A stretch of DNA of 64,000 nt from positions 3,491,501-3,555,500 of the forward strand of contig NZ_CP044011.1 of NCBI RefSeq assembly GCF_016864555.1, in the 5' to 3' direction. Below, one piece after another: positions 1 through 64,000 of this stretch. Origin of the DNA: Sinorhizobium sp. BG8 (lineage in GTDB: Bacteria; Pseudomonadota; Alphaproteobacteria; Rhizobiales; Rhizobiaceae). The notes below the pieces were generated by a model, which was given only the letters and a program-made list of their open reading frames with translations, searched no databases and was not told the origin of the DNA. Each line of letters starts with the position of its first letter. Within the stretch, counting starts at the first letter, position 1. A program made the translations under genes and the position numbers.

Positions 1-42
1 CGTACCGAACGACCGCCCGGAATTCGCCCTGCCCTCGTCGGC

Positions 43-1467
43 TCACCCCTTCCAGAGCCCCTCGCGGGTAAGATCGTCCATGGTGAGCTCTATGCCCTTG
101 CGCAGGATGCGCGCCATGTCGTCGATCTGCTCGGCGGAAATCGTCAGAGGCGGAGACATCACGCACATGTTGATAAGGGGACGGACGAGCAGTCCCAGTT
201 CCTGGCAATGCTTGTCGATCCGCTTGCCCACTTCCAGATCCAGCGTCAGTGGATTGTTGCTGACACGGTCCGCAACGCATTCGATGCAGGCCATCAGGCC
301 GAGGCCCCTGACTTCTCCGACCAACGGGAGATCCTCCAGCGCCTTGAGGCTGGCCTGGAAATGATCCGAGACAGAACGGGCGCGATCGAGGAGCCCGTCC
401 TCGAGAATTTCGAGGTTCTTCAGGGCGACAGCGCATCCGATCGGATGGCTGGAATAGGTCAGGCCATGGGCGAACATCGCGTCGCTGTGGTTCGACCGGC
501 GCAGTTCCTCGAACAGCCGGCCCGCGATCATCACGCCGCCGAGGGGGAAATAGCCTGACGTGACGCCCTTTGCGAAGGTGATCATGTCCGGCTCGATGCC
601 GAACACATCCTTCGAGGCAAAGACATGGCCGAGCCGGCCGAAAGCGGTGACGACTTCATCCGAGATGTAGAGAATGTCGTTCTGCCGGCAAAGCTCGTGC
701 ATCCGCTGGAGATAGCCCTCGGGCGGAACGATCACGCCGCCGGACGCCATGATCGGTTCGGCGACGAATGCACCGATGGTCTCCGCCCCCTTCTCGGCGA
801 TCACCCGCCTGAATTCGTCGACGAGAAAATCCGTGAAGGCCGCAACGCTCATTCCCTCGGGCCTGCGAAACGGGTTCGGGCAGGTCAGCTTGATCACCAG
901 CTCCCCGGCGCCATCCATCCAGTCCTGATCGCGGGGCCGACCGTTGAGCGACGCTGAAAGATAGGTGGAGCCATGGTAGGCGCCCTGACGCGACACGATC
1001 AGCTTCTTCTCCGGCCTGCCCTTAACATTGTTGGCAAACTGCATGAACCGCAGAGCCGTCTCGACGGCCGACGAGCCGCCGGTGGTATAGAACACGTGGT
1101 CGACGCCTTCGGGAGCGTAGGCGGCAAGCCGTGCCGAAAGGTGCGCGGACGGAGCGTTGGTGGTGTACCAGGGCGAATTGTAGGAAAGCTCCATCGCCTG
1201 CTGCGTCATCACCTCGGCAAGTGCCTTGTTGCGATGACCGGCATTGACGCACCACATGCCGGCAGGACCGTCGATGAGCTTCCGGCCGCTCCCGTCGGTC
1301 ACATAGATACCGTCTCCGGCCTCAAGTCGTCCGCGCGCCTCCGCGCCGATCGAACCGGATACAGGCCAGGGCTGGACGAGATGCCGTTCCGCAAGCAGCG
1401 TCACTTCATCGACCGCCGCCGGTTCGTTCACCAACACATCGCCCGCGGGCTTCGGAATCGCAGCCAT
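43..1467 (-). CDS. class III PLP-dependent aminotransferase
   Basis: Predicted omega-amino acid or polyamine:pyruvate-type transaminase, about 474 aa, cytoplasmic. The PLP lysine is in the FAKG motif (about residue 300), after the conserved ISDEV segment (about 268-273) and the TTGGSSAVETA phosphate-binding region (about 128-138). A GTG six bases upstream (1473) also opens the frame, but GGAG is about 9 bases from the ATG at 1467 and too close to the GTG, so the ATG is preferred. It is divergent from a Pot-type ABC transporter and shares with it a promoter region holding a BetI-like palindrome. The context suggests it takes the amino group from an imported amine or its product. The exact substrate cannot be read from the sequence. 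Confidence 0.9.
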   Translation of the reverse strand: MAAIPKPAGDVLVNEPAAVDEVTLLAERHLVQPWPVSGSIGAEARGRLEAGDGIYVTDGSGRKLIDGPAGMWCVNAGHRNKALAEVMTQQAMELSYNSPWYTTNAPSAHLSARLAAYAPEGVDHVFYTTGGSSAVETALRFMQFANNVKGRPEKKLIVSRQGAYHGSTYLSASLNGRPRDQDWMDGAGELVIKLTCPNPFRRPEGMSVAAFTDFLVDEFRRVIAEKGAETIGAFVAEPIMASGGVIVPPEGYLQRMHELCRQNDILYISDEVVTAFGRLGHVFASKDVFGIEPDMITFAKGVTSGYFPLGGVMIAGRLFEELRRSNHSDAMFAHGLTYSSHPIGCAVALKNLEILEDGLLDRARSVSDHFQASLKALEDLPLVGEVRGLGLMACIECVADRVSNNPLTLDLEVGKRIDKHCQELGLLVRPLINMCVMSPPLTISAEQIDDMARILRKGIELTMDDLTREGLWKG

Positions 1468-1524
1468 AACCACCCTCTCCTCTGACGATTAAACTAGAAT
1501 ATCACTCTGAATCCCTATCAACAC

Positions 1525-1549
1525 CATGAAAAAACATCATTTTTTCATG
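1525..1549. repeat. perfect inverted repeat in divergent promoter
   Basis: Ten-base arms CATGAAAAAA and TTTTTTCATG are separated by 5 bases. It lies in the AT-rich intergenic space between the transaminase and the permease, three bases from a BetI-like palindrome. It could be a regulator site or a hairpin in the 5' leader of the minus-strand transcript. No function is established. Confidence 0.6.
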
Positions 1550-1552
1550 CAT

Positions 1553-1570
1553 ATTGAATGTTCGTTCAAT
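1553..1570. promoter_or_regulatory. BetI-like operator (divergent promoter 1)
   Basis: The sequence ATTGAATGTTCGTTCAAT has 6-base arms (ATTGAA/TTCAAT) around a 6-base centre. It resembles recalled BetI boxes of the type ATTGAACG-TTCAAT. A BetI-like TetR protein is encoded at 6997-7710 and a second similar site is at 8605-8622, so this is inferred to be its operator controlling both the transaminase (minus) and the permease/ATPase unit (plus). The rest of the 1468-1714 gap is AT-rich with no further gene seen. Confidence 0.6.
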
Positions 1571-1714
1571 CAATATTGCAGAAATAGTGCTTGATTTCAA
1601 TGGTGGTTTGCGCTCATTCTTGCTGCAGGGAACACCAACAGCCGAAAAGGCGGACCGCATGAAACGGGAAACACGAGAATTGCGTCACTGTCGGCGAACC
1701 GAAGGCCTCCGGCG

Positions 1715-2632
1715 ATGACGAGCCTGGCGGTCAGCGCTGCGGCCAACGCGCCGTCCCCGCCCGCTCGAAGCCGGTGGCTGAGGAGCGAAGAGGCCAGAGG
1801 CCTCGCCATGATCTCGCCGACCTTCCTCTATGCACTGGCCCTGCTGCTCCTGCCGATCCTGATCGTGATCACCTACAGTTTCTGGAGCCAGCACTACCTT
1901 GATATCGACCACACCTTCACGCTCGAGAACTACCGGCAGGCACTGACGGAACCGATCTACCGCGACCTGTTCGTCCGCTCGCTGTGGATCTCCCTGACGG
2001 TGAGTATCGCGACCGTCGTCTTCTCCTATCCCGTCGCCTGGTTCATCTCGTTCCACGGTGGCGTGCACAAGAACCTCTGGCTCTTTCTCGTCACTGTTCC
2101 GTGCTGGACGAGCTACCTTCTGCGCGTCATGTCCTGGAAGGTGATCCTCGGCTATGGCGGCGTCCTCAACACCGGCCTGATGGGGCTCGGCATTATCGAT
2201 CAGCCGATGACGTCCCTGCTCTACAACGCCAATGCGGTGGTGATCACGCTGGTCCACAGCTGGGCGGCCTTCGCCATCCTGCCGATCTACGTCTCGCTCC
2301 AGAAGATCGACCGCACGCTGATCGAGGCTGCCCGCGATCTCGGCGACAGCCGGATGCGGGCGTTTCTGCGGGTGACCCTGCCACTGTCGTTACCGGGCGT
2401 CGTCTCAGCCTTCCTGATCGTGATGATCCCGACCGTCGGAGACTACGTTACGCCGCGGCTCGTCGGCGGCAAGGACGGCGTGATGATCGCGACGGCCATC
2501 CAGGCGCAGTTCGGAAAGGGTGCGAACTGGCCCCTTGGCGCCGCCCTTTCCGTAACGACTATGGTGCTCGTCTCGCTCGTCGCCGCAGTCGTCGTGCTGG
2601 CGCTCAGGTTCTGCATCAGGAGGATCCGCTGA
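1715..2632 (+). CDS. Pot-type ABC transporter permease (PotB-like)
   Basis: Inner-membrane permease of a polyamine/opine-class importer, 305 aa. After a hydrophilic N-terminus of about 30 residues come six predicted membrane segments. The EAA-type loop EAARDLGDS (about residues 205-213) contacts the ATPase. GAAGG lies about 9 bases before the ATG. Its stop overlaps the ATG of the next permease (ATGA-type), so the two should be translationally coupled. It forms a plus-strand unit with genes 2632-3444 and 3453-4562. The matching periplasmic protein is on the opposite strand at 5880-6962. Confidence 0.92.
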   Translation: MTSLAVSAAANAPSPPARSRWLRSEEARGLAMISPTFLYALALLLLPILIVITYSFWSQHYLDIDHTFTLENYRQALTEPIYRDLFVRSLWISLTVSIATVVFSYPVAWFISFHGGVHKNLWLFLVTVPCWTSYLLRVMSWKVILGYGGVLNTGLMGLGIIDQPMTSLLYNANAVVITLVHSWAAFAILPIYVSLQKIDRTLIEAARDLGDSRMRAFLRVTLPLSLPGVVSAFLIVMIPTVGDYVTPRLVGGKDGVMIATAIQAQFGKGANWPLGAALSVTTMVLVSLVAAVVVLALRFCIRRIR

Positions 2633-3444
2633 TGCTTCTGCAAAGATTGCGTTTCCTGCCCTGGCTGCCGGCCTACGTCGTGATCTATTTCCTGTTCCTC
2701 TATCTGCCGATCCTGCTGCTGCCGATCTTTTCGTTCAACAATGCGGCGACCACCACCTTCCCGCTCGCCGGTTTCACGACGAAGTGGTACGGCTCGCTCG
2801 TCGGCAACAAGGTCATGCTGCAGGCGGCATGGAACAGCCTAATCGTCGGCGTCTCCGTGTCGCTGCTTTCGACGACGCTCGGCATCTGCGCTGCCCGTGC
2901 GATCACCCGCTACCGCTTCCGGGGAGAGAAGGCCGCCGCCGGCCTGATCATGGCGCCCCTTTTCCTGCCCGAGATCATCGTTGCGGTTTCCCTGCTGATG
3001 ATCGTACTGCAGCTCGGCACCGAACTCTCTCTGATCACGGTCATACTTGGACAGACCGTCTTCTGCGTACCCTATGCCATGTCGGTGCTGGTCTCCGGTT
3101 TCGAGGGCTTCGATCGCAGCCTGGAAGAGGCATCCTACGACCTTGGCGAAACCGCGCTCGGGACATTCCGGCGCGTGACCCTTCCCGTCGTGGCTCCGGC
3201 GATCGTTTCAAGCCTGCTGGTGACCTTCACCATTTCGCTCGACGAATTCATCCTTGCCTTCTTCCTGTCCGGCACGGAGCCGACCCTGCCCGTCTACATC
3301 TGGGGGCAGCTGCGCTTCGCGGCAAAGCTCCCGGGCGTGCTGGCTCTCGGGACAATCATGATCGTCGCATCCGTGGTCCTGCTGACCACTGCCGAGATGC
3401 TCCGCCGGCGCGCCGAGAAGCGTGCCCAGGCGACCCTGACGTAG
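2632..3444 (+). CDS. Pot-type ABC transporter permease (PotC-like)
   Basis: Second permease subunit, 270 aa, of the importer starting at 1715. A hydrophobic N-terminal segment (about residues 12-35) is followed by a periplasmic loop and further helices. The EEASYDLGET loop is the ATPase-docking motif. The frame is open far upstream, but the ATG at 2632 overlaps the upstream stop and gives the usual family length. It ends 8 bases before the ATPase start. Confidence 0.92.
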   Translation: MLLQRLRFLPWLPAYVVIYFLFLYLPILLLPIFSFNNAATTTFPLAGFTTKWYGSLVGNKVMLQAAWNSLIVGVSVSLLSTTLGICAARAITRYRFRGEKAAAGLIMAPLFLPEIIVAVSLLMIVLQLGTELSLITVILGQTVFCVPYAMSVLVSGFEGFDRSLEEASYDLGETALGTFRRVTLPVVAPAIVSSLLVTFTISLDEFILAFFLSGTEPTLPVYIWGQLRFAAKLPGVLALGTIMIVASVVLLTTAEMLRRRAEKRAQATLT

Positions 3445-3452
3445 GAGATGAA

Positions 3453-4562
3453 ATGTCCGACCGCCCGATGATTTCGATTGAACACGTTTCCAAGTTCTAC
3501 GGCGCCTACAAAGCCCTCGACGACGTTTCGCTGGAGATTGGCGAAGGAGAATTCTTCTCGCTCCTCGGACCGTCCGGCTGCGGAAAGACGACTTTGCTGC
3601 GCTCGATTGCCGGCTTCGACGTGCCGTCGAATGGCGAAATCCGGATAGACGGAGTCCCCTCAGTTCTTGTGCCCGCCAACAGGCGCCCGACCAACATGGT
3701 CTTCCAGAACTATGCGATCTTTCCGCATCTCGACGTCGGCGAGAACGTCGCGTACGGGCTGAAGCGGATGAACCTCGGCGCGCAGGAGGAACGCAGACGC
3801 GTGAGCGATGCACTGGACCAGGTCCGCCTCTCCGGTCTCGACAAGCGCAAGGCGCACGAACTGTCGGGCGGCCAGCGCCAGCGCGTGGCACTGGCGCGCG
3901 CCCTCGTCATGCGGCCGAAAGTGCTGCTCCTGGACGAACCGCTCTCCGCACTCGACAAGAAGCTGCGCGAACAGATGCAGGTGGAGCTTCGCACCTTGCA
4001 GAAGGCCGTCGGTATCACCTTCATTCTCGTCACCCACGATCAGTACGAGGCACTGGCGCTATCGGACCGGATCGCGGTCATGTTCGGCGGCAGGATCGCA
4101 CAGGTCGCCACGCCCAAGGAGATCTACCAGCGTCCGCGCACCCGCAAGGTCGCAGATTTCCTCGGCGGGATGAACTTCCTGCACGGCAGAGTCCTCGACG
4201 AGCAGTCCGCCTCGGTCTCCGTGGATGCGGCACGTTTCGGCCGGATAGACCTCGCAAAACCGCAGGGGTTCGTTGCAAATGGTGGCGATGTCACCCTCGG
4301 CATCCGCCCCGAGCGCCTGAGACTTCTTTGGGACAACGACCGCGCGCCCAACGAACTCTCCGGACGCGTAGAGAACCGCGCCTATTTCGGTGAGGTGACC
4401 CATCTGACGATCGGCGTCGACGGGCTGGAGCAGCCGCTCTCTATGATCGAGACGAACGACTACGGCGCGGACGATCTGCCGGTCGGAGCGGAAATCCGCC
4501 TTGCCTACGATCCGGAAGCGTTCGTGCTGCTGGCGGAAGACCCACCCGTTGCGAGGATGTAA
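3453..4562 (+). CDS. Pot-type ABC transporter ATPase (PotA-like)
   Basis: Cytoplasmic energy-coupling subunit, 369 aa. Walker A GPSGCGKTT is at residues 39-47, followed by a Q-loop (VFQNYAIFPH), signature [11 protein letters not shown], Walker B VLLLDEP and H-loop VTHDQ. A C-terminal TOBE-like domain follows from about residue 280, as in PotA/FbpC-type ATPases. GGAG lies 6 bases before the ATG. It is the last gene of the plus-strand unit and is convergent with the amine oxidase, with a hairpin between them. Confidence 0.94.
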   Translation: MSDRPMISIEHVSKFYGAYKALDDVSLEIGEGEFFSLLGPSGCGKTTLLRSIAGFDVPSNGEIRIDGVPSVLVPANRRPTNMVFQNYAIFPHLDVGENVAYGLKRMNLGAQEERRRVSDALDQVRLSGLDKRKAHELSGGQRQRVALARALVMRPKVLLLDEPLSALDKKLREQMQVELRTLQKAVGITFILVTHDQYEALALSDRIAVMFGGRIAQVATPKEIYQRPRTRKVADFLGGMNFLHGRVLDEQSASVSVDAARFGRIDLAKPQGFVANGGDVTLGIRPERLRLLWDNDRAPNELSGRVENRAYFGEVTHLTIGVDGLEQPLSMIETNDYGADDLPVGAEIRLAYDPEAFVLLAEDPPVARM

Positions 4563-4593
4563 GAGAGACCCGCGGCCGGTGCCCTGATGATCG

Positions 4594-4614
4594 GCAGGCA
4601 TCGTCAATGCCTGC
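4594..4614. terminator. hairpin between convergent genes
   Basis: Perfect 8-base arms GCAGGCAT/ATGCCTGC with a 5-base loop lie between the ATPase stop (4562) and the amine oxidase stop (4615-4617). It probably acts as a bidirectional terminator, although neither side has a long T-run. Confidence 0.55.
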
Positions 4615-5880
4615 TTACGCGTCCTCCAAAACACGCCGCGCCGCTTCGCGGCCTGCGATGATGGCGCCTTCGACATAACCCGGAAAGGACGGAGATATCT
4701 CGGAGCAGGCGAATGCCAGCCTGGGCGCGCCGCGGCGTATGACTTCCTCGGCATCGACCGCCGCCATGTCGACGATGGAATCGCTGTATCCGCCTCCGCT
4801 CCACGGATCATGCGCCCAATTGCGGATGGTGATCTCGACAGGATCGCCTGCGTCGTCGCCGAGCGCGGCAGCAAGCTTCTCCCGGATCCGCTTGCGCACA
4901 GTATCCAAGCCTGCAGTCTGCCCCACCTCGGCGAGCTCTCCGACGGCGAAGACCACGAGAGCTGCCGGTAACCCCTCGTGGCTGACGTCGCAGGCAAAAA
5001 GCCCGGGCGGGTCGCGCCACATCACGCCGCTGATGCCGCCGTCCCGCCAGAACGGCCGGCGGTATCGCACCAGGGCCTTGATCACCCTGCCGCTCTTCCA
5101 GACCGAAAGCGCACGCGCCAGTGCGGGCGGCAGTGCCGGAGCGTAGGCAAGCCTTGACGCCGTGACTGGCGGCAGCGCAACGACCACCTGCTCAGCCGAC
5201 CTGCTGTTGTCGTCGAGTTCCACCTGCAGGGTCTCTCCGACGCGCGCGACGCGGCGCACCGCGCTGTTGAGGACCAGGCGATCACCGAGGTCGCGAGCCA
5301 TGTCCTCGGCGAGCGAATGCATGGTTTCTCCAAGAAAGTACTGGAGTTCCGTCCGCGTGTTGGTGATCCGCCGGTCGTTCGAAACGAGATACCACAGGGG
5401 CATTTCGGCGATGGGCAGGCACCAGAGCCCCTCCATCGCCGACCGGAAGGCCCGCTTGCCCTCAACGCTTGCCTCTTCGCGCACGAGCCAGTCGGCCACC
5501 GTCATGCCGGCGATGTCGGGGGATGCCGGATCGATTTCGTTCATGCGGTCGCGCAGGCGCACGGATTCGGCGTAGATCGCGACACCCGGCGCCTCCCCCA
5601 CCGGCGGCTGCAACAGGAACCTCCCGTTGATTGGAGGCTCCACCAGCGTCTTGCCATGGCGGCGCGCAAGCGCCATGACTTCCGGCATGTCCTCGCAGAG
5701 GAACTGCCCGCCCGTATCGATACGGGCTCCGCCCTCGAGTACTCGAGATTCGACACGGCCGCCGACATGGCTCTGTGCTTCCAGGACGAGGACGCGGGCG
5801 CCACGCTCGATCAGATGCCGGGCGGCTGAGAGGCCGGAGAACCCGGCCCCGATGACGATGACGTCATACATGTGCGCCAT
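4615..5880 (-). CDS. flavin-dependent amine oxidase
   Basis: FAD-containing amine oxidase family protein, 421 aa. The N-terminal dinucleotide fold is VIGAGFSGLSAARHL with the downstream GGRVES motif (to about residue 45). The C-terminus carries the second FAD contact region (SFPGYVEGAIIAGREAA), typical of monoamine/polyamine oxidases. It would oxidatively deaminate an amine to an aldehyde plus ammonia and peroxide. The ATG at 5880 overlaps the stop of the binding-protein gene (TGATG), so it is the distal cistron of the minus-strand unit methyltransferase, regulator, binding protein, amine oxidase. The frame also opens at a TTG one codon upstream, which is less likely. Confidence 0.9.
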   Translation of the reverse strand: MAHMYDVIVIGAGFSGLSAARHLIERGARVLVLEAQSHVGGRVESRVLEGGARIDTGGQFLCEDMPEVMALARRHGKTLVEPPINGRFLLQPPVGEAPGVAIYAESVRLRDRMNEIDPASPDIAGMTVADWLVREEASVEGKRAFRSAMEGLWCLPIAEMPLWYLVSNDRRITNTRTELQYFLGETMHSLAEDMARDLGDRLVLNSAVRRVARVGETLQVELDDNSRSAEQVVVALPPVTASRLAYAPALPPALARALSVWKSGRVIKALVRYRRPFWRDGGISGVMWRDPPGLFACDVSHEGLPAALVVFAVGELAEVGQTAGLDTVRKRIREKLAAALGDDAGDPVEITIRNWAHDPWSGGGYSDSIVDMAAVDAEEVIRRGAPRLAFACSEISPSFPGYVEGAIIAGREAARRVLEDA

Positions 5881-6962
5881 CAATAGCCGGATTTGATCTT
5901 CTCGAACTCGGCGATCATCTTCTGGCGCAGTTCCGTCGGCATGGGCGCCTGGAACAGCGTGTTGTGCGTGAATTTGTCGACGTCCGCGTAGCCCTTTTCC
6001 TCCAGAATCTTCGGGTCCACGGAAGCCATGCCCTTGGCGTTCGAATGGCCATAGCCCCAGGATTCCACCATGTAGGAGGCGACCGCCGGATCGGTGATGG
6101 CGTTCAGGTAGTCATAGGTCTTGTCTTCGCTCCCCTCGCCGCCCTTGAGACGAACATAGCCGCAGACCCACGTCGAAAGGCCTTCCGTTGTATCCCGCTT
6201 CATGTCGACGGGAACGTTGTCCGCCTGCAGCGTCACGGCAGTCTCGTTCCAGGCCCAGGCGAGGTCGACCTCGCCGCTCGCCATCGCCTGGCTGAGATCG
6301 GTATTGTCCGTCCAGTAGAGCCGGACGTTCTTGTGGACGTCGCGCAGGAACGCCGAGGCTTCCTGGAACTGGGCATCGGTCATGGTCGTCCAGTCCTTGA
6401 CGCCGATCGCGAGGCTGGCCAGCGCATAGGCGTCGTCGACATTGTCGCCAATCGACACCCTGTCCTTGAACTTGGGATCCGCAAAGGCCTTGAGGGACGC
6501 CACCTCCTCCGGCTTCACCTTGTCCGTGCGGTAGGTCAGCACCGTATTGCCCCAGTCGAACGGGATCATCCATGCCGTCCCGTCCGCGGACGTCATCAGG
6601 TCCTTCATGGACTTGAAGCCGGGCAGGATGTCGTTCCAGTTCGTAAGCCTCGAGGTGTCGAGCGGCTCGAGCAGGCCGGCCTCCCGCCACTTCACCACGC
6701 TCTGGGAACAGGGATGGCCGACATCCGCCTTGAAACCGGAGCGCAGCTTCTGGAAGGCCTCCTCTTCGTCTCCGAAGAAGCTGAAATCCGGTGAACTGCC
6801 GTACTTCTCCACATAGGCGGGATGGAACGCCGGATCCTCGTAACCGGACCAGTCGAAGACGGTGAGCGTGTCGTCGGCTCGCGCCGGGAGGGTCGTGGTC
6901 AGGGCAAGCAGGGCCGTAAATGCCGCGGTGATGAAAGGTCGTGTGGTGTATGAAACTGCCAT
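5880..6962 (-). CDS. periplasmic polyamine-type binding protein (PotD-like)
   Basis: Extracytoplasmic solute-binding protein, 360 aa. It has a Sec signal peptide (basic start, hydrophobic core about residues 11-23, cleavage after LPARA near 29). The mature part opens with LTVFDWSGYEDP, which resembles PotD/PotF, where a Trp/Tyr-rich pocket binds cationic amines. It is presumed to serve the permeases and ATPase at 1715-4562. It lies 34 bases downstream of the TetR gene, with no room for a strong separate promoter, so co-transcription with the regulator is likely. The ligand is unknown. Confidence 0.9.
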   Translation of the reverse strand: MAVSYTTRPFITAAFTALLALTTTLPARADDTLTVFDWSGYEDPAFHPAYVEKYGSSPDFSFFGDEEEAFQKLRSGFKADVGHPCSQSVVKWREAGLLEPLDTSRLTNWNDILPGFKSMKDLMTSADGTAWMIPFDWGNTVLTYRTDKVKPEEVASLKAFADPKFKDRVSIGDNVDDAYALASLAIGVKDWTTMTDAQFQEASAFLRDVHKNVRLYWTDNTDLSQAMASGEVDLAWAWNETAVTLQADNVPVDMKRDTTEGLSTWVCGYVRLKGGEGSEDKTYDYLNAITDPAVASYMVESWGYGHSNAKGMASVDPKILEEKGYADVDKFTHNTLFQAPMPTELRQKMIAEFEKIKSGY

Positions 6963-6996
6963 TGCCTGTCCTTCCCTGTCTTGGAGCGATTGACGC

Positions 6997-7710
6997 TCAC
7001 GTTCCCTGTTTTGGTCCTTGAAGAGTCATGTGGGCCGGAAAGACCGATGAGAGATAGGAAATCGCGGCCTCGTGCGCCGTTTCCCGCGCAAGCCCGTCCC
7101 CCATCATCAGCCGCAACCACAGCCCTTCCATCATTGCGCACAGACCGAGTGCGGTCGATTCCGGCTCGTAGACATATCCACCCTCGTCCTTGAGCGCGGC
7201 GCAGAGCGAAACGAAGATTTCCTGGTACTTGACGTCGCGTGCGCCGCAGAGCGCCTGGTAGGTCGGCCGCGATTTCGCCTCGCCCCAGAAGGCACACCAG
7301 GCGGCAAGCTTCCGCTTGGTGCAGATGCGACGATCGAAATCCGCCGCGACCAGCGCCCACAACTGGTCGGATGCACGAGGCCCGGCCTTTTCCAGCGCCG
7401 CCCCCCAATGGTTGGCATATTCGTCGGCCATGTACTGCAGCGTGGCGACGAGCAGGTTTTCCTTGCTCTCGAAGTGAAAGTTGACGATGCCGCGCGAAAG
7501 CCCCGCGCCGTCGGCGACATCCGCCATCGTCGTCTCCGAGTAGCCGCGCTTGGCGAGCGAATCGATCGTTGCCTCGATCAGCTGCTGCCGCCTCGTTTCC
7601 TTGGAGGCCTTGCGGCCCTTCCTGTCGCCGTCCGTCACAATCTGCTCAGCCGCGTTTGCCCGCATCTTCACCGTCACCTTGTCCTTGGGATCGCGCAGCG
7701 GCACGGTCAC
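6997..7710 (-). CDS. TetR-family regulator, BetI-like
   Basis: Transcriptional repressor of the TetR family, about 237 aa. The helix-turn-helix is preceded by RRQQLIEATIDSLAKRGY and continues through TMADVADGAGLSRGIVNFHF. The C-terminal half (WAAFWGEA-like WCAFWGEAKSRP) resembles the BetI group that senses choline or betaine aldehyde. The chosen start is a GTG at 7710 that overlaps the methyltransferase stop (GTGA) and has GGGAG about 6 bases upstream. An ATG at 7665 would remove 15 residues before the fold. BetI-like palindromes at 1553 and 8605 are its probable targets. Confidence 0.88.
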   Translation of the reverse strand: MTVPLRDPKDKVTVKMRANAAEQIVTDGDRKGRKASKETRRQQLIEATIDSLAKRGYSETTMADVADGAGLSRGIVNFHFESKENLLVATLQYMADEYANHWGAALEKAGPRASDQLWALVAADFDRRICTKRKLAAWCAFWGEAKSRPTYQALCGARDVKYQEIFVSLCAALKDEGGYVYEPESTALGLCAMMEGLWLRLMMGDGLARETAHEAAISYLSSVFPAHMTLQGPKQGT

Positions 7711-8522
7711 GGGCGCTCCCCGGCCGGCCGACTGCCGCGCAGATGAGTGGGACAATGCTCTCCACTGTCAAGAACCTTCTGCATCGCGGTCCATGTGCGG
7801 ATGTTCTTGCGCACATATTCCTCGCCCACCGCGGCAACCGCTTCGGCGTAGAGCGGCCCGTTCAGACGCTCGAGTTCGCTGCGCGCGACCTCGCAGTACC
7901 ACGCGTTGCGGCTCTCCGCCGTCGTATCCTCGAAGCCGGCGGCCCGCATCGCATCGAGATAGCGCCGCGGCGAAGCCATGCCGAAGCTGAGCCCCTCGGC
8001 CGCGATGTAGTCCTTCATCTCGTCGCTGAGCTCGCCGTCGTGAGAGACCAGCCAGTCGGAAGCGGCAAGCACTCCTCCCGGCTTCAGCACCCGGAAGAGC
8101 TCGGAAAAGAGCCACTCCTTGTCCGGGACATGGACCATCGCATCCTTGGAGAAGACGACGTCGAACTCCTCATCGTCGAACGGAAGACGACCCGGCGGGC
8201 TTGCGATGAAGCGCACTTTCGACGAGAGCCCCGCGACCGCCGCCGCCATCCGCGCCTTGTCGATCACCGGCTGCTCCACGTCATAGCCGACAACTTCCAC
8301 CGGATCGTAAGTTCTGGCGATGTGCAGGGAGATGCCGCCAGCGCCGCAGCCGAAATCCAGCACGGTTCGGCCGGTAAGCTCGACGCCCGCGAGCACCCGA
8401 TCGACCTCCGCGGACCCGCCAGGTGAAAGAAACCCCTCGCCCCAGAGGATGCCGAGAAAACGGACCGCCGCGTCGTCATATTCCGGCTCGTGAGCCGGCC
8501 CACCCTCGTCCGCCATAACCAT
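7707..8522 (-). CDS. SAM-dependent methyltransferase, phosphoethanolamine-methyltransferase-like
   Basis: Class I methyltransferase, 271 aa. SAM-binding motif I is VLDFGCGAGGISLHIA (about residues 57-72). The FSKDAMVHVPDK segment and LKPGGVLAASDW loop are like those of plant and bacterial phosphoethanolamine/amine N-methyltransferases. AAGGAG lies 4 bases before the ATG at 8522; a second ATG at 8516 is possible. A very long antisense-like open frame continues upstream to 10286 but overlaps the oxidoreductase and is not coding. It is the first gene of the minus-strand unit and shares its promoter region with the FAD oxidoreductases. Substrate is inferred only by family resemblance. Confidence 0.82.
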   Translation of the reverse strand: MVMADEGGPAHEPEYDDAAVRFLGILWGEGFLSPGGSAEVDRVLAGVELTGRTVLDFGCGAGGISLHIARTYDPVEVVGYDVEQPVIDKARMAAAVAGLSSKVRFIASPPGRLPFDDEEFDVVFSKDAMVHVPDKEWLFSELFRVLKPGGVLAASDWLVSHDGELSDEMKDYIAAEGLSFGMASPRRYLDAMRAAGFEDTTAESRNAWYCEVARSELERLNGPLYAEAVAAVGEEYVRKNIRTWTAMQKVLDSGEHCPTHLRGSRPAGERP

Positions 8523-8604
8523 GGCTCTCCTTGCGAAAACGGTCTTTCCCTGCCGCCTTATGGATCGAAATTGTAGCGCATTATCAGATGATTGCAATAT
8601 ACTT

Positions 8605-8622
8605 GCTGAATATTCATTCAAA
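8605..8622. promoter_or_regulatory. BetI-like operator (divergent promoter 2)
   Basis: TGAATATTCATTCAA at 8607-8621 matches the palindrome at 1553-1570 in 13 of 18 aligned positions, keeping the TGAAT-TTC-TTCAA core. It lies 57 bases before the plus-strand FAD oxidoreductase and 83 bases before the minus-strand methyltransferase. It is inferred to be a second operator for the BetI-like protein encoded at 6997-7710. Confidence 0.5.
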
Positions 8623-8678
8623 ATCTCTGGACAGAATTCCCCTTTTGATGCAGCCTTTTTGCCAGAGGGAGTACAAAC

Positions 8679-10298
8679 ATGCCCAAATACGATGTGTTGA
8701 TCGTCGGCGGTGGACACAACGGTCTCGTGACCGCGTGTTACCTCCAGCGTGCCGGCCTCAACGTGGCCGTCCTGGAAAAGAACGGCTGGGTCGGAGGAGC
8801 GGCGACGAGCCGAGAGCTTTCGCCGGGCTATCTCTATTCCAACTGTTCCTATGTCTGTTCGCTGTTCCGGCCCGAAATCATGCGCGATCTCGAGCTGCCG
8901 AAGCACGGGCTTCAGGTAATCTCCTACGAAGGCGGGGCTGTGTTCACCCGCGACGGCGACTACCTCGCCTCCTATCGCGACCACGATTCCCACCGTCGCG
9001 AATTCGCGCGCTATTCGAAGCGTGACGCGGAAGCCTACGATCGCTACGCACGGGATGTCACACGCCAGTGCCGCTTCATCCAGCCGCTCCTGATGCGCAC
9101 GGCCCCGGACCCTTTCGGATTTCGCCCGCGCGACATATCCGAACTGCTCTACCTGGCCAGAAAGTTTGGCGAGTTCAGCCCTCATGAGATGGCATCGACG
9201 CTGCGCTTCTGGACCATGTCCATCTCCGACTTCCTGGACGAGTATTTCGAGACGGACGTGATCAAGTCCTATCTGGCACTGTCGGGCATCATCGGCACCG
9301 CGCTCGGCCCCATGTCGCCCGGCACCGCCTATGTCCTCCTCCACCACTACATGGGCGAGGTCGACGGTTCCGTCGGCGCCTGGGGCTATGCCCGCGGCGG
9401 GATGGGCGCGATCACGCAGGCACTGGCCCGCTCGTTCGAGGCGAGCGGCGGCACGATCCGCACCGATGCCGAGGTCGAGAAGATCCTGACGCGGGGCGGA
9501 CGCACGAGCGGTGTGGTTCTGGTCAACGGCGACGAAATCCGGGCCAATCTCGTCGTCTCCAACGCCGACGTAAAGCGCACCTTCCTGAAGCTCGTGGACG
9601 AGGACGCGCTGCCGCAGGACTTCGTTCACCGGGTCAAGCATTTCAAGATGCGCGGGTCGTCCGGCAAGGTGAACATCGCCCTCGACAGCCTTCCCGAGTT
9701 CCCTGCCCTTCCGGCGGGGTCGACCTGCATCCGCGGAGACATGCACTTCACGGATTCGATCGAGCGAATGGAACGCGCCTATGACGACTGGAAGGACGGA
9801 CGCTGGTCGGCCGATCCGTTCCTCGACATGATGATCCCGACACTGCTCGATCCGACGATGACCTCGCCCGGCAAGCATTTCATGAGCTGTTTCGTGCAGT
9901 ATTGCCCGCCCAAGGTCGAAGGCCGCGACTGGACCAATGCCGACCGTGACGCCTTCGCCGAGACCGTCGTCAACCAGATCGCCCAGTACTCGCCCGGGTT
10001 CCGCGACCGCATCGTCCACATGGAAGTGCGCACGCCCCGGGAGATCGAAAACGAAGTCGGCCTTACTGAGGGCAACATCTTCCAGGGCGAACTGACGTTC
10101 GACCAGTTGCTCTTCAACCGGCCGGTGCCCGGCTATGCGCAGTATCGCAGTCCAATTGCCGGGCTCTACATGTGCGGCTCGTCCACTCATCCGGGCGGAG
10201 GCGTGATGGGAGCGCCCGGGCGCAACGCCGCCGCCGAGATCCTGCGCGACCTCAAGCGCCCCTCCGAACAGATGAGCAAAGCCCATGACGTCATATGA
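8679..10298 (+). CDS. FAD-dependent oxidoreductase, CrtI/PYROXD2-like (first of tandem pair)
   Basis: NAD(P)/FAD-dependent oxidoreductase of the phytoene-desaturase-like superfamily, 539 aa. The N-terminal Rossmann motif is VLIVGGGHNGLVTACYLQ (residues 5-22) and the C-terminal FAD-closing region is MCGSSTHPGGGVMGAPGRNAA. GGGAG is 7 bases before the ATG. Members related to PYROXD2 are widespread and mostly uncharacterised. No carotenoid genes are nearby, so pigment synthesis is not implied. It overlaps the next gene by 14 bases. The context suggests oxidation of an amine-derived intermediate. Confidence 0.88.
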   Translation: MPKYDVLIVGGGHNGLVTACYLQRAGLNVAVLEKNGWVGGAATSRELSPGYLYSNCSYVCSLFRPEIMRDLELPKHGLQVISYEGGAVFTRDGDYLASYRDHDSHRREFARYSKRDAEAYDRYARDVTRQCRFIQPLLMRTAPDPFGFRPRDISELLYLARKFGEFSPHEMASTLRFWTMSISDFLDEYFETDVIKSYLALSGIIGTALGPMSPGTAYVLLHHYMGEVDGSVGAWGYARGGMGAITQALARSFEASGGTIRTDAEVEKILTRGGRTSGVVLVNGDEIRANLVVSNADVKRTFLKLVDEDALPQDFVHRVKHFKMRGSSGKVNIALDSLPEFPALPAGSTCIRGDMHFTDSIERMERAYDDWKDGRWSADPFLDMMIPTLLDPTMTSPGKHFMSCFVQYCPPKVEGRDWTNADRDAFAETVVNQIAQYSPGFRDRIVHMEVRTPREIENEVGLTEGNIFQGELTFDQLLFNRPVPGYAQYRSPIAGLYMCGSSTHPGGGVMGAPGRNAAAEILRDLKRPSEQMSKAHDVI

Positions 10299-11862
10299 TG
10301 CGCAAAGATCCTACGATGCCATCGTGATCGGCGCCGGACACAACGGACTTGCCGCCGCCGCCAAGCTCGGCGCCACCGGCCGCAAGGTCCTTGTCCTGGA
10401 AGCCGCCAACGCACCCGGCGGCGCGGTCCGTGGACGAGAGTTCGCGCCGGGTTTCCGTTCCGCGGGCCTCGCCCACCTCGTCAACCGGCTCGATCCGGAG
10501 GTGGTCCGAGACCTGGGCCTCGAGCTGAAGCCAAGAACGGAAGGGACCATGCCCACGGCCGTGCTGGACGGGACGAACGAGCCAGTCATCCTGCGCGGCG
10601 CCTACGGCCAGACGATCGACGGCGTCACCAGCGCCGAGGCAGAGGCTTTCGGGAGGCTGCGCGACAAGCTGGTCTTCCAGGCCGGCATCCTCAAGCGCTT
10701 CCTGCGCCGTCCGCCGCCGCAGCTCGGCGCGATCAGCATGACGGATCTTTCGACTCTCCTTTCGGCGGGCTTCAACGTCATCCGGAAGGGACGCAGCGAG
10801 GGACGCGATTTCCTGCGCATGCTGTTGATGAATGTCGCCGACATCGCCGACGAGTATCTCGACGACGACCGGCTGAAGGCGCTCCTCGCGTTCGACGCGA
10901 CACTCGGCGTCCACCTCGGCCCGCGCTCTCCGACCTCCCTCCTCGGCCTTTACTACCGCCTGACCGGAGAAGTCGAGGGCAAGGCCGGCGGACAGTTTAT
11001 CCCAGAAGGAGGGATGGCCGCGGTTGCCCCCGCTTTCGTGCGCGCGGCCGAGAAGGCCGGTGTCACCATCCGTTGCGGCACCTCCGTCGGACGGATCCTC
11101 GCGGATCGGGGAAGAGCAAGCGGCGTCCAGCTTCACGATGGAGCGGAGATCTCCGCGCCGGTGATCGTAGCCGCGATCCACCCCCAGACGACCTTCCTGC
11201 GCCTGGTCGATCCGGCAGAGAGCGACACGGGCTTCATCCGGTCGGTGAAGAACGTGCGCAGCGCGGGCAATGTCGCCAAGCTCGACCTTGCGCTTGAGCG
11301 GATGCCCAACTTCGAGGGACTTACCGGCCGCGACCACGCCGGGCGCATCGTACTCGCCCGATCCATGACGCATGTGGAAAGAGCCTTCAACCCCGCGAAA
11401 TATGGCGAGTTCTCGCCGGATCCGGTCATGGAGATCGTGCTGCCGAGCCTCGGCGACGGATCGCTCGCTCCGTCCGGTGCGTGCACGCTCTCCGCATTGA
11501 TCCAGTATGCGCCCTACAATCTGAAGGGCGGATGGGAAGCGGGAAAACCAGCCTTCCAGAAGCTTGTTCTGGATGCTCTCGAACGCCATGCACCCGGGAT
11601 CGGAAGGCTCGTCGTTGCGGCGGAATTGAGCACGCCCGCCGACATCGAGGCCGAGTACCACATCCCCGGAGGACACTGGCATCACGGCGAACTACAGGCA
11701 GACCAGCTGCTTATCAACCGTCCGGTTGGTGCAGCCTCGGGCTATAGATGCCCCATCGAGGGCCTGTATCTGGCAAGCGCCGGTGCCCACCCCGGCGGCG
11801 GCATTTCGGGCCTGCCCGGCTGGAACGCCGCGCGCCACATCATTTCCGGAGGCAAGCGATGA
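10285..11862 (+). CDS. FAD-dependent oxidoreductase, CrtI/PYROXD2-like (second of tandem pair)
   Basis: Paralogue of the preceding gene, 525 aa. The Rossmann motif AIVIGAGHNGLAAAAKL lies at about residues 12-28 and the C-terminal SAGAHPGGGISGLPGWNAA parallels the first copy. The two proteins share architecture throughout (LGPRSP/LGPMSP, YNLKGG/YCPPKV regions) but are clearly diverged, which suggests a heteromeric enzyme or sequential steps. The start lies inside the 3' end of the first copy, and its stop overlaps the GcvT-like ATG, so the three genes should be translated as a coupled unit. Confidence 0.88.
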   Translation: MTSYDAQRSYDAIVIGAGHNGLAAAAKLGATGRKVLVLEAANAPGGAVRGREFAPGFRSAGLAHLVNRLDPEVVRDLGLELKPRTEGTMPTAVLDGTNEPVILRGAYGQTIDGVTSAEAEAFGRLRDKLVFQAGILKRFLRRPPPQLGAISMTDLSTLLSAGFNVIRKGRSEGRDFLRMLLMNVADIADEYLDDDRLKALLAFDATLGVHLGPRSPTSLLGLYYRLTGEVEGKAGGQFIPEGGMAAVAPAFVRAAEKAGVTIRCGTSVGRILADRGRASGVQLHDGAEISAPVIVAAIHPQTTFLRLVDPAESDTGFIRSVKNVRSAGNVAKLDLALERMPNFEGLTGRDHAGRIVLARSMTHVERAFNPAKYGEFSPDPVMEIVLPSLGDGSLAPSGACTLSALIQYAPYNLKGGWEAGKPAFQKLVLDALERHAPGIGRLVVAAELSTPADIEAEYHIPGGHWHHGELQADQLLINRPVGAASGYRCPIEGLYLASAGAHPGGGISGLPGWNAARHIISGGKR

Positions 11863-13097
11863 ACGCGCTGACCAAGCCCATCAATCCGGCTTATGTGCGC
11901 CGCGCCGCACGCGACCACATCCTCACGCCAAGGCTCGAAACGCCGTTCCATCCGAGGCTTGCCGCCCTCAGCACCCAGAACGACTGGTACAGCTGGGCGG
12001 GCTACAAGGCGCCGCATTCGCTTTATGACGAGGAACTCGAGTATTTCGCGATACGATCGACCGCGGCCCTCTTCGACATCTCGCCAATGGTGAAGTATCG
12101 CATCGCGGGCCCGGACGCGGAGCGCTACCTCAATCGGCTGACGCTGCGCGACGTGCGCAAGCTCGGCGTCAATCGTGTCCACTACACGGCCTGGTGCGAC
12201 GACCACGGCCACGTGCTCGACGATGGCACGTTGTTCCGGCTGGGTGAGCAGGAGTTCCGCCTGTGCTGCCAGGAGCGCCACCTGCCCTGGCTGATCGACA
12301 GCGCGTTCGGCTTCTCAGTCGAGATCCGCGAGGAGACGGAGGAAGTTGCCGGCGTCGCCCTCCAGGGACCCACGAGCTATGCCGTGCTGGCGGCTGCAGG
12401 CTTTGACGGCGTCGAACGACTGAAGCCCTTCGATATCGCGACATTTGCGCATGACGGGGGCACCGCCACGATCTCTCGCACCGGCTTTACCGGGGACCTA
12501 GGCTACGAACTCTTCGTGCCCCGTGCCGCAGCCCTCTCGCTATGGGACCGCCTCTGGGCGGCCGGGCAGTTGCATGGCATCCAGGCGATAGGTTATGGCG
12601 CGCTCAACAACACGCGGATCGAGGCCGGCTTCATCGTGGCGAACACGGACTTCGTGACGGCTGAGGGCGCGCTTCGCGCCGACCGCGTCCGCATGCCAGA
12701 CGAAATCGGTCTCGACTGGCTTGTCGATCCGGACAAACCCCACTTCAACGGGCGCAGCGCTATCCTTGCTGCCCGGCGGAATCAATCTCTCAAGCACATC
12801 CTTGTAGGCCTTGAAATCGAAGGAAATATTCCGGCCGAGCACGCTCTCGTCTATCACCGGGGAAAACGCGAAGCGGGCCTCGTCACCGCGGCGATCTGGT
12901 CGCCGACTGCCAAGCGCAACATCGCGATCGCCAGCCTTGACCGCCCCTACGGATCAAGGATCGTCGACGACCTATGGGTCGAGATCTACGCCCTGCGGGA
13001 GCTTCGCTACCAGAAAATGATGAAGCGGGCGAAGATCGTGCCCAGGCCATTCGTCAAGCTTGCAAGGCGAACCGCGACACCGCCGGGGCTGAAATGA
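11859..13097 (+). CDS. GcvT-like aminomethyltransferase family protein
   Basis: Folate-binding T-protein-like enzyme, 412 aa, cytoplasmic. The N-terminal part shows ALFDISPMVKYRIAGPDAERYLNRL-type GcvT features and the ISRTGFTGDLGYELFV signature (about residues 206-221). This fold transfers a one-carbon unit from amines (GcvT, dimethylglycine/sarcosine enzymes) or sulfonium compounds (DmdA) to tetrahydrofolate. GGAGG lies 6 bases before the ATG, which overlaps the preceding stop. Following two flavin oxidoreductases, it would fit oxidative demethylation with capture of the methyl carbon. The substrate is unassigned. Confidence 0.87.
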   Translation: MNALTKPINPAYVRRAARDHILTPRLETPFHPRLAALSTQNDWYSWAGYKAPHSLYDEELEYFAIRSTAALFDISPMVKYRIAGPDAERYLNRLTLRDVRKLGVNRVHYTAWCDDHGHVLDDGTLFRLGEQEFRLCCQERHLPWLIDSAFGFSVEIREETEEVAGVALQGPTSYAVLAAAGFDGVERLKPFDIATFAHDGGTATISRTGFTGDLGYELFVPRAAALSLWDRLWAAGQLHGIQAIGYGALNNTRIEAGFIVANTDFVTAEGALRADRVRMPDEIGLDWLVDPDKPHFNGRSAILAARRNQSLKHILVGLEIEGNIPAEHALVYHRGKREAGLVTAAIWSPTAKRNIAIASLDRPYGSRIVDDLWVEIYALRELRYQKMMKRAKIVPRPFVKLARRTATPPGLK

Positions 13098-13194
13098 CAG
13101 GCCATCCCCTCTCATGAGCGGCTTGGGTGCTGCGACCGGCATAAAGACGATACGCACAACACGAAGAGATCGAGGGGCGGAGCAACGAGACGCT

Positions 13195-13464
13195 ATGGAT
13201 GACGAGACCCGCCATCACTGGTCCCTGATAACCACGCCGACGGGCATCGAATGGTCGGGGCGCACGCGCTATGCGGCCGCCATGTACTTCTTTCAGCAGG
13301 GCGAGATGAGCGCCGAGGTGCTGGAGGTCTATCGCATCAGCTCTCGCCTCGATGCCGAAGATCCGCTGGACGTGCTCAGACGATGGAAGATGGGCAGCGA
13401 ATGGATTGCGCGTGTGGAAGCCTGGCGGGCCCACGACGGGAATGCCGGGGACGGCAGCGCATAG
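13195..13464 (+). CDS. small conserved-type hypothetical protein
   Basis: About 89 aa, soluble, with a Trp-rich pattern (HHWSLI, EWSGRTRYAAAMYFFQQG, RRWKMGSEWIARVEAW). It lies 97 bases after the GcvT-like gene on the same strand and is convergent with the racemase gene. The frame could start at 13114, but residues before MDDETRHH look non-coding. The ribosome-binding site is weak. I do not recognise the family; it may be an accessory product of the same operon. Confidence 0.55.
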   Translation: MDDETRHHWSLITTPTGIEWSGRTRYAAAMYFFQQGEMSAEVLEVYRISSRLDAEDPLDVLRRWKMGSEWIARVEAWRAHDGNAGDGSA

Positions 13465-13505
13465 CAAGGAGCGGCAATGACGGTCGCCGCCCGCCCTCAA
13501 GAACT

Positions 13506-14240
13506 TCAGGCTGGCGGCGCAAAGGCACTCATCGCACCCGTGTAGACCTTTGCAAGCGGCGCTGCGTAGGAGCCGCGCTTGCTGGTCGTCAGGCCTTGCG
13601 CCACCAGCGCCTCTGCCTGCTTCACTGCCGCGGACACGCCGTCCACGACGGGCACGCCGTAATGGTCCTGCAGCGCGCGGGCGAGGTCCGCCATGCCGGC
13701 GCAGCCAAGCACGATCGCCTCGGCGCCGTCATCCTCGAGCGCGCGCTCGATCTGGTGGCGGAGTTTGCCGAGGGCACCGGTTCCCTTTTCTTCGAGCTCG
13801 AGCACAGGAATGTCGGCTGCCCGGACCTTCGCCCGGTGCGCCATGCCGTAGCGAGTGGCGAGATCCTCGATCAGGACGCGTGACCGTTCCAGCGTGGTGA
13901 CGACCGTGAAGCGTTGGGCGAGAAAACCTGCGGTCGCGAGCGCGCTTTCGCAAAGCCCGACCACCGGGATTGAGGCCAGCGCCCGCGCCGCATCGAGCCC
14001 GGTGTCGTCGAAGCAGGAGATTACCGCGGCCCTGGCTCCCGCCGCCTCCCCTTTTCGTATTTCGTCGAGCAACCCCGGCAGGGCCAGGGCACCATCGTAG
14101 TGCCCTTCGATGGAAGCCGGCCCCATGAGGGACGTCGCTGCCATGATCTCCGTCGTGGGACCGGCGACCGCACGCGCTGCGGCGGCGGCTTTTTCGGTCA
14201 TGGAGCGGGTCGTATTCGGATTGACGAGAAGAATGCGCAT
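13506..14240 (-). CDS. Asp/Glu/hydantoin racemase family protein
   Basis: Cofactor-independent racemase fold, 244 aa. The N-terminus MRILLVNPNTT is typical of hydantoin racemases. The two catalytic cysteines are expected in ISCFDDTG (about residue 80) and LGCAGM (about residue 180). It begins 8 bases after the stop of the upstream permease and is the last gene of a Pot-type ABC operon, so the transported compound is probably a chiral amino acid, hydantoin or related amide. The open frame extends upstream to 14348 but that part overlaps the permease. Confidence 0.85.
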   Translation of the reverse strand: MRILLVNPNTTRSMTEKAAAAARAVAGPTTEIMAATSLMGPASIEGHYDGALALPGLLDEIRKGEAAGARAAVISCFDDTGLDAARALASIPVVGLCESALATAGFLAQRFTVVTTLERSRVLIEDLATRYGMAHRAKVRAADIPVLELEEKGTGALGKLRHQIERALEDDGAEAIVLGCAGMADLARALQDHYGVPVVDGVSAAVKQAEALVAQGLTTSKRGSYAAPLAKVYTGAMSAFAPPA

Positions 14241-14247
14241 GGAGTCT

Positions 14248-15069
14248 CTAGAGGGCTCGAGCCTGTCGCCGGCGCAGGTAGAAGATCGCGCCGAGCGTGC
14301 CGAGAATGATGGTGAAGGAGAAGAGCGTAGTAACGGTACCGAGCGCATAGAGCACGGGCGTCGTGACGTTGGTGGTCATGCCATAGATTTCGAGCGGCAG
14401 CGTGTTGTAGGTGCCTGAGGTCATCAGGGTTCTTGCGAACTCGTCGTAGGAAAGCGTGAAGCCGAACAGGCCCACGCCGATGAGGCTTGGCGCGATCATC
14501 GGCAAGAGCACGTGACGGAAAGTCTGCCAGGAGGAGGCCCCGAGATCGCGCGCGGCTTCTTCGTAGGAGGGCGAGAAGCGGTTGAAGACGGCGAACATGA
14601 TCAGCACGCCGAACGGCAGCGTCCAGGTCAGGTGCGCGCCGAAGGCGGACGAATACCAGGCCGGCTTCAGGCCGAACTGCTGGAAAACCACGCCGATGCC
14701 CAGCGAGATGATGATCGACGGCACCACGAGGCTGGCGACAGCCAGATAGAAGAGCGCGGTGGCACCCTTGAAACGCCTGCGGAAGGCGAGGCCCGCGAGC
14801 AGCGAGACCAGCACCGTCACGACCATCACCATGAAGCCCAGCGTGAACGAGCGCTTGAACGAGGCACCGAAATCGCCGACCGCCTGCTTCTCGAAGAGAT
14901 TGCCGAACCAGTGCAGCGAAACACCGTTCAGCGGAAAGGTCAGCCCGCCGTCCGGTCCCTGGAAGGACAGGATCAAAATGGCCGAAAGTGGTCCGTAGAG
15001 GAACAGCACGAAGAGCGTGAAGAAGGCGGCGAGCACGTAAAAGCCGAGGGTGCGTTTCTCGTGACCCAT
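14248..15069 (-). CDS. Pot-type ABC transporter permease (PotC-like)
   Basis: Inner-membrane subunit, 273 aa. It has a hydrophobic N-terminal helix (about residues 9-32), a periplasmic loop, further helices and the docking loop EEAARDLGASSW. The start lies one base after the partner permease stop at 15071. It belongs to the minus-strand operon ATPase, binding protein, permease, permease, racemase-like protein (18584 to 13506). Confidence 0.92.
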   Translation of the reverse strand: MGHEKRTLGFYVLAAFFTLFVLFLYGPLSAILILSFQGPDGGLTFPLNGVSLHWFGNLFEKQAVGDFGASFKRSFTLGFMVMVVTVLVSLLAGLAFRRRFKGATALFYLAVASLVVPSIIISLGIGVVFQQFGLKPAWYSSAFGAHLTWTLPFGVLIMFAVFNRFSPSYEEAARDLGASSWQTFRHVLLPMIAPSLIGVGLFGFTLSYDEFARTLMTSGTYNTLPLEIYGMTTNVTTPVLYALGTVTTLFSFTIILGTLGAIFYLRRRQARAL

Positions 15070-15070
15070 G

Positions 15071-15997
15071 TCAAAGCTCCTTGCGGATGTCGACGACGCG
15101 GAGAATTCCCGCGACCATCAGGAGAACGAGGACCAGCAGCACGACGGCGTTGGCGGCGGCCGCGGGATACTGCAGCAGCGACATCTGGTTCTTCATCATC
15201 AGCGCCACCGAAGCACTCTGACCGCCGGACATCACCTGCACGGTGGAGAAATCGGCCATCACGAGCGTCACGACGAAGATCGATCCGATCGCCATGCCGG
15301 GCTTTGCGAGCGGTATGATGACATTCCAGAGGATCTGCCAGTCCGATGCCCCGGCATCCCGGGCCGCCTCGACGAGAGACCTGTCGATGCGCATCAGCGT
15401 ATTGAAGATCGGCGTCACCATGAACAGCGTGTAGAGATGCACCATGGCGAGAACGACCGCGAAATCGGAATAGAGCAACCATTCGATCGGTTGCGGGACG
15501 ATGCCCAGTTCGACCAGCGTCGTATTGACCAGCCCGTTGCGGCCAAGCACCGGAATCCACGATATCATGCGGATGATGTTGGAGGTCAGGAACGGGACAG
15601 TGCAGACGAGGAACAGCACCATCTGCATGGTCGTCGTGCGGATGTGGAACGCCAGGAAATAGGCTGCCCAGAAGCCGATCAACAGGGTCAGCACCCAGAC
15701 GATGCCGGTGAACTTCAGCGTGTTGAGATAGGTCTTCCACGTGACCCAGGAACCGAGCGTCTCGGTGTAGTTCATCGTCAGGAAGTCGGGATAGAGGCCG
15801 GCGAAGTCGTAGTCCCAGAAGCTGACGACGACGATCGTCAGGATCGGCAGGACGAAGAAGAAGCCGAGAATGAGAAGGAGCGGCAGCGCCTGGAGATAGG
15901 AGGCGGCGCGGGACGCGAGGCGCCCGAGGCGTTCCATGCCGGCCGGTTTTTCCGCCATGCCCATTGCGGCTTTTTCCTCAGCGATGGCTGCGTTCAT
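15071..15997 (-). CDS. Pot-type ABC transporter permease (PotB-like)
   Basis: Inner-membrane subunit, 308 aa, with a first membrane helix at about residues 36-60 and the EAA loop VEAARDAGASDW. It is separated from the binding-protein gene upstream by 162 bases carrying three inverted repeats, unlike the 1-8 base spacings further down the operon. That arrangement would let the binding protein be made in excess over the permeases. Confidence 0.92.
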   Translation of the reverse strand: MNAAIAEEKAAMGMAEKPAGMERLGRLASRAASYLQALPLLLILGFFFVLPILTIVVVSFWDYDFAGLYPDFLTMNYTETLGSWVTWKTYLNTLKFTGIVWVLTLLIGFWAAYFLAFHIRTTTMQMVLFLVCTVPFLTSNIIRMISWIPVLGRNGLVNTTLVELGIVPQPIEWLLYSDFAVVLAMVHLYTLFMVTPIFNTLMRIDRSLVEAARDAGASDWQILWNVIIPLAKPGMAIGSIFVVTLVMADFSTVQVMSGGQSASVALMMKNQMSLLQYPAAAANAVVLLVLVLLMVAGILRVVDIRKEL

Positions 15998-16041
15998 GCC
16001 TTGGCCTCCAGTTCGACTTGCAGTGTCGGCTACCTACTCTT

Positions 16042-16128
16042 GCCAGCACTACGCTGGCGGCCCACACCGTCCCTTGCGGGACGGCGGGCGCGAAGGACCG
16101 GGAGGCCGTGGATGGGAATGGCCTCCCG
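16042..16128. repeat. three tandem inverted repeats between binding-protein and permease genes
   Basis: Three perfect hairpins follow each other: GCCAGC/GCTGGC (16042-16047 and 16053-16058), CCGTCCC/GGGACGG (16067-16073 and 16078-16084) and CGGGAGGCC/GGCCTCCCG (16099-16107 and 16120-16128). They lie in the minus-strand transcript downstream of the binding-protein stop. They probably stabilise or partially terminate the upstream message. Confidence 0.65.
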
Positions 16129-16159
16129 AAGCTCCCCGCGAAGGAGAGCGGTTCGCCGC

Positions 16160-17452
16160 TTATGCCGCGATGAACTCGTTCCAGCGACGGACCATGTAGC
16201 GGTCTTCGTCCATGACGGAGTTCCAGCATGCGACTGCGCCCATGCGCGCTTCGAAGGATCCGCCATCGCGCACGGCGCCGGCCTTCTCCATGACCTTGCC
16301 TTCGGGAGACAGAATGTCGCCCTTGGCGGGCTTACCTTCGACCCAATAGCCCCACTCGTCTTCGGACATGAAGCCCTTGGCGGTTTCCATGGCCGCGGAA
16401 TAGTAACCCTGGCGGTTGAGGTAGGCGCCGACCCAGCCGGAGAGATACCAGTTGATGTACTCGTAGGCTGCGTCGAGCTGGGCACCCTGCAGGTGGGATG
16501 CGAGGCCGAGACCACCGCCCCATGCGCGGTAGCCTTCCTTGAGCGGCTGGTACTTGCAGGCGATGCCCTTGGAGCGGACGGCGGCGACGGCCGGAGACCA
16601 CATGGACTGGATCACGACTTCGCCCGAGGCCATCAGGTTGACGCTCTCGTCGAAGGACTTCCAGAAGGCACGGAACTGGCCGTCCTGCTTGGCCTTGATG
16701 AGGAAGTCGATCGTCTTGTCGATCTCTTCGGTGGTCATGTTGCCCTTGTCGGCATACTTGATGTTGCCCATGGCTTCCATGATCATCGCGGCATCCATGA
16801 TGCCGATCGAGGGGATGTTGAGGATCGAGGTCTTGCCCTTGAAGGCCGGATCCATGATGTCGGCCCAGGTGGTGATGTCGCGGCCGACGAGGTCGGGACG
16901 AATGCCGAGCGTATCAGCATTGTAGATCGTCGGGATCAGCGTCATCCACTGGGTCGGTTCCTTGGCGAAGGTCTTGGAATCCTGCGCGTCGACGAAGCCG
17001 ACGGTGTGGGGCGCCGTACCCTGCGCGATGACGCTCTCCGGCTTCAGTTTGCCGTCGATGAAGAGGGGCACGATCTTGTCGTAAAACTTGATCTTCTTGA
17101 CATCCATCGGCTGCATGACGCCCGTCGGAAAGACCTTCTTGGCGATCCAGTATTCGATGTCGGCTATGTCGTAGCTGTCGGGCTGGGTAACGGCGCGCTG
17201 TGCAGCCGCATCGGAGTCCGTGGCGGTCATCTCGAGCGTGATGCCGAGGTCTTCCTTGCACTTTTCGGCGATCGCATTGATGTTCGACACGCCCGTGCCG
17301 AATTGGCGCAGCGTGATCGGGTTCTGCGCCCAGATCGTCGGGAAGCCGGTAATCGCTCCCGATCCGACGACGGCGCCCGCGGCGGCGGCACCCGTCTTCA
17401 AAAGCGAGCGGCGGGTAATACCCGTCTTCTTCGTCTTGGTTTCATTCGTCAT
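16160..17452 (-). CDS. periplasmic binding protein of Pot-type ABC transporter (Tat signal)
   Basis: Extracytoplasmic solute-binding protein, 430 aa. The N-terminus has a twin-arginine-type signal: ITRRSLLKTGAAAAGAVV at about residues 11-28, with probable cleavage after IWAQ near 43. The mature part is PotD-like (SBP type 8). The open frame extends upstream to 17815, but the GGGG-preceded ATG at 17452 just precedes the signal peptide and lies 44 bases after the ATPase stop. Use of the Tat route suggests export in folded form. The ligand is unknown; the linked racemase-family gene argues for an amino-acid-like compound. Confidence 0.9.
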   Translation of the reverse strand: MTNETKTKKTGITRRSLLKTGAAAAGAVVGSGAITGFPTIWAQNPITLRQFGTGVSNINAIAEKCKEDLGITLEMTATDSDAAAQRAVTQPDSYDIADIEYWIAKKVFPTGVMQPMDVKKIKFYDKIVPLFIDGKLKPESVIAQGTAPHTVGFVDAQDSKTFAKEPTQWMTLIPTIYNADTLGIRPDLVGRDITTWADIMDPAFKGKTSILNIPSIGIMDAAMIMEAMGNIKYADKGNMTTEEIDKTIDFLIKAKQDGQFRAFWKSFDESVNLMASGEVVIQSMWSPAVAAVRSKGIACKYQPLKEGYRAWGGGLGLASHLQGAQLDAAYEYINWYLSGWVGAYLNRQGYYSAAMETAKGFMSEDEWGYWVEGKPAKGDILSPEGKVMEKAGAVRDGGSFEARMGAVACWNSVMDEDRYMVRRWNEFIAA

Positions 17453-17495
17453 AGAAGTTCCCCTTTTTTGGTGGTTGGATTTGATGAATGATCGA

Positions 17496-18584
17496 TCAGG
17501 AGGCCACGCGGCCGAGGAGGACTGCGTCCTCGATCGCCCAGCTGAGTGCCACCGCATCCCCGACTGCGACGGGTTTGTCGAAATAGTCGGCATCGGAAAG
17601 AATGACCGTGAAGTCGTCGCTGCCGGCGCCCATGACGGTGAGCTTGACCGAGGAGCCGCGGTATTCGAGATTCGAGACGACGCCGTTGAATCCCAGGCTG
17701 CGCTCGACCGGCTCCTCGATGCGGACCTTGTCCGTGCGCACGCCGATGTCCACCGACGAGCCGATTTCCGGGCCTTTTCCGGCCACCGAGAACACCTGCC
17801 CCTCGACCGCTTCAAACACGACCCGCCCCCCCTCGTTCGAGACCACCCGTCCCGAAAGCACGTTGTGATCGCCCATGAACCGGGCGACGAAGGCGGTCGC
17901 CGGACGCTCGAAGACCTCGCGGGGCGAAGCTGCCTGCTCGATACGACCGTCGTTCATCACGACGATGATGTCGGCGAGCGCCATCGCCTCTTCCTGGCTG
18001 TGCGTCACATGAATGAAGGAGATGCCGAGGCTTTTCTGGAGCTTCTTGAGCTCCGCCCGCATGCGTATCTTGAGGAACGGGTCGAGCGCCGAAAGCGGCT
18101 CGTCCAGCAACAGGGCATCCGGCCCGGTGATCAGGGCTCGGGCCAGCGCCACGCGCTGCTGCTGGCCGCCCGAAAGCTGCTGTGGACGGCGCGCCGCATA
18201 GGCTTCCATCTGCATCAGTTTCAGCATGTCGAGCGCCTTTGCCCGGCGCTCCTCCTTCTCGACCCCCTTCATCTTCAGGCTGAAGGCGACGTTGTCGACG
18301 AGATCGAGGTGGGGAAATAGCGCATAGGACTGGAACATCATCGAGGTTCCGCGCTTGGCCGGCGGAAGGTCGGTGATCACGGCATTGCCGAGACGGATAT
18401 CTCCTGACGAAATGCTCTCGTGCCCGGCAATCATCCTGAGCGTGGACGACTTGCCGCAACCGGAAGGCCCGAGCAAGCAGCAATAACTCCCTCCGGGGAT
18501 CTTCAGGCTGATGGCGTGAACAGCCGTGGTGTTGCCGTAGATTTTGGAGACGGAGACGATATCGATCTCGGATGCTTTGGACAT
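17496..18584 (-). CDS. Pot-type ABC transporter ATPase
   Basis: ATP-binding subunit, 362 aa. Walker [10 protein letters not shown] is at residues 39-47, with Q-loop MFQSYALFPH, signature LSGGQQQRVAL, Walker B ALLLDEP and H-loop VTHSQ. A TOBE-like C-terminal domain follows. It is the first gene of the minus-strand operon and is divergent from the GntR gene, with about 240 bases between them. Confidence 0.93.
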   Translation of the reverse strand: MSKASEIDIVSVSKIYGNTTAVHAISLKIPGGSYCCLLGPSGCGKSSTLRMIAGHESISSGDIRLGNAVITDLPPAKRGTSMMFQSYALFPHLDLVDNVAFSLKMKGVEKEERRAKALDMLKLMQMEAYAARRPQQLSGGQQQRVALARALITGPDALLLDEPLSALDPFLKIRMRAELKKLQKSLGISFIHVTHSQEEAMALADIIVVMNDGRIEQAASPREVFERPATAFVARFMGDHNVLSGRVVSNEGGRVVFEAVEGQVFSVAGKGPEIGSSVDIGVRTDKVRIEEPVERSLGFNGVVSNLEYRGSSVKLTVMGAGSDDFTVILSDADYFDKPVAVGDAVALSWAIEDAVLLGRVAS

Positions 18585-18747
18585 TCGGCGCTCCCTATTG
18601 CTGCAATAGGATCATGCAGGTGCCGTGCCAACTAGTCCGGCAGGAAGCAAGAAATTGGATTCGTTCAGAAAAATTGAAAGCGCGCGTTTGAGGCAGGATT
18701 TTGCACTGCACACAATTTGTGCTTTCGTCACCAATTTCGTGCAATTA

Positions 18748-18757
18748 TTGTATACGA
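18748..18757. promoter_or_regulatory. candidate FCD-type GntR operator
   Basis: TTGTATACGA contains GTATAC and fits the recalled FCD-subfamily operator form yGT-(A/C)(G/T)-AC. It overlaps a 10-base palindrome TACGATCGTA (18753-18762). It lies in the AT-rich divergent promoter between the ABC operon and the GntR gene. Binding by the GntR product is inferred. Confidence 0.4.
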
Positions 18758-18827
18758 TCGTACATATAAATTGCAGACAAAAAAGCGTTTCTCTTTCGCT
18801 CCGAACCACTGTAACGTGTCCCGGAAC

Positions 18828-19550
18828 ATGGATTGCGAACGAATGGATACGAACGTTTCCGCCGACAACGGAGAGGTGGCCGAGCCCGCCACCCAGCAGA
18901 TTCGCGACTCGCTGCGCGAAGCGATCGTCGAGCGGCGCCTGGCGCCGGGAACGAAGCTGTCCGAGGCCGACGTCGGTAAGCTCTTCAAGGTCAGCCGCAC
19001 GCTCGTGAGGGGCGCATTGCAGGCCCTCGCCTATGAAGGGCTCGTCAGGGTCGAGCGCAATCGCGGCGCTTTCGTTGCCTATCCTTCGCCCGAGGAGGCG
19101 CGCGAAATCTTCCAGGCCCGCCGCCAGATCGAGCCGGGCATTGTCACCGCGGCCGCCCGTCGCATCACCAAGGCCGATCTGAAAAGGTTGCGTGAGCTTC
19201 TCGCCGAGGAACAGCGCCTTACCGGACAGCGCGGAAGAGACGCGCGCCGTGCCGAAATCAAGGCGTCGGGCGATTTCCACCTCACGCTCGCCGGAATGGC
19301 CGGCAACAGCATCATGGAACGGTTCATGGACGAACTCGTCGCCCGTTCGTCTCTGGTCATCGCGCTCTACGGTCAGTCAACCGTTTCGAGCTGCGGCCAC
19401 AGGGAGCATGAGGAAATTGCCGATGCGCTGGAACGGGGCGACGTGGACACCGCCTGCAGGCTGATGATCCATCACATCGACCATATAGAGGCCGATCTGG
19501 ACCTCAGGCTCAACAAGGGCATCGACCTCAAGGAAGCGCTCTCGATCTGA
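18828..19550 (+). CDS. GntR-family transcriptional regulator with FCD domain
   Basis: Ligand-responsive regulator, about 240 aa. It has an N-terminal winged helix (IRDSLREAIVERRLAPGTKL, then LFKVSRTLVRGALQALAYEG). The all-helical FCD ligand domain carries the expected metal-binding positions in GDFHLTLAG, GHREHEEIADAL and the C-terminal HHIDHIE. The frame opens at 18717, but the preceding sequence is AT-rich promoter. ATGs at 18828 and 18843 are both possible and neither has a strong ribosome site. Being divergent from the ABC/racemase operon, it probably controls that operon. Confidence 0.87.
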   Translation: MDCERMDTNVSADNGEVAEPATQQIRDSLREAIVERRLAPGTKLSEADVGKLFKVSRTLVRGALQALAYEGLVRVERNRGAFVAYPSPEEAREIFQARRQIEPGIVTAAARRITKADLKRLRELLAEEQRLTGQRGRDARRAEIKASGDFHLTLAGMAGNSIMERFMDELVARSSLVIALYGQSTVSSCGHREHEEIADALERGDVDTACRLMIHHIDHIEADLDLRLNKGIDLKEALSI

Positions 19551-19579
19551 CGTGCAGGACGCGAGAGCGGGAGATCCGG

Positions 19580-20191
19580 TCATGGCGCCTGGAAGCTCAG
19601 GAAGAGGCGCCGGAGACTTTCCTTGCCCTGCTCTGCCAGGTCGAAGCGCCTGCCGAAGAGCAGCCACTCCGTGCATACCCCCTTGATCATCCACCGAAGC
19701 GCCGCGGTCGCGGAATTCGGCGTCCAGTGCGCGGAAAGACGTCCAGTCGCGTCGGCATGTGCGAAGGCGCGCTCGAGGAACAGCAAGTACTTGCCGTCGA
19801 CTTCCCTCTGCTTTTCCAGCGCGGCGGCCAGATCGCCGCTGTAGTCGCAGCGCAAGATGATCGCGAACATTCTCTGCCGCCGCGCATCCGTGGAGATCAG
19901 ATCGAGCCATTCCCCGACGGTCTTTTCAAGAAGCGCCAGGATGTCCGCGTTTTCGGCGCGCATCCAGTTTTCGAGGAGATCCTCCTCCGGAAGCGGAGCG
20001 GAATTGTAGAGTTCCATGAAGAGGTCGGTCTTGTTGGCGAAATGCCAGTATATCGCGCCCCGCGTGACGCCGGCGGCATGGGCCACGTCTTCCATCGTCG
20101 CGTTGGAGACGCCCTTCTCGAAGAATACGCGCTCCGCCGCGCAAATGATCTGCTGACGGGTTTCTTCAGCTTCGGCCTTGGTCCTGCGCAT
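19580..20191 (-). CDS. smeR: TetR/AcrR-family repressor of the adjacent RND pump
   Basis: TetR repressor, 203 aa. The N-terminal DNA-binding domain runs from about residue 9 (ETRQQIICAAERVFFEKG) through MEDVAHAAGVTRGAIYWHF; the latter is the AcrR/TtgR-type recognition region. A variable ligand domain follows. AGGTGGA lies about 5 bases before the ATG. It follows the pump gene on the same strand, separated by 110 bases with a hairpin. The symbol rests on recalled synteny with Sinorhizobium meliloti smeAB-smeR. Its probable operator is the palindrome upstream of the adaptor gene (24763-24778). Confidence 0.85.
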   Translation of the reverse strand: MRRTKAEAEETRQQIICAAERVFFEKGVSNATMEDVAHAAGVTRGAIYWHFANKTDLFMELYNSAPLPEEDLLENWMRAENADILALLEKTVGEWLDLISTDARRQRMFAIILRCDYSGDLAAALEKQREVDGKYLLFLERAFAHADATGRLSAHWTPNSATAALRWMIKGVCTEWLLFGRRFDLAEQGKESLRRLFLSFQAP

Positions 20192-20255
20192 CGATCCACC
20201 TGTTACGGCGGGGGCCGCCAAAGGGCGCCCCCCGGAACATTCAAACCAGAGCAAC

Positions 20256-20289
20256 ACTCCGCCAGCGGGCATGCGCCCGATGGCGGGGT
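20256..20289 (-). terminator. hairpin between pump and regulator genes
   Basis: A long stem lies 12 bases after the pump stop: nine outer pairs (one G-T), one mismatch, then five inner pairs around ATGC. No strong T-run follows, so partial termination that lowers regulator expression is more likely than a full stop. Confidence 0.5.
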
Positions 20290-20301
20290 TTCACCCGTTG
20301 C

Positions 20302-23300
20302 TCACTCGGCTGGCTGGGCCTGGGTCTCCCCTGCAGCCTTCTCTTTTTTGCCGCCGAAGATCTTCATGATGAACACGAAGAAGACCGGGACGAAGAAGAT
20401 CGCAAGGACCGTCGCCGAGATCATGCCGCCCATCACACCGGTGCCGATCGCGTTCTGGCTCGCAGCACTTGCGCCCTTGGCAATTGCCATCGGGAGAACG
20501 CCGAGCGTGAAGGCCAGAGACGTCATCAGGATCGGACGGAAGCGCAGGCGCGCGGCCTCGACGGTGGCCTCGAGCAACGGCTTGCCTTCTGCGCGAAGAT
20601 CCTTGGCGAACTCGATGATTAGAATCGCATTTTTCGCCGAAAGACCGATGATGGTGATCAGGCCGACGAGGAAGTAGACGTCATTGGGCATATCGCGCCA
20701 CATGACGGCCAGCACCGAGCCGATGACACCGAGTGGCACGACCAGCATGACCGACAACGGGATCGACCAGCTCTCGTAGAGCGCCGACAGGAGCAGGAAG
20801 ACGAACAGGATCGAGAGCGCGATCAGTGCCGGCGCCTGCGAGCCCGACTGGATCTCCTGCAGCGACTGGCCGGTCCATTCGTAGCCGAAGCCGGTTGGAA
20901 GTTCGCCGGCAAGGCGCTCCATCTCGGCGATCGCATCACCCGAGGAATAGCCGGGTGCGGCCTGGCCGCTGATGCGTACGGACGGGTAGCCGTTGTAGCC
21001 GACGATCTGCTGCGGCCCGCGGAGCCATTCGACGGTGGCAAAGGAAGACAGCGGAACCATGCCGCCGCTGGCGTTGCGAACGTTCAGGTTCAGGAGGTCC
21101 GCCGTCTGCATGCGCTTCTCCGCATCCGCCTGCACCGTCACGCGCTGCATCCGGCCGGAATTGGGGAAGTCGTTGATGTAGGACGAGCCGAGGTTGGCCG
21201 AGATCGTCGAGTTGATGTCCGCGAAGGTCACCCCGAAGGTGTTCGCCTTCTCGCGGTCGATCACGAGGTTGACCTGGGCCGCATCCGGCATGCCTTCGAT
21301 GCGCAGTCCGGTGACGACCGAGCTTTGCTGGGCTGCGGCCATCAGCTGGTCGCGTGCGGCCGACAGCGCCGCCTGCCCCAGACCGCCGCGATCCTGCAGG
21401 CGGAAGGTGAAGCCGGTGGAATTGCCGAGGCCCTGGATCGGCGGCGGCGACAGCGAGAACGTCATCGCATCCTTGATGCCGAACAGCTGCATGTTGGCCC
21501 GGCCCGCGATCGCGTCCGCCGAGTTCTCTGGTCCGCGCTCGGACCAGTCCTTCAGCGGAACGAAGGCGAGGCCGGCGTTCTGGCCGGTACCGGAGAAGCT
21601 GTAACCGGAGATTGCAACGATGTCGGCGACGGCTTCTTCGCCTAGGAAGATCTTCTCGACCTGTTGGATGACATCGGCAGTGCGCGTTCCGCTGGCCTCG
21701 GACGGAGCCTGCATGTCGACGATCAGGTAGCCCTGGTCCTCGTTCGGCAGGAACGACGTCGGAAGCTGCATGTAGGCGTAGCCGAGACCCGCCAGCAGCG
21801 CCAGATAGACGACCATCAGCCGGCCGGACCGCTTCACGATACCGCCCACCACGCCGGAATAGCTGTGCGCCGTCTTGTCGAAGCCGCGGTTGAACCAGCC
21901 GAAGAAGCCGCGCTTCTCATGGTGGCCGCGCGTGATCGGCTTCAGGAAGGTGGCGCAAAGAGCCGGCGTCAGCGACAGTGCCAGGAAGCCTGAGAACAGG
22001 ATCGACACCACCATGGTCAGGCTGAACTGCTGATAGATGATGCCGACGGCGCCTGGGAAGAAGGCCATCGGGATGAACACCGCCGACAACACGAGCGTGA
22101 TGCCGATGATGGCGCCCGTGATCTGGCCCATCGCCTTCTTCGTCGCCTCCTTCGGCGACAGCCCCTCTTCGGCCATGATGCGCTCGACGTTCTCCACAAC
22201 CACGATGGCGTCGTCGACGAGAATGCCGATCGCCAACACCATGGCGAACATGGTGAGCACGTTGATCGAGAACCCGGAGACAAACATGGCCGCGCAGGTT
22301 CCAAGCAGCGCCACCGGCACCACCAGCGTCGGGATGATCGTGTAGCGGATGTTCTGCAGGAACAGGAACATCACGATGAAGACGAGGCCGATCGCCTCGA
22401 TCAGCGTGTGGATCACCTTCTCGATCGACACTTCGACGAAGGGCGTCGTGTCGTAGGGGATGCTGTACTCGAGCCCGGCCGGGAAGAACCGGGACAGCTC
22501 GTCCATCTTCGCGCGAACGCCCGCCGCAGTCGACATGGCGTTGCCCGTCGGAGACAGCTGCACGCCGATGGCGGCCGTCGGGTTTCCGCTGAGGCGCGTG
22601 GAGAAGTTGTAGCTCTCGCCGCCGATCTCGATGCGGGCGACGTCACGCAGCCGCACCGACGAACCGTCCGGGTTGGCGCGCAGCACGATCGAGCCGAACT
22701 CCTCCGGCGAGGCAAGCTGGCCCCGCACAAGCACAGTTGCCGAGATCTGTTGGCCGATGGGGTTCGGCTGCGCGCCGATCTGGCCGGCCGAGACCTGCGC
22801 GTTCTGTGCCGAGATCGCGTTGTTGATGTCGTCGACCGTGAGGTTGAGGCCGACCATCTTGTCCGGGTCCACCCAGATGCGCATGGAGCGCTGGGTGGAG
22901 AACAGCGTTGCGCTGCCGACGCCGGGCACGCGCCGGATCTCGCCCAGCACGTTGCGGCTCAGATAATCGCCGAGCCCGATCGCGTCGGTGTTTCCGTCGG
23001 TCGAAGACAACGCCACCACCATGAGGAACGAGGTGCTCGCCTGCTCGACGCGCATGCCCTGCTGGGTCACGGCCTGAGGCAGGCGCGGCTCGACGCGGGC
23101 AATGCGGTTCTGCACCTCGACCTGCGCCTCGCCGATATCCGTGCCCGGCGCGAACGTCACGTCGATGGAAATGCTGCCAGACGATTCAGAGGTGGATTCG
23201 AAGTAGAGCAGTCCGGGAACGCCGTTCAGCTCTTCCTCGATCGGCCGCGTTACCGACTGGTAGATGTCCTCCGGCGACGCGCCGGGGTAGTTGGTCGAGA

Positions 23301-23433
23301 TCGAGATCTGCGGCGGCGCCACGTTCGGGTACTGAGCGACCGGCAGCATCGGGATCGCGATGACGCCTGCGAGCATGATGAAGATCGCGACGACCCACGC
23401 AAAGATGGGCCTGTCGATGAAAAATCTCGGCAT
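20302..23433 (-). CDS. smeB: RND multidrug efflux permease, HAE1 family
   Basis: Inner-membrane proton/drug antiporter, 1043 aa, full length for AcrB/MexB. The N-terminus MPRFFIDRPIFAWVVAI is the classic family start. Proton-relay residues are present: the Asp pair in GILVDDAIVVVEN (about 405-410) and the Lys in GLSAKNAILIIEFAKD. Two large periplasmic loops alternate with twelve expected membrane helices. The gene follows the adaptor by 11 bases. No outer-membrane factor is encoded next to it, so it must use a TolC-like protein from elsewhere. The symbol is from recalled S. meliloti synteny. Confidence 0.95.
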   Translation of the reverse strand: MPRFFIDRPIFAWVVAIFIMLAGVIAIPMLPVAQYPNVAPPQISISTNYPGASPEDIYQSVTRPIEEELNGVPGLLYFESTSESSGSISIDVTFAPGTDIGEAQVEVQNRIARVEPRLPQAVTQQGMRVEQASTSFLMVVALSSTDGNTDAIGLGDYLSRNVLGEIRRVPGVGSATLFSTQRSMRIWVDPDKMVGLNLTVDDINNAISAQNAQVSAGQIGAQPNPIGQQISATVLVRGQLASPEEFGSIVLRANPDGSSVRLRDVARIEIGGESYNFSTRLSGNPTAAIGVQLSPTGNAMSTAAGVRAKMDELSRFFPAGLEYSIPYDTTPFVEVSIEKVIHTLIEAIGLVFIVMFLFLQNIRYTIIPTLVVPVALLGTCAAMFVSGFSINVLTMFAMVLAIGILVDDAIVVVENVERIMAEEGLSPKEATKKAMGQITGAIIGITLVLSAVFIPMAFFPGAVGIIYQQFSLTMVVSILFSGFLALSLTPALCATFLKPITRGHHEKRGFFGWFNRGFDKTAHSYSGVVGGIVKRSGRLMVVYLALLAGLGYAYMQLPTSFLPNEDQGYLIVDMQAPSEASGTRTADVIQQVEKIFLGEEAVADIVAISGYSFSGTGQNAGLAFVPLKDWSERGPENSADAIAGRANMQLFGIKDAMTFSLSPPPIQGLGNSTGFTFRLQDRGGLGQAALSAARDQLMAAAQQSSVVTGLRIEGMPDAAQVNLVIDREKANTFGVTFADINSTISANLGSSYINDFPNSGRMQRVTVQADAEKRMQTADLLNLNVRNASGGMVPLSSFATVEWLRGPQQIVGYNGYPSVRISGQAAPGYSSGDAIAEMERLAGELPTGFGYEWTGQSLQEIQSGSQAPALIALSILFVFLLLSALYESWSIPLSVMLVVPLGVIGSVLAVMWRDMPNDVYFLVGLITIIGLSAKNAILIIEFAKDLRAEGKPLLEATVEAARLRFRPILMTSLAFTLGVLPMAIAKGASAASQNAIGTGVMGGMISATVLAIFFVPVFFVFIMKIFGGKKEKAAGETQAQPAE

Positions 23434-23444
23434 CGTTCAGATCC

Positions 23445-24647
23445 TCACTTCGTCTCTGCAGACGCTTCGGTCTGTGCGGCGGCCTGCTTCTGGGCCTCGG
23501 GGGCAGCACTCTCGGGCTTCCATTCGCTCGGGACGACTTCGGCACCCGGACGAACCTTCTGGAAGCCTTCGACGACAACCTGCTCGCCGGGCTTCAAGCC
23601 CTCGGTGATGACCCAGCGCGTGCCGTTGGCACGGCCGACGGTCACCTGACGCAGGTCAACCTTCTTCTCGGCATTGACCACGTAGAGCTGCGCCTTGCCG
23701 GACGTGTCGCGCTGGACCGCCTGTTGCGGCACCAGGATCGCGTTCTTCTCGACGCCCTGTTCGATCTGCACGCGCACGTACATGCCGGGCAGGAGATCGT
23801 TGTTAGGATTGGGAAACTCGCCGCGAAGCGTGATCTGCCCCGTCGTCTCGTCGACGGCAGCCTCGGAGAACAGGAGCTTGCCCGATTGCGGATAGATCGT
23901 TCCGTCGTCGAGCATGAGCTTCACGTCGGCAGAGTTCTGCTCGCTCATCAAGGCACCATCCTTGAGAGCATTGCGCAGACGGATCAGATCCGTGGCGGAC
24001 TGGGTGAAGTCGGCGTAGACGGGATCGAGCTGCTGGATCGTTGCAAGGTTCTCGGTGCCGTTGGCGCTGACCAGCGCACCCTCGGTGATCAGGGCGCGGC
24101 CGATGCGGCCGCTGATCGGGGCCTTGACCTCGGCATATTCGAAATTGAGCTGCGCGGAGGCAAGGCCCGCCTGGGCGACGGCAACGTCCGCGTTCGCCTG
24201 CGCGAGCTGCGCAACGGCATCGTCCAGCTGCTGGGCCGAGCCGACGTTGGACTTGCGAAGCTGTTCCTGGCGGTCGGCAGCCTGCCGCGCCTGCATCTGC
24301 ACGGCTTCGGCGCGCCGGAGCGTCGCCTCGGCGCTGTCGACCTGGACCTTGAAGGGCGCGGGATCGATCCGGTAGAGGACGTCGCCCTCCTTGACGATCG
24401 AGCCCTGCTCGAAGACGCGTTCGACGACGATGCCCGATACGCGCGGGCGAACCTCGGCAATGCGGGTCGCCGCGATACGGCCCGGCAGTTCGTTGGTGAT
24501 AGGAACCTGCTCGACGGCGGTCGTGATCACGCCGACCTGCGAGGGCGGCATTCCGCCCCCTGCAGCCTGCTGTTCCTCTTTCTGGCAGCCCGCTAGAACA
24601 AGCAGGCTTCCCATCGTTGCAATGGCAATCGGTCTGATCAGACGCAT
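23445..24647 (-). CDS. smeA: RND efflux periplasmic adaptor lipoprotein
   Basis: Membrane-fusion protein, 400 aa. The lipoprotein signal has lipobox LAGC (Cys at about residue 21). The biotinyl-lipoyl half-motif RPRVSGIVVERVFEQGSIVKEGD is followed by a coiled-coil hairpin (about 100-170) and a beta-barrel domain. GGAAG lies about 5 bases before the ATG. The frame opens upstream to 24767, but that stretch contains the operator palindrome and is promoter. It bridges the inner-membrane pump and an outer-membrane channel. Confidence 0.94.
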   Translation of the reverse strand: MRLIRPIAIATMGSLLVLAGCQKEEQQAAGGGMPPSQVGVITTAVEQVPITNELPGRIAATRIAEVRPRVSGIVVERVFEQGSIVKEGDVLYRIDPAPFKVQVDSAEATLRRAEAVQMQARQAADRQEQLRKSNVGSAQQLDDAVAQLAQANADVAVAQAGLASAQLNFEYAEVKAPISGRIGRALITEGALVSANGTENLATIQQLDPVYADFTQSATDLIRLRNALKDGALMSEQNSADVKLMLDDGTIYPQSGKLLFSEAAVDETTGQITLRGEFPNPNNDLLPGMYVRVQIEQGVEKNAILVPQQAVQRDTSGKAQLYVVNAEKKVDLRQVTVGRANGTRWVITEGLKPGEQVVVEGFQKVRPGAEVVPSEWKPESAAPEAQKQAAAQTEASAETK

Positions 24648-24762
24648 CGTATCTTCCACGAGAATAGCGACAGGCATTGCCATCGGGAACAGGCAGCCCA
24701 CCTTAAAGCCTTGAAATGATTCGAAGCGAAAGCCCTCAGGACCTCCGCTTCGCACTTTTACA

Positions 24763-24778
24763 AACATTCATGTATGTT
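24763..24778. promoter_or_regulatory. AcrR/TtgR-type operator upstream of the pump operon
   Basis: AACATTCATGTATGTT is a near-perfect palindrome (AACAT-N-CATG-N-ATGTT) inside AT-rich sequence 116 bases before the adaptor start. It resembles the E. coli acrAB operator, which has ACAT/ATGT arms. It is the expected target of the TetR protein encoded at 19580-20191. The remaining 24648-24858 sequence shows no gene. Confidence 0.6.
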
Positions 24779-24858
24779 AAATGGGATCGATGTTCAACGC
24801 ACTACTGCGCCGCACAAATCACAAATCCGGCACTATCACGTTTTTGTGATGAGGGCCC

Positions 24859-25860
24859 TCACCGGATCGCCCGCCCCTCTGCATCAAATCGGTGCAGTTG
24901 CCCGCTGTTCGGGCTTGCATAGACAATATCGTCCGGAGCGTAGTGATGCTCGCCGAAAAGACGGACGGTCAGAAGGCCGGTTTTCTCGATGTCGAGGTAG
25001 AGGATCGTGTCGGCGCCGAGATGCTCGACATGGACAACCTTTCCCTTCCACTCGCCGCTCTCCCGCGAGAGGGAGATGTGCTCGGGGCGGATGCCGATGG
25101 TCTTGGCGTCTCCGTGGCCTAGCCTGGCCGCCTCGATGAAGTTCATGGCGGGCGACCCGATGAAGCCAGCAACGAAGAGGTTGGCCGGCCGATTGTAGAG
25201 TTCCATCGGGGAGCCGACCTGCTGGATGACGCCGGCATCGAGCACGACGATCTTGTCGGCGAGCGTCATTGCCTCCACCTGATCGTGCGTCACGTAGATC
25301 ATGGTCGCCTTCAGTTCGCGATGCAGTCTCGCGATCTCGAGGCGCGTGTTGACGCGCAGCGCCGCGTCGAGGTTCGAAAGTGGCTCGTCGAACAGGAAGA
25401 GCTTGGGCTGGCGCACGATCGCACGGCCGATCGCTACGCGCTGGCGCTGTCCGCCGGAAAGCTCGGCGGGGCGACGGGCGAGGAAGCGGTCGAGCGAAAG
25501 CATTGCGGAGGCCTTGCCTACGCGTTCGTCGATTTCCGCCTTGGGGGCACCTGCCTGCTTGAGGCCAAGCCCCATGTTGTCCTTGACGCTCAGATGCGGA
25601 TAGAGCGCGTAGGACTGGAACACCATCGCGATGCCGCGCTTGGCCGGAGGAACAGTGCTCACCTCGGCACCGTCGATGAGGATATTGCCGGAGGTCGAAT
25701 CCTCCAGGCCCGCAATGATCCTCAAAAGCGTCGACTTTCCGCATCCGGAAGGACCGACGAAGATGACGAACTCGCCGTCCTTCACATCGAGGTCGATGCC
25801 CTTCAGGACGTCGACCGGACCGAAGGACTTGCGTACGGATTTCAGTAGAAGAGAGCCCAC
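24859..25860 (-). CDS. sugar ABC transporter ATPase (UgpC/MsmK type)
   Basis: ATP-binding subunit of a carbohydrate importer, 333 aa. Walker [10 protein letters not shown] is at about residues 36-44, with signature [23 protein letters not shown] Walker B/D-loop and [14 protein letters not shown]-loop. A MalK-like regulatory domain follows. The start is probably the GTG at 25860 with GGGG 7 bases upstream; a TTG one codon earlier is an alternative. It is the last gene of the minus-strand amino-sugar arm. Confidence 0.93.
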
Positions 25861-25872
25861 CAATCGTCCCCT

Positions 25873-26937
25873 TTATAGCTTGACCGGCTGGCCGGTTCTC
25901 ACACTTTCGTCGGCGGCAAGGCAGATGCGCAGCGACTGCACCGCATCGTCCATATGGCGCGACAGATCGATGTCCTCGCGGATGGCCTTGAGGACATAGG
26001 CCTGCTCCAGGTCGCAGAGCTCCTGGTGGCCGGGTTCCCCCGCCATTCTCAGATCCTCATCCGGCTTCAGGAAGCGGCCGTTCGGCCCCGTCTCGGCATT
26101 GTGCAGCCGGATGACGGCGGTCTTCGTGTGCGTATCGATGTCGTCGGACTTCGCGTTCGGGTCCATGACGATCGATACGGACCCCTTCGGCGACATCACG
26201 TCCTTCACGAAGAAGGCGGTCTCGGAAATCATCGGGCCCCAGCCGGCCTCGTACCAGCCGAGCGAACCATCCTCGAACAGCACCTGCAGGTGGCCGTAGT
26301 TGTACATTTCCGGAGCAATTTCGTCGGAAAGGCGCAGTCCCATGCCGCGCACCTCGACCGGCCTGGCATCGGTGATCTGGCACATGACGTCGACATAGTG
26401 CACGCCGCAATCGACGATCGGCGGCGTTGTCTGCATGAGGGACTTGTGGGTCTCCCACGTCGGACCGCTCGACTGCTGGTTCAGGTTCATGCGGAACACG
26501 TATGGCCCGCCGAGCTTGCGCGCTTCTGCGATCAGCCGCATCCACGAGGGATGGTGGCGCAGGATATATCCGACCACCAGCTTGCGGCCGTTGGCGCGCG
26601 CGCAGGCAACCACGCGCTCCGCATCCGCCACCGTCGTTGCGAGCGGCTTTTCCACGAACACATGCGCACCCGCCTCCATGGCCATCACCGCATAGTCGGC
26701 ATGGCTGTCGGAATAGGTGTTGATCGAGCAGAGCTCCGGCTTGAGCTCCTTCAGCGCCTCCGGGAAGGACGGCAGGATGCCGTAGCCTCTCAGGCCCTCA
26801 GGCAAATCCACCTTCGACCGGTTGACGAGGCCGACGATCTCGAAGCCCGGGTGTTCGTGGTAGGCGAGCGCATGACTGCGCCCCATGTTGCCGAGACCCG
26901 CGGAAAGCACGCGGACCGGCGCGGAAACGGACGTCAT
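25873..26937 (-). CDS. Gfo/Idh/MocA-family oxidoreductase
   Basis: NAD(P)-dependent sugar oxidoreductase, 354 aa. The N-terminal Rossmann fold is VRVLSAGLGNMGRSHALAYH, with EKPLA (about residues 95-99), the conserved catalytic-region Lys of this family. The C-terminal domain holds the GVHYVDVMCQI His. The ATG at 26937 overlaps the permease stop (ATGA). It sits between the permeases and ATPase of the sugar importer and probably oxidises the imported sugar or a derivative; the precise substrate is not clear. Confidence 0.88.
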   Translation of the reverse strand: MTSVSAPVRVLSAGLGNMGRSHALAYHEHPGFEIVGLVNRSKVDLPEGLRGYGILPSFPEALKELKPELCSINTYSDSHADYAVMAMEAGAHVFVEKPLATTVADAERVVACARANGRKLVVGYILRHHPSWMRLIAEARKLGGPYVFRMNLNQQSSGPTWETHKSLMQTTPPIVDCGVHYVDVMCQITDARPVEVRGMGLRLSDEIAPEMYNYGHLQVLFEDGSLGWYEAGWGPMISETAFFVKDVMSPKGSVSIVMDPNAKSDDIDTHTKTAVIRLHNAETGPNGRFLKPDEDLRMAGEPGHQELCDLEQAYVLKAIREDIDLSRHMDDAVQSLRICLAADESVRTGQPVKL

Positions 26938-27773
26938 TTCACTGCTCCTGAAGTAATGCCGCGGATCAGTTGCCGCGAGAAAGCGAGGTAGAGGACCAGC
27001 ACCGGCAGGATCGCGAGCGACAGCGCCGCAAGAACCGCGTTCCAGTTGGTGACGAACTGGCCGATGAAGATCTGCGAGCCGAGCGTCACGGTCTTCGTCT
27101 CCTCGCTGGGCGCCAGGATCAGCGGGAACCACAGGTCGTTCCAGATCGGGATCATCGTGAAGACGGCAACCGTCGCCATGGCAGGACGCACCAGCGGCAG
27201 CACGAGACGGAAGAAGATCGAATACTCCGAAAGCCCGTCGATCCGGCCTGCATTCTTCAGGTCGTCGGAGACGGTGCGCATGAACTCGGAGAGAATGAAG
27301 ACGGCAAGTGGCAGGCCCTGCGCGGTATAGACGAGGACCAGGGCCGTCAGCGTGTTGACCAGACCCGTGGCAACCATACCCTGCAGGATGGCGACCGTCC
27401 CAAGGCGGATGGGGATCATGATGCCGAGGGCAAGATAGAGCCCCATCATGGTGTTGCCGCGGAACCGGTACTCGGACAGCGCGAAGGCCGACATCGCACC
27501 GAAGAGAAGCACGAAGAAGATCGATGCGACGGTGACTATAAGGCTGTTCTGGAAATAGAGCGTGAAATCGCCCTGCCCCAGCACTGTCTGGTAGCCCACG
27601 AGATCGAAGGTTTCGGCCGTCGGCACGCGCAACGGATTGCGGAAGATCGCATTGCGGTTCTTGAACGAGTTGATGATCGTCAGGAAGACCGGAAAGACCG
27701 CGATAACCGTGTAGGAAATCAGGGCGATGTGAACGATCGCGCTCCGGCTGAGTGATGTTCTTGCCTTTGACAT
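26934..27773 (-). CDS. sugar ABC transporter permease (MalG-like)
   Basis: Inner-membrane subunit, 279 aa. The first helix lies at about residues 12-34. The EAA loop region is DDLKNAGRIDGLSEYSIFFRLVLP, typical of MalG-family permeases. The C-terminus is QLIRGITSGAVK, matching the usual R-G-x-x-x-GA(V)K end. It starts 13 bases after the partner permease. Confidence 0.93.
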   Translation of the reverse strand: MSKARTSLSRSAIVHIALISYTVIAVFPVFLTIINSFKNRNAIFRNPLRVPTAETFDLVGYQTVLGQGDFTLYFQNSLIVTVASIFFVLLFGAMSAFALSEYRFRGNTMMGLYLALGIMIPIRLGTVAILQGMVATGLVNTLTALVLVYTAQGLPLAVFILSEFMRTVSDDLKNAGRIDGLSEYSIFFRLVLPLVRPAMATVAVFTMIPIWNDLWFPLILAPSEETKTVTLGSQIFIGQFVTNWNAVLAALSLAILPVLVLYLAFSRQLIRGITSGAVK

Positions 27774-27786
27774 GATCGGCCTCCGC

Positions 27787-28737
27787 TCAGAACTGGTAGC
27801 GGCGGATGCGCCGCTGGATGACGAAGAGGTAGAGCGAGACGCCCGCGAGGATGATCAGGAACATCACGGTCGCAATCGTTGCGCCCATCGAACGGTCTCC
27901 AAGCTGCAGCTGGAAGCCGAAGAAGGTACGGTAGAGCAAGGTTCCGAGGATGTCCGTGGAGCCGTCAGGCCCGGCGAGCGCGCCCTGCACCGTATAGACA
28001 AGGTCGAAGGCGTTGAAATTGCCGACGAAGGTCAGGATGGAGATGATCCCGATCGCCGGCAGAACCAGCGGCAGCTTGATCTTGAAGAACTGGCTCCAGC
28101 CGGTGATGCCGTCACATTCGGCAGCCTCGATAACTTCTTCGGGAATGTTGAGCAGCGCTGCGTAGATCAGCATCATCGGAATGCCGACATATTGCCAGAC
28201 GGAGATGAGCGACACGGCGATCAGCGCGGAGTTCGGCCTGCCGAGCCAGGGCGCAAAGAGGGACTTCAACCCCACCAGGTCCATCAGATAGGGCGATACA
28301 CCCCAGATCGGCGAAAGGATCAGCTTCCAGATGAAGCCCACGATGACGAAGGAGAGCAGTGTCGGCAGGAAGATCGCGGTGCGGTAGAAGGCTGCAAAAC
28401 GCAGCTTCGGCAGCGAAAGAAGCGCTGCAAGCGCGACGCCGATCGGATTTTGGACCAGCATGTGGATGACGAAGAAGATGAAGTTGTTCTTCAGCGCATT
28501 CCAGAAATCCGCCGCCCAGCGTGCCTCCCCGAAGAGCTTCTTGAAGTTGGCCAATCCGACGAAGGTCGATTGCCCGTCGACCGTATTGAAGAACGACAGC
28601 CTCAGGGTTTCGAAGAGAGGCAGGATCATCACCGCCGTGTAGACGATCAGGGCCGGCAACAGGAATACCGCGATATGCCAGCGTCTCGGCCGCTTGGCGA
28701 TCTCGAACTCGTCTTGCGAAGAAATGGCGTCGCTCAT
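27787..28737 (-). CDS. sugar ABC transporter permease (MalF-like)
   Basis: Inner-membrane subunit, 316 aa. A hydrophilic N-terminus (about 20 residues) is followed by six expected helices and the docking loop IEAAECDGITGWSQFFKIKLPL. The open frame reaches 28842, but the ATG at 28737, with AGGGG just upstream, gives the normal length. It is separated from the binding-protein gene by 328 bases with two strong hairpins. Confidence 0.92.
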   Translation of the reverse strand: MSDAISSQDEFEIAKRPRRWHIAVFLLPALIVYTAVMILPLFETLRLSFFNTVDGQSTFVGLANFKKLFGEARWAADFWNALKNNFIFFVIHMLVQNPIGVALAALLSLPKLRFAAFYRTAIFLPTLLSFVIVGFIWKLILSPIWGVSPYLMDLVGLKSLFAPWLGRPNSALIAVSLISVWQYVGIPMMLIYAALLNIPEEVIEAAECDGITGWSQFFKIKLPLVLPAIGIISILTFVGNFNAFDLVYTVQGALAGPDGSTDILGTLLYRTFFGFQLQLGDRSMGATIATVMFLIILAGVSLYLFVIQRRIRRYQF

Positions 28738-28946
28738 GGCCCCTGCCCGCTTGTCCGACCGTTCGTCCCATGGGGTTCCGCAATGGCGGACAGAGCACCG
28801 CACGGCCGGTCTCGCCGCGTGCCCCCACACCAGCCGCGCCACTCGCGCTGGTTTATGAATTTCAGCTTACACGAATTCAGAGGATGGCGCGGATCTCGGA
28901 CCGCAATCAAGAGACTGCGGCAACGCCGCGCTCATCCGCCTGCCGA

Positions 28947-28968
28947 ACCTTCCCCAAGAGGGGAAGGT
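28947..28968. repeat. perfect 9-bp hairpin in binding-protein/permease gap
   Basis: ACCTTCCCC and GGGGAAGGT flank the loop AAGA. It lies within the 328-base non-coding gap 28738-29065, which otherwise holds no recognisable gene. Such C/G-rich hairpins are often dispersed intergenic repeats in rhizobial genomes. Confidence 0.6.
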
Positions 28969-29036
28969 CGCGCAAAACCGGGGCGAAAGGAAGCTTCTGA
29001 GATCGGTTGCCTCGCTTCACCCGGCCCGTTGAACTG

Positions 29037-29058
29037 GCCCTCCCCCGAAAGGGAGGGC
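29037..29058 (-). terminator. hairpin just after binding-protein gene
   Basis: Perfect 8-base arms GCCCTCCC/GGGAGGGC with a 6-base loop lie 8 bases beyond the binding-protein stop on the minus strand. There is no T-run. It is likely a message-stabilising or attenuating structure that gives more binding protein than permease. Confidence 0.55.
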
Positions 29059-29065
29059 AAGCTTC

Positions 29066-30325
29066 TTACTTCGCAGGCTTGTACCAGCTGTCGAGACCCT
29101 TCTGCAGCTTTTCGGCAGCCACTTCCGGGGTATCCGTGCCGTTGATCACGTTTGCCGATTCCGTCCACGTCTCGTTTTCCAGGCTCGGCGTGCCGCGTGC
29201 CAGGATCTGGTAGGTCGAGCGGATGGTCGGCTTGCACTTCTCGCGCCAGGAGACGAATTCCTGGGCCAGCGGGTCGGTCATCTTAACCGCGGTCGAGTTC
29301 AGGCTGAAGAAGCCCGGCAGCGAATTGGCGTAGATGTCGGCGAACTCCGGCGAAGCGACGAAGGACAGGAAGGCCTTTGCCGCGTCGGCGTTTGCGCTCT
29401 TGGCGTTCAGGCCGATGCCGATGTCGTTGTGGTCGGAGATGTAGCAGGTGTCACCCGCGGTCTTCACCGGCGGCGGGAAGGCGCCCATCTTGAACTGGGC
29501 CTGCGTGTTGAACAGGCCGATTTCCCAGGAGCCCGCCGGATAGATGGCGGCGCGGCCGAGCGTGAAGAGGTTCTGGCTGTCCGGGTAGGTCTGCGCCTCG
29601 AAACCGTCGCCGAGATAGTCCTTCCACTTGGCGAGCGTCTTGAAAGGCTCGACCCACTGCGGATCGGTCAGCTTCTGCTCGCCCTTGATCAGCGCCAGGC
29701 GACCTTCCTCGCCCTTCCAGTAGTTCGGGCCGATGTTCTGGTAGCCCATCGTCGCGGCTTCCCAGAGGTCCTTCGTGCCCATCGCCATCGGAATGTAGTT
29801 GCCGTCGGCCTTGATCTTGTCGAGGGCGGCGAAGAATTCGGCTTCGGTCGCCGGAACGGCAATGCCGAGCTGGTCGAAGGCATCCTTGTTGTAGATGAAG
29901 CCGTGGATGACCGAGGCCATCGGTACGCAGAAGGTTGCCGAACCGTCATCCGTGGTCCAGGCGGACTTCGCCACGTCGGAGAAGTTCTCCATCCCGGCCA
30001 GCTTGGTCAGGTCGGAAAGATGACCCTTGTTGTAGAGCTCGAGCGAGACGTCGAACGGACGGCAGGTGATGAGGTCGCCGGCAGAACCCGCATCGAGCTT
30101 GGCATTGAGCGCCGCGTTGTATTCCGTCGGCGCGGTCGGAGAGAACACGACCTTGATGCCCGGGTTCTTTGCCTCGAAAGCGGGAATGATCTTTTCCTGC
30201 CAGATCGGAAGGTCGTCGTTGCGCCAGCTCTCGATGGTCAGCGTCACGTCCGCTGCGTGAGCAATCCCGGCGGTGCCGAGAATGCTCGAGGCAAGGAGCA
30301 GCCCCTTGAGTGTGTTGCGAGTCAT
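29066..30325 (-). CDS. sugar ABC transporter periplasmic binding protein
   Basis: Carbohydrate-binding (SBP type 1) protein, 419 aa. The Sec signal peptide is cleaved about after IAHA (residue 24), and the mature start is DVTLTIESWRNDDLPIWQ. GGGGAG lies 6 bases before the ATG. It follows murQ by 50 bases and is inferred to bind GlcNAc, chitooligosaccharide or a muropeptide sugar, because every enzyme around it handles amino sugars. A general sugar role cannot be excluded. Confidence 0.92.
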   Translation of the reverse strand: MTRNTLKGLLLASSILGTAGIAHAADVTLTIESWRNDDLPIWQEKIIPAFEAKNPGIKVVFSPTAPTEYNAALNAKLDAGSAGDLITCRPFDVSLELYNKGHLSDLTKLAGMENFSDVAKSAWTTDDGSATFCVPMASVIHGFIYNKDAFDQLGIAVPATEAEFFAALDKIKADGNYIPMAMGTKDLWEAATMGYQNIGPNYWKGEEGRLALIKGEQKLTDPQWVEPFKTLAKWKDYLGDGFEAQTYPDSQNLFTLGRAAIYPAGSWEIGLFNTQAQFKMGAFPPPVKTAGDTCYISDHNDIGIGLNAKSANADAAKAFLSFVASPEFADIYANSLPGFFSLNSTAVKMTDPLAQEFVSWREKCKPTIRSTYQILARGTPSLENETWTESANVINGTDTPEVAAEKLQKGLDSWYKPAK

Positions 30326-30343
30326 GTCATTCTCCCCTTTTAT

Positions 30344-30358
30344 GCGCCGTTGCGGCGC
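30344..30358 (-). other. short hairpin between murQ and binding-protein gene
   Basis: GCGCCG/CGGCGC arms with a 3-base loop lie in the 50-base gap after murQ, just before the Shine-Dalgarno of the binding-protein gene. It may affect coupling between the two cistrons. Confidence 0.4.
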
Positions 30359-30375
30359 GGTTTTAGAACTCGTTG

Positions 30376-31269
30376 TCAGCGAAGGCTTTTCAGCGCGCGG
30401 CGAAGGCTCTGCCCCGATCGTTCGAGAACAGCCTCGGCCGCCGCAGCGTCAGGCGCGCCGGCAGCCAGAAGAACCGCGGCCTTGACCGAACCGGAAGATT
30501 TCGCGAGCAGCCGCTCGGCCTCGCCCGGCTCCACGCCCGAGATTTCGGCGACCATGCGGCAGGCTCTTCCCCTGAGCTTGATGTTGTCGGCCTTGAGATT
30601 GACCATGTAGCCGTCATGGACATGGCCGAGCTTGATTCCGACCAATGTGGAAAACATGTTGAAAGCGATCTTCTGCGCCGTCCCCGCGCCCATGCGCGTC
30701 GACCCGGCGACGACCTCGGGAGGCGTCTGCAGGAGTATGGAGACGTCGGCGTTTTCGAAGAGCCTTGCGCCGGCATTGTTGGCGACGGCCACGACCTTCG
30801 CCCCGGCGGCCCTGGCATAAGTGGCGATCGCCAGCGCATAGGGCGTCGAACCGCTGGCGGAAACGCAGATGACGCAATCCGAGGGCTCGATCCCGGCACC
30901 GCGCGCATCGCTTTCGGCAAGACCCGTGTCGTCCTCGTACCCGCCCGCCAGATCCTCCAGGCTCGCGGCACCGCCCGCAAGCAGTACGACGATGCGGTCG
31001 CGGGAAATACCATAGGTTCCGGGAAGTTCGAGCGCGTCGGACATGGCCATCAGGCCGGAACTGCCGGCGCCCACATAGACGAGGCGACCACCGGCCGACA
31101 GCGCATCGGCGGCGAAACCTGCGGCCACGGCAATATCTTCAATTGCCTGGTCGACAACGGCGGCGGCAGCCTGCTGGGCGCGCGCAAGCACGGTCAGGGC
31201 GTCAAATGGCCGGAGTTCATCCAGCCCTTGCGCCTGTTCATGCCTGGCTTCGGTTTTTCCTGTGGCCAT
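30376..31269 (-). CDS. murQ: N-acetylmuramic acid 6-phosphate etherase
   Basis: Lyase that removes D-lactate from MurNAc-6-phosphate to give GlcNAc-6-phosphate in murein recycling, 297 aa, cytoplasmic. The SIS fold shows GAGSSG at residues 67-72. Glu81 and Glu112 align with the E. coli catalytic glutamates by position (inference). STRMGAGTAQK is the sugar-phosphate-binding motif. GGGAG is 8 bases before the ATG at 31269; the longer frame to 31359 would cover the operator. It heads the minus arm of the divergent amino-sugar locus. Confidence 0.95.
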   Translation of the reverse strand: MATGKTEARHEQAQGLDELRPFDALTVLARAQQAAAAVVDQAIEDIAVAAGFAADALSAGGRLVYVGAGSSGLMAMSDALELPGTYGISRDRIVVLLAGGAASLEDLAGGYEDDTGLAESDARGAGIEPSDCVICVSASGSTPYALAIATYARAAGAKVVAVANNAGARLFENADVSILLQTPPEVVAGSTRMGAGTAQKIAFNMFSTLVGIKLGHVHDGYMVNLKADNIKLRGRACRMVAEISGVEPGEAERLLAKSSGSVKAAVLLAAGAPDAAAAEAVLERSGQSLRRALKSLR

Positions 31270-31294
31270 TGCCGTTTCTCCCTCTTCCGGAATT

Positions 31295-31312
31295 AATGCC
31301 AAAAAAATACCA
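31295..31312 (-). promoter_or_regulatory. tandem-repeat operator, murQ side
   Basis: On the minus strand this reads TGGTATTTTTTTGGCATT: a TGGTATT direct repeat with a 4-base spacer and one mismatch in the second half. It matches the copy at 31430-31447 in 17 of 18 bases and faces it. It lies 26 bases before the murQ start and is a predicted site for the locus GntR regulator. Confidence 0.7.
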
Positions 31313-31429
31313 ATTGTCCATAGCAAATTAACTTTTGGAACCAGAAAAACCCGGCCCAATAATTTATCTATTTATTTTCAATTATTTATTTTGACATCAC
31401 TGACCGCACCACGTTTTCCTCTTGGTTAA

Positions 31430-31447
31430 TGGTATTTTTTTGGTATT
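31430..31447 (+). promoter_or_regulatory. tandem-repeat operator, kinase side
   Basis: TGGTATT-TTTT-TGGTATT is a perfect direct repeat with an 11-base period, 19 bases before the kinase ATG. This agrees with my recollection of the NagQ-type amino-sugar operator of alphaproteobacteria. A TTGACA hexamer lies upstream at 31391-31396, so binding here would block transcription from that side. Confidence 0.7.
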
Positions 31448-31465
31448 GTTTTCGTGGAGGTTTCC

Positions 31466-32353
31466 ATGACTGATCTTATCATCGGCATAGACGGTGGCGG
31501 CACTAGCTGCCGCGCGGCGGTCGCAGACCCCGAGGGGAACATCCTCGGGCGCGGCAAGAGCGGCGCCGCCAATATCCTGACCGACCCGAACAGCGCGATC
31601 GCCAGCATCACCGACGCAGCCAAGGCGGCGTTGCGCGATGCCGGATTGGACGAGACGGCCGTAGCCACGGCATCGGCCTTTCTCGGCCTTGCGGGAACCA
31701 ATGTCGGCGACCTGGCCCGCTACGTGCACGACCGGCTGCCGTTTCGGCATACGGATATTGACTCAGACGGCCTGATCGCGCTTCAGGGCGCGCTTGGCGA
31801 CGGCGACGGCGCAGTGGCGATCCTCGGCACGGGCACCATCTACATGGCGCGGCAGGCAGGCGAGATTCGCTACATCGGCGGCTGGGGCTTCACGATCGGC
31901 GATCTCGGCGGCGGCGCGCGCATCGGCCATGCGCTGCTGCAGGAGGCACTGCTCTCCTATGACGGCATCCACGCCAGCACGCCGGTGACCGAAGCCGTTC
32001 TTGCCGAGTTCAAGAACGACCCGCGTGGCATCGTGGAGTTCGCGCGTCTTTCCAAGCCCGGCGATTTCGGACGCTTCGCACCGCTGGTCTTCGAACACGC
32101 GGCAAAGGGCGACACGTGCGCGCTTGCGCTGATCGAGGCCGCGGCGACCACCGTCAACGAAGCACTCGACGCCATCGTTCGCATCAGCGGCAAGGACAGG
32201 CTTTGCCTGCTCGGCGGCCTCGCTCCCCTCTATCCGCAATGGCTTTCGAAGAAGCACAAGGATATTCTCGTGGAACCGCAGGCCGACGCCCTCACCGGCG
32301 CCGTGTCGCTCGCGGCCAAGCGCTTCCGGGCGCGCAAGGGAGAGCCGGCATGA
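31466..32353 (+). CDS. BadF/BcrA-type N-acetyl-amino-sugar kinase
   Basis: ASKHA-fold sugar kinase, 295 aa. The phosphate-1 loop is IGIDGGGTSCRAAV (about residues 5-18), with GTGTIY phosphate-2 and GGWGFTIGDLGGGARIG substrate-side motifs. It probably phosphorylates GlcNAc at O-6. A related clostridial enzyme, MurK, also uses MurNAc, which would feed the murQ next door. GGAGG is 5 bases before the ATG at 31466; a GTG at 31454 lacks a ribosome site. Its stop overlaps the regulator ATG. Confidence 0.88.
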   Translation: MTDLIIGIDGGGTSCRAAVADPEGNILGRGKSGAANILTDPNSAIASITDAAKAALRDAGLDETAVATASAFLGLAGTNVGDLARYVHDRLPFRHTDIDSDGLIALQGALGDGDGAVAILGTGTIYMARQAGEIRYIGGWGFTIGDLGGGARIGHALLQEALLSYDGIHASTPVTEAVLAEFKNDPRGIVEFARLSKPGDFGRFAPLVFEHAAKGDTCALALIEAAATTVNEALDAIVRISGKDRLCLLGGLAPLYPQWLSKKHKDILVEPQADALTGAVSLAAKRFRARKGEPA

Positions 32354-33114
32354 CCGAGAGCCTTGCGGCCATCCTGTCACCCGAGAGCCTGCAGTCGGGC
32401 GGGTCCGGCCCGCTCTACCTCAAGCTCCGCCAGTCCCTCGAAGAGGCAATCAATTCCGGCAAGCTGAACCATGGGGATGCACTGCCGCCCGAGCGCGATC
32501 TTGCCGACTATGCCAACATCAGCCGCGTGACCGTCAGGAAGGCGGTGGATGATCTCGTGAAGGACGGGCTGCTGGTGCGCCGCCACGGCTCCGGTACTTT
32601 CGTGGTCAAGCCCGTGTCGAAAGTACAGCAGTCCCTGTCTCGCCTGACCTCCTTCACCGAGGACATGGCACGGCGCGGCCTCACGACCCGGGCACAATGG
32701 CTCGACCGCGGCCTCGTCCACCCCTCCCCGGACGAAATGATGATCCTGGGCCTGCCCGCGGATGCGCTGGTGGCCCGCCTCGGACGCCTGCGCATCGCCG
32801 ACGACATGCCGCTTGCGATCGAACGGGCGTCGATTTCCTCCGAGTTCCTGCCGGATCCCGCGAGCGTGACCGGCTCGCTCTACGCGGAGCTCGAAAAACA
32901 GGGCCTGCGGCCCGTCCGTGCCGTGCAGCGCATATCCGCCTGCAACATCAAGGACCCCGAGGCGGCGATGCTCGGCGTGGGTACCGGGGCTGCCGGCCTT
33001 TCGATCGAACGAATTTCCTACCTGCGTTCCGGCAGGGTCATAGAATTCACCCGCTCGCTCTATCGCGGTGATGCCTACGATTTCGTGGCGGAACTGACGC
33101 TCTCCGATCAGTGA
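32350..33114 (+). CDS. GntR-family regulator, HutC/UTRA type (NagQ/NagR-like)
   Basis: Amino-sugar-responsive repressor, 254 aa. The winged helix runs LYLKLRQSLEEAINSGKL to ISRVTVRKAVDDLVKDGLLVRRHGSGTFV (about residues 22-86), followed by a UTRA ligand domain (SIERISYLRSGRVIEFTRSLYRGD near the end). In this family the ligand is usually a sugar phosphate such as GlcN-6-P. It overlaps the kinase stop (ATGA) and lies in the operon it most likely controls through the TGGTATT repeats. Confidence 0.9.
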   Translation: MTESLAAILSPESLQSGGSGPLYLKLRQSLEEAINSGKLNHGDALPPERDLADYANISRVTVRKAVDDLVKDGLLVRRHGSGTFVVKPVSKVQQSLSRLTSFTEDMARRGLTTRAQWLDRGLVHPSPDEMMILGLPADALVARLGRLRIADDMPLAIERASISSEFLPDPASVTGSLYAELEKQGLRPVRAVQRISACNIKDPEAAMLGVGTGAAGLSIERISYLRSGRVIEFTRSLYRGDAYDFVAELTLSDQ

Positions 33115-33142
33115 GCGCACGAACAAGAAGAAAGACAGACCT

Positions 33143-34165
33143 ATGCAAACCAATATGCGTCGCGAAATAAACGAAATACCCGAAGCCGCCGCCCGCTTTC
33201 TCGACCAGTCTGCGGACGCGGTTCGCGATGCTGGCCAGGCGCTTCGTGCGCGCGATCCGCAGTTTTTCGTCACCGTCGCGCGCGGCTCCTCCGATCACGC
33301 CGCCCTGTTCCTGAAATACGCAATCGAACTCACTGCAGGACGCCCGGTCGCTTCGCTCGGGCCTTCCCTTGCCTCGATCTACGGAGCAAAGCTGCAACTG
33401 CGCGGCGGAGCGGCGATCGCAATCTCGCAGTCGGGCAAGAGCCCCGACATCGTCGCCATGGCGGATTCCGCGACCAGGGCCGGCGCGATCTCGCTCGCGC
33501 TCACCAACACGCCTGCCTCCCCCCTCGCCGATGCCTGCAACCACGCTATCGATATAGGCGCAGGCCCGGAGATCAGCGTCGCGGCGACCAAATCCTACGT
33601 GAACTCCATCGTCGCGGGGCTCGCGGTGCTTGCCGAATGGACAGGTGATGCCGCGCTCGGGAAAGCCGTGCGGGATCTTCCGCAACAGCTTTCAAAGGCC
33701 GTTGGGCTCGACTGGAGCAACCTTGCAGCCGACCTCGCCGAAGCGCAGTCGGTCTATGTCCTCGGACGGGGTCCTGCCCTGGCAATCGCAAGCGAGGCGG
33801 CACTGAAGTTCAAGGAGACATCGGGCATGCATGCGGAGGCCTACTCGTCGGCGGAAGTGCTGCACGGCCCCGTGGCACTCGTCGGCCCGGCCTTTCCCGT
33901 TATCGCCCTTGCAGCCCGCGATGCGGCGGAGACATCCGTTGCGGGCATGGCCGACGGGCTTGCCGACAAGGGTGCCTATGCCTGCATAACCTCCGCCACG
34001 GCCAGGAGCGCGAAGCAACTTCCCTTCATTGCCACCGGCCACCCGATCACCGATGCGCTGGCGCTGATCGTCCCCTTCTATGGGTTCGTCGAAGCTTGGT
34101 CGCGCGGACTGGGCCTCGATCCCGACAAACCGGTCAACCTCAAGAAAGTCACGGAGACGAGATGA
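33143..34165 (+). CDS. SIS-domain glucosamine-6-phosphate deaminase (NagB-II type)
   Basis: Double SIS-domain protein, 340 aa, resembling the isomerase half of GlmS but lacking the glutaminase domain. The motifs VARGSSDHAALFLKY, SQSGKSPDIV and ETSGMHAEAYSSAEVLHGP match the sugar-phosphate isomerase/deaminase family. It probably converts GlcN-6-P to fructose-6-P plus ammonia. It lies between the regulator and nagA, whose ATG overlaps its stop. Confidence 0.9.
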   Translation: MQTNMRREINEIPEAAARFLDQSADAVRDAGQALRARDPQFFVTVARGSSDHAALFLKYAIELTAGRPVASLGPSLASIYGAKLQLRGGAAIAISQSGKSPDIVAMADSATRAGAISLALTNTPASPLADACNHAIDIGAGPEISVAATKSYVNSIVAGLAVLAEWTGDAALGKAVRDLPQQLSKAVGLDWSNLAADLAEAQSVYVLGRGPALAIASEAALKFKETSGMHAEAYSSAEVLHGPVALVGPAFPVIALAARDAAETSVAGMADGLADKGAYACITSATARSAKQLPFIATGHPITDALALIVPFYGFVEAWSRGLGLDPDKPVNLKKVTETR

Positions 34166-35334
34166 GCGGCGCAACGGCAATCACAGGTGCGCAGATCTTC
34201 GACGGCGACCTCTGGCACGACGAGGCGTCACTTCTCATGGAAGACGGCAAGATTGTCGGGATCGTTCACGAACGAGACATTCCCCTGTCGGCCACCATGA
34301 TCAGCATGGATGGCGCCCGGATCGTCCCCGGCTTTGTCGACCTTCAGGTCAACGGCGGCGGCGGGGTGCTGCTCAACGAAAAGCCGGATGTCGATGGCAT
34401 CCGAACGATCTGCGCGGCACATGCGCGCTACGGCACCACCGCGCTGCTGCCAACCCTGATTACCGACACGCCCGAAATGACGCGCCGTACGATCGACGCC
34501 GGTATCGCCGCGCACAGGGCAGCGGTCCCGGGCTTCCTCGGTCTCCACCTTGAAGGTCCACATCTGTCGATCGCCCGCAAGGGTGCGCACGACCCGGCCC
34601 TCATCCGCCCCATGGAACCCGCCGATCTCGAACAGACCGTCGCGGCACGGGCGGATCTCGATGCGCTGATGATGACGGTTGCCCCCGAGAACGTGACGAA
34701 TGAGCAGATCTCGGCGCTTGCGGGTGCCGGCGTAACGGTGAGCCTCGGCCACTCGGACAGCGGCTATGCAACGGTCGCCGGTGCGGTTGCAGCCGGCGCG
34801 CGCCTGGTCACGCATCTCTACAATGCCATGAGCCCGCTGGGACATCGCGAGCCGGGAATGGTTGGAGCAGCACTGGATATCGGCATGCTGCACCCCGGTC
34901 TCATCGCGGACGGGTTTCACGTCAACCCGGTCTCCATCCGCGTGGCGCTGCGGGCGAAGAAGGGCCCGGGCAGGATCTTCCTCGTCACCGATGCCATGTC
35001 GCCGCTCGGAACGCAGATGACCCACTTCCACCTGAACGGCCGCACGATCTATCGCAGGGACGGGAAGCTCACGCTTGCCGACGGCACCTTGGCGGGAGCC
35101 GATATCGACATGCTGTCCTGCGTGCGCGTGATGCACGAAAAGGTCGGCGTCGATCTGGAAGAGGCCTTGCGCATGGCATCGCTCTACCCGGCCGAAGCGA
35201 TCGGGATGACCGGCCGCAAGGGCAGGCTCACCCATGGCCACGACGCAGACTTCGTCATTCTCGACAACGACCTCTCGATCATCCAGACCTGGATCGCCGG
35301 CAACGAGGCCTACCGCGCGGGAACCGACGATTGA
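34162..35334 (+). CDS. nagA: N-acetylglucosamine-6-phosphate deacetylase
   Basis: Amidohydrolase, 390 aa, cytoplasmic. It removes acetate from GlcNAc-6-P, the common product of the kinase and MurQ. Expected metal and catalytic elements are present: HLEGPH (Glu), GHSDSG and THLYNAMSP (His), and VTDAMSP (Asp). The DLQVNGGGG segment follows the N-terminal barrel entry. The ATG at 34162 overlaps the preceding stop (ATGA). Confidence 0.96.
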   Translation: MSGATAITGAQIFDGDLWHDEASLLMEDGKIVGIVHERDIPLSATMISMDGARIVPGFVDLQVNGGGGVLLNEKPDVDGIRTICAAHARYGTTALLPTLITDTPEMTRRTIDAGIAAHRAAVPGFLGLHLEGPHLSIARKGAHDPALIRPMEPADLEQTVAARADLDALMMTVAPENVTNEQISALAGAGVTVSLGHSDSGYATVAGAVAAGARLVTHLYNAMSPLGHREPGMVGAALDIGMLHPGLIADGFHVNPVSIRVALRAKKGPGRIFLVTDAMSPLGTQMTHFHLNGRTIYRRDGKLTLADGTLAGADIDMLSCVRVMHEKVGVDLEEALRMASLYPAEAIGMTGRKGRLTHGHDADFVILDNDLSIIQTWIAGNEAYRAGTDD

Positions 35335-35437
35335 ATGCCGTCGCGTCGGCCGCGTCCCTTGCAGCATGACGGGAATCAGCACTACAACCGTGCTGCCCCG
35401 CCACCCGGCCGGGAATTCACAAGAGAAAGCGCGGTTG

Positions 35438-36499
35438 ATGCAGACGATCTTCGACGGTCACAACGATGTCTTGCTTCGCCTCTGGGAACAGGCGGCAAGC
35501 GGCGCCGATCCGGTGGCCGAATTCGTGAACGGTACGGATGCGGGGCACATAGACGGCCCGCGCGCCAGGGCAGGCGGTCTCGCAGGTGGGTTCTGCGCGG
35601 TCTACATCCCCTCGCCCGGCCAGTTTCCGCCCAGGGTGCTCGACGAGAACGGCCACTACAGCATTCCGCTGACAGACCCCCTGGATCATCCACGCGCGCT
35701 CAATATCGCGCTGGAACTCTTGGCGATCGCCTTCCGCCTCGACCGGGCCAGGGCGTGGACGATCTGCCGCTCGACAGCGGAGATCCGCAGCGCCATGGCG
35801 GCGGGAAGCTTCGCGGCCGTCCTCCACATGGAAGGCTGCGAACCGATCGGCGCCGATCTTGCCGCGCTCGAGACCTTCTACGCCGCCGGCCTGCGCTCCC
35901 TCGGCCCGGTATGGAGCCGGCACAACATCTTCGGGCACGGCGTGCCCTTCGCCTTCCCGACGAGCCCCGATACCGGCCCCGGTCTCACCGAGGCGGGCTT
36001 CGAGCTCGTGAAGACCTGCGACCGCCTCGGCATCATGATCGACCTGTCGCACATCACCGAACAGGGCTTCTGGGACGTGGCGCGCACCAGCACCCAGCCG
36101 TTGGTCGCAACGCATTCGAACGCACATGCGCTGACGCCGATTTCGCGAAACCTTACCGACCGCCAGCTCGACGCCATTCGCGAACGCAAGGGCATTGCCG
36201 GCCTCAACTACGCGACGACGATGCTGCGGGCGAACGGACAGGAAGACGCGGATACGTCGCTTTCCGACATGGTCCGCCATATCGACCACATGGTCGAACG
36301 CATGGGGATAGACTGTGTCGCCATCGGATCGGATTTCGACGGGGCGACCATACCACGCGCGATCGGCGACGCCTCCGGAAACCAGAACCTCGTGGAGGCA
36401 CTGCGTCTGGCGGGCTACAGCGAGGAAGAACTCGCACTGATCTGCCGCGAAAACTGGCTTCGCGTCCTGCAACAGGCGTGGCACGAAACCGCCACTTGA
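35438..36499 (+). CDS. membrane dipeptidase (renal dipeptidase family)
   Basis: Zinc dipeptidase of peptidase family M19, 353 aa. Zn-ligand motifs are visible: DGHND (residues 6-10), HMEGCEP (Glu) and VATHSNAH (His), plus the GSDFDG loop near the C-terminus. It hydrolyses L-X-D-X dipeptides. Inside an amino-sugar/murQ operon it would suit degradation of peptides released from peptidoglycan. An ATG at 35366 would add 24 residues but has no ribosome site. Confidence 0.9.
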   Translation: MQTIFDGHNDVLLRLWEQAASGADPVAEFVNGTDAGHIDGPRARAGGLAGGFCAVYIPSPGQFPPRVLDENGHYSIPLTDPLDHPRALNIALELLAIAFRLDRARAWTICRSTAEIRSAMAAGSFAAVLHMEGCEPIGADLAALETFYAAGLRSLGPVWSRHNIFGHGVPFAFPTSPDTGPGLTEAGFELVKTCDRLGIMIDLSHITEQGFWDVARTSTQPLVATHSNAHALTPISRNLTDRQLDAIRERKGIAGLNYATTMLRANGQEDADTSLSDMVRHIDHMVERMGIDCVAIGSDFDGATIPRAIGDASGNQNLVEALRLAGYSEEELALICRENWLRVLQQAWHETAT

Positions 36500-36545
36500 A
36501 AACTGTTCGATGCGCGGGCGCATCGACACACAGACAGAGGGTACG

Positions 36546-37292
36546 ATGGGCGCTCCGTTGATCGAAATTTGCGTTGAAGGCATAGACGGTTTCCTGGCGG
36601 CCCAGGAAGCAGGTGCCGACCGCGTGGAGCTGTGCGCCAGCCTGATGGAGGGCGGCCTCACCCCGAGCTTGGCGACGATCCGGGCAGCCGTTGCGGCGGC
36701 AAGGATCCCCGTCCATGTGATCATCCGGCCCCGGGGCGGCGACTTTCTCTATTCGGACGCCGAATTCGACACGATGCTTGCGGACGTTGCGGCATTGCGC
36801 GACGAGGGCGTGGCCGGTGTGGTCATCGGCTGCCTGACACCGGACGGACGCATTGACGAGGCCCGTACGGGCGCTCTCGCTCAAGCCGCACGGCCGATGT
36901 CGGTGACCTGCCACCGTGCCTTCGACATGACGGACGATCCGCGCGAAGCGCTCGAGGCATTGATCCGTTGCGGCATAGACAGGGTCCTGACTTCGGGCCA
37001 GCGCGACACCGCGATCGAAGGACTCGCCATCCTCAAGCAGGCCAATGACCAGGCCGGCGGACGCATCGTCGTGATGGGATGCGGCGCGCTTGACCGGCAC
37101 AACATACGCGAGGTCCGCGATGGCACGGGCCTGCAGGAACTGCACTTCGCAGCCCTGGCCACGGTTCCGAGTGCCATGGCCTTCCGCAATCCGCACGTCG
37201 GCATGGGCGGGACGGAGAAAGATCGCGAATACCAGCTGACCGTGACCGATCCCGACGCGGTAAGGGCAACGATCGAGGCTGCGAAAAGCTGA
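36546..37292 (+). CDS. cutC: CutC-family protein
   Basis: TIM-barrel protein of the CutC family, 248 aa. Typical motifs are IEICVEG, GADRVELCASLMEGGLTPS, VHVIIRPRGGDF and TCHRAFDM. The family was named for copper homeostasis in E. coli, but its biochemical role is unsettled. AGAGGG lies 4 bases before the ATG. It is 46 bases after the dipeptidase and is probably the last gene of the plus arm of the amino-sugar locus. Confidence 0.92.
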   Translation: MGAPLIEICVEGIDGFLAAQEAGADRVELCASLMEGGLTPSLATIRAAVAAARIPVHVIIRPRGGDFLYSDAEFDTMLADVAALRDEGVAGVVIGCLTPDGRIDEARTGALAQAARPMSVTCHRAFDMTDDPREALEALIRCGIDRVLTSGQRDTAIEGLAILKQANDQAGGRIVVMGCGALDRHNIREVRDGTGLQELHFAALATVPSAMAFRNPHVGMGGTEKDREYQLTVTDPDAVRATIEAAKS

Positions 37293-37370
37293 TCCCGCCC
37301 ACCTTGCGGAACCTCGTCGGCGCATTACGTGAATGCCGTAGGGATGCAAACAAAACCGGAGACCGCGAAG

Positions 37371-37865
37371 ATGCATAAACGGACAATCGCTGCGCTGATC
37401 GCGACCGCGACGCTGGCACTATCGATCCTTCCACTTCGCGCAGAGACGGTTGGGGAGGTCGGAGTGGACTGGATGGGCAACGATATCCTAATCGACGCCG
37501 TCCGTGACCCGAAGATCAAGGGCATCACCTGCCACGTCACCTATTTCGACCGCGGCGTGCTCGACCGTCTTCAAAAGGGCAACTGGTTCGAGGATCCGTC
37601 GAACAATGCCATCGCCTGCCGCCAGACCGGCCCTCTCTCCATCGGCGATATCGACCTTTCCGAGGAAGGCGAGGAAGTGTTCAAGTCCGGGCTTTCGCTC
37701 GTCTGGAAGAAGCTGGTGGTCACGCGGATCTACGACAAGAAGAACGATACGCTGATCTACCTCGCCCACTCGCGCGAACTGACGGAGGGTTCCGCCAAGA
37801 TGTCGATCTCGACCGTACCGCTCTATGGTGAAGAGGTGACCTGGGAAAAGGGAAAGCCGCAATAA
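37371..37865 (+). CDS. creA: CreA-family exported protein
   Basis: Small periplasmic protein of unknown function, 164 aa. It has a Sec signal (hydrophobic core about residues 6-20, cleavage near LRAE). The mature part shows the CreA pattern: DPKIKGITCHVTYF, NNAIACRQTGPLSIGDIDLSEEGEEVFK and RIYDKKNDTLIYLAHSRELTEGSAK. Its two cysteines are spaced as in E. coli CreA. It stands alone after cutC. Confidence 0.87.
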   Translation: MHKRTIAALIATATLALSILPLRAETVGEVGVDWMGNDILIDAVRDPKIKGITCHVTYFDRGVLDRLQKGNWFEDPSNNAIACRQTGPLSIGDIDLSEEGEEVFKSGLSLVWKKLVVTRIYDKKNDTLIYLAHSRELTEGSAKMSISTVPLYGEEVTWEKGKPQ

Positions 37866-37926
37866 CCTGAGCGGCAGGGCCGATGACGAGAAAGACGACG
37901 GGATCCACGGGCGTTTTGCCGATGCC

Positions 37927-38562
37927 TCAGCGGCCCACCTCTTCCAGCAGTTCCGCTGTCCGTACGATTTCGACGCCGGCTGCCTTCATCGCCGCCTCTG
38001 CGGCAGCAACGGTCTCGGGGGCAATGCCTCGGCTCGCGTCCTCGATGTACCGGACGGTCACGCCCGGCAGCATGTTCACCGCATCGATCGCCGACGCGCT
38101 GACGCAGTAGTCGGTCGCAAGTCCGCAGACGTCGAGCGTGGTGACGCCCCTGGCCTGCAGGAAGTCCGCAAGCCCCGTGGTTGCCCTGTGGTCGTTGTCC
38201 CGGAAGGCGGAGTAGCTGTCGACGTTGCGGTCCATACCCTTGCGCTGCACGTAGTCGATCCGGCTGGTGTCCAGGACCGGATGAAAGGCCGCGTCCTCGC
38301 TTTCCTCGACGCAATGATCCGGCCACAGAACCTGCGGCTTGCCGGCAAGCTCTCCCATCTCGAACGGCTGGCGGCCGGGATGGCTGGAAGCGAAGCTGCC
38401 GTGCCCCTCGGGATGCCAGTCCTGGGAGGCGACGACCAGGTCATATCCGCCGTCCTTCGTCAGGCGGTTTGCCACGTCGATCACTTCATCGCCCCCAGGC
38501 ACCGGCAGGTTTCCACCCGGGCAGAAGCCGTTCTGCAGGTCGACAAGGAGCAGGCATTTCAT
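37927..38562 (-). CDS. pncA: nicotinamidase
   Basis: Isochorismatase-fold amidohydrolase, 211 aa. It converts nicotinamide to nicotinate in NAD salvage. The catalytic Asp is in LLVDLQNGF (about residue 8), metal ligands are in QDWHPEGHGSF, and the nucleophilic Cys is in GLATDYCV. GGAGG is 9 bases before the ATG at 38562. It is convergent with creA and separated from cheW upstream by a strong hairpin. Confidence 0.95.
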   Translation of the reverse strand: MKCLLLVDLQNGFCPGGNLPVPGGDEVIDVANRLTKDGGYDLVVASQDWHPEGHGSFASSHPGRQPFEMGELAGKPQVLWPDHCVEESEDAAFHPVLDTSRIDYVQRKGMDRNVDSYSAFRDNDHRATTGLADFLQARGVTTLDVCGLATDYCVSASAIDAVNMLPGVTVRYIEDASRGIAPETVAAAEAAMKAAGVEIVRTAELLEEVGR

Positions 38563-38653
38563 CGCAGTTCGCCTCCGGAACATTCTCACGCTGGAACAAT
38601 CGGTTCGGCAGCTATTCTACTAGCCCGCATGAAGCCTTGCCACCGAAAACGCA

Positions 38654-38683
38654 AAAAGCTCCGGCCAGTTCGCCGGAGCTTTT
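38654..38683 (-). terminator. rho-independent terminator after cheW
   Basis: A perfect 12-base stem AAAAGCTCCGGC/GCCGGAGCTTTT encloses a 6-base loop. The A/T ends supply the U-tract on both strands. It lies about 28 bases past the cheW stop and upstream of pncA. Confidence 0.85.
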
Positions 38684-38711
38684 GCTGATTGGCGCTAGCG
38701 CCAAGATCTGA

Positions 38712-39176
38712 TCAGGCGGCCTGCGCCAGTTCGTCGGCGATGACCGTATCCAGGTTGAGGAAGCAGACCATGTTCTTCTCCAGTGCGACGATGCCGCGGC
38801 AGAAGGCACGCTGGGCTTCCGGGATGATTTCCGGTGCAGCCTGCAGGTCTTCGCTCTTGATCGTCATCATGTCGGAAACCTGCTCCACGAGCAGGCCGAC
38901 GAGCTTGCCGGCGATGTCGGTCACGATGATCGCGGAACGCTCGGAGGGCTCGGTCATCTTCATTCCGAGACGGCAGGCCATGTCGATAACCGGAATGACG
39001 GCGCCGCGCAGGTTGATGAGGCCAAGTACATAGGGAGGCGTATGCGGCATCGGCGTCACGGGTGCCCAGCCGCGGATTTCACGGATGGCCATGATATCGA
39101 TACAGAATTCCTGGTCCCCCAGATGGAAGGACACGATCTCGAGATAGGCGCCGGACTGCTTGATGGCGTTGGACAT
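38712..39176 (-). CDS. cheW: chemotaxis coupling protein CheW
   Basis: Scaffold linking chemoreceptors to CheA, 154 aa. It shows the CheW signatures YLEIVSFHLGDQEFCIDI, IREIRGW, PYVLGLINLRGAVIPVIDM and VGLLVEQVSDM. It is a single copy without other chemotaxis genes in the window, so it may couple a subset of receptors or a non-canonical array. The frame could extend to 39359, but the ATG at 39176 begins the conserved protein. Confidence 0.93.
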   Translation of the reverse strand: MSNAIKQSGAYLEIVSFHLGDQEFCIDIMAIREIRGWAPVTPMPHTPPYVLGLINLRGAVIPVIDMACRLGMKMTEPSERSAIIVTDIAGKLVGLLVEQVSDMMTIKSEDLQAAPEIIPEAQRAFCRGIVALEKNMVCFLNLDTVIADELAQAA

Positions 39177-39514
39177 TAGAGTGTTTCCCAATTCTCGGCA
39201 GCAAGACCACGTGTCCAGGGGACCGCTCTGCTGCCTGCTCGTGCCATCGCAAACCGGTGGCCGTCGTTTCCGGAAGGTGTTCTCAATGCGTTGGCGGGGG
39301 AGTTGGAACTGGCCGGCGGACATCATGCCCGGCAGGCCGAATCCGGCCTTTGTACGCAAATCGAGCCTTGCAAAGAGACATTAAGCAAACCCTAAGAAAC
39401 CGCTCCGCAAACTTGCATTTTAACCAAATAAGATTGATCGGCGCGCATTCGGAAGGTGCAGCGGACCAGTCCATCCCTGTTTGCGCCGGAGCGCTTTGCC
39501 GCTATCATGGAGGC
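39177..39514. other. intergenic region between cheW and small membrane ORF
   Basis: About 340 bases without a convincing gene. It becomes AT-rich from about 39380 to 39440. A minor hairpin GGCCG/CGGCC lies near 39338-39351, and a TTAA-N7-CTAA sequence near 39382 is a weak CtrA-like match that could belong to the cheW promoter. No stronger element is visible. Confidence 0.5.
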
Positions 39515-39673
39515 ATGAACCACAGCAACGCCCCATGGCGCACCATGCTCCTGACCGCCCTCGTCGCAGGTGGGGTGACCGCCCTTACCGCGATCGCCTT
39601 TGCCGGTTGGCTCGGCCACGGGGCTGCGATTTTCCTGAGCATGGCCGAATCGGGCCTCGCCTGGTGCTTCTGA
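39515..39673 (+). CDS. small single-helix membrane protein (tentative)
   Basis: 52 aa with one hydrophobic segment (TMLLTALVAGGVTALTAIAFAGW, residues 10-32). GGAGG precedes the ATG but only one base away, which is suboptimal, so translation is uncertain. It lies upstream of the SCO1-like gene on the same strand. A role beside copper/cytochrome oxidase assembly would be speculation. Confidence 0.4.
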   Translation: MNHSNAPWRTMLLTALVAGGVTALTAIAFAGWLGHGAAIFLSMAESGLAWCF

Positions 39674-39842
39674 GCCCTGCCCTCGGTAACGGCCGACACG
39701 ACTTCGATCACTTTCACGAGAGAATGCCCCGGCAGCCGGTCTGAGACAATTGGCGCGTTTGCTACCCGCGGCACGAGCAGCTAGATCAATGGATGCTCAA
39801 GGAAGCAATCATCAACTGCCCCAACCCTTCCGGATCGCCCGC

Positions 39843-40442
39843 ATGAAAACACTACGCATCGTCATATGGATCGCTATCGCACTTTTTGCGGGACTTCTGG
39901 GCTGGCTGACGCTGGAAATGAACCGCTCGCGCGAGCAGGCGACTGAAGGCCCATTCGGCGTCCCCTTCCGTCTCGTTTCGCAGGATGGCGCAGAAATTAC
40001 CGAGAAGGCATTCGTCGGCAAGCCGACAGCCTTGTTCTTCGGCTTCACCCATTGCCCCGAAGTCTGCCCGACGACCCTCTTTGAACTCGACGGCTGGATG
40101 GCAAAGGTGGATCCGGATGGCTCGAAGCTGCAGGCCTATTTCGTGACCGTCGATCCGGAACGCGATACGCCGGAGTTGGTAAAAGGCTATGTTTCCAACG
40201 TTTCCAAGCGCATCACCGGGATCTCCGGCCCACCTGATGCGGTCATGGAAATGGTGAAGGGCTTCCGGGTCTACGCCAAAAAGGTGCCGGTCGACGAGAA
40301 GAAGCCGGACGGTGACTACACCATGGACCACACCGCGTCTGTGTTCCTGCTCGACAAGGCCGGCAGCTTCACCGGTACGATCGCCTATGGCGAAAACCCC
40401 GAGGTTGCCGTAAAGAAATTGGAGAACCTGACCACGCGCTAG
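39843..40442 (+). CDS. SCO1/SenC/PrrC-family copper chaperone
   Basis: Membrane-anchored thioredoxin-fold protein, 199 aa. It has an N-terminal helix (residues 5-24), the copper site CPEVCP in FGFTHCPEVCPTTL and the matching His in YTMDHTASVFLLD. Family members deliver copper to the CuA centre of cytochrome c oxidase. Upstream in-frame ATGs exist (for example 39789), but the ATG at 39843 directly precedes the anchor helix. Confidence 0.93.
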   Translation: MKTLRIVIWIAIALFAGLLGWLTLEMNRSREQATEGPFGVPFRLVSQDGAEITEKAFVGKPTALFFGFTHCPEVCPTTLFELDGWMAKVDPDGSKLQAYFVTVDPERDTPELVKGYVSNVSKRITGISGPPDAVMEMVKGFRVYAKKVPVDEKKPDGDYTMDHTASVFLLDKAGSFTGTIAYGENPEVAVKKLENLTTR

Positions 40443-40453
40443 GATGTCCGAAA

Positions 40454-41584
40454 ATGGTTTCACGCGCTGACGATTCAATTCTGATTGCCGGCGCGGGGCC
40501 GGCGGGTCTGACTCTGGCGCTGGAACTGGCGCGCCGTGGCATCAAGGTGCGGATCGTCGAACGCGACGAAGGCGTGGTGCCGATCTCCGAGAGCCGGGCA
40601 CTCGGCGTCAATGCGCGCACGCTTGCCCTTCTCGAACCTTCGGGCGTAACCGAGCCGCTGCTGGCCGAAGCAATTCCGCTCGAGGAATTTCGCGTGCAGT
40701 CCGCGGACAAGCAGCTTCTAAAGATACGCCCCGCGGATCTGGGCGGCCGGTTTCCTGCGCTCTGCATCCTGCCGCAGGGCCTGACCGAGCGTCTGTTGCT
40801 CGAGCGCCTTCGCAGCTACGATATCGAGCCGGAATGGCAAACCAGCATCACGACCATCGAAGGCGGCGTGGAAGCCCCGCTCGCGACGCTGCTCAGCGGC
40901 GACGGCAGCGGCGAAATGGTCAGGCCGAACATGCTCGTCGGCGCGGACGGCGCCCATTCGCTCGTCAGGAAATCCTGCGGATTCGACTTCCCCGGAGAGG
41001 CGCTCGAGAGCCGGTTCTTCCTTGCCGACTTTCGCTACGCGGAAACGGTGGATACCGGTTTTGCCGAGATCAACCTGCAGAATCCCGGTGTGCTTGGACG
41101 GCTGCCGGTGCGCCCCGACGTTCTCCGATATATTTCGACGCTGCCCGACTTCGAGCGACGGATCATCCATCCCTCCCATCCGCTGGAGGAGACGTGGCGA
41201 TCCGACTTCCGCGTGAGCTTCCGCCATGTCGAGCCGATGTCCCGGGGAAAGGTCTACCTGCTCGGCGATGCGGCCCACGTCCATTCTCCGATCGGAGCGC
41301 GCGGGATGAACCTTGGCATCGAGGACGCCTGCTGGCTGGCCTGGCTGATCTCGCAGGGCCGCGAGGCGGAGTTCTCCCAGCTGCGGCTGCCATCCGTCAG
41401 GAAGGTGCTCGCGCAGACGCGACGCCTGACAGGGCTCATCACGATCGAGAACCCGCTGGCGCTGGCCCTTCGCAACAACCTGTTCGCGCTCGTCGGCACC
41501 ATGCCGCCGATCGCACGGCTGGCCCTGCGCAACATCTCCGGCCTGGACACACCGGCCCCCACCTGGATCGACAGTGCGACCTGA
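40454..41584 (+). CDS. FAD-dependent aromatic-type monooxygenase
   Basis: Group A flavoprotein hydroxylase (PheA/TfdB/UbiH superfamily), 376 aa. The GxGxxG motif is ILIAGAGPAGLTLALELARRG (about residues 9-29), and the second FAD motif is LLGDAAHVHSPIGARGMNLGIEDA. It is shorter than multi-domain phenol hydroxylases. It follows the SCO1 gene by 11 bases. The substrate is unknown. Confidence 0.88.
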   Translation: MVSRADDSILIAGAGPAGLTLALELARRGIKVRIVERDEGVVPISESRALGVNARTLALLEPSGVTEPLLAEAIPLEEFRVQSADKQLLKIRPADLGGRFPALCILPQGLTERLLLERLRSYDIEPEWQTSITTIEGGVEAPLATLLSGDGSGEMVRPNMLVGADGAHSLVRKSCGFDFPGEALESRFFLADFRYAETVDTGFAEINLQNPGVLGRLPVRPDVLRYISTLPDFERRIIHPSHPLEETWRSDFRVSFRHVEPMSRGKVYLLGDAAHVHSPIGARGMNLGIEDACWLAWLISQGREAEFSQLRLPSVRKVLAQTRRLTGLITIENPLALALRNNLFALVGTMPPIARLALRNISGLDTPAPTWIDSAT

Positions 41585-41654
41585 GGGTCCGTTAGGCTTT
41601 GCCGTCAGCCGACGGACGTGATAGGCGGAGCGAAACTTTCAGGGACCGCATATC

Positions 41655-42533
41655 GTGAGCGAACTCCGCCTTTTCATCACCACAACCGAAAAAGAATCCG
41701 AAACCGTTCTCGCCGCCATGACCGATGCCTTCGAGGAAGAAGGCTACGCGATCGCGACGATGGAGATGGATGAGAAGCGGGACATCTGGGAAGCATCCAT
41801 CTACCTCGATTTCGATCAGGAAGAAGAGATGACCCCTCGTTTTACCGCACTGGTGGAAGAGGTCCTGCCCGGCAGGACCGTGCAGCGTGAGGTCATTCCC
41901 GACGTCGACTGGATCGCGAAGTCTCTCGAAGGCCTCCAGCCCGTGCGGGCGGGACGTTTCATCGTACACGGCTCGCACGACCGCGGAACTGCGCGTGCGG
42001 GCGAAATCGCGATCGAAATCGATGCCGGCCAGGCCTTCGGCACGGGTCATCACGGCACGACAGCGGGCTGCCTCGAAATAATCGAGCGGGCGTTCCAGTC
42101 GCGTCCACCGAGGACTGTGCTCGATCTCGGGACAGGAAGCGGCGTGCTTGCCATCGCCGCGCGAAAACTCGTACCCGCTCGCGTTCTGGCAACGGACATC
42201 GATCCGGTGGCGATCAGGGTTGCGCGCGAAAACGTCCGTAAGAACGGCATCGCCTCGGGTATCGCGCTGGAAACGGCGCCGGGCTTCCACTCGACGGCCT
42301 TCCGGCGACACGGTCCGTTCGACGTGATCATCGCGAACATCCTCGCCCGCCCGCTGATGCGGATGGCGCCGCAGCTCGTCGCTCACCTCAATCCCGGCGG
42401 CCAGGTGATCCTGTCTGGCATATTGGCGAACCAGCGCTGGAAGGTGCTTGCCGCCTACAACGGCGCCGGCATGCGCCACCTGCGAACGATCTGGCGCAAC
42501 GGCTGGGTCACCCTGCACCTCGACCGGCCTTGA
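41655..42533 (+). CDS. prmA: ribosomal protein L11 methyltransferase
   Basis: SAM-dependent trimethyltransferase for ribosomal protein L11, 292 aa. Motif I is VLDLGTGSGVLAIAA (about residues 155-169), preceded by the GQAFGTGHHGTTAGCL signature of PrmA. It ends with NPGGQVILSGIL. It uses a GTG start with AGGGA about 10 bases upstream. A hairpin follows the gene. Confidence 0.93.
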   Translation: MSELRLFITTTEKESETVLAAMTDAFEEEGYAIATMEMDEKRDIWEASIYLDFDQEEEMTPRFTALVEEVLPGRTVQREVIPDVDWIAKSLEGLQPVRAGRFIVHGSHDRGTARAGEIAIEIDAGQAFGTGHHGTTAGCLEIIERAFQSRPPRTVLDLGTGSGVLAIAARKLVPARVLATDIDPVAIRVARENVRKNGIASGIALETAPGFHSTAFRRHGPFDVIIANILARPLMRMAPQLVAHLNPGGQVILSGILANQRWKVLAAYNGAGMRHLRTIWRNGWVTLHLDRP

Positions 42534-43088
42534 GCCGGTCGTCTTCAACGCGAAACAGTACCCCAGAAACGATAAAGGCGGTGCCAGTGGCACCGCCTAT
42601 CGACCGGCGAACCGGCCTGTCCGCGAGCGTGAGGAGGAGGAGAGCTCGAGCGGACCTATGCATCCCGAACGCCTGCCCGGAGGAGGGAGGAGGAGTGACC
42701 GGACAAACGTCTGATCGGAATGCGTAGCTATGATGCCTTTCGGCGAATTCTTTGCAAAGCCGGAATATTCGATTTCCGATTTCGCTTTCTTTCGAATTGA
42801 GCGCGCTTTGCGTTCGCTTCGATGCGCGCTTTATACAGGAACAAAAATAATCAGGCAGAGGGCTTGGCACATGGGAGCCATGCGCAAACTGCATATGTCA
42901 GGAGCGACCTCGAGGCGAGCCCAGGGCGTTTGCATGAGGCGAACGCCCGACGATGCCCATGTGTTGTCGATGCGATCAGGACGGCCATGTCCAGCCAACA
43001 GAACGGTTTCATTTGAGCATCCGTCGATCTAGATTGCGTGCCAGACGAATCCGCCCGCGCTTGCGGGCAAGCCAGCAGGAAGCCCGCC
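42534..43088. other. long intergenic region prmA-pepP
   Basis: 555 bases with no convincing protein gene. It holds the prmA terminator, two purine-rich tracts of GAGGAGGAG/GGAGGAGGG character (about 42628-42645 and 42679-42699), an AT-rich segment around 42765-42850 and a possible minus-ten TATAC near 42834. The size and mixed composition leave room for a small RNA or a long leader. Confidence 0.45.
42576..42598 (+). terminator. terminator hairpin after prmA
   Basis: The 10-base arms AGGCGGTGCC/GGCACCGCCT enclose a 3-base loop 42 bases after the prmA stop. The stem is GC-rich with only a weak T-rich tail. Confidence 0.7.
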
Positions 43089-44924
43089 ATGTTCCAGAGT
43101 TTCGATGTCACCTCTACGCCGCAGTTCGGTCGTGAGCGCGTATCTTCGCTGCGCGCAGCCTTCGACGGCCTGGAAATCGATGGCTTCCTCGTACCCCGCG
43201 CAGACGAATATCAGGGCGAATATGTTCCGGCCTCTGCGGAACGGCTGTCGTGGCTGACTGGATTCACCGGTTCGGCGGGCATCGCCCTCGTCACGCGTGA
43301 CAAGGCCATCGTTTTCGTCGACGGGCGCTATGTGACCCAGGTCGGCGAACAGGTCGACCGTTCGGTGTTCGAACCCGGCGACCTCGTGGGCGAGCCCCCG
43401 CATCTCTGGCTGCCGAAACAGGCTGCGAAGGGATTTCGTCTCGGCATAGATCCCTGGCTGCACACCGGGGCGGAAGTGCGCAAGCTGGAAAAGGCGCTCG
43501 AGGCGCTAGGCGGAAAACTGGTTCTCCTTGACCACAATCCCCTTGACCGCATCTGGACCGACCGCCCGCCCGCGCCGCTCGGAAGGGTGAAGATCCAGTC
43601 TCTCGAGAATGCCGGTCAGCTCGCGAAGGAAAAGCTCGCCCAGATGGCGGAACAGGTCCAGAAGGCCGGTGCTGACGCCGTAGCGATCACCGACCCTTCA
43701 TCCATCGCCTGGGTGTTCAATATTCGCGGCAGCGACGTCCCGCACACACCGCATCCGCTGGCCCGCGCCATTCTTTCGGCCAACGGAAAGGCCGAGCTCT
43801 TCATCGACAAGCGCAAGACCGGCATCGAGGAGGAGGCCTACCTGACACAGCTGGCGGATTTCCTCCCGCCGACGCAGTTCGCCGAGCGCATCGCTGCCCT
43901 TTCATCTGAGGGCGCGACCATCCTCATCGATCCGGACCAGGCCCCGTTCGCACTTGCCAAACTCATCCGCGACAAGGGCGGCAAGGTTGCCGAGGCGGCA
44001 GACCCCGCGCGCATTCCCCGCGCGACCAAGAACAAGGTGGAACTCGATGGCTCGGCCCGTGCCCATCTGCAGGATGGCGCGGCAATGGTCGAGTTCCTTG
44101 CCGGGCTGGACGCGAAGGCACCCGGCACGGTCACCGAGATCGACGTTACGAAGATGCTTGAAGAGGCCCGCCGAAGGGTCGGCGACCGCATGCAGAATCC
44201 GTTGAAGGATATATCCTTCGATACGATCGCCGGTGCTGGCGCCCATGCCGCGATCATGCACTACCGAGTGACGACGGCGACAGACGCGAAGATCGAGGAC
44301 GGGACGATGTTTCTGATCGACTCCGGCGCGCAATACATCAACGGCACCACGGACATCACCCGAACCGTCGCGATCGGCGCCGTGCCGGAGGAGCAGAAGC
44401 GCTTCTTCACCCTCGTCCTGAAGGGCATGATCGCGATCAGCGTCGCACGCTTCCCAAAGGGTTCGCGGGGTTGCGATCTCGACCCCCTCGCCCGCATCGC
44501 GCTGTGGAAGGCCGGCGCCGATTTCGCCCACGGCACCGGTCATGGCGTCGGATCCTACCTTTCGGTGCACGAAGGGCCGCAGCGCATTTCCCGCCTGTCG
44601 ACGCAAGAGCTGCTGCCCGGAATGATCCTCTCCAACGAGCCCGGCTACTATCGTCCGGGGTCCTTCGGCATCCGGATCGAGAACCTCATCCATGTCACGC
44701 CCGCGGCAGCGGTCAAGGGCGGCGATATCGAGATGCTGGGCTTCGAGACCCTCACCTTCTGCCCGATCGATCGCAGGCTGATCGTCGCTGAACTCCTGAC
44801 GGAGGAAGAGCTTTCCTGGCTCGACTCATACCACGCATCGACCCGCGAAAAGCTGCTTCCGCTCATCGAGGGTGACAGTGTGCGGGATTGGCTGATTGCC
44901 GCGACAGCCCCTATAGGCCGATGA
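43089..44924 (+). CDS. Xaa-Pro aminopeptidase P family protein
   Basis: Cytoplasmic metallopeptidase of family M24B, 611 aa, the three-domain (long) aminopeptidase P form. Two creatinase-like N-terminal domains precede the pita-bread catalytic domain. Di-metal ligands are visible in DSGAQY and TTDITRT (Asp), HGTGHGVG (His), NEPGYY (Glu) and IRIENL (Glu). It removes N-terminal residues preceding proline. AGGAAG is about 8 bases before the ATG. Its 3' end overlaps the azlD stop region on the opposite strand by 14 bases. Confidence 0.93.
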   Translation: MFQSFDVTSTPQFGRERVSSLRAAFDGLEIDGFLVPRADEYQGEYVPASAERLSWLTGFTGSAGIALVTRDKAIVFVDGRYVTQVGEQVDRSVFEPGDLVGEPPHLWLPKQAAKGFRLGIDPWLHTGAEVRKLEKALEALGGKLVLLDHNPLDRIWTDRPPAPLGRVKIQSLENAGQLAKEKLAQMAEQVQKAGADAVAITDPSSIAWVFNIRGSDVPHTPHPLARAILSANGKAELFIDKRKTGIEEEAYLTQLADFLPPTQFAERIAALSSEGATILIDPDQAPFALAKLIRDKGGKVAEAADPARIPRATKNKVELDGSARAHLQDGAAMVEFLAGLDAKAPGTVTEIDVTKMLEEARRRVGDRMQNPLKDISFDTIAGAGAHAAIMHYRVTTATDAKIEDGTMFLIDSGAQYINGTTDITRTVAIGAVPEEQKRFFTLVLKGMIAISVARFPKGSRGCDLDPLARIALWKAGADFAHGTGHGVGSYLSVHEGPQRISRLSTQELLPGMILSNEPGYYRPGSFGIRIENLIHVTPAAAVKGGDIEMLGFETLTFCPIDRRLIVAELLTEEELSWLDSYHASTREKLLPLIEGDSVRDWLIAATAPIGR

Positions 44925-45225
44925 GATAGCGCAGTCCCATCACGACGATCCATCCGCCCGCCAGCATGGGCATGACCGAGAACCGCATGCCGATGGCGAG
45001 CGCAGCAAGGACTGCGAGCGCCACTTCCACGCCGCCAGTGACGGCCGCGGGTGCCACCAGGGTCGTGAGCACTGCCGCGGGAACGGCGTTCAGCGCCGCC
45101 TCGAGGCGCGGCGGGATACGCTTCAGCCGCGTTACGAGGACGTAGCCGCCGACGCGCGTGAGATAGGTCGCGATGGCGCCGAACAGGATGATGACGAGCG
45201 TCTGGGTGTGAAAGAACTGTTCCAC
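44911..45225 (-). CDS. azlD: AzlD-type branched-chain amino acid export subunit
   Basis: Small membrane partner of AzlC, 104 aa, with about four hydrophobic helices and the TYLTRVGGYVL motif of the family. A GTG at 45231 overlaps the azlC stop (GTGA) but is one base from GGAGG. The GTG at 45225 has a 7-base spacing and is the better start. It tail-to-tail overlaps the aminopeptidase gene. Confidence 0.88.
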   Translation of the reverse strand: MEQFFHTQTLVIILFGAIATYLTRVGGYVLVTRLKRIPPRLEAALNAVPAAVLTTLVAPAAVTGGVEVALAVLAALAIGMRFSVMPMLAGGWIVVMGLRYLIGL

Positions 45226-45227
45226 TG

Positions 45228-45962
45228 TCACGCCTCCGCTACGGCGTTACTGGCAACAGCATCTTCCTCACGGTCGTCGTCCACCGGCATCAGCGCCGCG
45301 ACCACGATCCCGGCGAGCGCTCCGAGGCTGACATGCCAGGGCGAACCGACGAAGTGGACTGCAAGCACCGATCCGACAGCGGATGCCGCCACGACCGGCA
45401 GCCAGTTGGCCCGGTTGCGGAAACCGAGGACGAGCCCCATGAAGTAGATCGGCAGAAGCACGTCGATGCCGATATCCCTCGGATTGCCGATCAGATTGCC
45501 GAGAAAGCCGCCGACAACGGTGAGAAGCACCCAGGGGATGTAGACCGCAAGACCGAGGACAAGGAACCAGACATAGCTTACGCGGATCCCTGCGTCGCCA
45601 CGCCTTTCACTCTCCGCGAATTGTGGGTCTGTCAGCAGGAAGAGCCCCGTTGCCTTTTCCCATAGCGAGAAATGGTTGATGTGGCGGGCGACAGCTGCTG
45701 AATAGAGGATGTGGCGAAAGTTCACCGCAAGTATAGACAGGATCACCAGCCAAGGCGCGACGTTGTGGCTGAACAGTTCCACGCCCACCAGTTGGCTCGC
45801 ACCCGCATAGAGCGTCGCGCTCATCAGGGCTGCCTCGCTGATCGTCAACCCGTTGTCGACAGCCACCGCACCGAAGAGAATGCCGAAAGGCGCCGCGGAG
45901 ATGACGATGGCCAGGCCGCGCCGGGCAGCGCTGCGGATTTCGGCAATAGTTTCGGATTTCAT
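45228..45962 (-). CDS. azlC: AzlC-family branched-chain amino acid exporter subunit
   Basis: Large subunit, 244 aa. The family signature is AAPFGILFGAVAVDNGL followed by LYAGASQLVGVELF and NFRHILYSAAVARH. It has several predicted membrane segments (LIV-E exporter family). It is coupled to azlD downstream. No Lrp-type regulator is adjacent. The 210 bases between it and panB show no gene. Confidence 0.93.
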   Translation of the reverse strand: MKSETIAEIRSAARRGLAIVISAAPFGILFGAVAVDNGLTISEAALMSATLYAGASQLVGVELFSHNVAPWLVILSILAVNFRHILYSAAVARHINHFSLWEKATGLFLLTDPQFAESERRGDAGIRVSYVWFLVLGLAVYIPWVLLTVVGGFLGNLIGNPRDIGIDVLLPIYFMGLVLGFRNRANWLPVVAASAVGSVLAVHFVGSPWHVSLGALAGIVVAALMPVDDDREEDAVASNAVAEA

Positions 45963-46174
45963 CGGTTTGCTCGCTGTTTCGGCAACCGACCCATAGAATT
46001 GGAGGGGCGGAACTGCAAACCAATATAGCTGATGATCCGATCAGCGGGATTGAACGTTCGTGCTCCCTGCCCCAATGGAATCCGTATTTCGCTCTCGCAA
46101 AGGCACGGAAACTCAGGAAGAAGGCGCACGACGTCCGGGCAGAGTTCCCCGTACCCCGGGAAACCCTCAGCCCC

Positions 46175-47005
46175 CTACGCCGTCTTGTTCTTGACCTGGA
46201 ACGTGTGTTCGGCGCTCGGGAACGTGCGCGCCTTCACCTCGGCCGCATAGTTGGCGAAGGCTTCGGACATCAAGGGCGCAAGGTTCGCAAAATGCTTGAC
46301 GAAGCGCGGCTTGAAATCATTGAAGGTACCGATGATGTCGTCAGTCACGAGGATCTGTCCATCGCAGGCGGGCGACGCGCCGATGCCGATGGTCGGAGCA
46401 CGCAATCCGGTGCTGATCTCTCGGGCGACCGGCTCGACCGTTCCCTCGATGACGATCGCAAAGGCGCCTGCGTCATCGATCGCTTTGGCGTCCCGACGGA
46501 TCTTGTTGGCTTCCTTGTCATTGCGCCCGAGCGAGCGATAGCCGCCCGTCGTATTGACGAGCTGCGGCATCAGGCCGACGTGACCGAGCACCGGGATGCC
46601 GCGTTGCGTCAGGAAGTCGACTGTCTCGGCCATTTCCGCCCCGCCCTCGAGCTTGACGGCACTGCAGCCGGTCTCCTTGAGGATACGTGCGGCACTTCGG
46701 AAGGCCTGCTCCTTCGACTCCTGGTAGGAGCCGAACGGCAGATCGACGACGACGCATGCATCACGCGAGCCGCGCATGACCGCCTGACCGTGCGCAATCA
46801 TCATGTCCATCGTGACGCCCACGGTCGAATCGAGCCCGTAGAGCACCATGCCGAGGGAATCTCCGACAAGCATGAAATCGACGTGCGGATCGAGCAGCTT
46901 GGCAATCGGCGTCGTATAGGCCGTAAGACTGACGATCGGGCGAACGCCCTTGAATGCCGCGATGTCCGAAGGGGCCAGGCGACGCTTCACTGACTGCACA
47001 CTCAT
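46175..47005 (-). CDS. panB: 3-methyl-2-oxobutanoate hydroxymethyltransferase
   Basis: First committed step of pantothenate synthesis (ketoisovalerate to ketopantoate using methylene-tetrahydrofolate), 276 aa. The motifs are [24 protein letters not shown] (metal Asp), KLEGG and VIEGT (catalytic Glu), [14 protein letters not shown]. It starts 2 bases after the panC stop, forming a panCB unit. Confidence 0.96.
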
Positions 47006-47007
47006 AG

Positions 47008-47883
47008 TTACGCTACCTTTGCCATTTCGAGTTTTCTGCTGTCTATCACGCGGTTGTCGAGTAGTTTCGTGCTCCCAAAGCGGACGAAAAGCAACAGCAG
47101 AACCGGCGTGTCGCCGATCGTGGCGATGTCCTGGAGAGTGTCGGGATCACGAAGCGCGACGATTTCCGGCCGTGCAAGCGGTTCGCTTTGGAGAAACTCG
47201 ACGATCGCGCTTTCGAGCTTGCGGGGATCGGTTTCGCCGGCGGAGATAAGCCTCTCGGCCTCTTCGAGCGCCCGCGGCACGATTCTGGCGGCCTCGCGCT
47301 CTTCCTTCGAGAGATAGACGTTGCGTGACGAACAGGCGAGGCCGTCGTCCTCGCGCACGGTCGCCACACCGACGACTTCCACGGGTTGCGCCAGATCCTC
47401 GACCATCCTGCGGATGATCGCGAGCTGTTGGAAATCCTTCTCGCCGAAATAGGCGCGGTCAGGGCCGGCAATATTGAAGAGCTTGGTGACGACGGTGCAC
47501 ACGCCCGCAAAATGCCCGGGGCGGGCCGCTCCCTCGAGCTCGTCTCCGAGCGTGGGAACGTCGACGACGGCTTCCATCGCTCTCGGATACATGTCGGAGA
47601 CACCTGGGGCGAACACTAAGTGCGCTCCGCATTCTTCAAGAATTTTCTGGTCGCGCGCGAGATCCCGCGGATATTTCGCGAGGTCCTCGTTTGCGCCGAA
47701 CTGAAGCGGGTTGACGAAGATGGACACCACGACGATGTCATTCTCGGCGCGCGCGCGGCGCACCAGCTCCATGTGACCCGTATGAAGGTAGCCCATGGTA
47801 GGAACAAGGCCGATCGAGCGGCCTTCCCGCCGATGGGGCAAGAGTGCCGCGCGCAGGTCCGCGATACTGGTGAACGTCTGCAT
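47008..47883 (-). CDS. panC: pantothenate synthetase
   Basis: ATP-dependent condensation of pantoate with beta-alanine, 291 aa. The nucleotide-binding elements are [14 protein letters not shown] (HxGH) and [12 protein letters not shown] (KMSKS equivalent), with [13 protein letters not shown] in between. It is the first gene of the panCB pair. Confidence 0.96.
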
Positions 47884-48178
47884 TGGTTACCTCCAGTCCT
47901 TGGGGTCGCCCTCTCCCGTGAGCGATTGCTACCGATGCGGCGTCTGGGGCCAGCTTTCGGCGGCGCCGTCTTCTATCTTGTGCGGCGCAAAATGACAATG
48001 CAGTAACGGGGCTTTGCCTTTGCAGGCCGCACGTCAGATATCTGCAATGCGCTCTGTACATTTCGGCACTGCCGAAGTAGGAGAGGCGCAATAGATAGCC
48101 CGCGCAGTGCAGGCTGCGGCGACCCGTGCATCCCGTTTGTCGAGGATGCAAAGATATCCGAATTCCGAAAGAAACCCT
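47884..48178. other. intergenic/leader region upstream of DEAD-box helicase
   Basis: About 295 bases between divergent panC and the helicase gene, with no convincing gene. A small hairpin TTCGGC/GCCGAA lies near 48061-48075. Long 5' leaders are common for DEAD-box helicase messages, so this may be untranslated leader. Confidence 0.45.
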
Positions 48179-50080
48179 ATGGCACAGTTCGAAGGCCTCG
48201 TTCCGGCGATGGCAAACGCGTTGGCAAACCGCGGTTACACGACCCTCACTCCTGTTCAGCAGGCGGTCGTCGATCCCGCGCTCAGCGGAGCCGATGCTCT
48301 CGTTTCCGCGCAGACAGGCTCTGGCAAGACCGTGGCCTTCGGGCTTGCGATCGCCCCCACCCTCCTCGACGGCTCCGATCGTCTCGACGTGGCCGAGGCG
48401 CCTCTTGCGCTTGCGATTGCCCCGACCCGCGAGCTTGCCATGCAGGTCAAGCGCGAGCTGGAATGGCTCTATGAACTGACAGGAGCTTCGATTGCCTCCT
48501 GCGTCGGCGGCATGGACATGCGCAATGAACGCCGGGCTCTCGACCGCGGCGCGCACATCGTCGTCGGAACGCCCGGGCGACTGCGCGACCACATCGCGCG
48601 CGGCTCGCTCGACCTTTCGGCGATCCGGGCAGTCGTTCTCGACGAGGCCGACGAGATGCTCGACCTCGGTTTCCGCGAAGATCTCGAGTTCATCCTCGAG
48701 GCAGCGCCGGAGGACCGCCGTACGCTGATGTTCTCCGCGACCGTCCCTCGCGAAATCGCGACGCTTGCGAAGAACTACCAGCGTGACGCCGTGCGAATCT
48801 CCACGGCCGGCGAGCAGCGCCAGCATGCGGACATCGAATATCGTTCGCTCGTCGTCGTCCCCTCTGACCGCGAGAATGCGATCATTAACGTCCTGCGTTT
48901 CTACGATGCGCAGAACGCTATCGTCTTCTGTTCGACCCGTGCGGCCGTGAACCACCTGACATCGCGGTTCAACAACCGCGGCTTCTCGGTCGTCGCACTT
49001 TCCGGTGAACTGAGCCAGAACGAGCGCACCCATGCGCTCCAGGCCATGCGCGACGGTCGCGCCCGCGTCTGCATTGCCACCGATGTCGCCGCGCGCGGCA
49101 TCGACCTGCCGAACCTTGAACTGGTCATCCATGCGGATTTGCCGACAAATCCGGAGACGCTGCTCCACCGCAGCGGCCGTACCGGTCGTGCCGGACGCAA
49201 GGGCGTCAGCGCACTGATCGTGCCGGTGCCGGCGCGGCGTCGCGCAGAGCGGCTGCTCCAGAACGCCAACCTGAAGGCGACCTGGGCATCGGCTCCGTCC
49301 GCTGAAGAGATCATCCAGCGCGACGACGAGCGCCTGCTCGCGGATACCACGCTTTCCGACAGCATTTCCGATGACGAAAGCGCAATCGTCGACCGGCTCC
49401 TGGAGACGCATGGCGCGCGTCAGATCGCGGCCGCCTTTGCTCGCCTCTACCGCGGAAACCGTTCTGCGCCCGAGGACCTCATCGAGGTCACGGTCCAGGA
49501 CTCCCGCAAGGGCCGCGAGCGCCAGGGCGACTTCCCGGTCACGCCGAAGCGTCCGCGCGACGAGTTCGGCCCGAGCCGCTGGTTCTCGCTGTCTGTCGGA
49601 CGCAAGCAGAATGCCGAACCGCGTTGGCTCATCCCGATGCTGTGTCGTGCCGGCGATTTCACGAAGAACGAGATCGGCGCCATCAAGATGCAGCAGGAGG
49701 AAACCTACGTAGAGATTTCCGCCGACAGCGCTGACGCCTTCCTGGCGAAGATCGGACCGAACAAGACGCTGGAGAAGGGCATTCGCGTCGTTCCTCTCAA
49801 TGGACAGCCGGACCTTTCGGGTGGCGGCGGGCGCAAGGCCGGCCCGGCTCGCGGGTTCGGAAAGGACCGCCGGGATGGCGGCGACCAGCGCCCTGCCCGC
49901 TCGGAAGAGCGCACATGGGAGAAGAAGCCCGGCGGAAAGAAGCCGAAAGGGGACGGCGGGCCGAAGCAGACATGGGAAGGCAAGCCGAAGCGCGCCAAGG
50001 CTGCAGCCGGGGATTCCCCCTATGCTCAGAAGGACGGCGGTGCGCCCGGAAAGAAGAAATTCAAGAAATCGAAGGGGTGA
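48179..50080 (+). CDS. DEAD-box RNA helicase, DbpA-like
   Basis: ATP-dependent RNA helicase, 633 aa. Helicase motifs in order: Q-motif TLTPVQQ, AQTGSGKT (Walker A), PTRELA, TPGR, DEAD in VLDEADEML, SAT in FSATVPRE, ATDVAARGIDLP and HRSGRTGRAGR. A DbpA-type RNA-binding domain follows (RWFSLSVGRKQ to EIGAIKMQQEETYVEI, about residues 460-520). A Gly/Lys/Arg-rich tail of about 100 residues ends in KKKFKKSKG. It probably acts in 50S ribosome assembly or cold adaptation. The ribosome-binding site is weak. Confidence 0.92.
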   Translation: MAQFEGLVPAMANALANRGYTTLTPVQQAVVDPALSGADALVSAQTGSGKTVAFGLAIAPTLLDGSDRLDVAEAPLALAIAPTRELAMQVKRELEWLYELTGASIASCVGGMDMRNERRALDRGAHIVVGTPGRLRDHIARGSLDLSAIRAVVLDEADEMLDLGFREDLEFILEAAPEDRRTLMFSATVPREIATLAKNYQRDAVRISTAGEQRQHADIEYRSLVVVPSDRENAIINVLRFYDAQNAIVFCSTRAAVNHLTSRFNNRGFSVVALSGELSQNERTHALQAMRDGRARVCIATDVAARGIDLPNLELVIHADLPTNPETLLHRSGRTGRAGRKGVSALIVPVPARRRAERLLQNANLKATWASAPSAEEIIQRDDERLLADTTLSDSISDDESAIVDRLLETHGARQIAAAFARLYRGNRSAPEDLIEVTVQDSRKGRERQGDFPVTPKRPRDEFGPSRWFSLSVGRKQNAEPRWLIPMLCRAGDFTKNEIGAIKMQQEETYVEISADSADAFLAKIGPNKTLEKGIRVVPLNGQPDLSGGGGRKAGPARGFGKDRRDGGDQRPARSEERTWEKKPGGKKPKGDGGPKQTWEGKPKRAKAAAGDSPYAQKDGGAPGKKKFKKSKG

Positions 50081-50193
50081 GACCATGGGCGGCTGCGCGG
50101 TTCCGCGCCCGCCCCTGCCCTCCGGTTCGCCAAGTTCTTGGTGAAAATACTTGCCGGAATTTTACCAATATTCGTGAAACCGCCGAAGGCCCG

Positions 50194-50222
50194 CTTCACA
50201 ACTAGTTGTCCGTACGTATAAT
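50194..50222 (+). promoter_or_regulatory. sigma-70-like promoter with overlapping palindrome
   Basis: TTCACA (50195-50200), a 16-base spacer and a perfect TATAAT (50217-50222) lie 46 bases before the PAS-protein ATG. The 12-base palindrome ACAACTAGTTGT (50198-50209) sits between the hexamers and could be a repressor site. Confidence 0.5.
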
Positions 50223-50267
50223 TGTGGAAATTCGACCATTTGAGCCGGTATCCGGCAGGCGGCATCC

Positions 50268-51017
50268 ATGGATATTTTCGAGGGACGTGGGAATTCGCGG
50301 GACGAGGAAAGCCCGACGAATGCAACGGAACGACTGACCGCGACCTTCTGGAAGCGCTACAACCAGCTTCGCGAGGCCGTCCGGTCGACCGACGACCTCC
50401 TGGTGGGCCGCCTGGATCGGGAAGTCACGACGGCACTCTCGGCATTGCTCAACCACAGGGCCGCCACCAGCAAGGAACGCCAGGTACAGTTTGGCGCGTT
50501 GCTGCGGCTGCTTCGCGAGGAAGCCGACGACAGTTCCTGCGTCATGAACAATGCCACCCGCATCGAGAACCTGCTTCGGCGCTACCTGCCGCAGGACGAG
50601 AAGGCGGACAGCTTCCCACCGCTCCCGTCGCTCGCCTCCACGGTCAATGACGGCCTGCTCGACGTTCCGATGATGGATAACCTGCCGGAACGCGTATCGA
50701 TCGTCACGACCGACTATCGCTACCTTTACACCAATGCCGTCGACGCCAGCCGACTCGGCCGCAAGCCGCATGAACTGGTCGGCCGGCATGTCAGCGAGGT
50801 GCTGGGCGCGGACCAATTCGAGGCGAGCGTGAAGTCCGATCTCGACCGCTGCTTCGGCGGCGAAACCGTGGAAGAGACCACGGTTCGACAGGGAGACGGC
50901 GGCACGATCGTGGTGCGCCGGCGCCTGACGCCCTGCTATGCCGACAAGAACATCCTGCTGGGAGCGCTCGTTGTCACCCAGGAAGGCCCCGACCGGCGCA
51001 AGCGCACCAACGCTTGA
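50268..51017 (+). CDS. PAS-domain-containing protein
   Basis: Soluble protein, 249 aa. The N-terminal part is helical (RLTATFWKRYNQLREAV). A C-terminal PAS fold follows from about residue 135 (VSIVTTDYRYLYTNAVDASRLGRKPHELVGRHVSEVLG). There is no kinase, cyclase or DNA-binding domain, so it may be a stand-alone sensor or adaptor. It is convergent with ligA, with only 3 bases between the stops. Confidence 0.82.
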   Translation: MDIFEGRGNSRDEESPTNATERLTATFWKRYNQLREAVRSTDDLLVGRLDREVTTALSALLNHRAATSKERQVQFGALLRLLREEADDSSCVMNNATRIENLLRRYLPQDEKADSFPPLPSLASTVNDGLLDVPMMDNLPERVSIVTTDYRYLYTNAVDASRLGRKPHELVGRHVSEVLGADQFEASVKSDLDRCFGGETVEETTVRQGDGGTIVVRRRLTPCYADKNILLGALVVTQEGPDRRKRTNA

Positions 51018-51020
51018 CGG

Positions 51021-53252
<2,232 letters not shown>

Positions 53253-53325
53253 TCACCGGTTCTGACTGCGGCCACCTGAAGTGCCTCGCGATCCTTCAGG
53301 TTCGAATGTTGGCCTTCAGGGGACC

Positions 53326-54996
53326 TTAGCCCCCGCCCGAGAGCAACCGTGCTGCCGCGGCCCTCGCCTCGTCGGTCACGGAGGCACCGGCAAGCATGCG
53401 CGCTATTTCTTCCGTCCGCGCGCCTTCGTCCATCTGGGCGACCCGGGTAGCAACAGATTCGCTGCCCTCTATGGGCCCCTTGGAGATCAGCAGATGCGTC
53501 GCCGCACGCGCCGCGACCTGCGGTGCGTGCGTGACGGAGAGGACCTGTACGGTCGAGGACAGCCTTTTCAGCCGCTGGCCGATGGCATCCGCGACGGCGC
53601 CACCGACGCCGGTGTCGATTTCGTCGAAGACGAGCGTCGGCGCCGATCCGCGATCAGCGAGCGCCACCTTCAGCGCGAGCAGGAAGCGCGAGAGCTCGCC
53701 GCCGGACGCGACCTTCATGATGGAACCAGGCCGCGTCCCCGGGTTGGTCTGCACATGGAATTCGACGGTGTCGATCCCCTGCTCGCCACCGCCTTCTGGA
53801 TCGCTGTCGATCTGCACCATGAAGCGGGCACGTTCGAGCCTGAGCGCCGGGAGCTCCGCCATGACCGCGGCTGCGAGCGCCTCTCCGGCGTGATGACGCT
53901 TTTCCGAAAGGGAACGGGAAGCAGCGGCATAGGCGCCGCGCGCTTCCCCGAGCTGTTTTTCGAGTTTGACCAGACGCTCCTCGCCCGCATCGAGGTCCGC
54001 GAGATCGGCGATCATGCGGGCGGCAAGGGCCGGAAGCCCGGTGACGGGAACGGAGTACTTGCGCGATGCGGCTCTCAGAGCGAACAATCGCTCCTCCGTG
54101 CGCTCAAGCTCCTTCGGGTCGTACTCGGTCTTGCGCAGCGCGGCTTCCACGGCCATCTGGGCGTCGGAAAGCTGGTTCAAAGCCTGATCCAGAAGCTCTA
54201 CGGTCTCTTCGAGAAGACCCGGTGCCTCATGGCTCTTGCGCTCCAGCCGGCGCATCATCGAGGCGATGAGCGGCACAGGCGATGCGTTGCCGTTGAGAAA
54301 GTCGTTTGCCTCTCCGATATCGACCGCAATTCGCTCGGCCTTCATCATCCGCGCGCGCTTTTCGGCGAGCTCTTCCTCCTCGCCCTCCTGGGGGGCAAGC
54401 ACCTCAAGCTCCTCGACCGAGGATCTCAGATAATCCGCCTCGCGGGCCGATGCCTCGACCTTCTCACGATGCTTCTTGAGGGCACGCTCGGCATCCTTCC
54501 AGTGCTGATACAGTCCGGTCACTTCGGAAGCAGCCTCAGACAGGCCGCCGAAGGCGTCGAGAAGAATGCGGTGCGCGTCGGTATCGACCAGCGCACGGTC
54601 ATCATGCTGGCCGTGGATTTCAACGAGAAGCTGGCCCGCCTGGCGCATCAGCTGGACGGAAACGGGCTGGTCGTTCACATAGGCCTTGGTGCGGCCGTCG
54701 CCGGACTGCTGACGCCGAAAGATCAGGTCGCCGTCGTCATCTATGCCGTTTTCGCGCAGAAGCAGGCGGGCGGCATGGCTCGACGGAACGTCGAAGACCG
54801 CAGTCACCTGCCCCCGATCGGTGCCATGGCGGACGAGCGAGCCGTCTCCACGTCCGCCAAGCGCAAGCGAAAGACTGTCGAGCAGGATGGATTTTCCGGC
54901 GCCGGTTTCGCCGGTCAAGACGGACAGGCCAGCCTCGAAGGCCAGATCAAGCCGTTCGATCAGGACGATATCGCGGATCGAAAGCTGCGCCAGCAT
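53326..54996 (-). CDS. recN: DNA repair protein RecN
   Basis: SMC-like ATPase for double-strand-break repair, 556 aa. The Walker A motif GETGAGKS lies at residues 29-36, long coiled coils lie between about 150 and 370, and the signature/Walker B region is SGGELSRFLLALK to TLVFDEIDTGVGG. It is 20 bases after bamD and 154 bases before ligA, in the usual rhizobial order. Confidence 0.96.
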   Translation of the reverse strand: MLAQLSIRDIVLIERLDLAFEAGLSVLTGETGAGKSILLDSLSLALGGRGDGSLVRHGTDRGQVTAVFDVPSSHAARLLLRENGIDDDGDLIFRRQQSGDGRTKAYVNDQPVSVQLMRQAGQLLVEIHGQHDDRALVDTDAHRILLDAFGGLSEAASEVTGLYQHWKDAERALKKHREKVEASAREADYLRSSVEELEVLAPQEGEEEELAEKRARMMKAERIAVDIGEANDFLNGNASPVPLIASMMRRLERKSHEAPGLLEETVELLDQALNQLSDAQMAVEAALRKTEYDPKELERTEERLFALRAASRKYSVPVTGLPALAARMIADLADLDAGEERLVKLEKQLGEARGAYAAASRSLSEKRHHAGEALAAAVMAELPALRLERARFMVQIDSDPEGGGEQGIDTVEFHVQTNPGTRPGSIMKVASGGELSRFLLALKVALADRGSAPTLVFDEIDTGVGGAVADAIGQRLKRLSSTVQVLSVTHAPQVAARAATHLLISKGPIEGSESVATRVAQMDEGARTEEIARMLAGASVTDEARAAAARLLSGGG

Positions 54997-55016
54997 CGCG
55001 TTTCATATCTCTTCGA

Positions 55017-55883
55017 TCAGGCGCCGATAAGCTTCTTGCCCGCACGCGATATCCAGGAACCATTGTTCTCGCGCGGCTCGAGCCCCTTCGACTGAAGCAG
55101 CTTGTAGGAGTCGGAGTACCACTGGCTGTCCGGATAGTTGTGGCCGAGAACGGCCGCAGCCGTCTGTGCTTCAGCCACGATACCCATGGCATAATAGGAT
55201 TCGACCAGACGCGCCAGCGCCTCTTCGACCTGGTTCGTGTTCGAGAACTGTTCGACGACCGTACGGAAACGCGTCACCGCAGCCAGATACTCCTTGCGTT
55301 CCAGGTAGTAGCGGCCGATCTGCATTTCCTTGCCCGCGAGCTGGTCACGGGCGAAGCGGATCTTGATCTGCGCATCCTCGACGTATTCCGAGTCCGGATA
55401 CTTGTCGATCACGGCCTGCATGGCCTCGATGGTCTTCTGCGAAGCGCGCTGGTCCTGCGTCACGCTCGGGATCTGCTTGGAATATGCAAGGCCGACGATG
55501 TACTGGGCGTAAGCGGCGTCTTCCGACTGCGGATAGAGCGCGAGATAACGGGAGCCCGCCGCGATCGCTTCATCGTTGCGGCCCTGGCGGTAGTTGACGA
55601 AGGCGTTCATCACCAGCGCCTTACGGGCATATTCGGAGAAGGGATGCTGGCGATCGATCGCCTCGAACTTGCGCGAGGCCTCGGTCACCTTACCGGCGTT
55701 GAGGTTGGCCAATCCTTGATTGTAGAGCACATCCGGCGGGTCGGTCTCTGCGCTCAGCTTCGTGATGTCGATGTCGGGATCGCTTTGGCAAGCCGTCAAC
55801 AGCGAGGCGGAGGCCACGCCAACAAGCGTTACGCACACGATGCGCGCCGCCTTACCTACTCTAGCAGACCCTGCAAGTATCAT
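55017..55883 (-). CDS. bamD: outer-membrane assembly lipoprotein BamD (ComL)
   Basis: TPR-repeat lipoprotein of the beta-barrel assembly complex, 288 aa. The lipobox is LLTAC (Cys near residue 32). TPR-like repeats run from [20 protein letters not shown] through [17 protein letters not shown]-type segments to [14 protein letters not shown]. It acts on the periplasmic face of the outer membrane with BamA. The frame extends to 55982; an ATG at 55913 is an alternative start. Confidence 0.93.
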
Positions 55884-56091
55884 CTGACAATCCCAAAACT
55901 GCGCTCCGCCCATCAAGACGGAGCTCACGAACGGCGTTTCTAGCCTCAAAAGCGTAATGACCGCAACGCCATGGAGCCGCATTAACGCATTTTTGTGGCA
56001 ACAGACGGACCCGACTTGCGATGATCACAGGAAATCACCAAACGGTGGCCGGTTTCGCACGCTCGTCAGAGCGAAACTCCGGCCCGCATCA

Positions 56092-57045
56092 TCATGCGGA
56101 CCAGGGAGCGAACTCCGGAGCGGTGACCGCAATCAGCTCACGCTGGCCGGGGCGTGCCCGCGGCGAAGACGTTTCGACGACCTCATAGGCCGAACGATCG
56201 CTGAGAAGCGCCTTGAGGGCGTTGGCGTTCATCTTGTGTCCGCCGCGATAGGAACGGTAGCAGCCAATGAACGGCGCACCGGCAAGCGACAGGTCGCCGA
56301 CGGCATCGAGTGTCTTGTGGCGAACGAATTCGTCCTTAAACCGCAGGCCCTCGACGTTGATCACGGTATTGTCGTCGGAGATGACGACCGAGTTCTCGAG
56401 AGACGAGCCGAGCGCGTAACCGGCGGCCCAGAGGCGCTCGACGTCGCGCATGAAGCCGAACGTCCTGGCGCGGGCGAGCTCCGTCCGGAAGGTCGCTGGC
56501 GTCAGGTCGCCCTTCCAGGCCTGGCGGCCGATGAGCGGGCAATCGAAATCGATCTCCACTTCGAAGCGGGTTCCGTCATAGGGAGAGAACTCGGCCCAGG
56601 AGGCCCCCGATTCGACGCGCACGCGCTTGGTGACGCGGATGTAGCGGCGCTTGACGGCAAGCGGCGTCAGGCCGACCTGATCGATCGCATCAATGAAAAC
56701 GGACGAGCTGCCGTCCATGATCGGCATCTCGGCGCCGTGAACCTCGATCAGAACATTGTCCAGTCCGAGCGCATAGAGCGCCGCCATGACATGCTCGATG
56801 GTCGCGATCGAAGTCGCTGCGGAAAAGCCGAGGACCGTGCAGAGGTCCGTATTGCCGACCTGGGAGGAAACGGCGCGATATTCGCTGATTACCCTGCGAT
56901 CATGCACGCGCTGGAAGACGATGCCACTGTCGGCCTCTGCAGGGTGGAAGGTGATGGAAACGGCTGCCCCGGAATGAACCCCCGTCCCCGCGATGGTGAT
57001 CGCGTCGGAGATCGTCGTTTGATAGCCAAGCAGTCCGATAGTCAT
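56092..57045 (-). CDS. lpxC: UDP-3-O-acyl-N-acetylglucosamine deacetylase
   Basis: Committed step of lipid A synthesis, Zn-dependent, 317 aa. It begins with the family start TIGLLGYQTTI and GVHSG. Zn and catalytic motifs are IEHVMAAL (His), FVRHKTLDAVGDLSLAG (His and Asp) and RGGHKMN (His). The ATG at 57045 is chosen over an upstream frame opening at 57075. It is followed by bamD, 208 bases away. Confidence 0.96.
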   Translation of the reverse strand: MTIGLLGYQTTISDAITIAGTGVHSGAAVSITFHPAEADSGIVFQRVHDRRVISEYRAVSSQVGNTDLCTVLGFSAATSIATIEHVMAALYALGLDNVLIEVHGAEMPIMDGSSSVFIDAIDQVGLTPLAVKRRYIRVTKRVRVESGASWAEFSPYDGTRFEVEIDFDCPLIGRQAWKGDLTPATFRTELARARTFGFMRDVERLWAAGYALGSSLENSVVISDDNTVINVEGLRFKDEFVRHKTLDAVGDLSLAGAPFIGCYRSYRGGHKMNANALKALLSDRSAYEVVETSSPRARPGQRELIAVTAPEFAPWSA

Positions 57046-57308
57046 TCTCAATTGCCTTGTCTCGCACCGGCGCAAGTCGCCGGCTTTATCTCTTTATGCG
57101 GCGCGAAACCCCACCCGCCCGATATGCGGCATTTCATTGCCACAGATCCGGTTGACAAATTTCCACGGGCGCTTGCACGCCGCCGTTTAGAATCCCCTGA
57201 CCCCATGGCGAATGTAGTAGGTCCCTCAGCGCCATACAAATCACTGTTTCTTTCCGTTTGTTACGAGTGACACAATCCAATAAGACCTTGAAATCACTCC
57301 CGAAACTC

Positions 57309-57337
57309 AAATGCCCGGACCAATGGCCCGGGCATTT
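57309..57337 (-). terminator. rho-independent terminator after ftsZ
   Basis: The 10-base arms AAATGCCCGG/CCGGGCATTT enclose a 9-base loop about 22 bases past the ftsZ stop. The arms begin with A and end with T, giving a modest U-tract. The rest of the 57046-57358 gap (lpxC upstream region) shows no gene; a TTGACA is visible near 57151 on the plus strand. Confidence 0.8.
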
Positions 57338-57358
57338 AATCACACTATTCGACGCGCC

Positions 57359-59119
57359 TCAGTTCGACTGCCGGCGGAGAAAAGCCGGAATCTCCAGCTG
57401 ATCGTCCTCGCTCAGAGCCCGCGGCTGGGGGCTTGCCCGGCCATGGTCATCGAGCTGGCCGCGGCGGGGAGCGTAGAGGCTCGCTTCCGGGGACAGCGGA
57501 CGGCGCTGCTGCGATGCAGCCGAGGGTGCTCCGGCCGTCATGTCGGAAGCGGCGGAATGATCCTCCTCTTCCCTTCTGCCGAGTGAAGACGTGATTCGCT
57601 TGAGCAAGCCCATCGGACCGCGCTCCTCGGCGTGAGTCTGGACCGGTGCCTGGGCGCGGTGGTCGATTTCCGCCTTAACGACCTGGGGGAAGTCCTCGAT
57701 CTTCGGCATGCGGGTAGCCTGGGCTTCCTGGCGGATGATCGGAGCGGAAGGCTCCATCCGCGGAGCGGCCGGGGCAGCGTGCATCGGCTGCATGGCCTGC
57801 GGAGCCTGCTGAACGGGCTGCTGCATGTGGACCGGGCGCTGTGCTACCGGCATTTCTGCAGCAGGCGAACCTGCAAAGAGACGGCTCTGCGGACGGAACT
57901 CTTCCTGCTGGGCCATGACCGGAGCAGCTGCGACCGGCTTGGAAAGCGGGATCGAGAGCTCACGCTCCAGGCCTTCCTCGGCTGCCCGGATCGTCTCAGC
58001 GACCGGATCAGCCATCCGTGCAGGCTGCTGGGCGACCGGCTGGGGAGCCGGTGCTGCCTGGACCTGCGGCTGGACCGGAACTGCGGCGGACGGACGAACT
58101 ATAGGCTTCGCAGACCCGCGAAAGTCAACAGAACGACCAGCCACCTCCGAGGCCGTGCGATCGATACCGGTTGCAACGACGGAGACGCGGATGATGCCTT
58201 CGAGTTCCTCGTCGAACGTCGCGCCGAGTATAATGTTGGCATCCGGATCGACTTCCTCGCGAATACGCGTAGCGGCCTCGTCGACTTCGAAGAGCGTCAT
58301 GTCGCGGCCACCCGTGATCGAGATCAGCAGGCCCTGCGCACCCTTCATCGAGGTTTCGTCGAGCAGCGGGTTCGCGATCGCTGCCTCGGCAGCAGCCATT
58401 GCGCGGCCGTCGCCCGAAGCTTCGCCGGTGCCCATCATCGCGCGGCCCATTTCGCGCATCACCGAGCGGACGTCGGCGAAGTCGAGGTTGATGAGGCCTT
58501 CCTTGACCATCAGGTCGGTGATGCAGGCAACGCCGGAGTAGAGGACCTGGTCAGCCATTGCGAACGCATCGGCGAAGGTCGTCTTGTCGTTGGCGATGCG
58601 GAACAGGTTCTGGTTCGGAATGACGATCAGGGTATCGACCGACTTCTGAAGCTCCTGGATCCCCTGCTCGGCGAGCCGCATGCGGCGTCCGCCTTCGAAG
58701 TGGAACGGCTTGGTAACGACGCCGACGGTCAGTATACCCTTGTTACGGGCCGCCTGTGCGACGATCGGGGCTGCGCCCGTGCCTGTGCCACCGCCCATGC
58801 CGGCGGTAACGAAGCACATGTGCGTGCCGTTGAGGTGATCGATGATCTCATCGATGCACTCCTCGGCGGCAGCCCGTCCGACTTCCGGCTGCGAGCCGGC
58901 GCCCAGACCCTCGGTCACCTGGACACCCATCTGGATGATCCGGTCCGCCTTGGTCATGGTCAGCGCCTGGGCGTCCGTGTTGGCGACGACGAAATCGACG
59001 CCATCAAGGCCCGCGGTGATCATGTTGTTGACGGCATTGCCGCCGCCGCCGCCGACACCGAACACGGTGATGCGGGGTTTGAGCTCGGTAATGTCCGGCT
59101 TCTGCAGCTTGATAGTCAT
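57359..59119 (-). CDS. ftsZ: cell division protein FtsZ
   Basis: Tubulin-like GTPase that forms the division ring, 586 aa. The N-terminal GTP-binding part includes [15 protein letters not shown] and the tubulin signature [10 protein letters not shown] (about residues 109-118). The T7 loop residues are [12 protein letters not shown] long Pro/Ala/Gln-rich linker (about 330-560) is typical of rhizobial FtsZ1, and the C-terminal peptide IPAFLRRQ recruits FtsA and others. It is the last gene of the ddlB-ftsQ-ftsA-ftsZ unit. Confidence 0.97.
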
Positions 59120-59224
59120 GATGTCCGTTCCTTTCGTTGCCGGCCCGCATCGCCACGCCGGCCAATTCCTAAACCCGTTGTCGGTCTTCCCCGAAGCACG
59201 CCGTACCTTCGCCCGGGGAACCCG

Positions 59225-60559
59225 TCAGAAACTTTCCTTCAGCCACTGCCCTACCCGGGCAATGCGGCCATTCCCTCCCGCAAGCTGCGAGAGCACTCCG
59301 CCCTGCGCCGCATGCGCCTCCAGTTCCGCAACCTGCGGATAGATCATCAATCCGACTGCGGTCGAAAAGGCTGGTCCCTTCGCCGCCGCCGGCAGGCCCG
59401 AGACGCCCAGCGGGCGCCCGATCCGAACGTTCCTTGCGAGAATCCGTCGCGCCACTTCAGGCAATCCCGTCAGCTGACTCGCGCCGCCCGTCAAGACGAT
59501 TCGCTTGCCGACGATCGGCGAGAAGCCCGATCGCTGGATACGATCGCGAATGAGTTCAAGCGTCTCCTCGATGCGCGCCCGCACGATGCGCGACAGCAGC
59601 GCCCGCGGCACATGCGTCGGCTGATCCCGGTCGTCCTCGCCGATCGGCGGAACGGAAACGATGTCGCGTTCGTCGGAGGCATTCGGCAGCGCAGAGCCAT
59701 GCACCACCTTCAGCCGCTCGGCATCTTCGATCCGCGTCGAGAGCCCGCGGGCGAGATCGGTGGTGACGTGGTGGCCGCCAAGCGACACCGCGTCGGCATG
59801 CACGAGCTTGCCTTCGGCAAAGACGGAGATGGTGGTGGTCCCGCCACCCATGTCGATGCAGGCGCAGCCGAGCTCGACTTCGTCGTCCACCAGGGCCGAG
59901 AGACCGCTGGCATAGGGGGTCGCAACGATCCCCTCGACCGAAAGATGGGCGCGGTTCACGCAGAGCTCCAGGTTCTTGAGGCCACTGCGTTCGGCGGTCA
60001 GCACATGCATGTCGACGCCGAGAGTATCCCCGAACATGGCCAGCGGATCGCGGATGCCGCGCTCGCCGTCGAGCGAGAAACCCGTGGGCAGCGAATGGAG
60101 GATCGCGCGATCCTGGCGGCGGAGCGACTGCTGGCCGGCAGCCGCGAGCACCTTGCGAAGGTCGTTCGCATCGACTTCCTGGCCGCCGAGATCGATCGTT
60201 GCCGTGTAGATGTCGCTCTGAAGGCGTCCGGCCGACAGGTTGACGATGAGGCTGTCGATGGTAAGGCCAGCCATACGCTCGGCAGCGTCTACCGCGAGCC
60301 TCACGACGCTTTCGGCGGCATCCAGATCGGCGATGACACCATTCTTGACGCCGCGCGATCTCTGGTGGCCGATGCCGATGATTTCGATGCTGTGGGTCCG
60401 TCCCGGCAGAATCTCGCTCTCGGCGCGCGGCGTCAGCCGCCCGATCATGCACACGATCTTGGTCGAGCCGATGTCGAGGACCGAAACGACGTGCGTCCGC
60501 TTGGAGGAAAGCGGCTTCAGGCGGGGCAGCCCGATATGGGAAGAACCGAAAATGCTCAT
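59225..60559 (-). CDS. ftsA: cell division protein FtsA
   Basis: Actin-like membrane tether of the Z-ring, 444 aa. ATP-binding motifs are VLDIGSTKIVCMIG (phosphate 1, about residues 27-40), IDMGGGTTTISVF (phosphate 2) and VLTGGASQLTG (adenosine). The ATG at 60559 overlaps the ftsQ stop (ATGA). It is 105 bases before ftsZ. Confidence 0.96.
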   Translation of the reverse strand: MSIFGSSHIGLPRLKPLSSKRTHVVSVLDIGSTKIVCMIGRLTPRAESEILPGRTHSIEIIGIGHQRSRGVKNGVIADLDAAESVVRLAVDAAERMAGLTIDSLIVNLSAGRLQSDIYTATIDLGGQEVDANDLRKVLAAAGQQSLRRQDRAILHSLPTGFSLDGERGIRDPLAMFGDTLGVDMHVLTAERSGLKNLELCVNRAHLSVEGIVATPYASGLSALVDDEVELGCACIDMGGGTTTISVFAEGKLVHADAVSLGGHHVTTDLARGLSTRIEDAERLKVVHGSALPNASDERDIVSVPPIGEDDRDQPTHVPRALLSRIVRARIEETLELIRDRIQRSGFSPIVGKRIVLTGGASQLTGLPEVARRILARNVRIGRPLGVSGLPAAAKGPAFSTAVGLMIYPQVAELEAHAAQGGVLSQLAGGNGRIARVGQWLKESF

Positions 60560-61487
60560 GTGCGCTCCGCCGCCTTCTTCAGTTCCTTGGTTCGTTTCTC
60601 CAGCACGGCATTGCGCCGCTCGAGGGCGCCCTCCGTGAGCCGGATCGTCGTGCGGTCCTCCAGGCGGAGGTCGACAGCGGCGATATCGCGCTCGAGCAAC
60701 CCCTGCTCCGCCTCCAGCGTCGAAAGGACGTTCATGGCGCGCGGCACGTTGTGCTCGGGCAGCTTGATGATGACGCCGTTGTCGAGACGCAGGTCCCAGC
60801 GACGGCCGGCCACGCGGACATAAGCCTTTACGCGCGACTTGATCTCCGGCCAGCTTTCGAACTCTTCCGCAAAGCCGGCGGCAGCCGTTTCGGCATCGCG
60901 GCCAACGAAGAGCGGCAGTGTCGAGAACTTGTTGTCACGAAGGGGCGCAATCACGCTGCCGCTTCGCTCGATCAGCGAAAGATCCGATCCATGCTGCCAG
61001 ATCGCGAAGGCTTCGCGCTCCTCCAGGTGAACCTCGATCGTACCGGGATAGACCTTGCGTACGGAAACCGACTGGACCCAGGGGAGCTTCGCGAGCTTCT
61101 CGCGTGCATCCGCAATGTCGAGCGCCAAGAGCGACGTCGTTCCGTCGAGCCCAAGCTGCTCGAGGATATCGATCTCGGAGGTCTGGCTGTTGCCGGACAC
61201 CTTGACGTCCTCGATGGCAAAGCCCGCGGCCGTCGTCGACAGCTGCGCGAACTCCTGTGAGTGCCCACCGAGCGACATGCCATAGAAACCGGTTGCCGCA
61301 AGGAACGCGACCGCGCCGACTGAACCGGCATGGCGCGGGATCGGCACGCGGCCGACCGCAAGACTGACGACGAAACGGACAACCCTGCGCAACGGCCGGG
61401 CAAGACGCGACCGGCCTCGGCCTCGGGAACGCCGGCGGCAGCCCTGCGCCCCATTCTGTCCCTTCTCCTGCCGATCAACGCAAACAC
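60556..61487 (-). CDS. ftsQ: cell division protein FtsQ, with apparent one-base frameshift near the N-terminus
   Basis: Bitopic division protein. The membrane segment ([17 protein letters not shown]), the POTRA part ([19 protein letters not shown]) and the C-terminal domain are all in the frame ending at 60556. That frame has no credible start: its opening (61539) lies inside ddlB and encodes Arg/Cys-rich, non-family sequence. The likely true start is the GTG at 61487 (GGAGG 7 bases upstream, V-F-A-L-I-G-R), in a different frame. The two frames join if one base is added in the G-run at about 61398-61400 (C on the coding strand), giving V-L-P-R-P-L-R-R-V-V and about 310 aa. Either a sequence error or a real mutation. 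Confidence 0.85.
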
Positions 61488-62401
61488 GACGCGTCCTCCA
61501 CCATCCACCGCAAGAACTCACCAAAGGAATGACCGGCATGCGCGGCCATTTCGGGCACCAGTGATGTAGGGGTCATGCCGGGCTGGGTATTGATCTCCAG
61601 CCACACCAGTTCGCCGTTCTCGGAGAACCGGTCGTCGTAACGGAAGTCCGAACGACTCACGCCTCGGCACCCGATCGCTTGATGCGCCTTGAGTGCCAGT
61701 GTTTGTATTTTTTGGTAAATATTTGGTGAAATTTGCGCAGGAATGACGTGTTTTGAGCCGCCCGCCACGTATTTCGAGTCATAATCATAGAAACTGTGGC
61801 CCTGCGGCACGATCTCCGTAACACCAAGGGCAACATCGCCCATGACGCCGCAGGTCAGCTCACGACCGTAGACGTAGCGCTCGACCATGACCCGGTCGCC
61901 GTAGCGCCACTCGCCCGAAGTAATGATCTGGGGCGGATGCGACTGATCCTCCTTCACGATGACCACGCCGAACGAGGAGCCCTCGTTGACCGGCTTGACC
62001 ACATAGGGCGGCTTGATCGGATGGGCGGACGTGAAATCGAAGCGATTCATGACGCGCGCTTCAGCGACGGGGATACCAGCCGCCTTGGCGACGATCTTGG
62101 CCTGCCCCTTGTCCATGGCGAGCGCAGAGGCGAGCACGCCGGAGTGGGTGTAGGGGATCTGCAGGTATTCAAGAATGCCCTGGATCGTTCCGTCTTCGCC
62201 GAACGGCCCATGAAGCGCATTAAAGGCGACATCCGGCTTGCAGGCGGCAAGAACGCTGGCAACGTCGTGATCAACATCCACGCGGGTGACGCGATAGCCT
62301 TCGGCCTCCAGTGCATCCGCGCAGGCATTGCCGGAAGAAAGGCTTACCGGCCTCTCCGACGAAAACCCACCCATTAGCACCGCCACATGCTTGTCGCTCA
62401 T
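61475..62401 (-). CDS. ddlB: D-alanine--D-alanine ligase
   Basis: ATP-grasp ligase making the D-Ala-D-Ala dipeptide for peptidoglycan, 308 aa. Motifs: [15 protein letters not shown] (residues 10-24), [27 protein letters not shown] (ATP-grasp loop) and [14 protein letters not shown] (Mg and substrate). GGGG lies about 6 bases before the ATG at 62401; the frame opening at 62749 crosses a terminator. It overlaps ftsQ by 13 bases. Its upstream region has CtrA-like elements. Confidence 0.96.
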
Positions 62402-62505
62402 AAAAACCCCCGAGAATTCCGCACATTGCCCGTACTCGCTTGCGTGGACCTGATCCCCAGGTCCCGACTCGTCGAAGCGAGATGGAACCACTAGAGCGGA
62501 ATTAT

Positions 62506-62554
62506 GGTTAATGAAGCGTTTACTTTCGTTAACCAGACCGATCGAAGAGGTTAA
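62506..62554. promoter_or_regulatory. CtrA-like boxes upstream of ddlB-ftsQAZ
   Basis: TTAA-TGAAGCG-TTTAC (62508-62523) differs in one position from the CtrA consensus TTAA-N7-TTAAC. The same short stretch carries GGTTAA (62506), TTAACC (62529) and GGTTAA (62549). It lies about 105-150 bases before the ddlB start. The surrounding 62402-62652 region has no gene. Confidence 0.45.
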
Positions 62555-62652
62555 TTTTTCAAACCCTCGAATCAAATCACGACGCGATTCCCTTCTTGGA
62601 ATCAGAGAGTTGCGGCTTGCGCAAGTAGTCGTGAGCGGAAGGACAAAAAACG

Positions 62653-62685
62653 AAGGACCCGCCGCGGATTGCGCGACGGGTCCTT
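62653..62685 (-). terminator. rho-independent terminator after aqpZ
   Basis: Nine outer pairs (AAGGACCCG/CGGGTCCTT), one mismatch and four inner pairs, followed on the minus strand by a run of six T. It lies 24 bases past the aqpZ stop and isolates it from the ddlB promoter. Confidence 0.88.
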
Positions 62686-62708
62686 GCTTGCGAGAAGTGC
62701 TGGCAGGT

Positions 62709-63395
62709 TCAGCTCCCCTCGCCGACCGCCTTCCAGGCCACCCCGCCAAGCGCCCCGCCGACGATCGGGGCGAGCCAGAACAGCCAGAGCTGCCCCAGCG
62801 CCCAGTCCCCCACGAAGAGGGCCACGCCCGTGGAACGCGCGGGATTGACGGAGGTGTTTGTGACCGGAATGGAGACCAGATGGATAAGTGTCAGCGCAAG
62901 CCCGATCGCGATCGGGGCGAATCCCGCAGGCACACGGCCGCTCGTCGCCCCGAGAATGATGAAGATGAACATGAAGGTCATCACGACCTCCGTCACCAGC
63001 GCCGACGTCAGGGCATAGCCGCCCGGCGAATGTTCCCCGTAACCGTTCGAAGCAAAACCACCGAGCTCGAACCCCGGCTTGCCGGTGGCGATCCCGTAGA
63101 GGACGGCTGCGGCGACGATCGCGCCGGCCACCTGCACGACGATGTAGGGCAAGAGGCTGGAAGCGGGAAACTTCCCGGCAACCGTCAGTCCGACCGAGAC
63201 GGCCGGGTTGAAATGTCCGCCGGATATGCCGCCGACAGCATAGGCCATGGTCAGCACCGTAAGGCCGAAGGCCAGCGCAACGCCGACGAATCCGATACCG
63301 AGACCGGGAAAGCCCGCGGCAAGCACCGCACTGCCGCACCCGCCGAACACAAGCCAGAATGTACCGAGAAATTCCGCAGAAAGCTTCTTGAGCAT
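62709..63395 (-). CDS. aqpZ: aquaporin Z
   Basis: MIP-family water channel, 228 aa, with six membrane helices. The two pore motifs are HFNPAVS and SVNPARS. The start [27 protein letters not shown] matches AqpZ. The open frame reaches 63512, but the ATG at 63395 with GGGAG upstream gives the family length. It has its own terminator and stands between the division operon and the divergent transporter. Confidence 0.95.
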
Positions 63396-63717
63396 GCCAC
63401 TCGCTCCCTCATGCGTTGATCGCGAAATCAAGTTCCCGTTGAGAGCGAGTCGCGTCAAGTGAATTGGAGTTCCGGTACGCGCAATAAGTGTCGACGGTAG
63501 TGGATCGGTCAATTCAGGCGACCATGCCAGCCATCGCGCTTGAGGACATTTTTGCGCAACAAACGATCAAAACTATCCAGCATGCGCAATTCCGAGAATT
63601 ATAATTTCGATTTCGTCCGATTTTCGATGCTTTTATTGTTTTCCTTTGCGCTCGTCTGCTCTATGACGCGCATGCTGCCTCCCAAGACGGCAAAAACCAA
63701 CAACAAGGCCAAGAACC
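63396..63717. other. divergent promoter region aqpZ / MHS transporter
   Basis: About 320 bases. The right half is AT-rich with a perfect TATAAT at 63600-63605, but no good minus-35 at 16-18 bases. A 47-codon frame from 63582 overlaps the transporter start but begins upstream of this minus-ten and has no ribosome site. It is not called as a gene. Confidence 0.5.
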
Positions 63718-64000
63718 ATGAGTGACGCTACTTCCACGGTGTCACCGACCGCAAAGCATTTGAATGTTCCCGCCAGTAACTCGCCGGCGCGTGTCCTCTT
63801 CGCAAGCTTGGTCGGTACGACCATCGAATTCTTTGATTTCTACGTCTATGCAACGGCCGCGGTGATCATCTTCCCGCACCTGTTCTTCCCGGCATCCGAC
63901 CCGACCTCGGCAATGCTGCAGTCCTTCGCAACCTTCTCCATCGCCTTCTTCGCCCGACCGATCGGCGCCGTGCTTTTCGGCCATTTCGGCGACAAGGTCG
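63718..64000 (+). CDS. MHS-family (metabolite:H+ symporter) MFS transporter, 5' part
   Basis: The first 94 codons are inside the window; the gene is cut by the window edge. TTIEFFDFYVYATAAVIIFPHLFFP (about residues 36-60) and TFSIAFFARPIGAVLFGHFGDKV are the characteristic first two helices and loop of the MHS group (ShiA/KgtP/ProP-like). AAGG is about 9 bases before the ATG. The substrate cannot be judged from this part. Confidence 0.88.
   Translation, partial: MSDATSTVSPTAKHLNVPASNSPARVLFASLVGTTIEFFDFYVYATAAVIIFPHLFFPASDPTSAMLQSFATFSIAFFARPIGAVLFGHFGDKV

Follow-up and report, generated by a model that had tools for sequence, protein, structure and literature searches.

The closest described systems are the NagQ regulons of Proteobacteria, which have in common with the locus analyzed here a GntR/HutC regulator, nag genes and TGGTATT direct repeats. 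In the accessible parts of the published accounts, the NagQ motif is given as direct TGGTATT repeats (PMC4494728, citing Yang 2006), and NagQ sites are described as tandem repeats found in alpha- and betaproteobacteria and in some gammaproteobacteria (PMC5343134). Against these portions of text, the present locus added a site pair apparently inside two promoters and a murQ/transporter arm, and nothing contradictory was found. YvoA (NagR) of Bacillus and DasR of Streptomyces, the nearest solved relatives of the regulator, have the same domain make-up and act in amino-sugar control. Nevertheless, HutC relatives mostly bind palindromes, as far as the available literature text goes, whereas direct repeats were found here. 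NanR of E. coli is a GntR protein that acts on similar GGTATA direct repeats, and three NanR dimers bind (GGTATA)3 cooperatively according to the accessible part of PMC8012715, but it belongs to the FadR subfamily, is linked to sialic acid and uses three repeats. Within what that part of the source gives, NanR offers the closest mechanistic parallel for binding to direct repeats.

In the open literature searched on NagQ, TGGTATT, S. meliloti GntR and murQ, no experimental work on this rhizobial operator was found. The kind of operator is already published and proved to be widely conserved here; the new detail is that the sites appear to be built into the promoters.

The two sites and their genes

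The window, i.e., the whole 64-kb stretch of Sinorhizobium sp. BG8 DNA that was analyzed, contained the following features, the gene families being assigned with Pfam and NCBIfam models.

Minus strand, beyond the permease gene: GFO/IDH/MocA oxidoreductase gene
27787-28740 (part tested), minus strand: ABC transporter permease, beyond the solute-binding protein gene
29066..30325, minus strand: sugar ABC transporter solute-binding protein (PF01547), presumed to belong to the murQ operon
30376..31269, minus strand: murQ, N-acetylmuramic acid 6-phosphate etherase (NF003915, above cut-off)
31295..31312, minus strand: murQ-side operator, TGGTATTTTTTTGGCATT, TGGTATT-TTTT-TGGCATT, one mismatch
31430..31447, plus strand: nagK-side operator, TGGTATTTTTTTGGTATT, TGGTATT-TTTT-TGGTATT, no mismatches
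31466..32353, plus strand: nagK, N-acetylglucosamine kinase-like, BadF/BadG family (PF01869 above, NF046058 below cut-off)
32350..33114, plus strand: nagQ, GntR/HutC-type regulator with a UTRA domain (PF00392, PF07702)
33143..34165, plus strand: nagB-II, SIS-domain glucosamine-6-phosphate deaminase-like (NF046059 best model, below cut-off)
34156..35334, plus strand: nagA, N-acetylglucosamine-6-phosphate deacetylase (TIGR00221, above cut-off)

The names nagK and nagB-II follow the best-matching models, whose equivalog cut-offs were not reached. The regulator scored above the gathering score for both PF00392 (70.6 bits) and PF07702 (120.7 bits), and the domain search for an FCD (FadR-type) effector domain in this protein gave no match. 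Its closest named relatives were those of Rhizobium alarense (91%), R. subbaraonis (90%) and Mycoplana dimorpha (88%). Behind nagA, genes for an M19 dipeptidase and a CutC-family protein (35432-37292) run in the same direction, and these may point to recycling of cell-wall fragments in the same operon.

The sites share 17 of 18 bases and both have the form TGGTATT-N4-TGG(T/C)ATT. They point away from each other. As the original prediction had stated, they are inverted relative to each other, each repeat has an 11-base period, and 117 bases separate them (135 from centre to centre). When TGGTATT-N4-TGGTATT was searched with up to two mismatches, exactly two matches were obtained in the window (0.03 expected), and none of 100 shuffles reached two. 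The genome scan that had been proposed for this pattern (5.67 Mb) yielded eight places with up to two mismatches, namely both sites and six with two mismatches, compared with two places for a reversed control pattern; within one mismatch, the two sites were the only places. The conserved upstream flank was looked for at the six two-mismatch places and was present in none, and on this ground they were rejected as further regulon members. A chance repeat was also rejected, on the rarity of the pattern in the window and genome and its conservation among relatives.

Conservation around orthologues of the regulator

Of 80 named Rhizobiales loci that carry an orthologue of the regulator, 79 had the site pair, with up to three mismatches per site, and the contig of the remaining locus stops short of the site region. 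Among the whole-genome regulator matches, the site was found in none of 12 loci of GntR-UTRA proteins at most 35% identical to the regulator. Together with the published TGGTATT repeats, in the parts of the sources available, the GntR and UTRA domains and the nagK, nagB-II and nagA families, this supported the earlier reading of the sites as a NagQ-type motif. The assignment of the protein at 32350-33114 as NagQ-type, made from its domains, gene context and operator motif, is supported.

Relatives close to the window keep the pair almost without exception, and in other families it is looser. A pair score of at least 37 was reached in 13 of the 18 loci L009-L026 (window included; L010 and L025 shorter than the others), and in only 12 of 26 new loci taken at the level of the order (L119-L144), the others having a weaker pair or none. 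In some relatives (L013, L017, L021), an extra TGG repeat lies 11 bases further, so that three repeats stand in line.

For comparison between genera, one locus per genus was used. Genera were hand-picked from exact-pattern matches (34 and 43 of 109 genera) and whole-genome regulator matches; four stray matches (G204, G300, G173:C316, G109:C143) and one genome with poorly scoring sites (G009; L015, L198) were left out. From the 52 genera chosen, two lacked a scored pair (L145, L182), leaving 50 for spacing, and two more were dropped for weak flanks, leaving 48 for base counts.

According to tblastn, murQ was present in 51 of the 79 named loci and missing in 28, which comprised 26 loci of a Rhizobium clade (spacing 130-132; range L082-L118) plus L111 and L116. 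All 28 kept the pair and the solute-binding protein gene, which starts 205-375 bases from the site and is the first recognized gene behind the operator. Since the pair was retained where murQ was lost and the transporter gene comes next, the murQ-side operator outlives murQ and probably serves the transporter operon.

Apparent overlap with the divergent promoters

The sites had been placed at the proximal ends of the divergent promoters. This location held and was refined: each operator appears to lie in the spacer and -10 of its own promoter, with these candidate elements.

31422..31427, plus strand: putative -35 of the nagK promoter, TTGGTT (conserved CTTGG), directly upstream of the operator
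31444..31449, plus strand: putative -10 of the nagK promoter, TATTGT, overlapping the second repeat
31315..31320, minus strand: putative -35 of the murQ/transporter promoter, TGGACA
31293..31298, minus strand: weaker -10 candidate on the murQ side, CATTAA, in the second repeat

This overlap is suggested by the conserved upstream blocks, by TATNNT on the nagK side and by the sequence CTTGAC in one family. When the intergenic regions of the 79 loci were profiled with the repeat core as sole anchor, the site core and its TTGG(T) or CT.GACAA flanks were the only long blocks above 90%; the upstream blocks read TTGGT.A on the nagK side, where a T two bases past TGGTAT was also conserved, and CTgGACAA on the murQ side. 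Among the 48 genera, the nagK flank C-T-T-G-G was kept at 98-100% per base and the murQ-side flank TGGACAA at 88-100%. The putative nagK -10 is extended by TG at 31441-31442, and the second repeat forms the extended -10 TGGTATNNT in every genus counted. TATNNT at positions 14-19 was likewise found in 48 of 48, including T19 outside the repeat; the exact-pattern choice of genera is biased towards well-kept first repeats and TGG; positions 14-19 lie outside that pattern, but the later pair score took in the flanks and the second repeat as far as position 17. Sixteen bases separate TTGGYN from TATNNT, and the S. meliloti sigma-70 consensus is given as CTTGAC-N17-CTATAT in the accessible part of PMC2573895. 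In three loci of one family (L127, L128, L130), CTTGAC, i.e., this consensus -35, stands in place of CTTGG.

Several observations stand against this overlap. A non-consensus G persists in the nagK -35 (98% of the 48 genera), and an A outside the hexamer is invariant in both flanks (100%), beyond the needs of a bare -35. The start codon follows the putative -10 by only 17-20 bases in 52 of the 79 loci, so the leaders would be about 10-13 bases long. For the murQ-side promoter, the -10 form nAnnnT occurred in only 29 of 48 genera and not in the window itself. A plain promoter scan left the predicted promoters at the sites unflagged, its sole match lying elsewhere (31335-31363; 0.6 expected).

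Many relatives share a recurring TTAA or GTTAAC box that lies a few bases upstream of TGGACAA on the murQ side (31320-31340 in the window). A third half-site in the conserved flank (TGGYNAW at -7 on the nagK side, TGGACAA at -8 on the murQ side) was rejected as the main reading, as the flanks match TGGTATT poorly beyond TGG.

The favored explanation, with a probability of roughly 0.8, is that both sites serve as operators for the NagQ-type GntR/UTRA repressor at 32350-33114, which would occlude the two divergent promoters until relieved by an amino-sugar phosphate. NagQ on each direct repeat would cover the spacer and -10 of one promoter and exclude RNA polymerase from the nagK-nagQ-nagB-II-nagA operon and the murQ-ABC transporter operon. 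GlcNAc-6-P or GlcN-6-P are the usual ligands of NagQ relatives, and an amino-sugar phosphate in the UTRA domain would release NagQ and allow both operons to be expressed. Because nagQ lies in the operon that it targets, it would be autoregulated.

Spacing and alternative explanations

The 117-base separation had also been thought to allow looping. Spacing length is constrained, but helical phase was kept in only part of the inferred length shifts, and looping is possible. Centre distances in the 50 genera were 113 (one genus), 130 (two), 132 (two), 133-137 (35), 144-147, about one turn more (nine), and 154 (one), so that 37 genera fell within 132-137 and none within 138-143. Spacers of the same length from different genera were 32% identical, compared with 27% when shuffled, which indicates that length is kept and not sequence. 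As a rough control, the gap between murQ and the solute-binding protein gene, about half as long, varied from 39 to 64 in 50 loci, with one at 125.

These distances and the low spacer identity count in favor of a repression loop, in which NagQ on both operators would bridge the 135 bp and shut both promoters together; it would add to the occlusion of each promoter rather than replace it, and is considered rather unlikely. Each operator already covers its own promoter, and the phase data were divided: five of nine length shifts on the NagQ tree, counted by eye, kept helical phase (p 0.099). Those called in phase were about +11 (the 144-147 group), -11 (L019 against its sister L124), -11 and -22 (L127-L130, L016) and +19.5 (L018), while the 130-132 Rhizobium clade and the spacings of 139 (L125), 169 (L120) and 100 (L139) were out of phase. 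Leaving out two small shifts, a post hoc cut, gave five of seven (p 0.029). A plain Rayleigh test gave R 0.72 at period 10.5, against 0.40 for the highest of 5000 jittered sets, but it was not accepted as evidence: the genera are not independent, and R was as high at periods of 10.7-12. Clustering by itself drives circular statistics up at any period of about 10-12. The fuller version, in which two NagQ assemblies touch across a loop of about 13 helical turns, the degradative and uptake/murQ arms switch as a unit, and Rhizobiaceae kept the geometry by whole-turn steps in length while the spacer sequence was replaced, is an unlikely one.

It is more doubtful still that the second TGGTATT serves solely as an extended -10 (TGnTATnnT), with NagQ reading the first repeat or another sequence and the direct repeat being coincidental. 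TGG-TAT-NN-T does fit an extended -10 in all 48 nagK-side sites. Nevertheless, position 13 is always G at both sites, although TGnTAT would leave it free; on the murQ side, TGG is retained (100%) even though C stands in place of T14 in 58%, and in Rhizobium the second repeat reads TGGCCTT or TGGACTT; furthermore, direct repeats are published for NagQ, as far as the available text of those sources shows. It is very improbable that a different, NanR-like regulator (FadR type, with GGTATA repeats) uses the sites, for although the NanR repeats TGGTATAW, in the accessible part of the source, resemble them, the linked protein carries a UTRA domain and the sites track its orthologues and not other GntR genes.

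The locus also raises the small question of how a homodimer of the HutC type would read direct repeats one turn apart, given that its relatives mostly bind palindromes. The published motif was confirmed at the base level across about 50 genera, giving a specific and easily tested map of putative promoters and operators.
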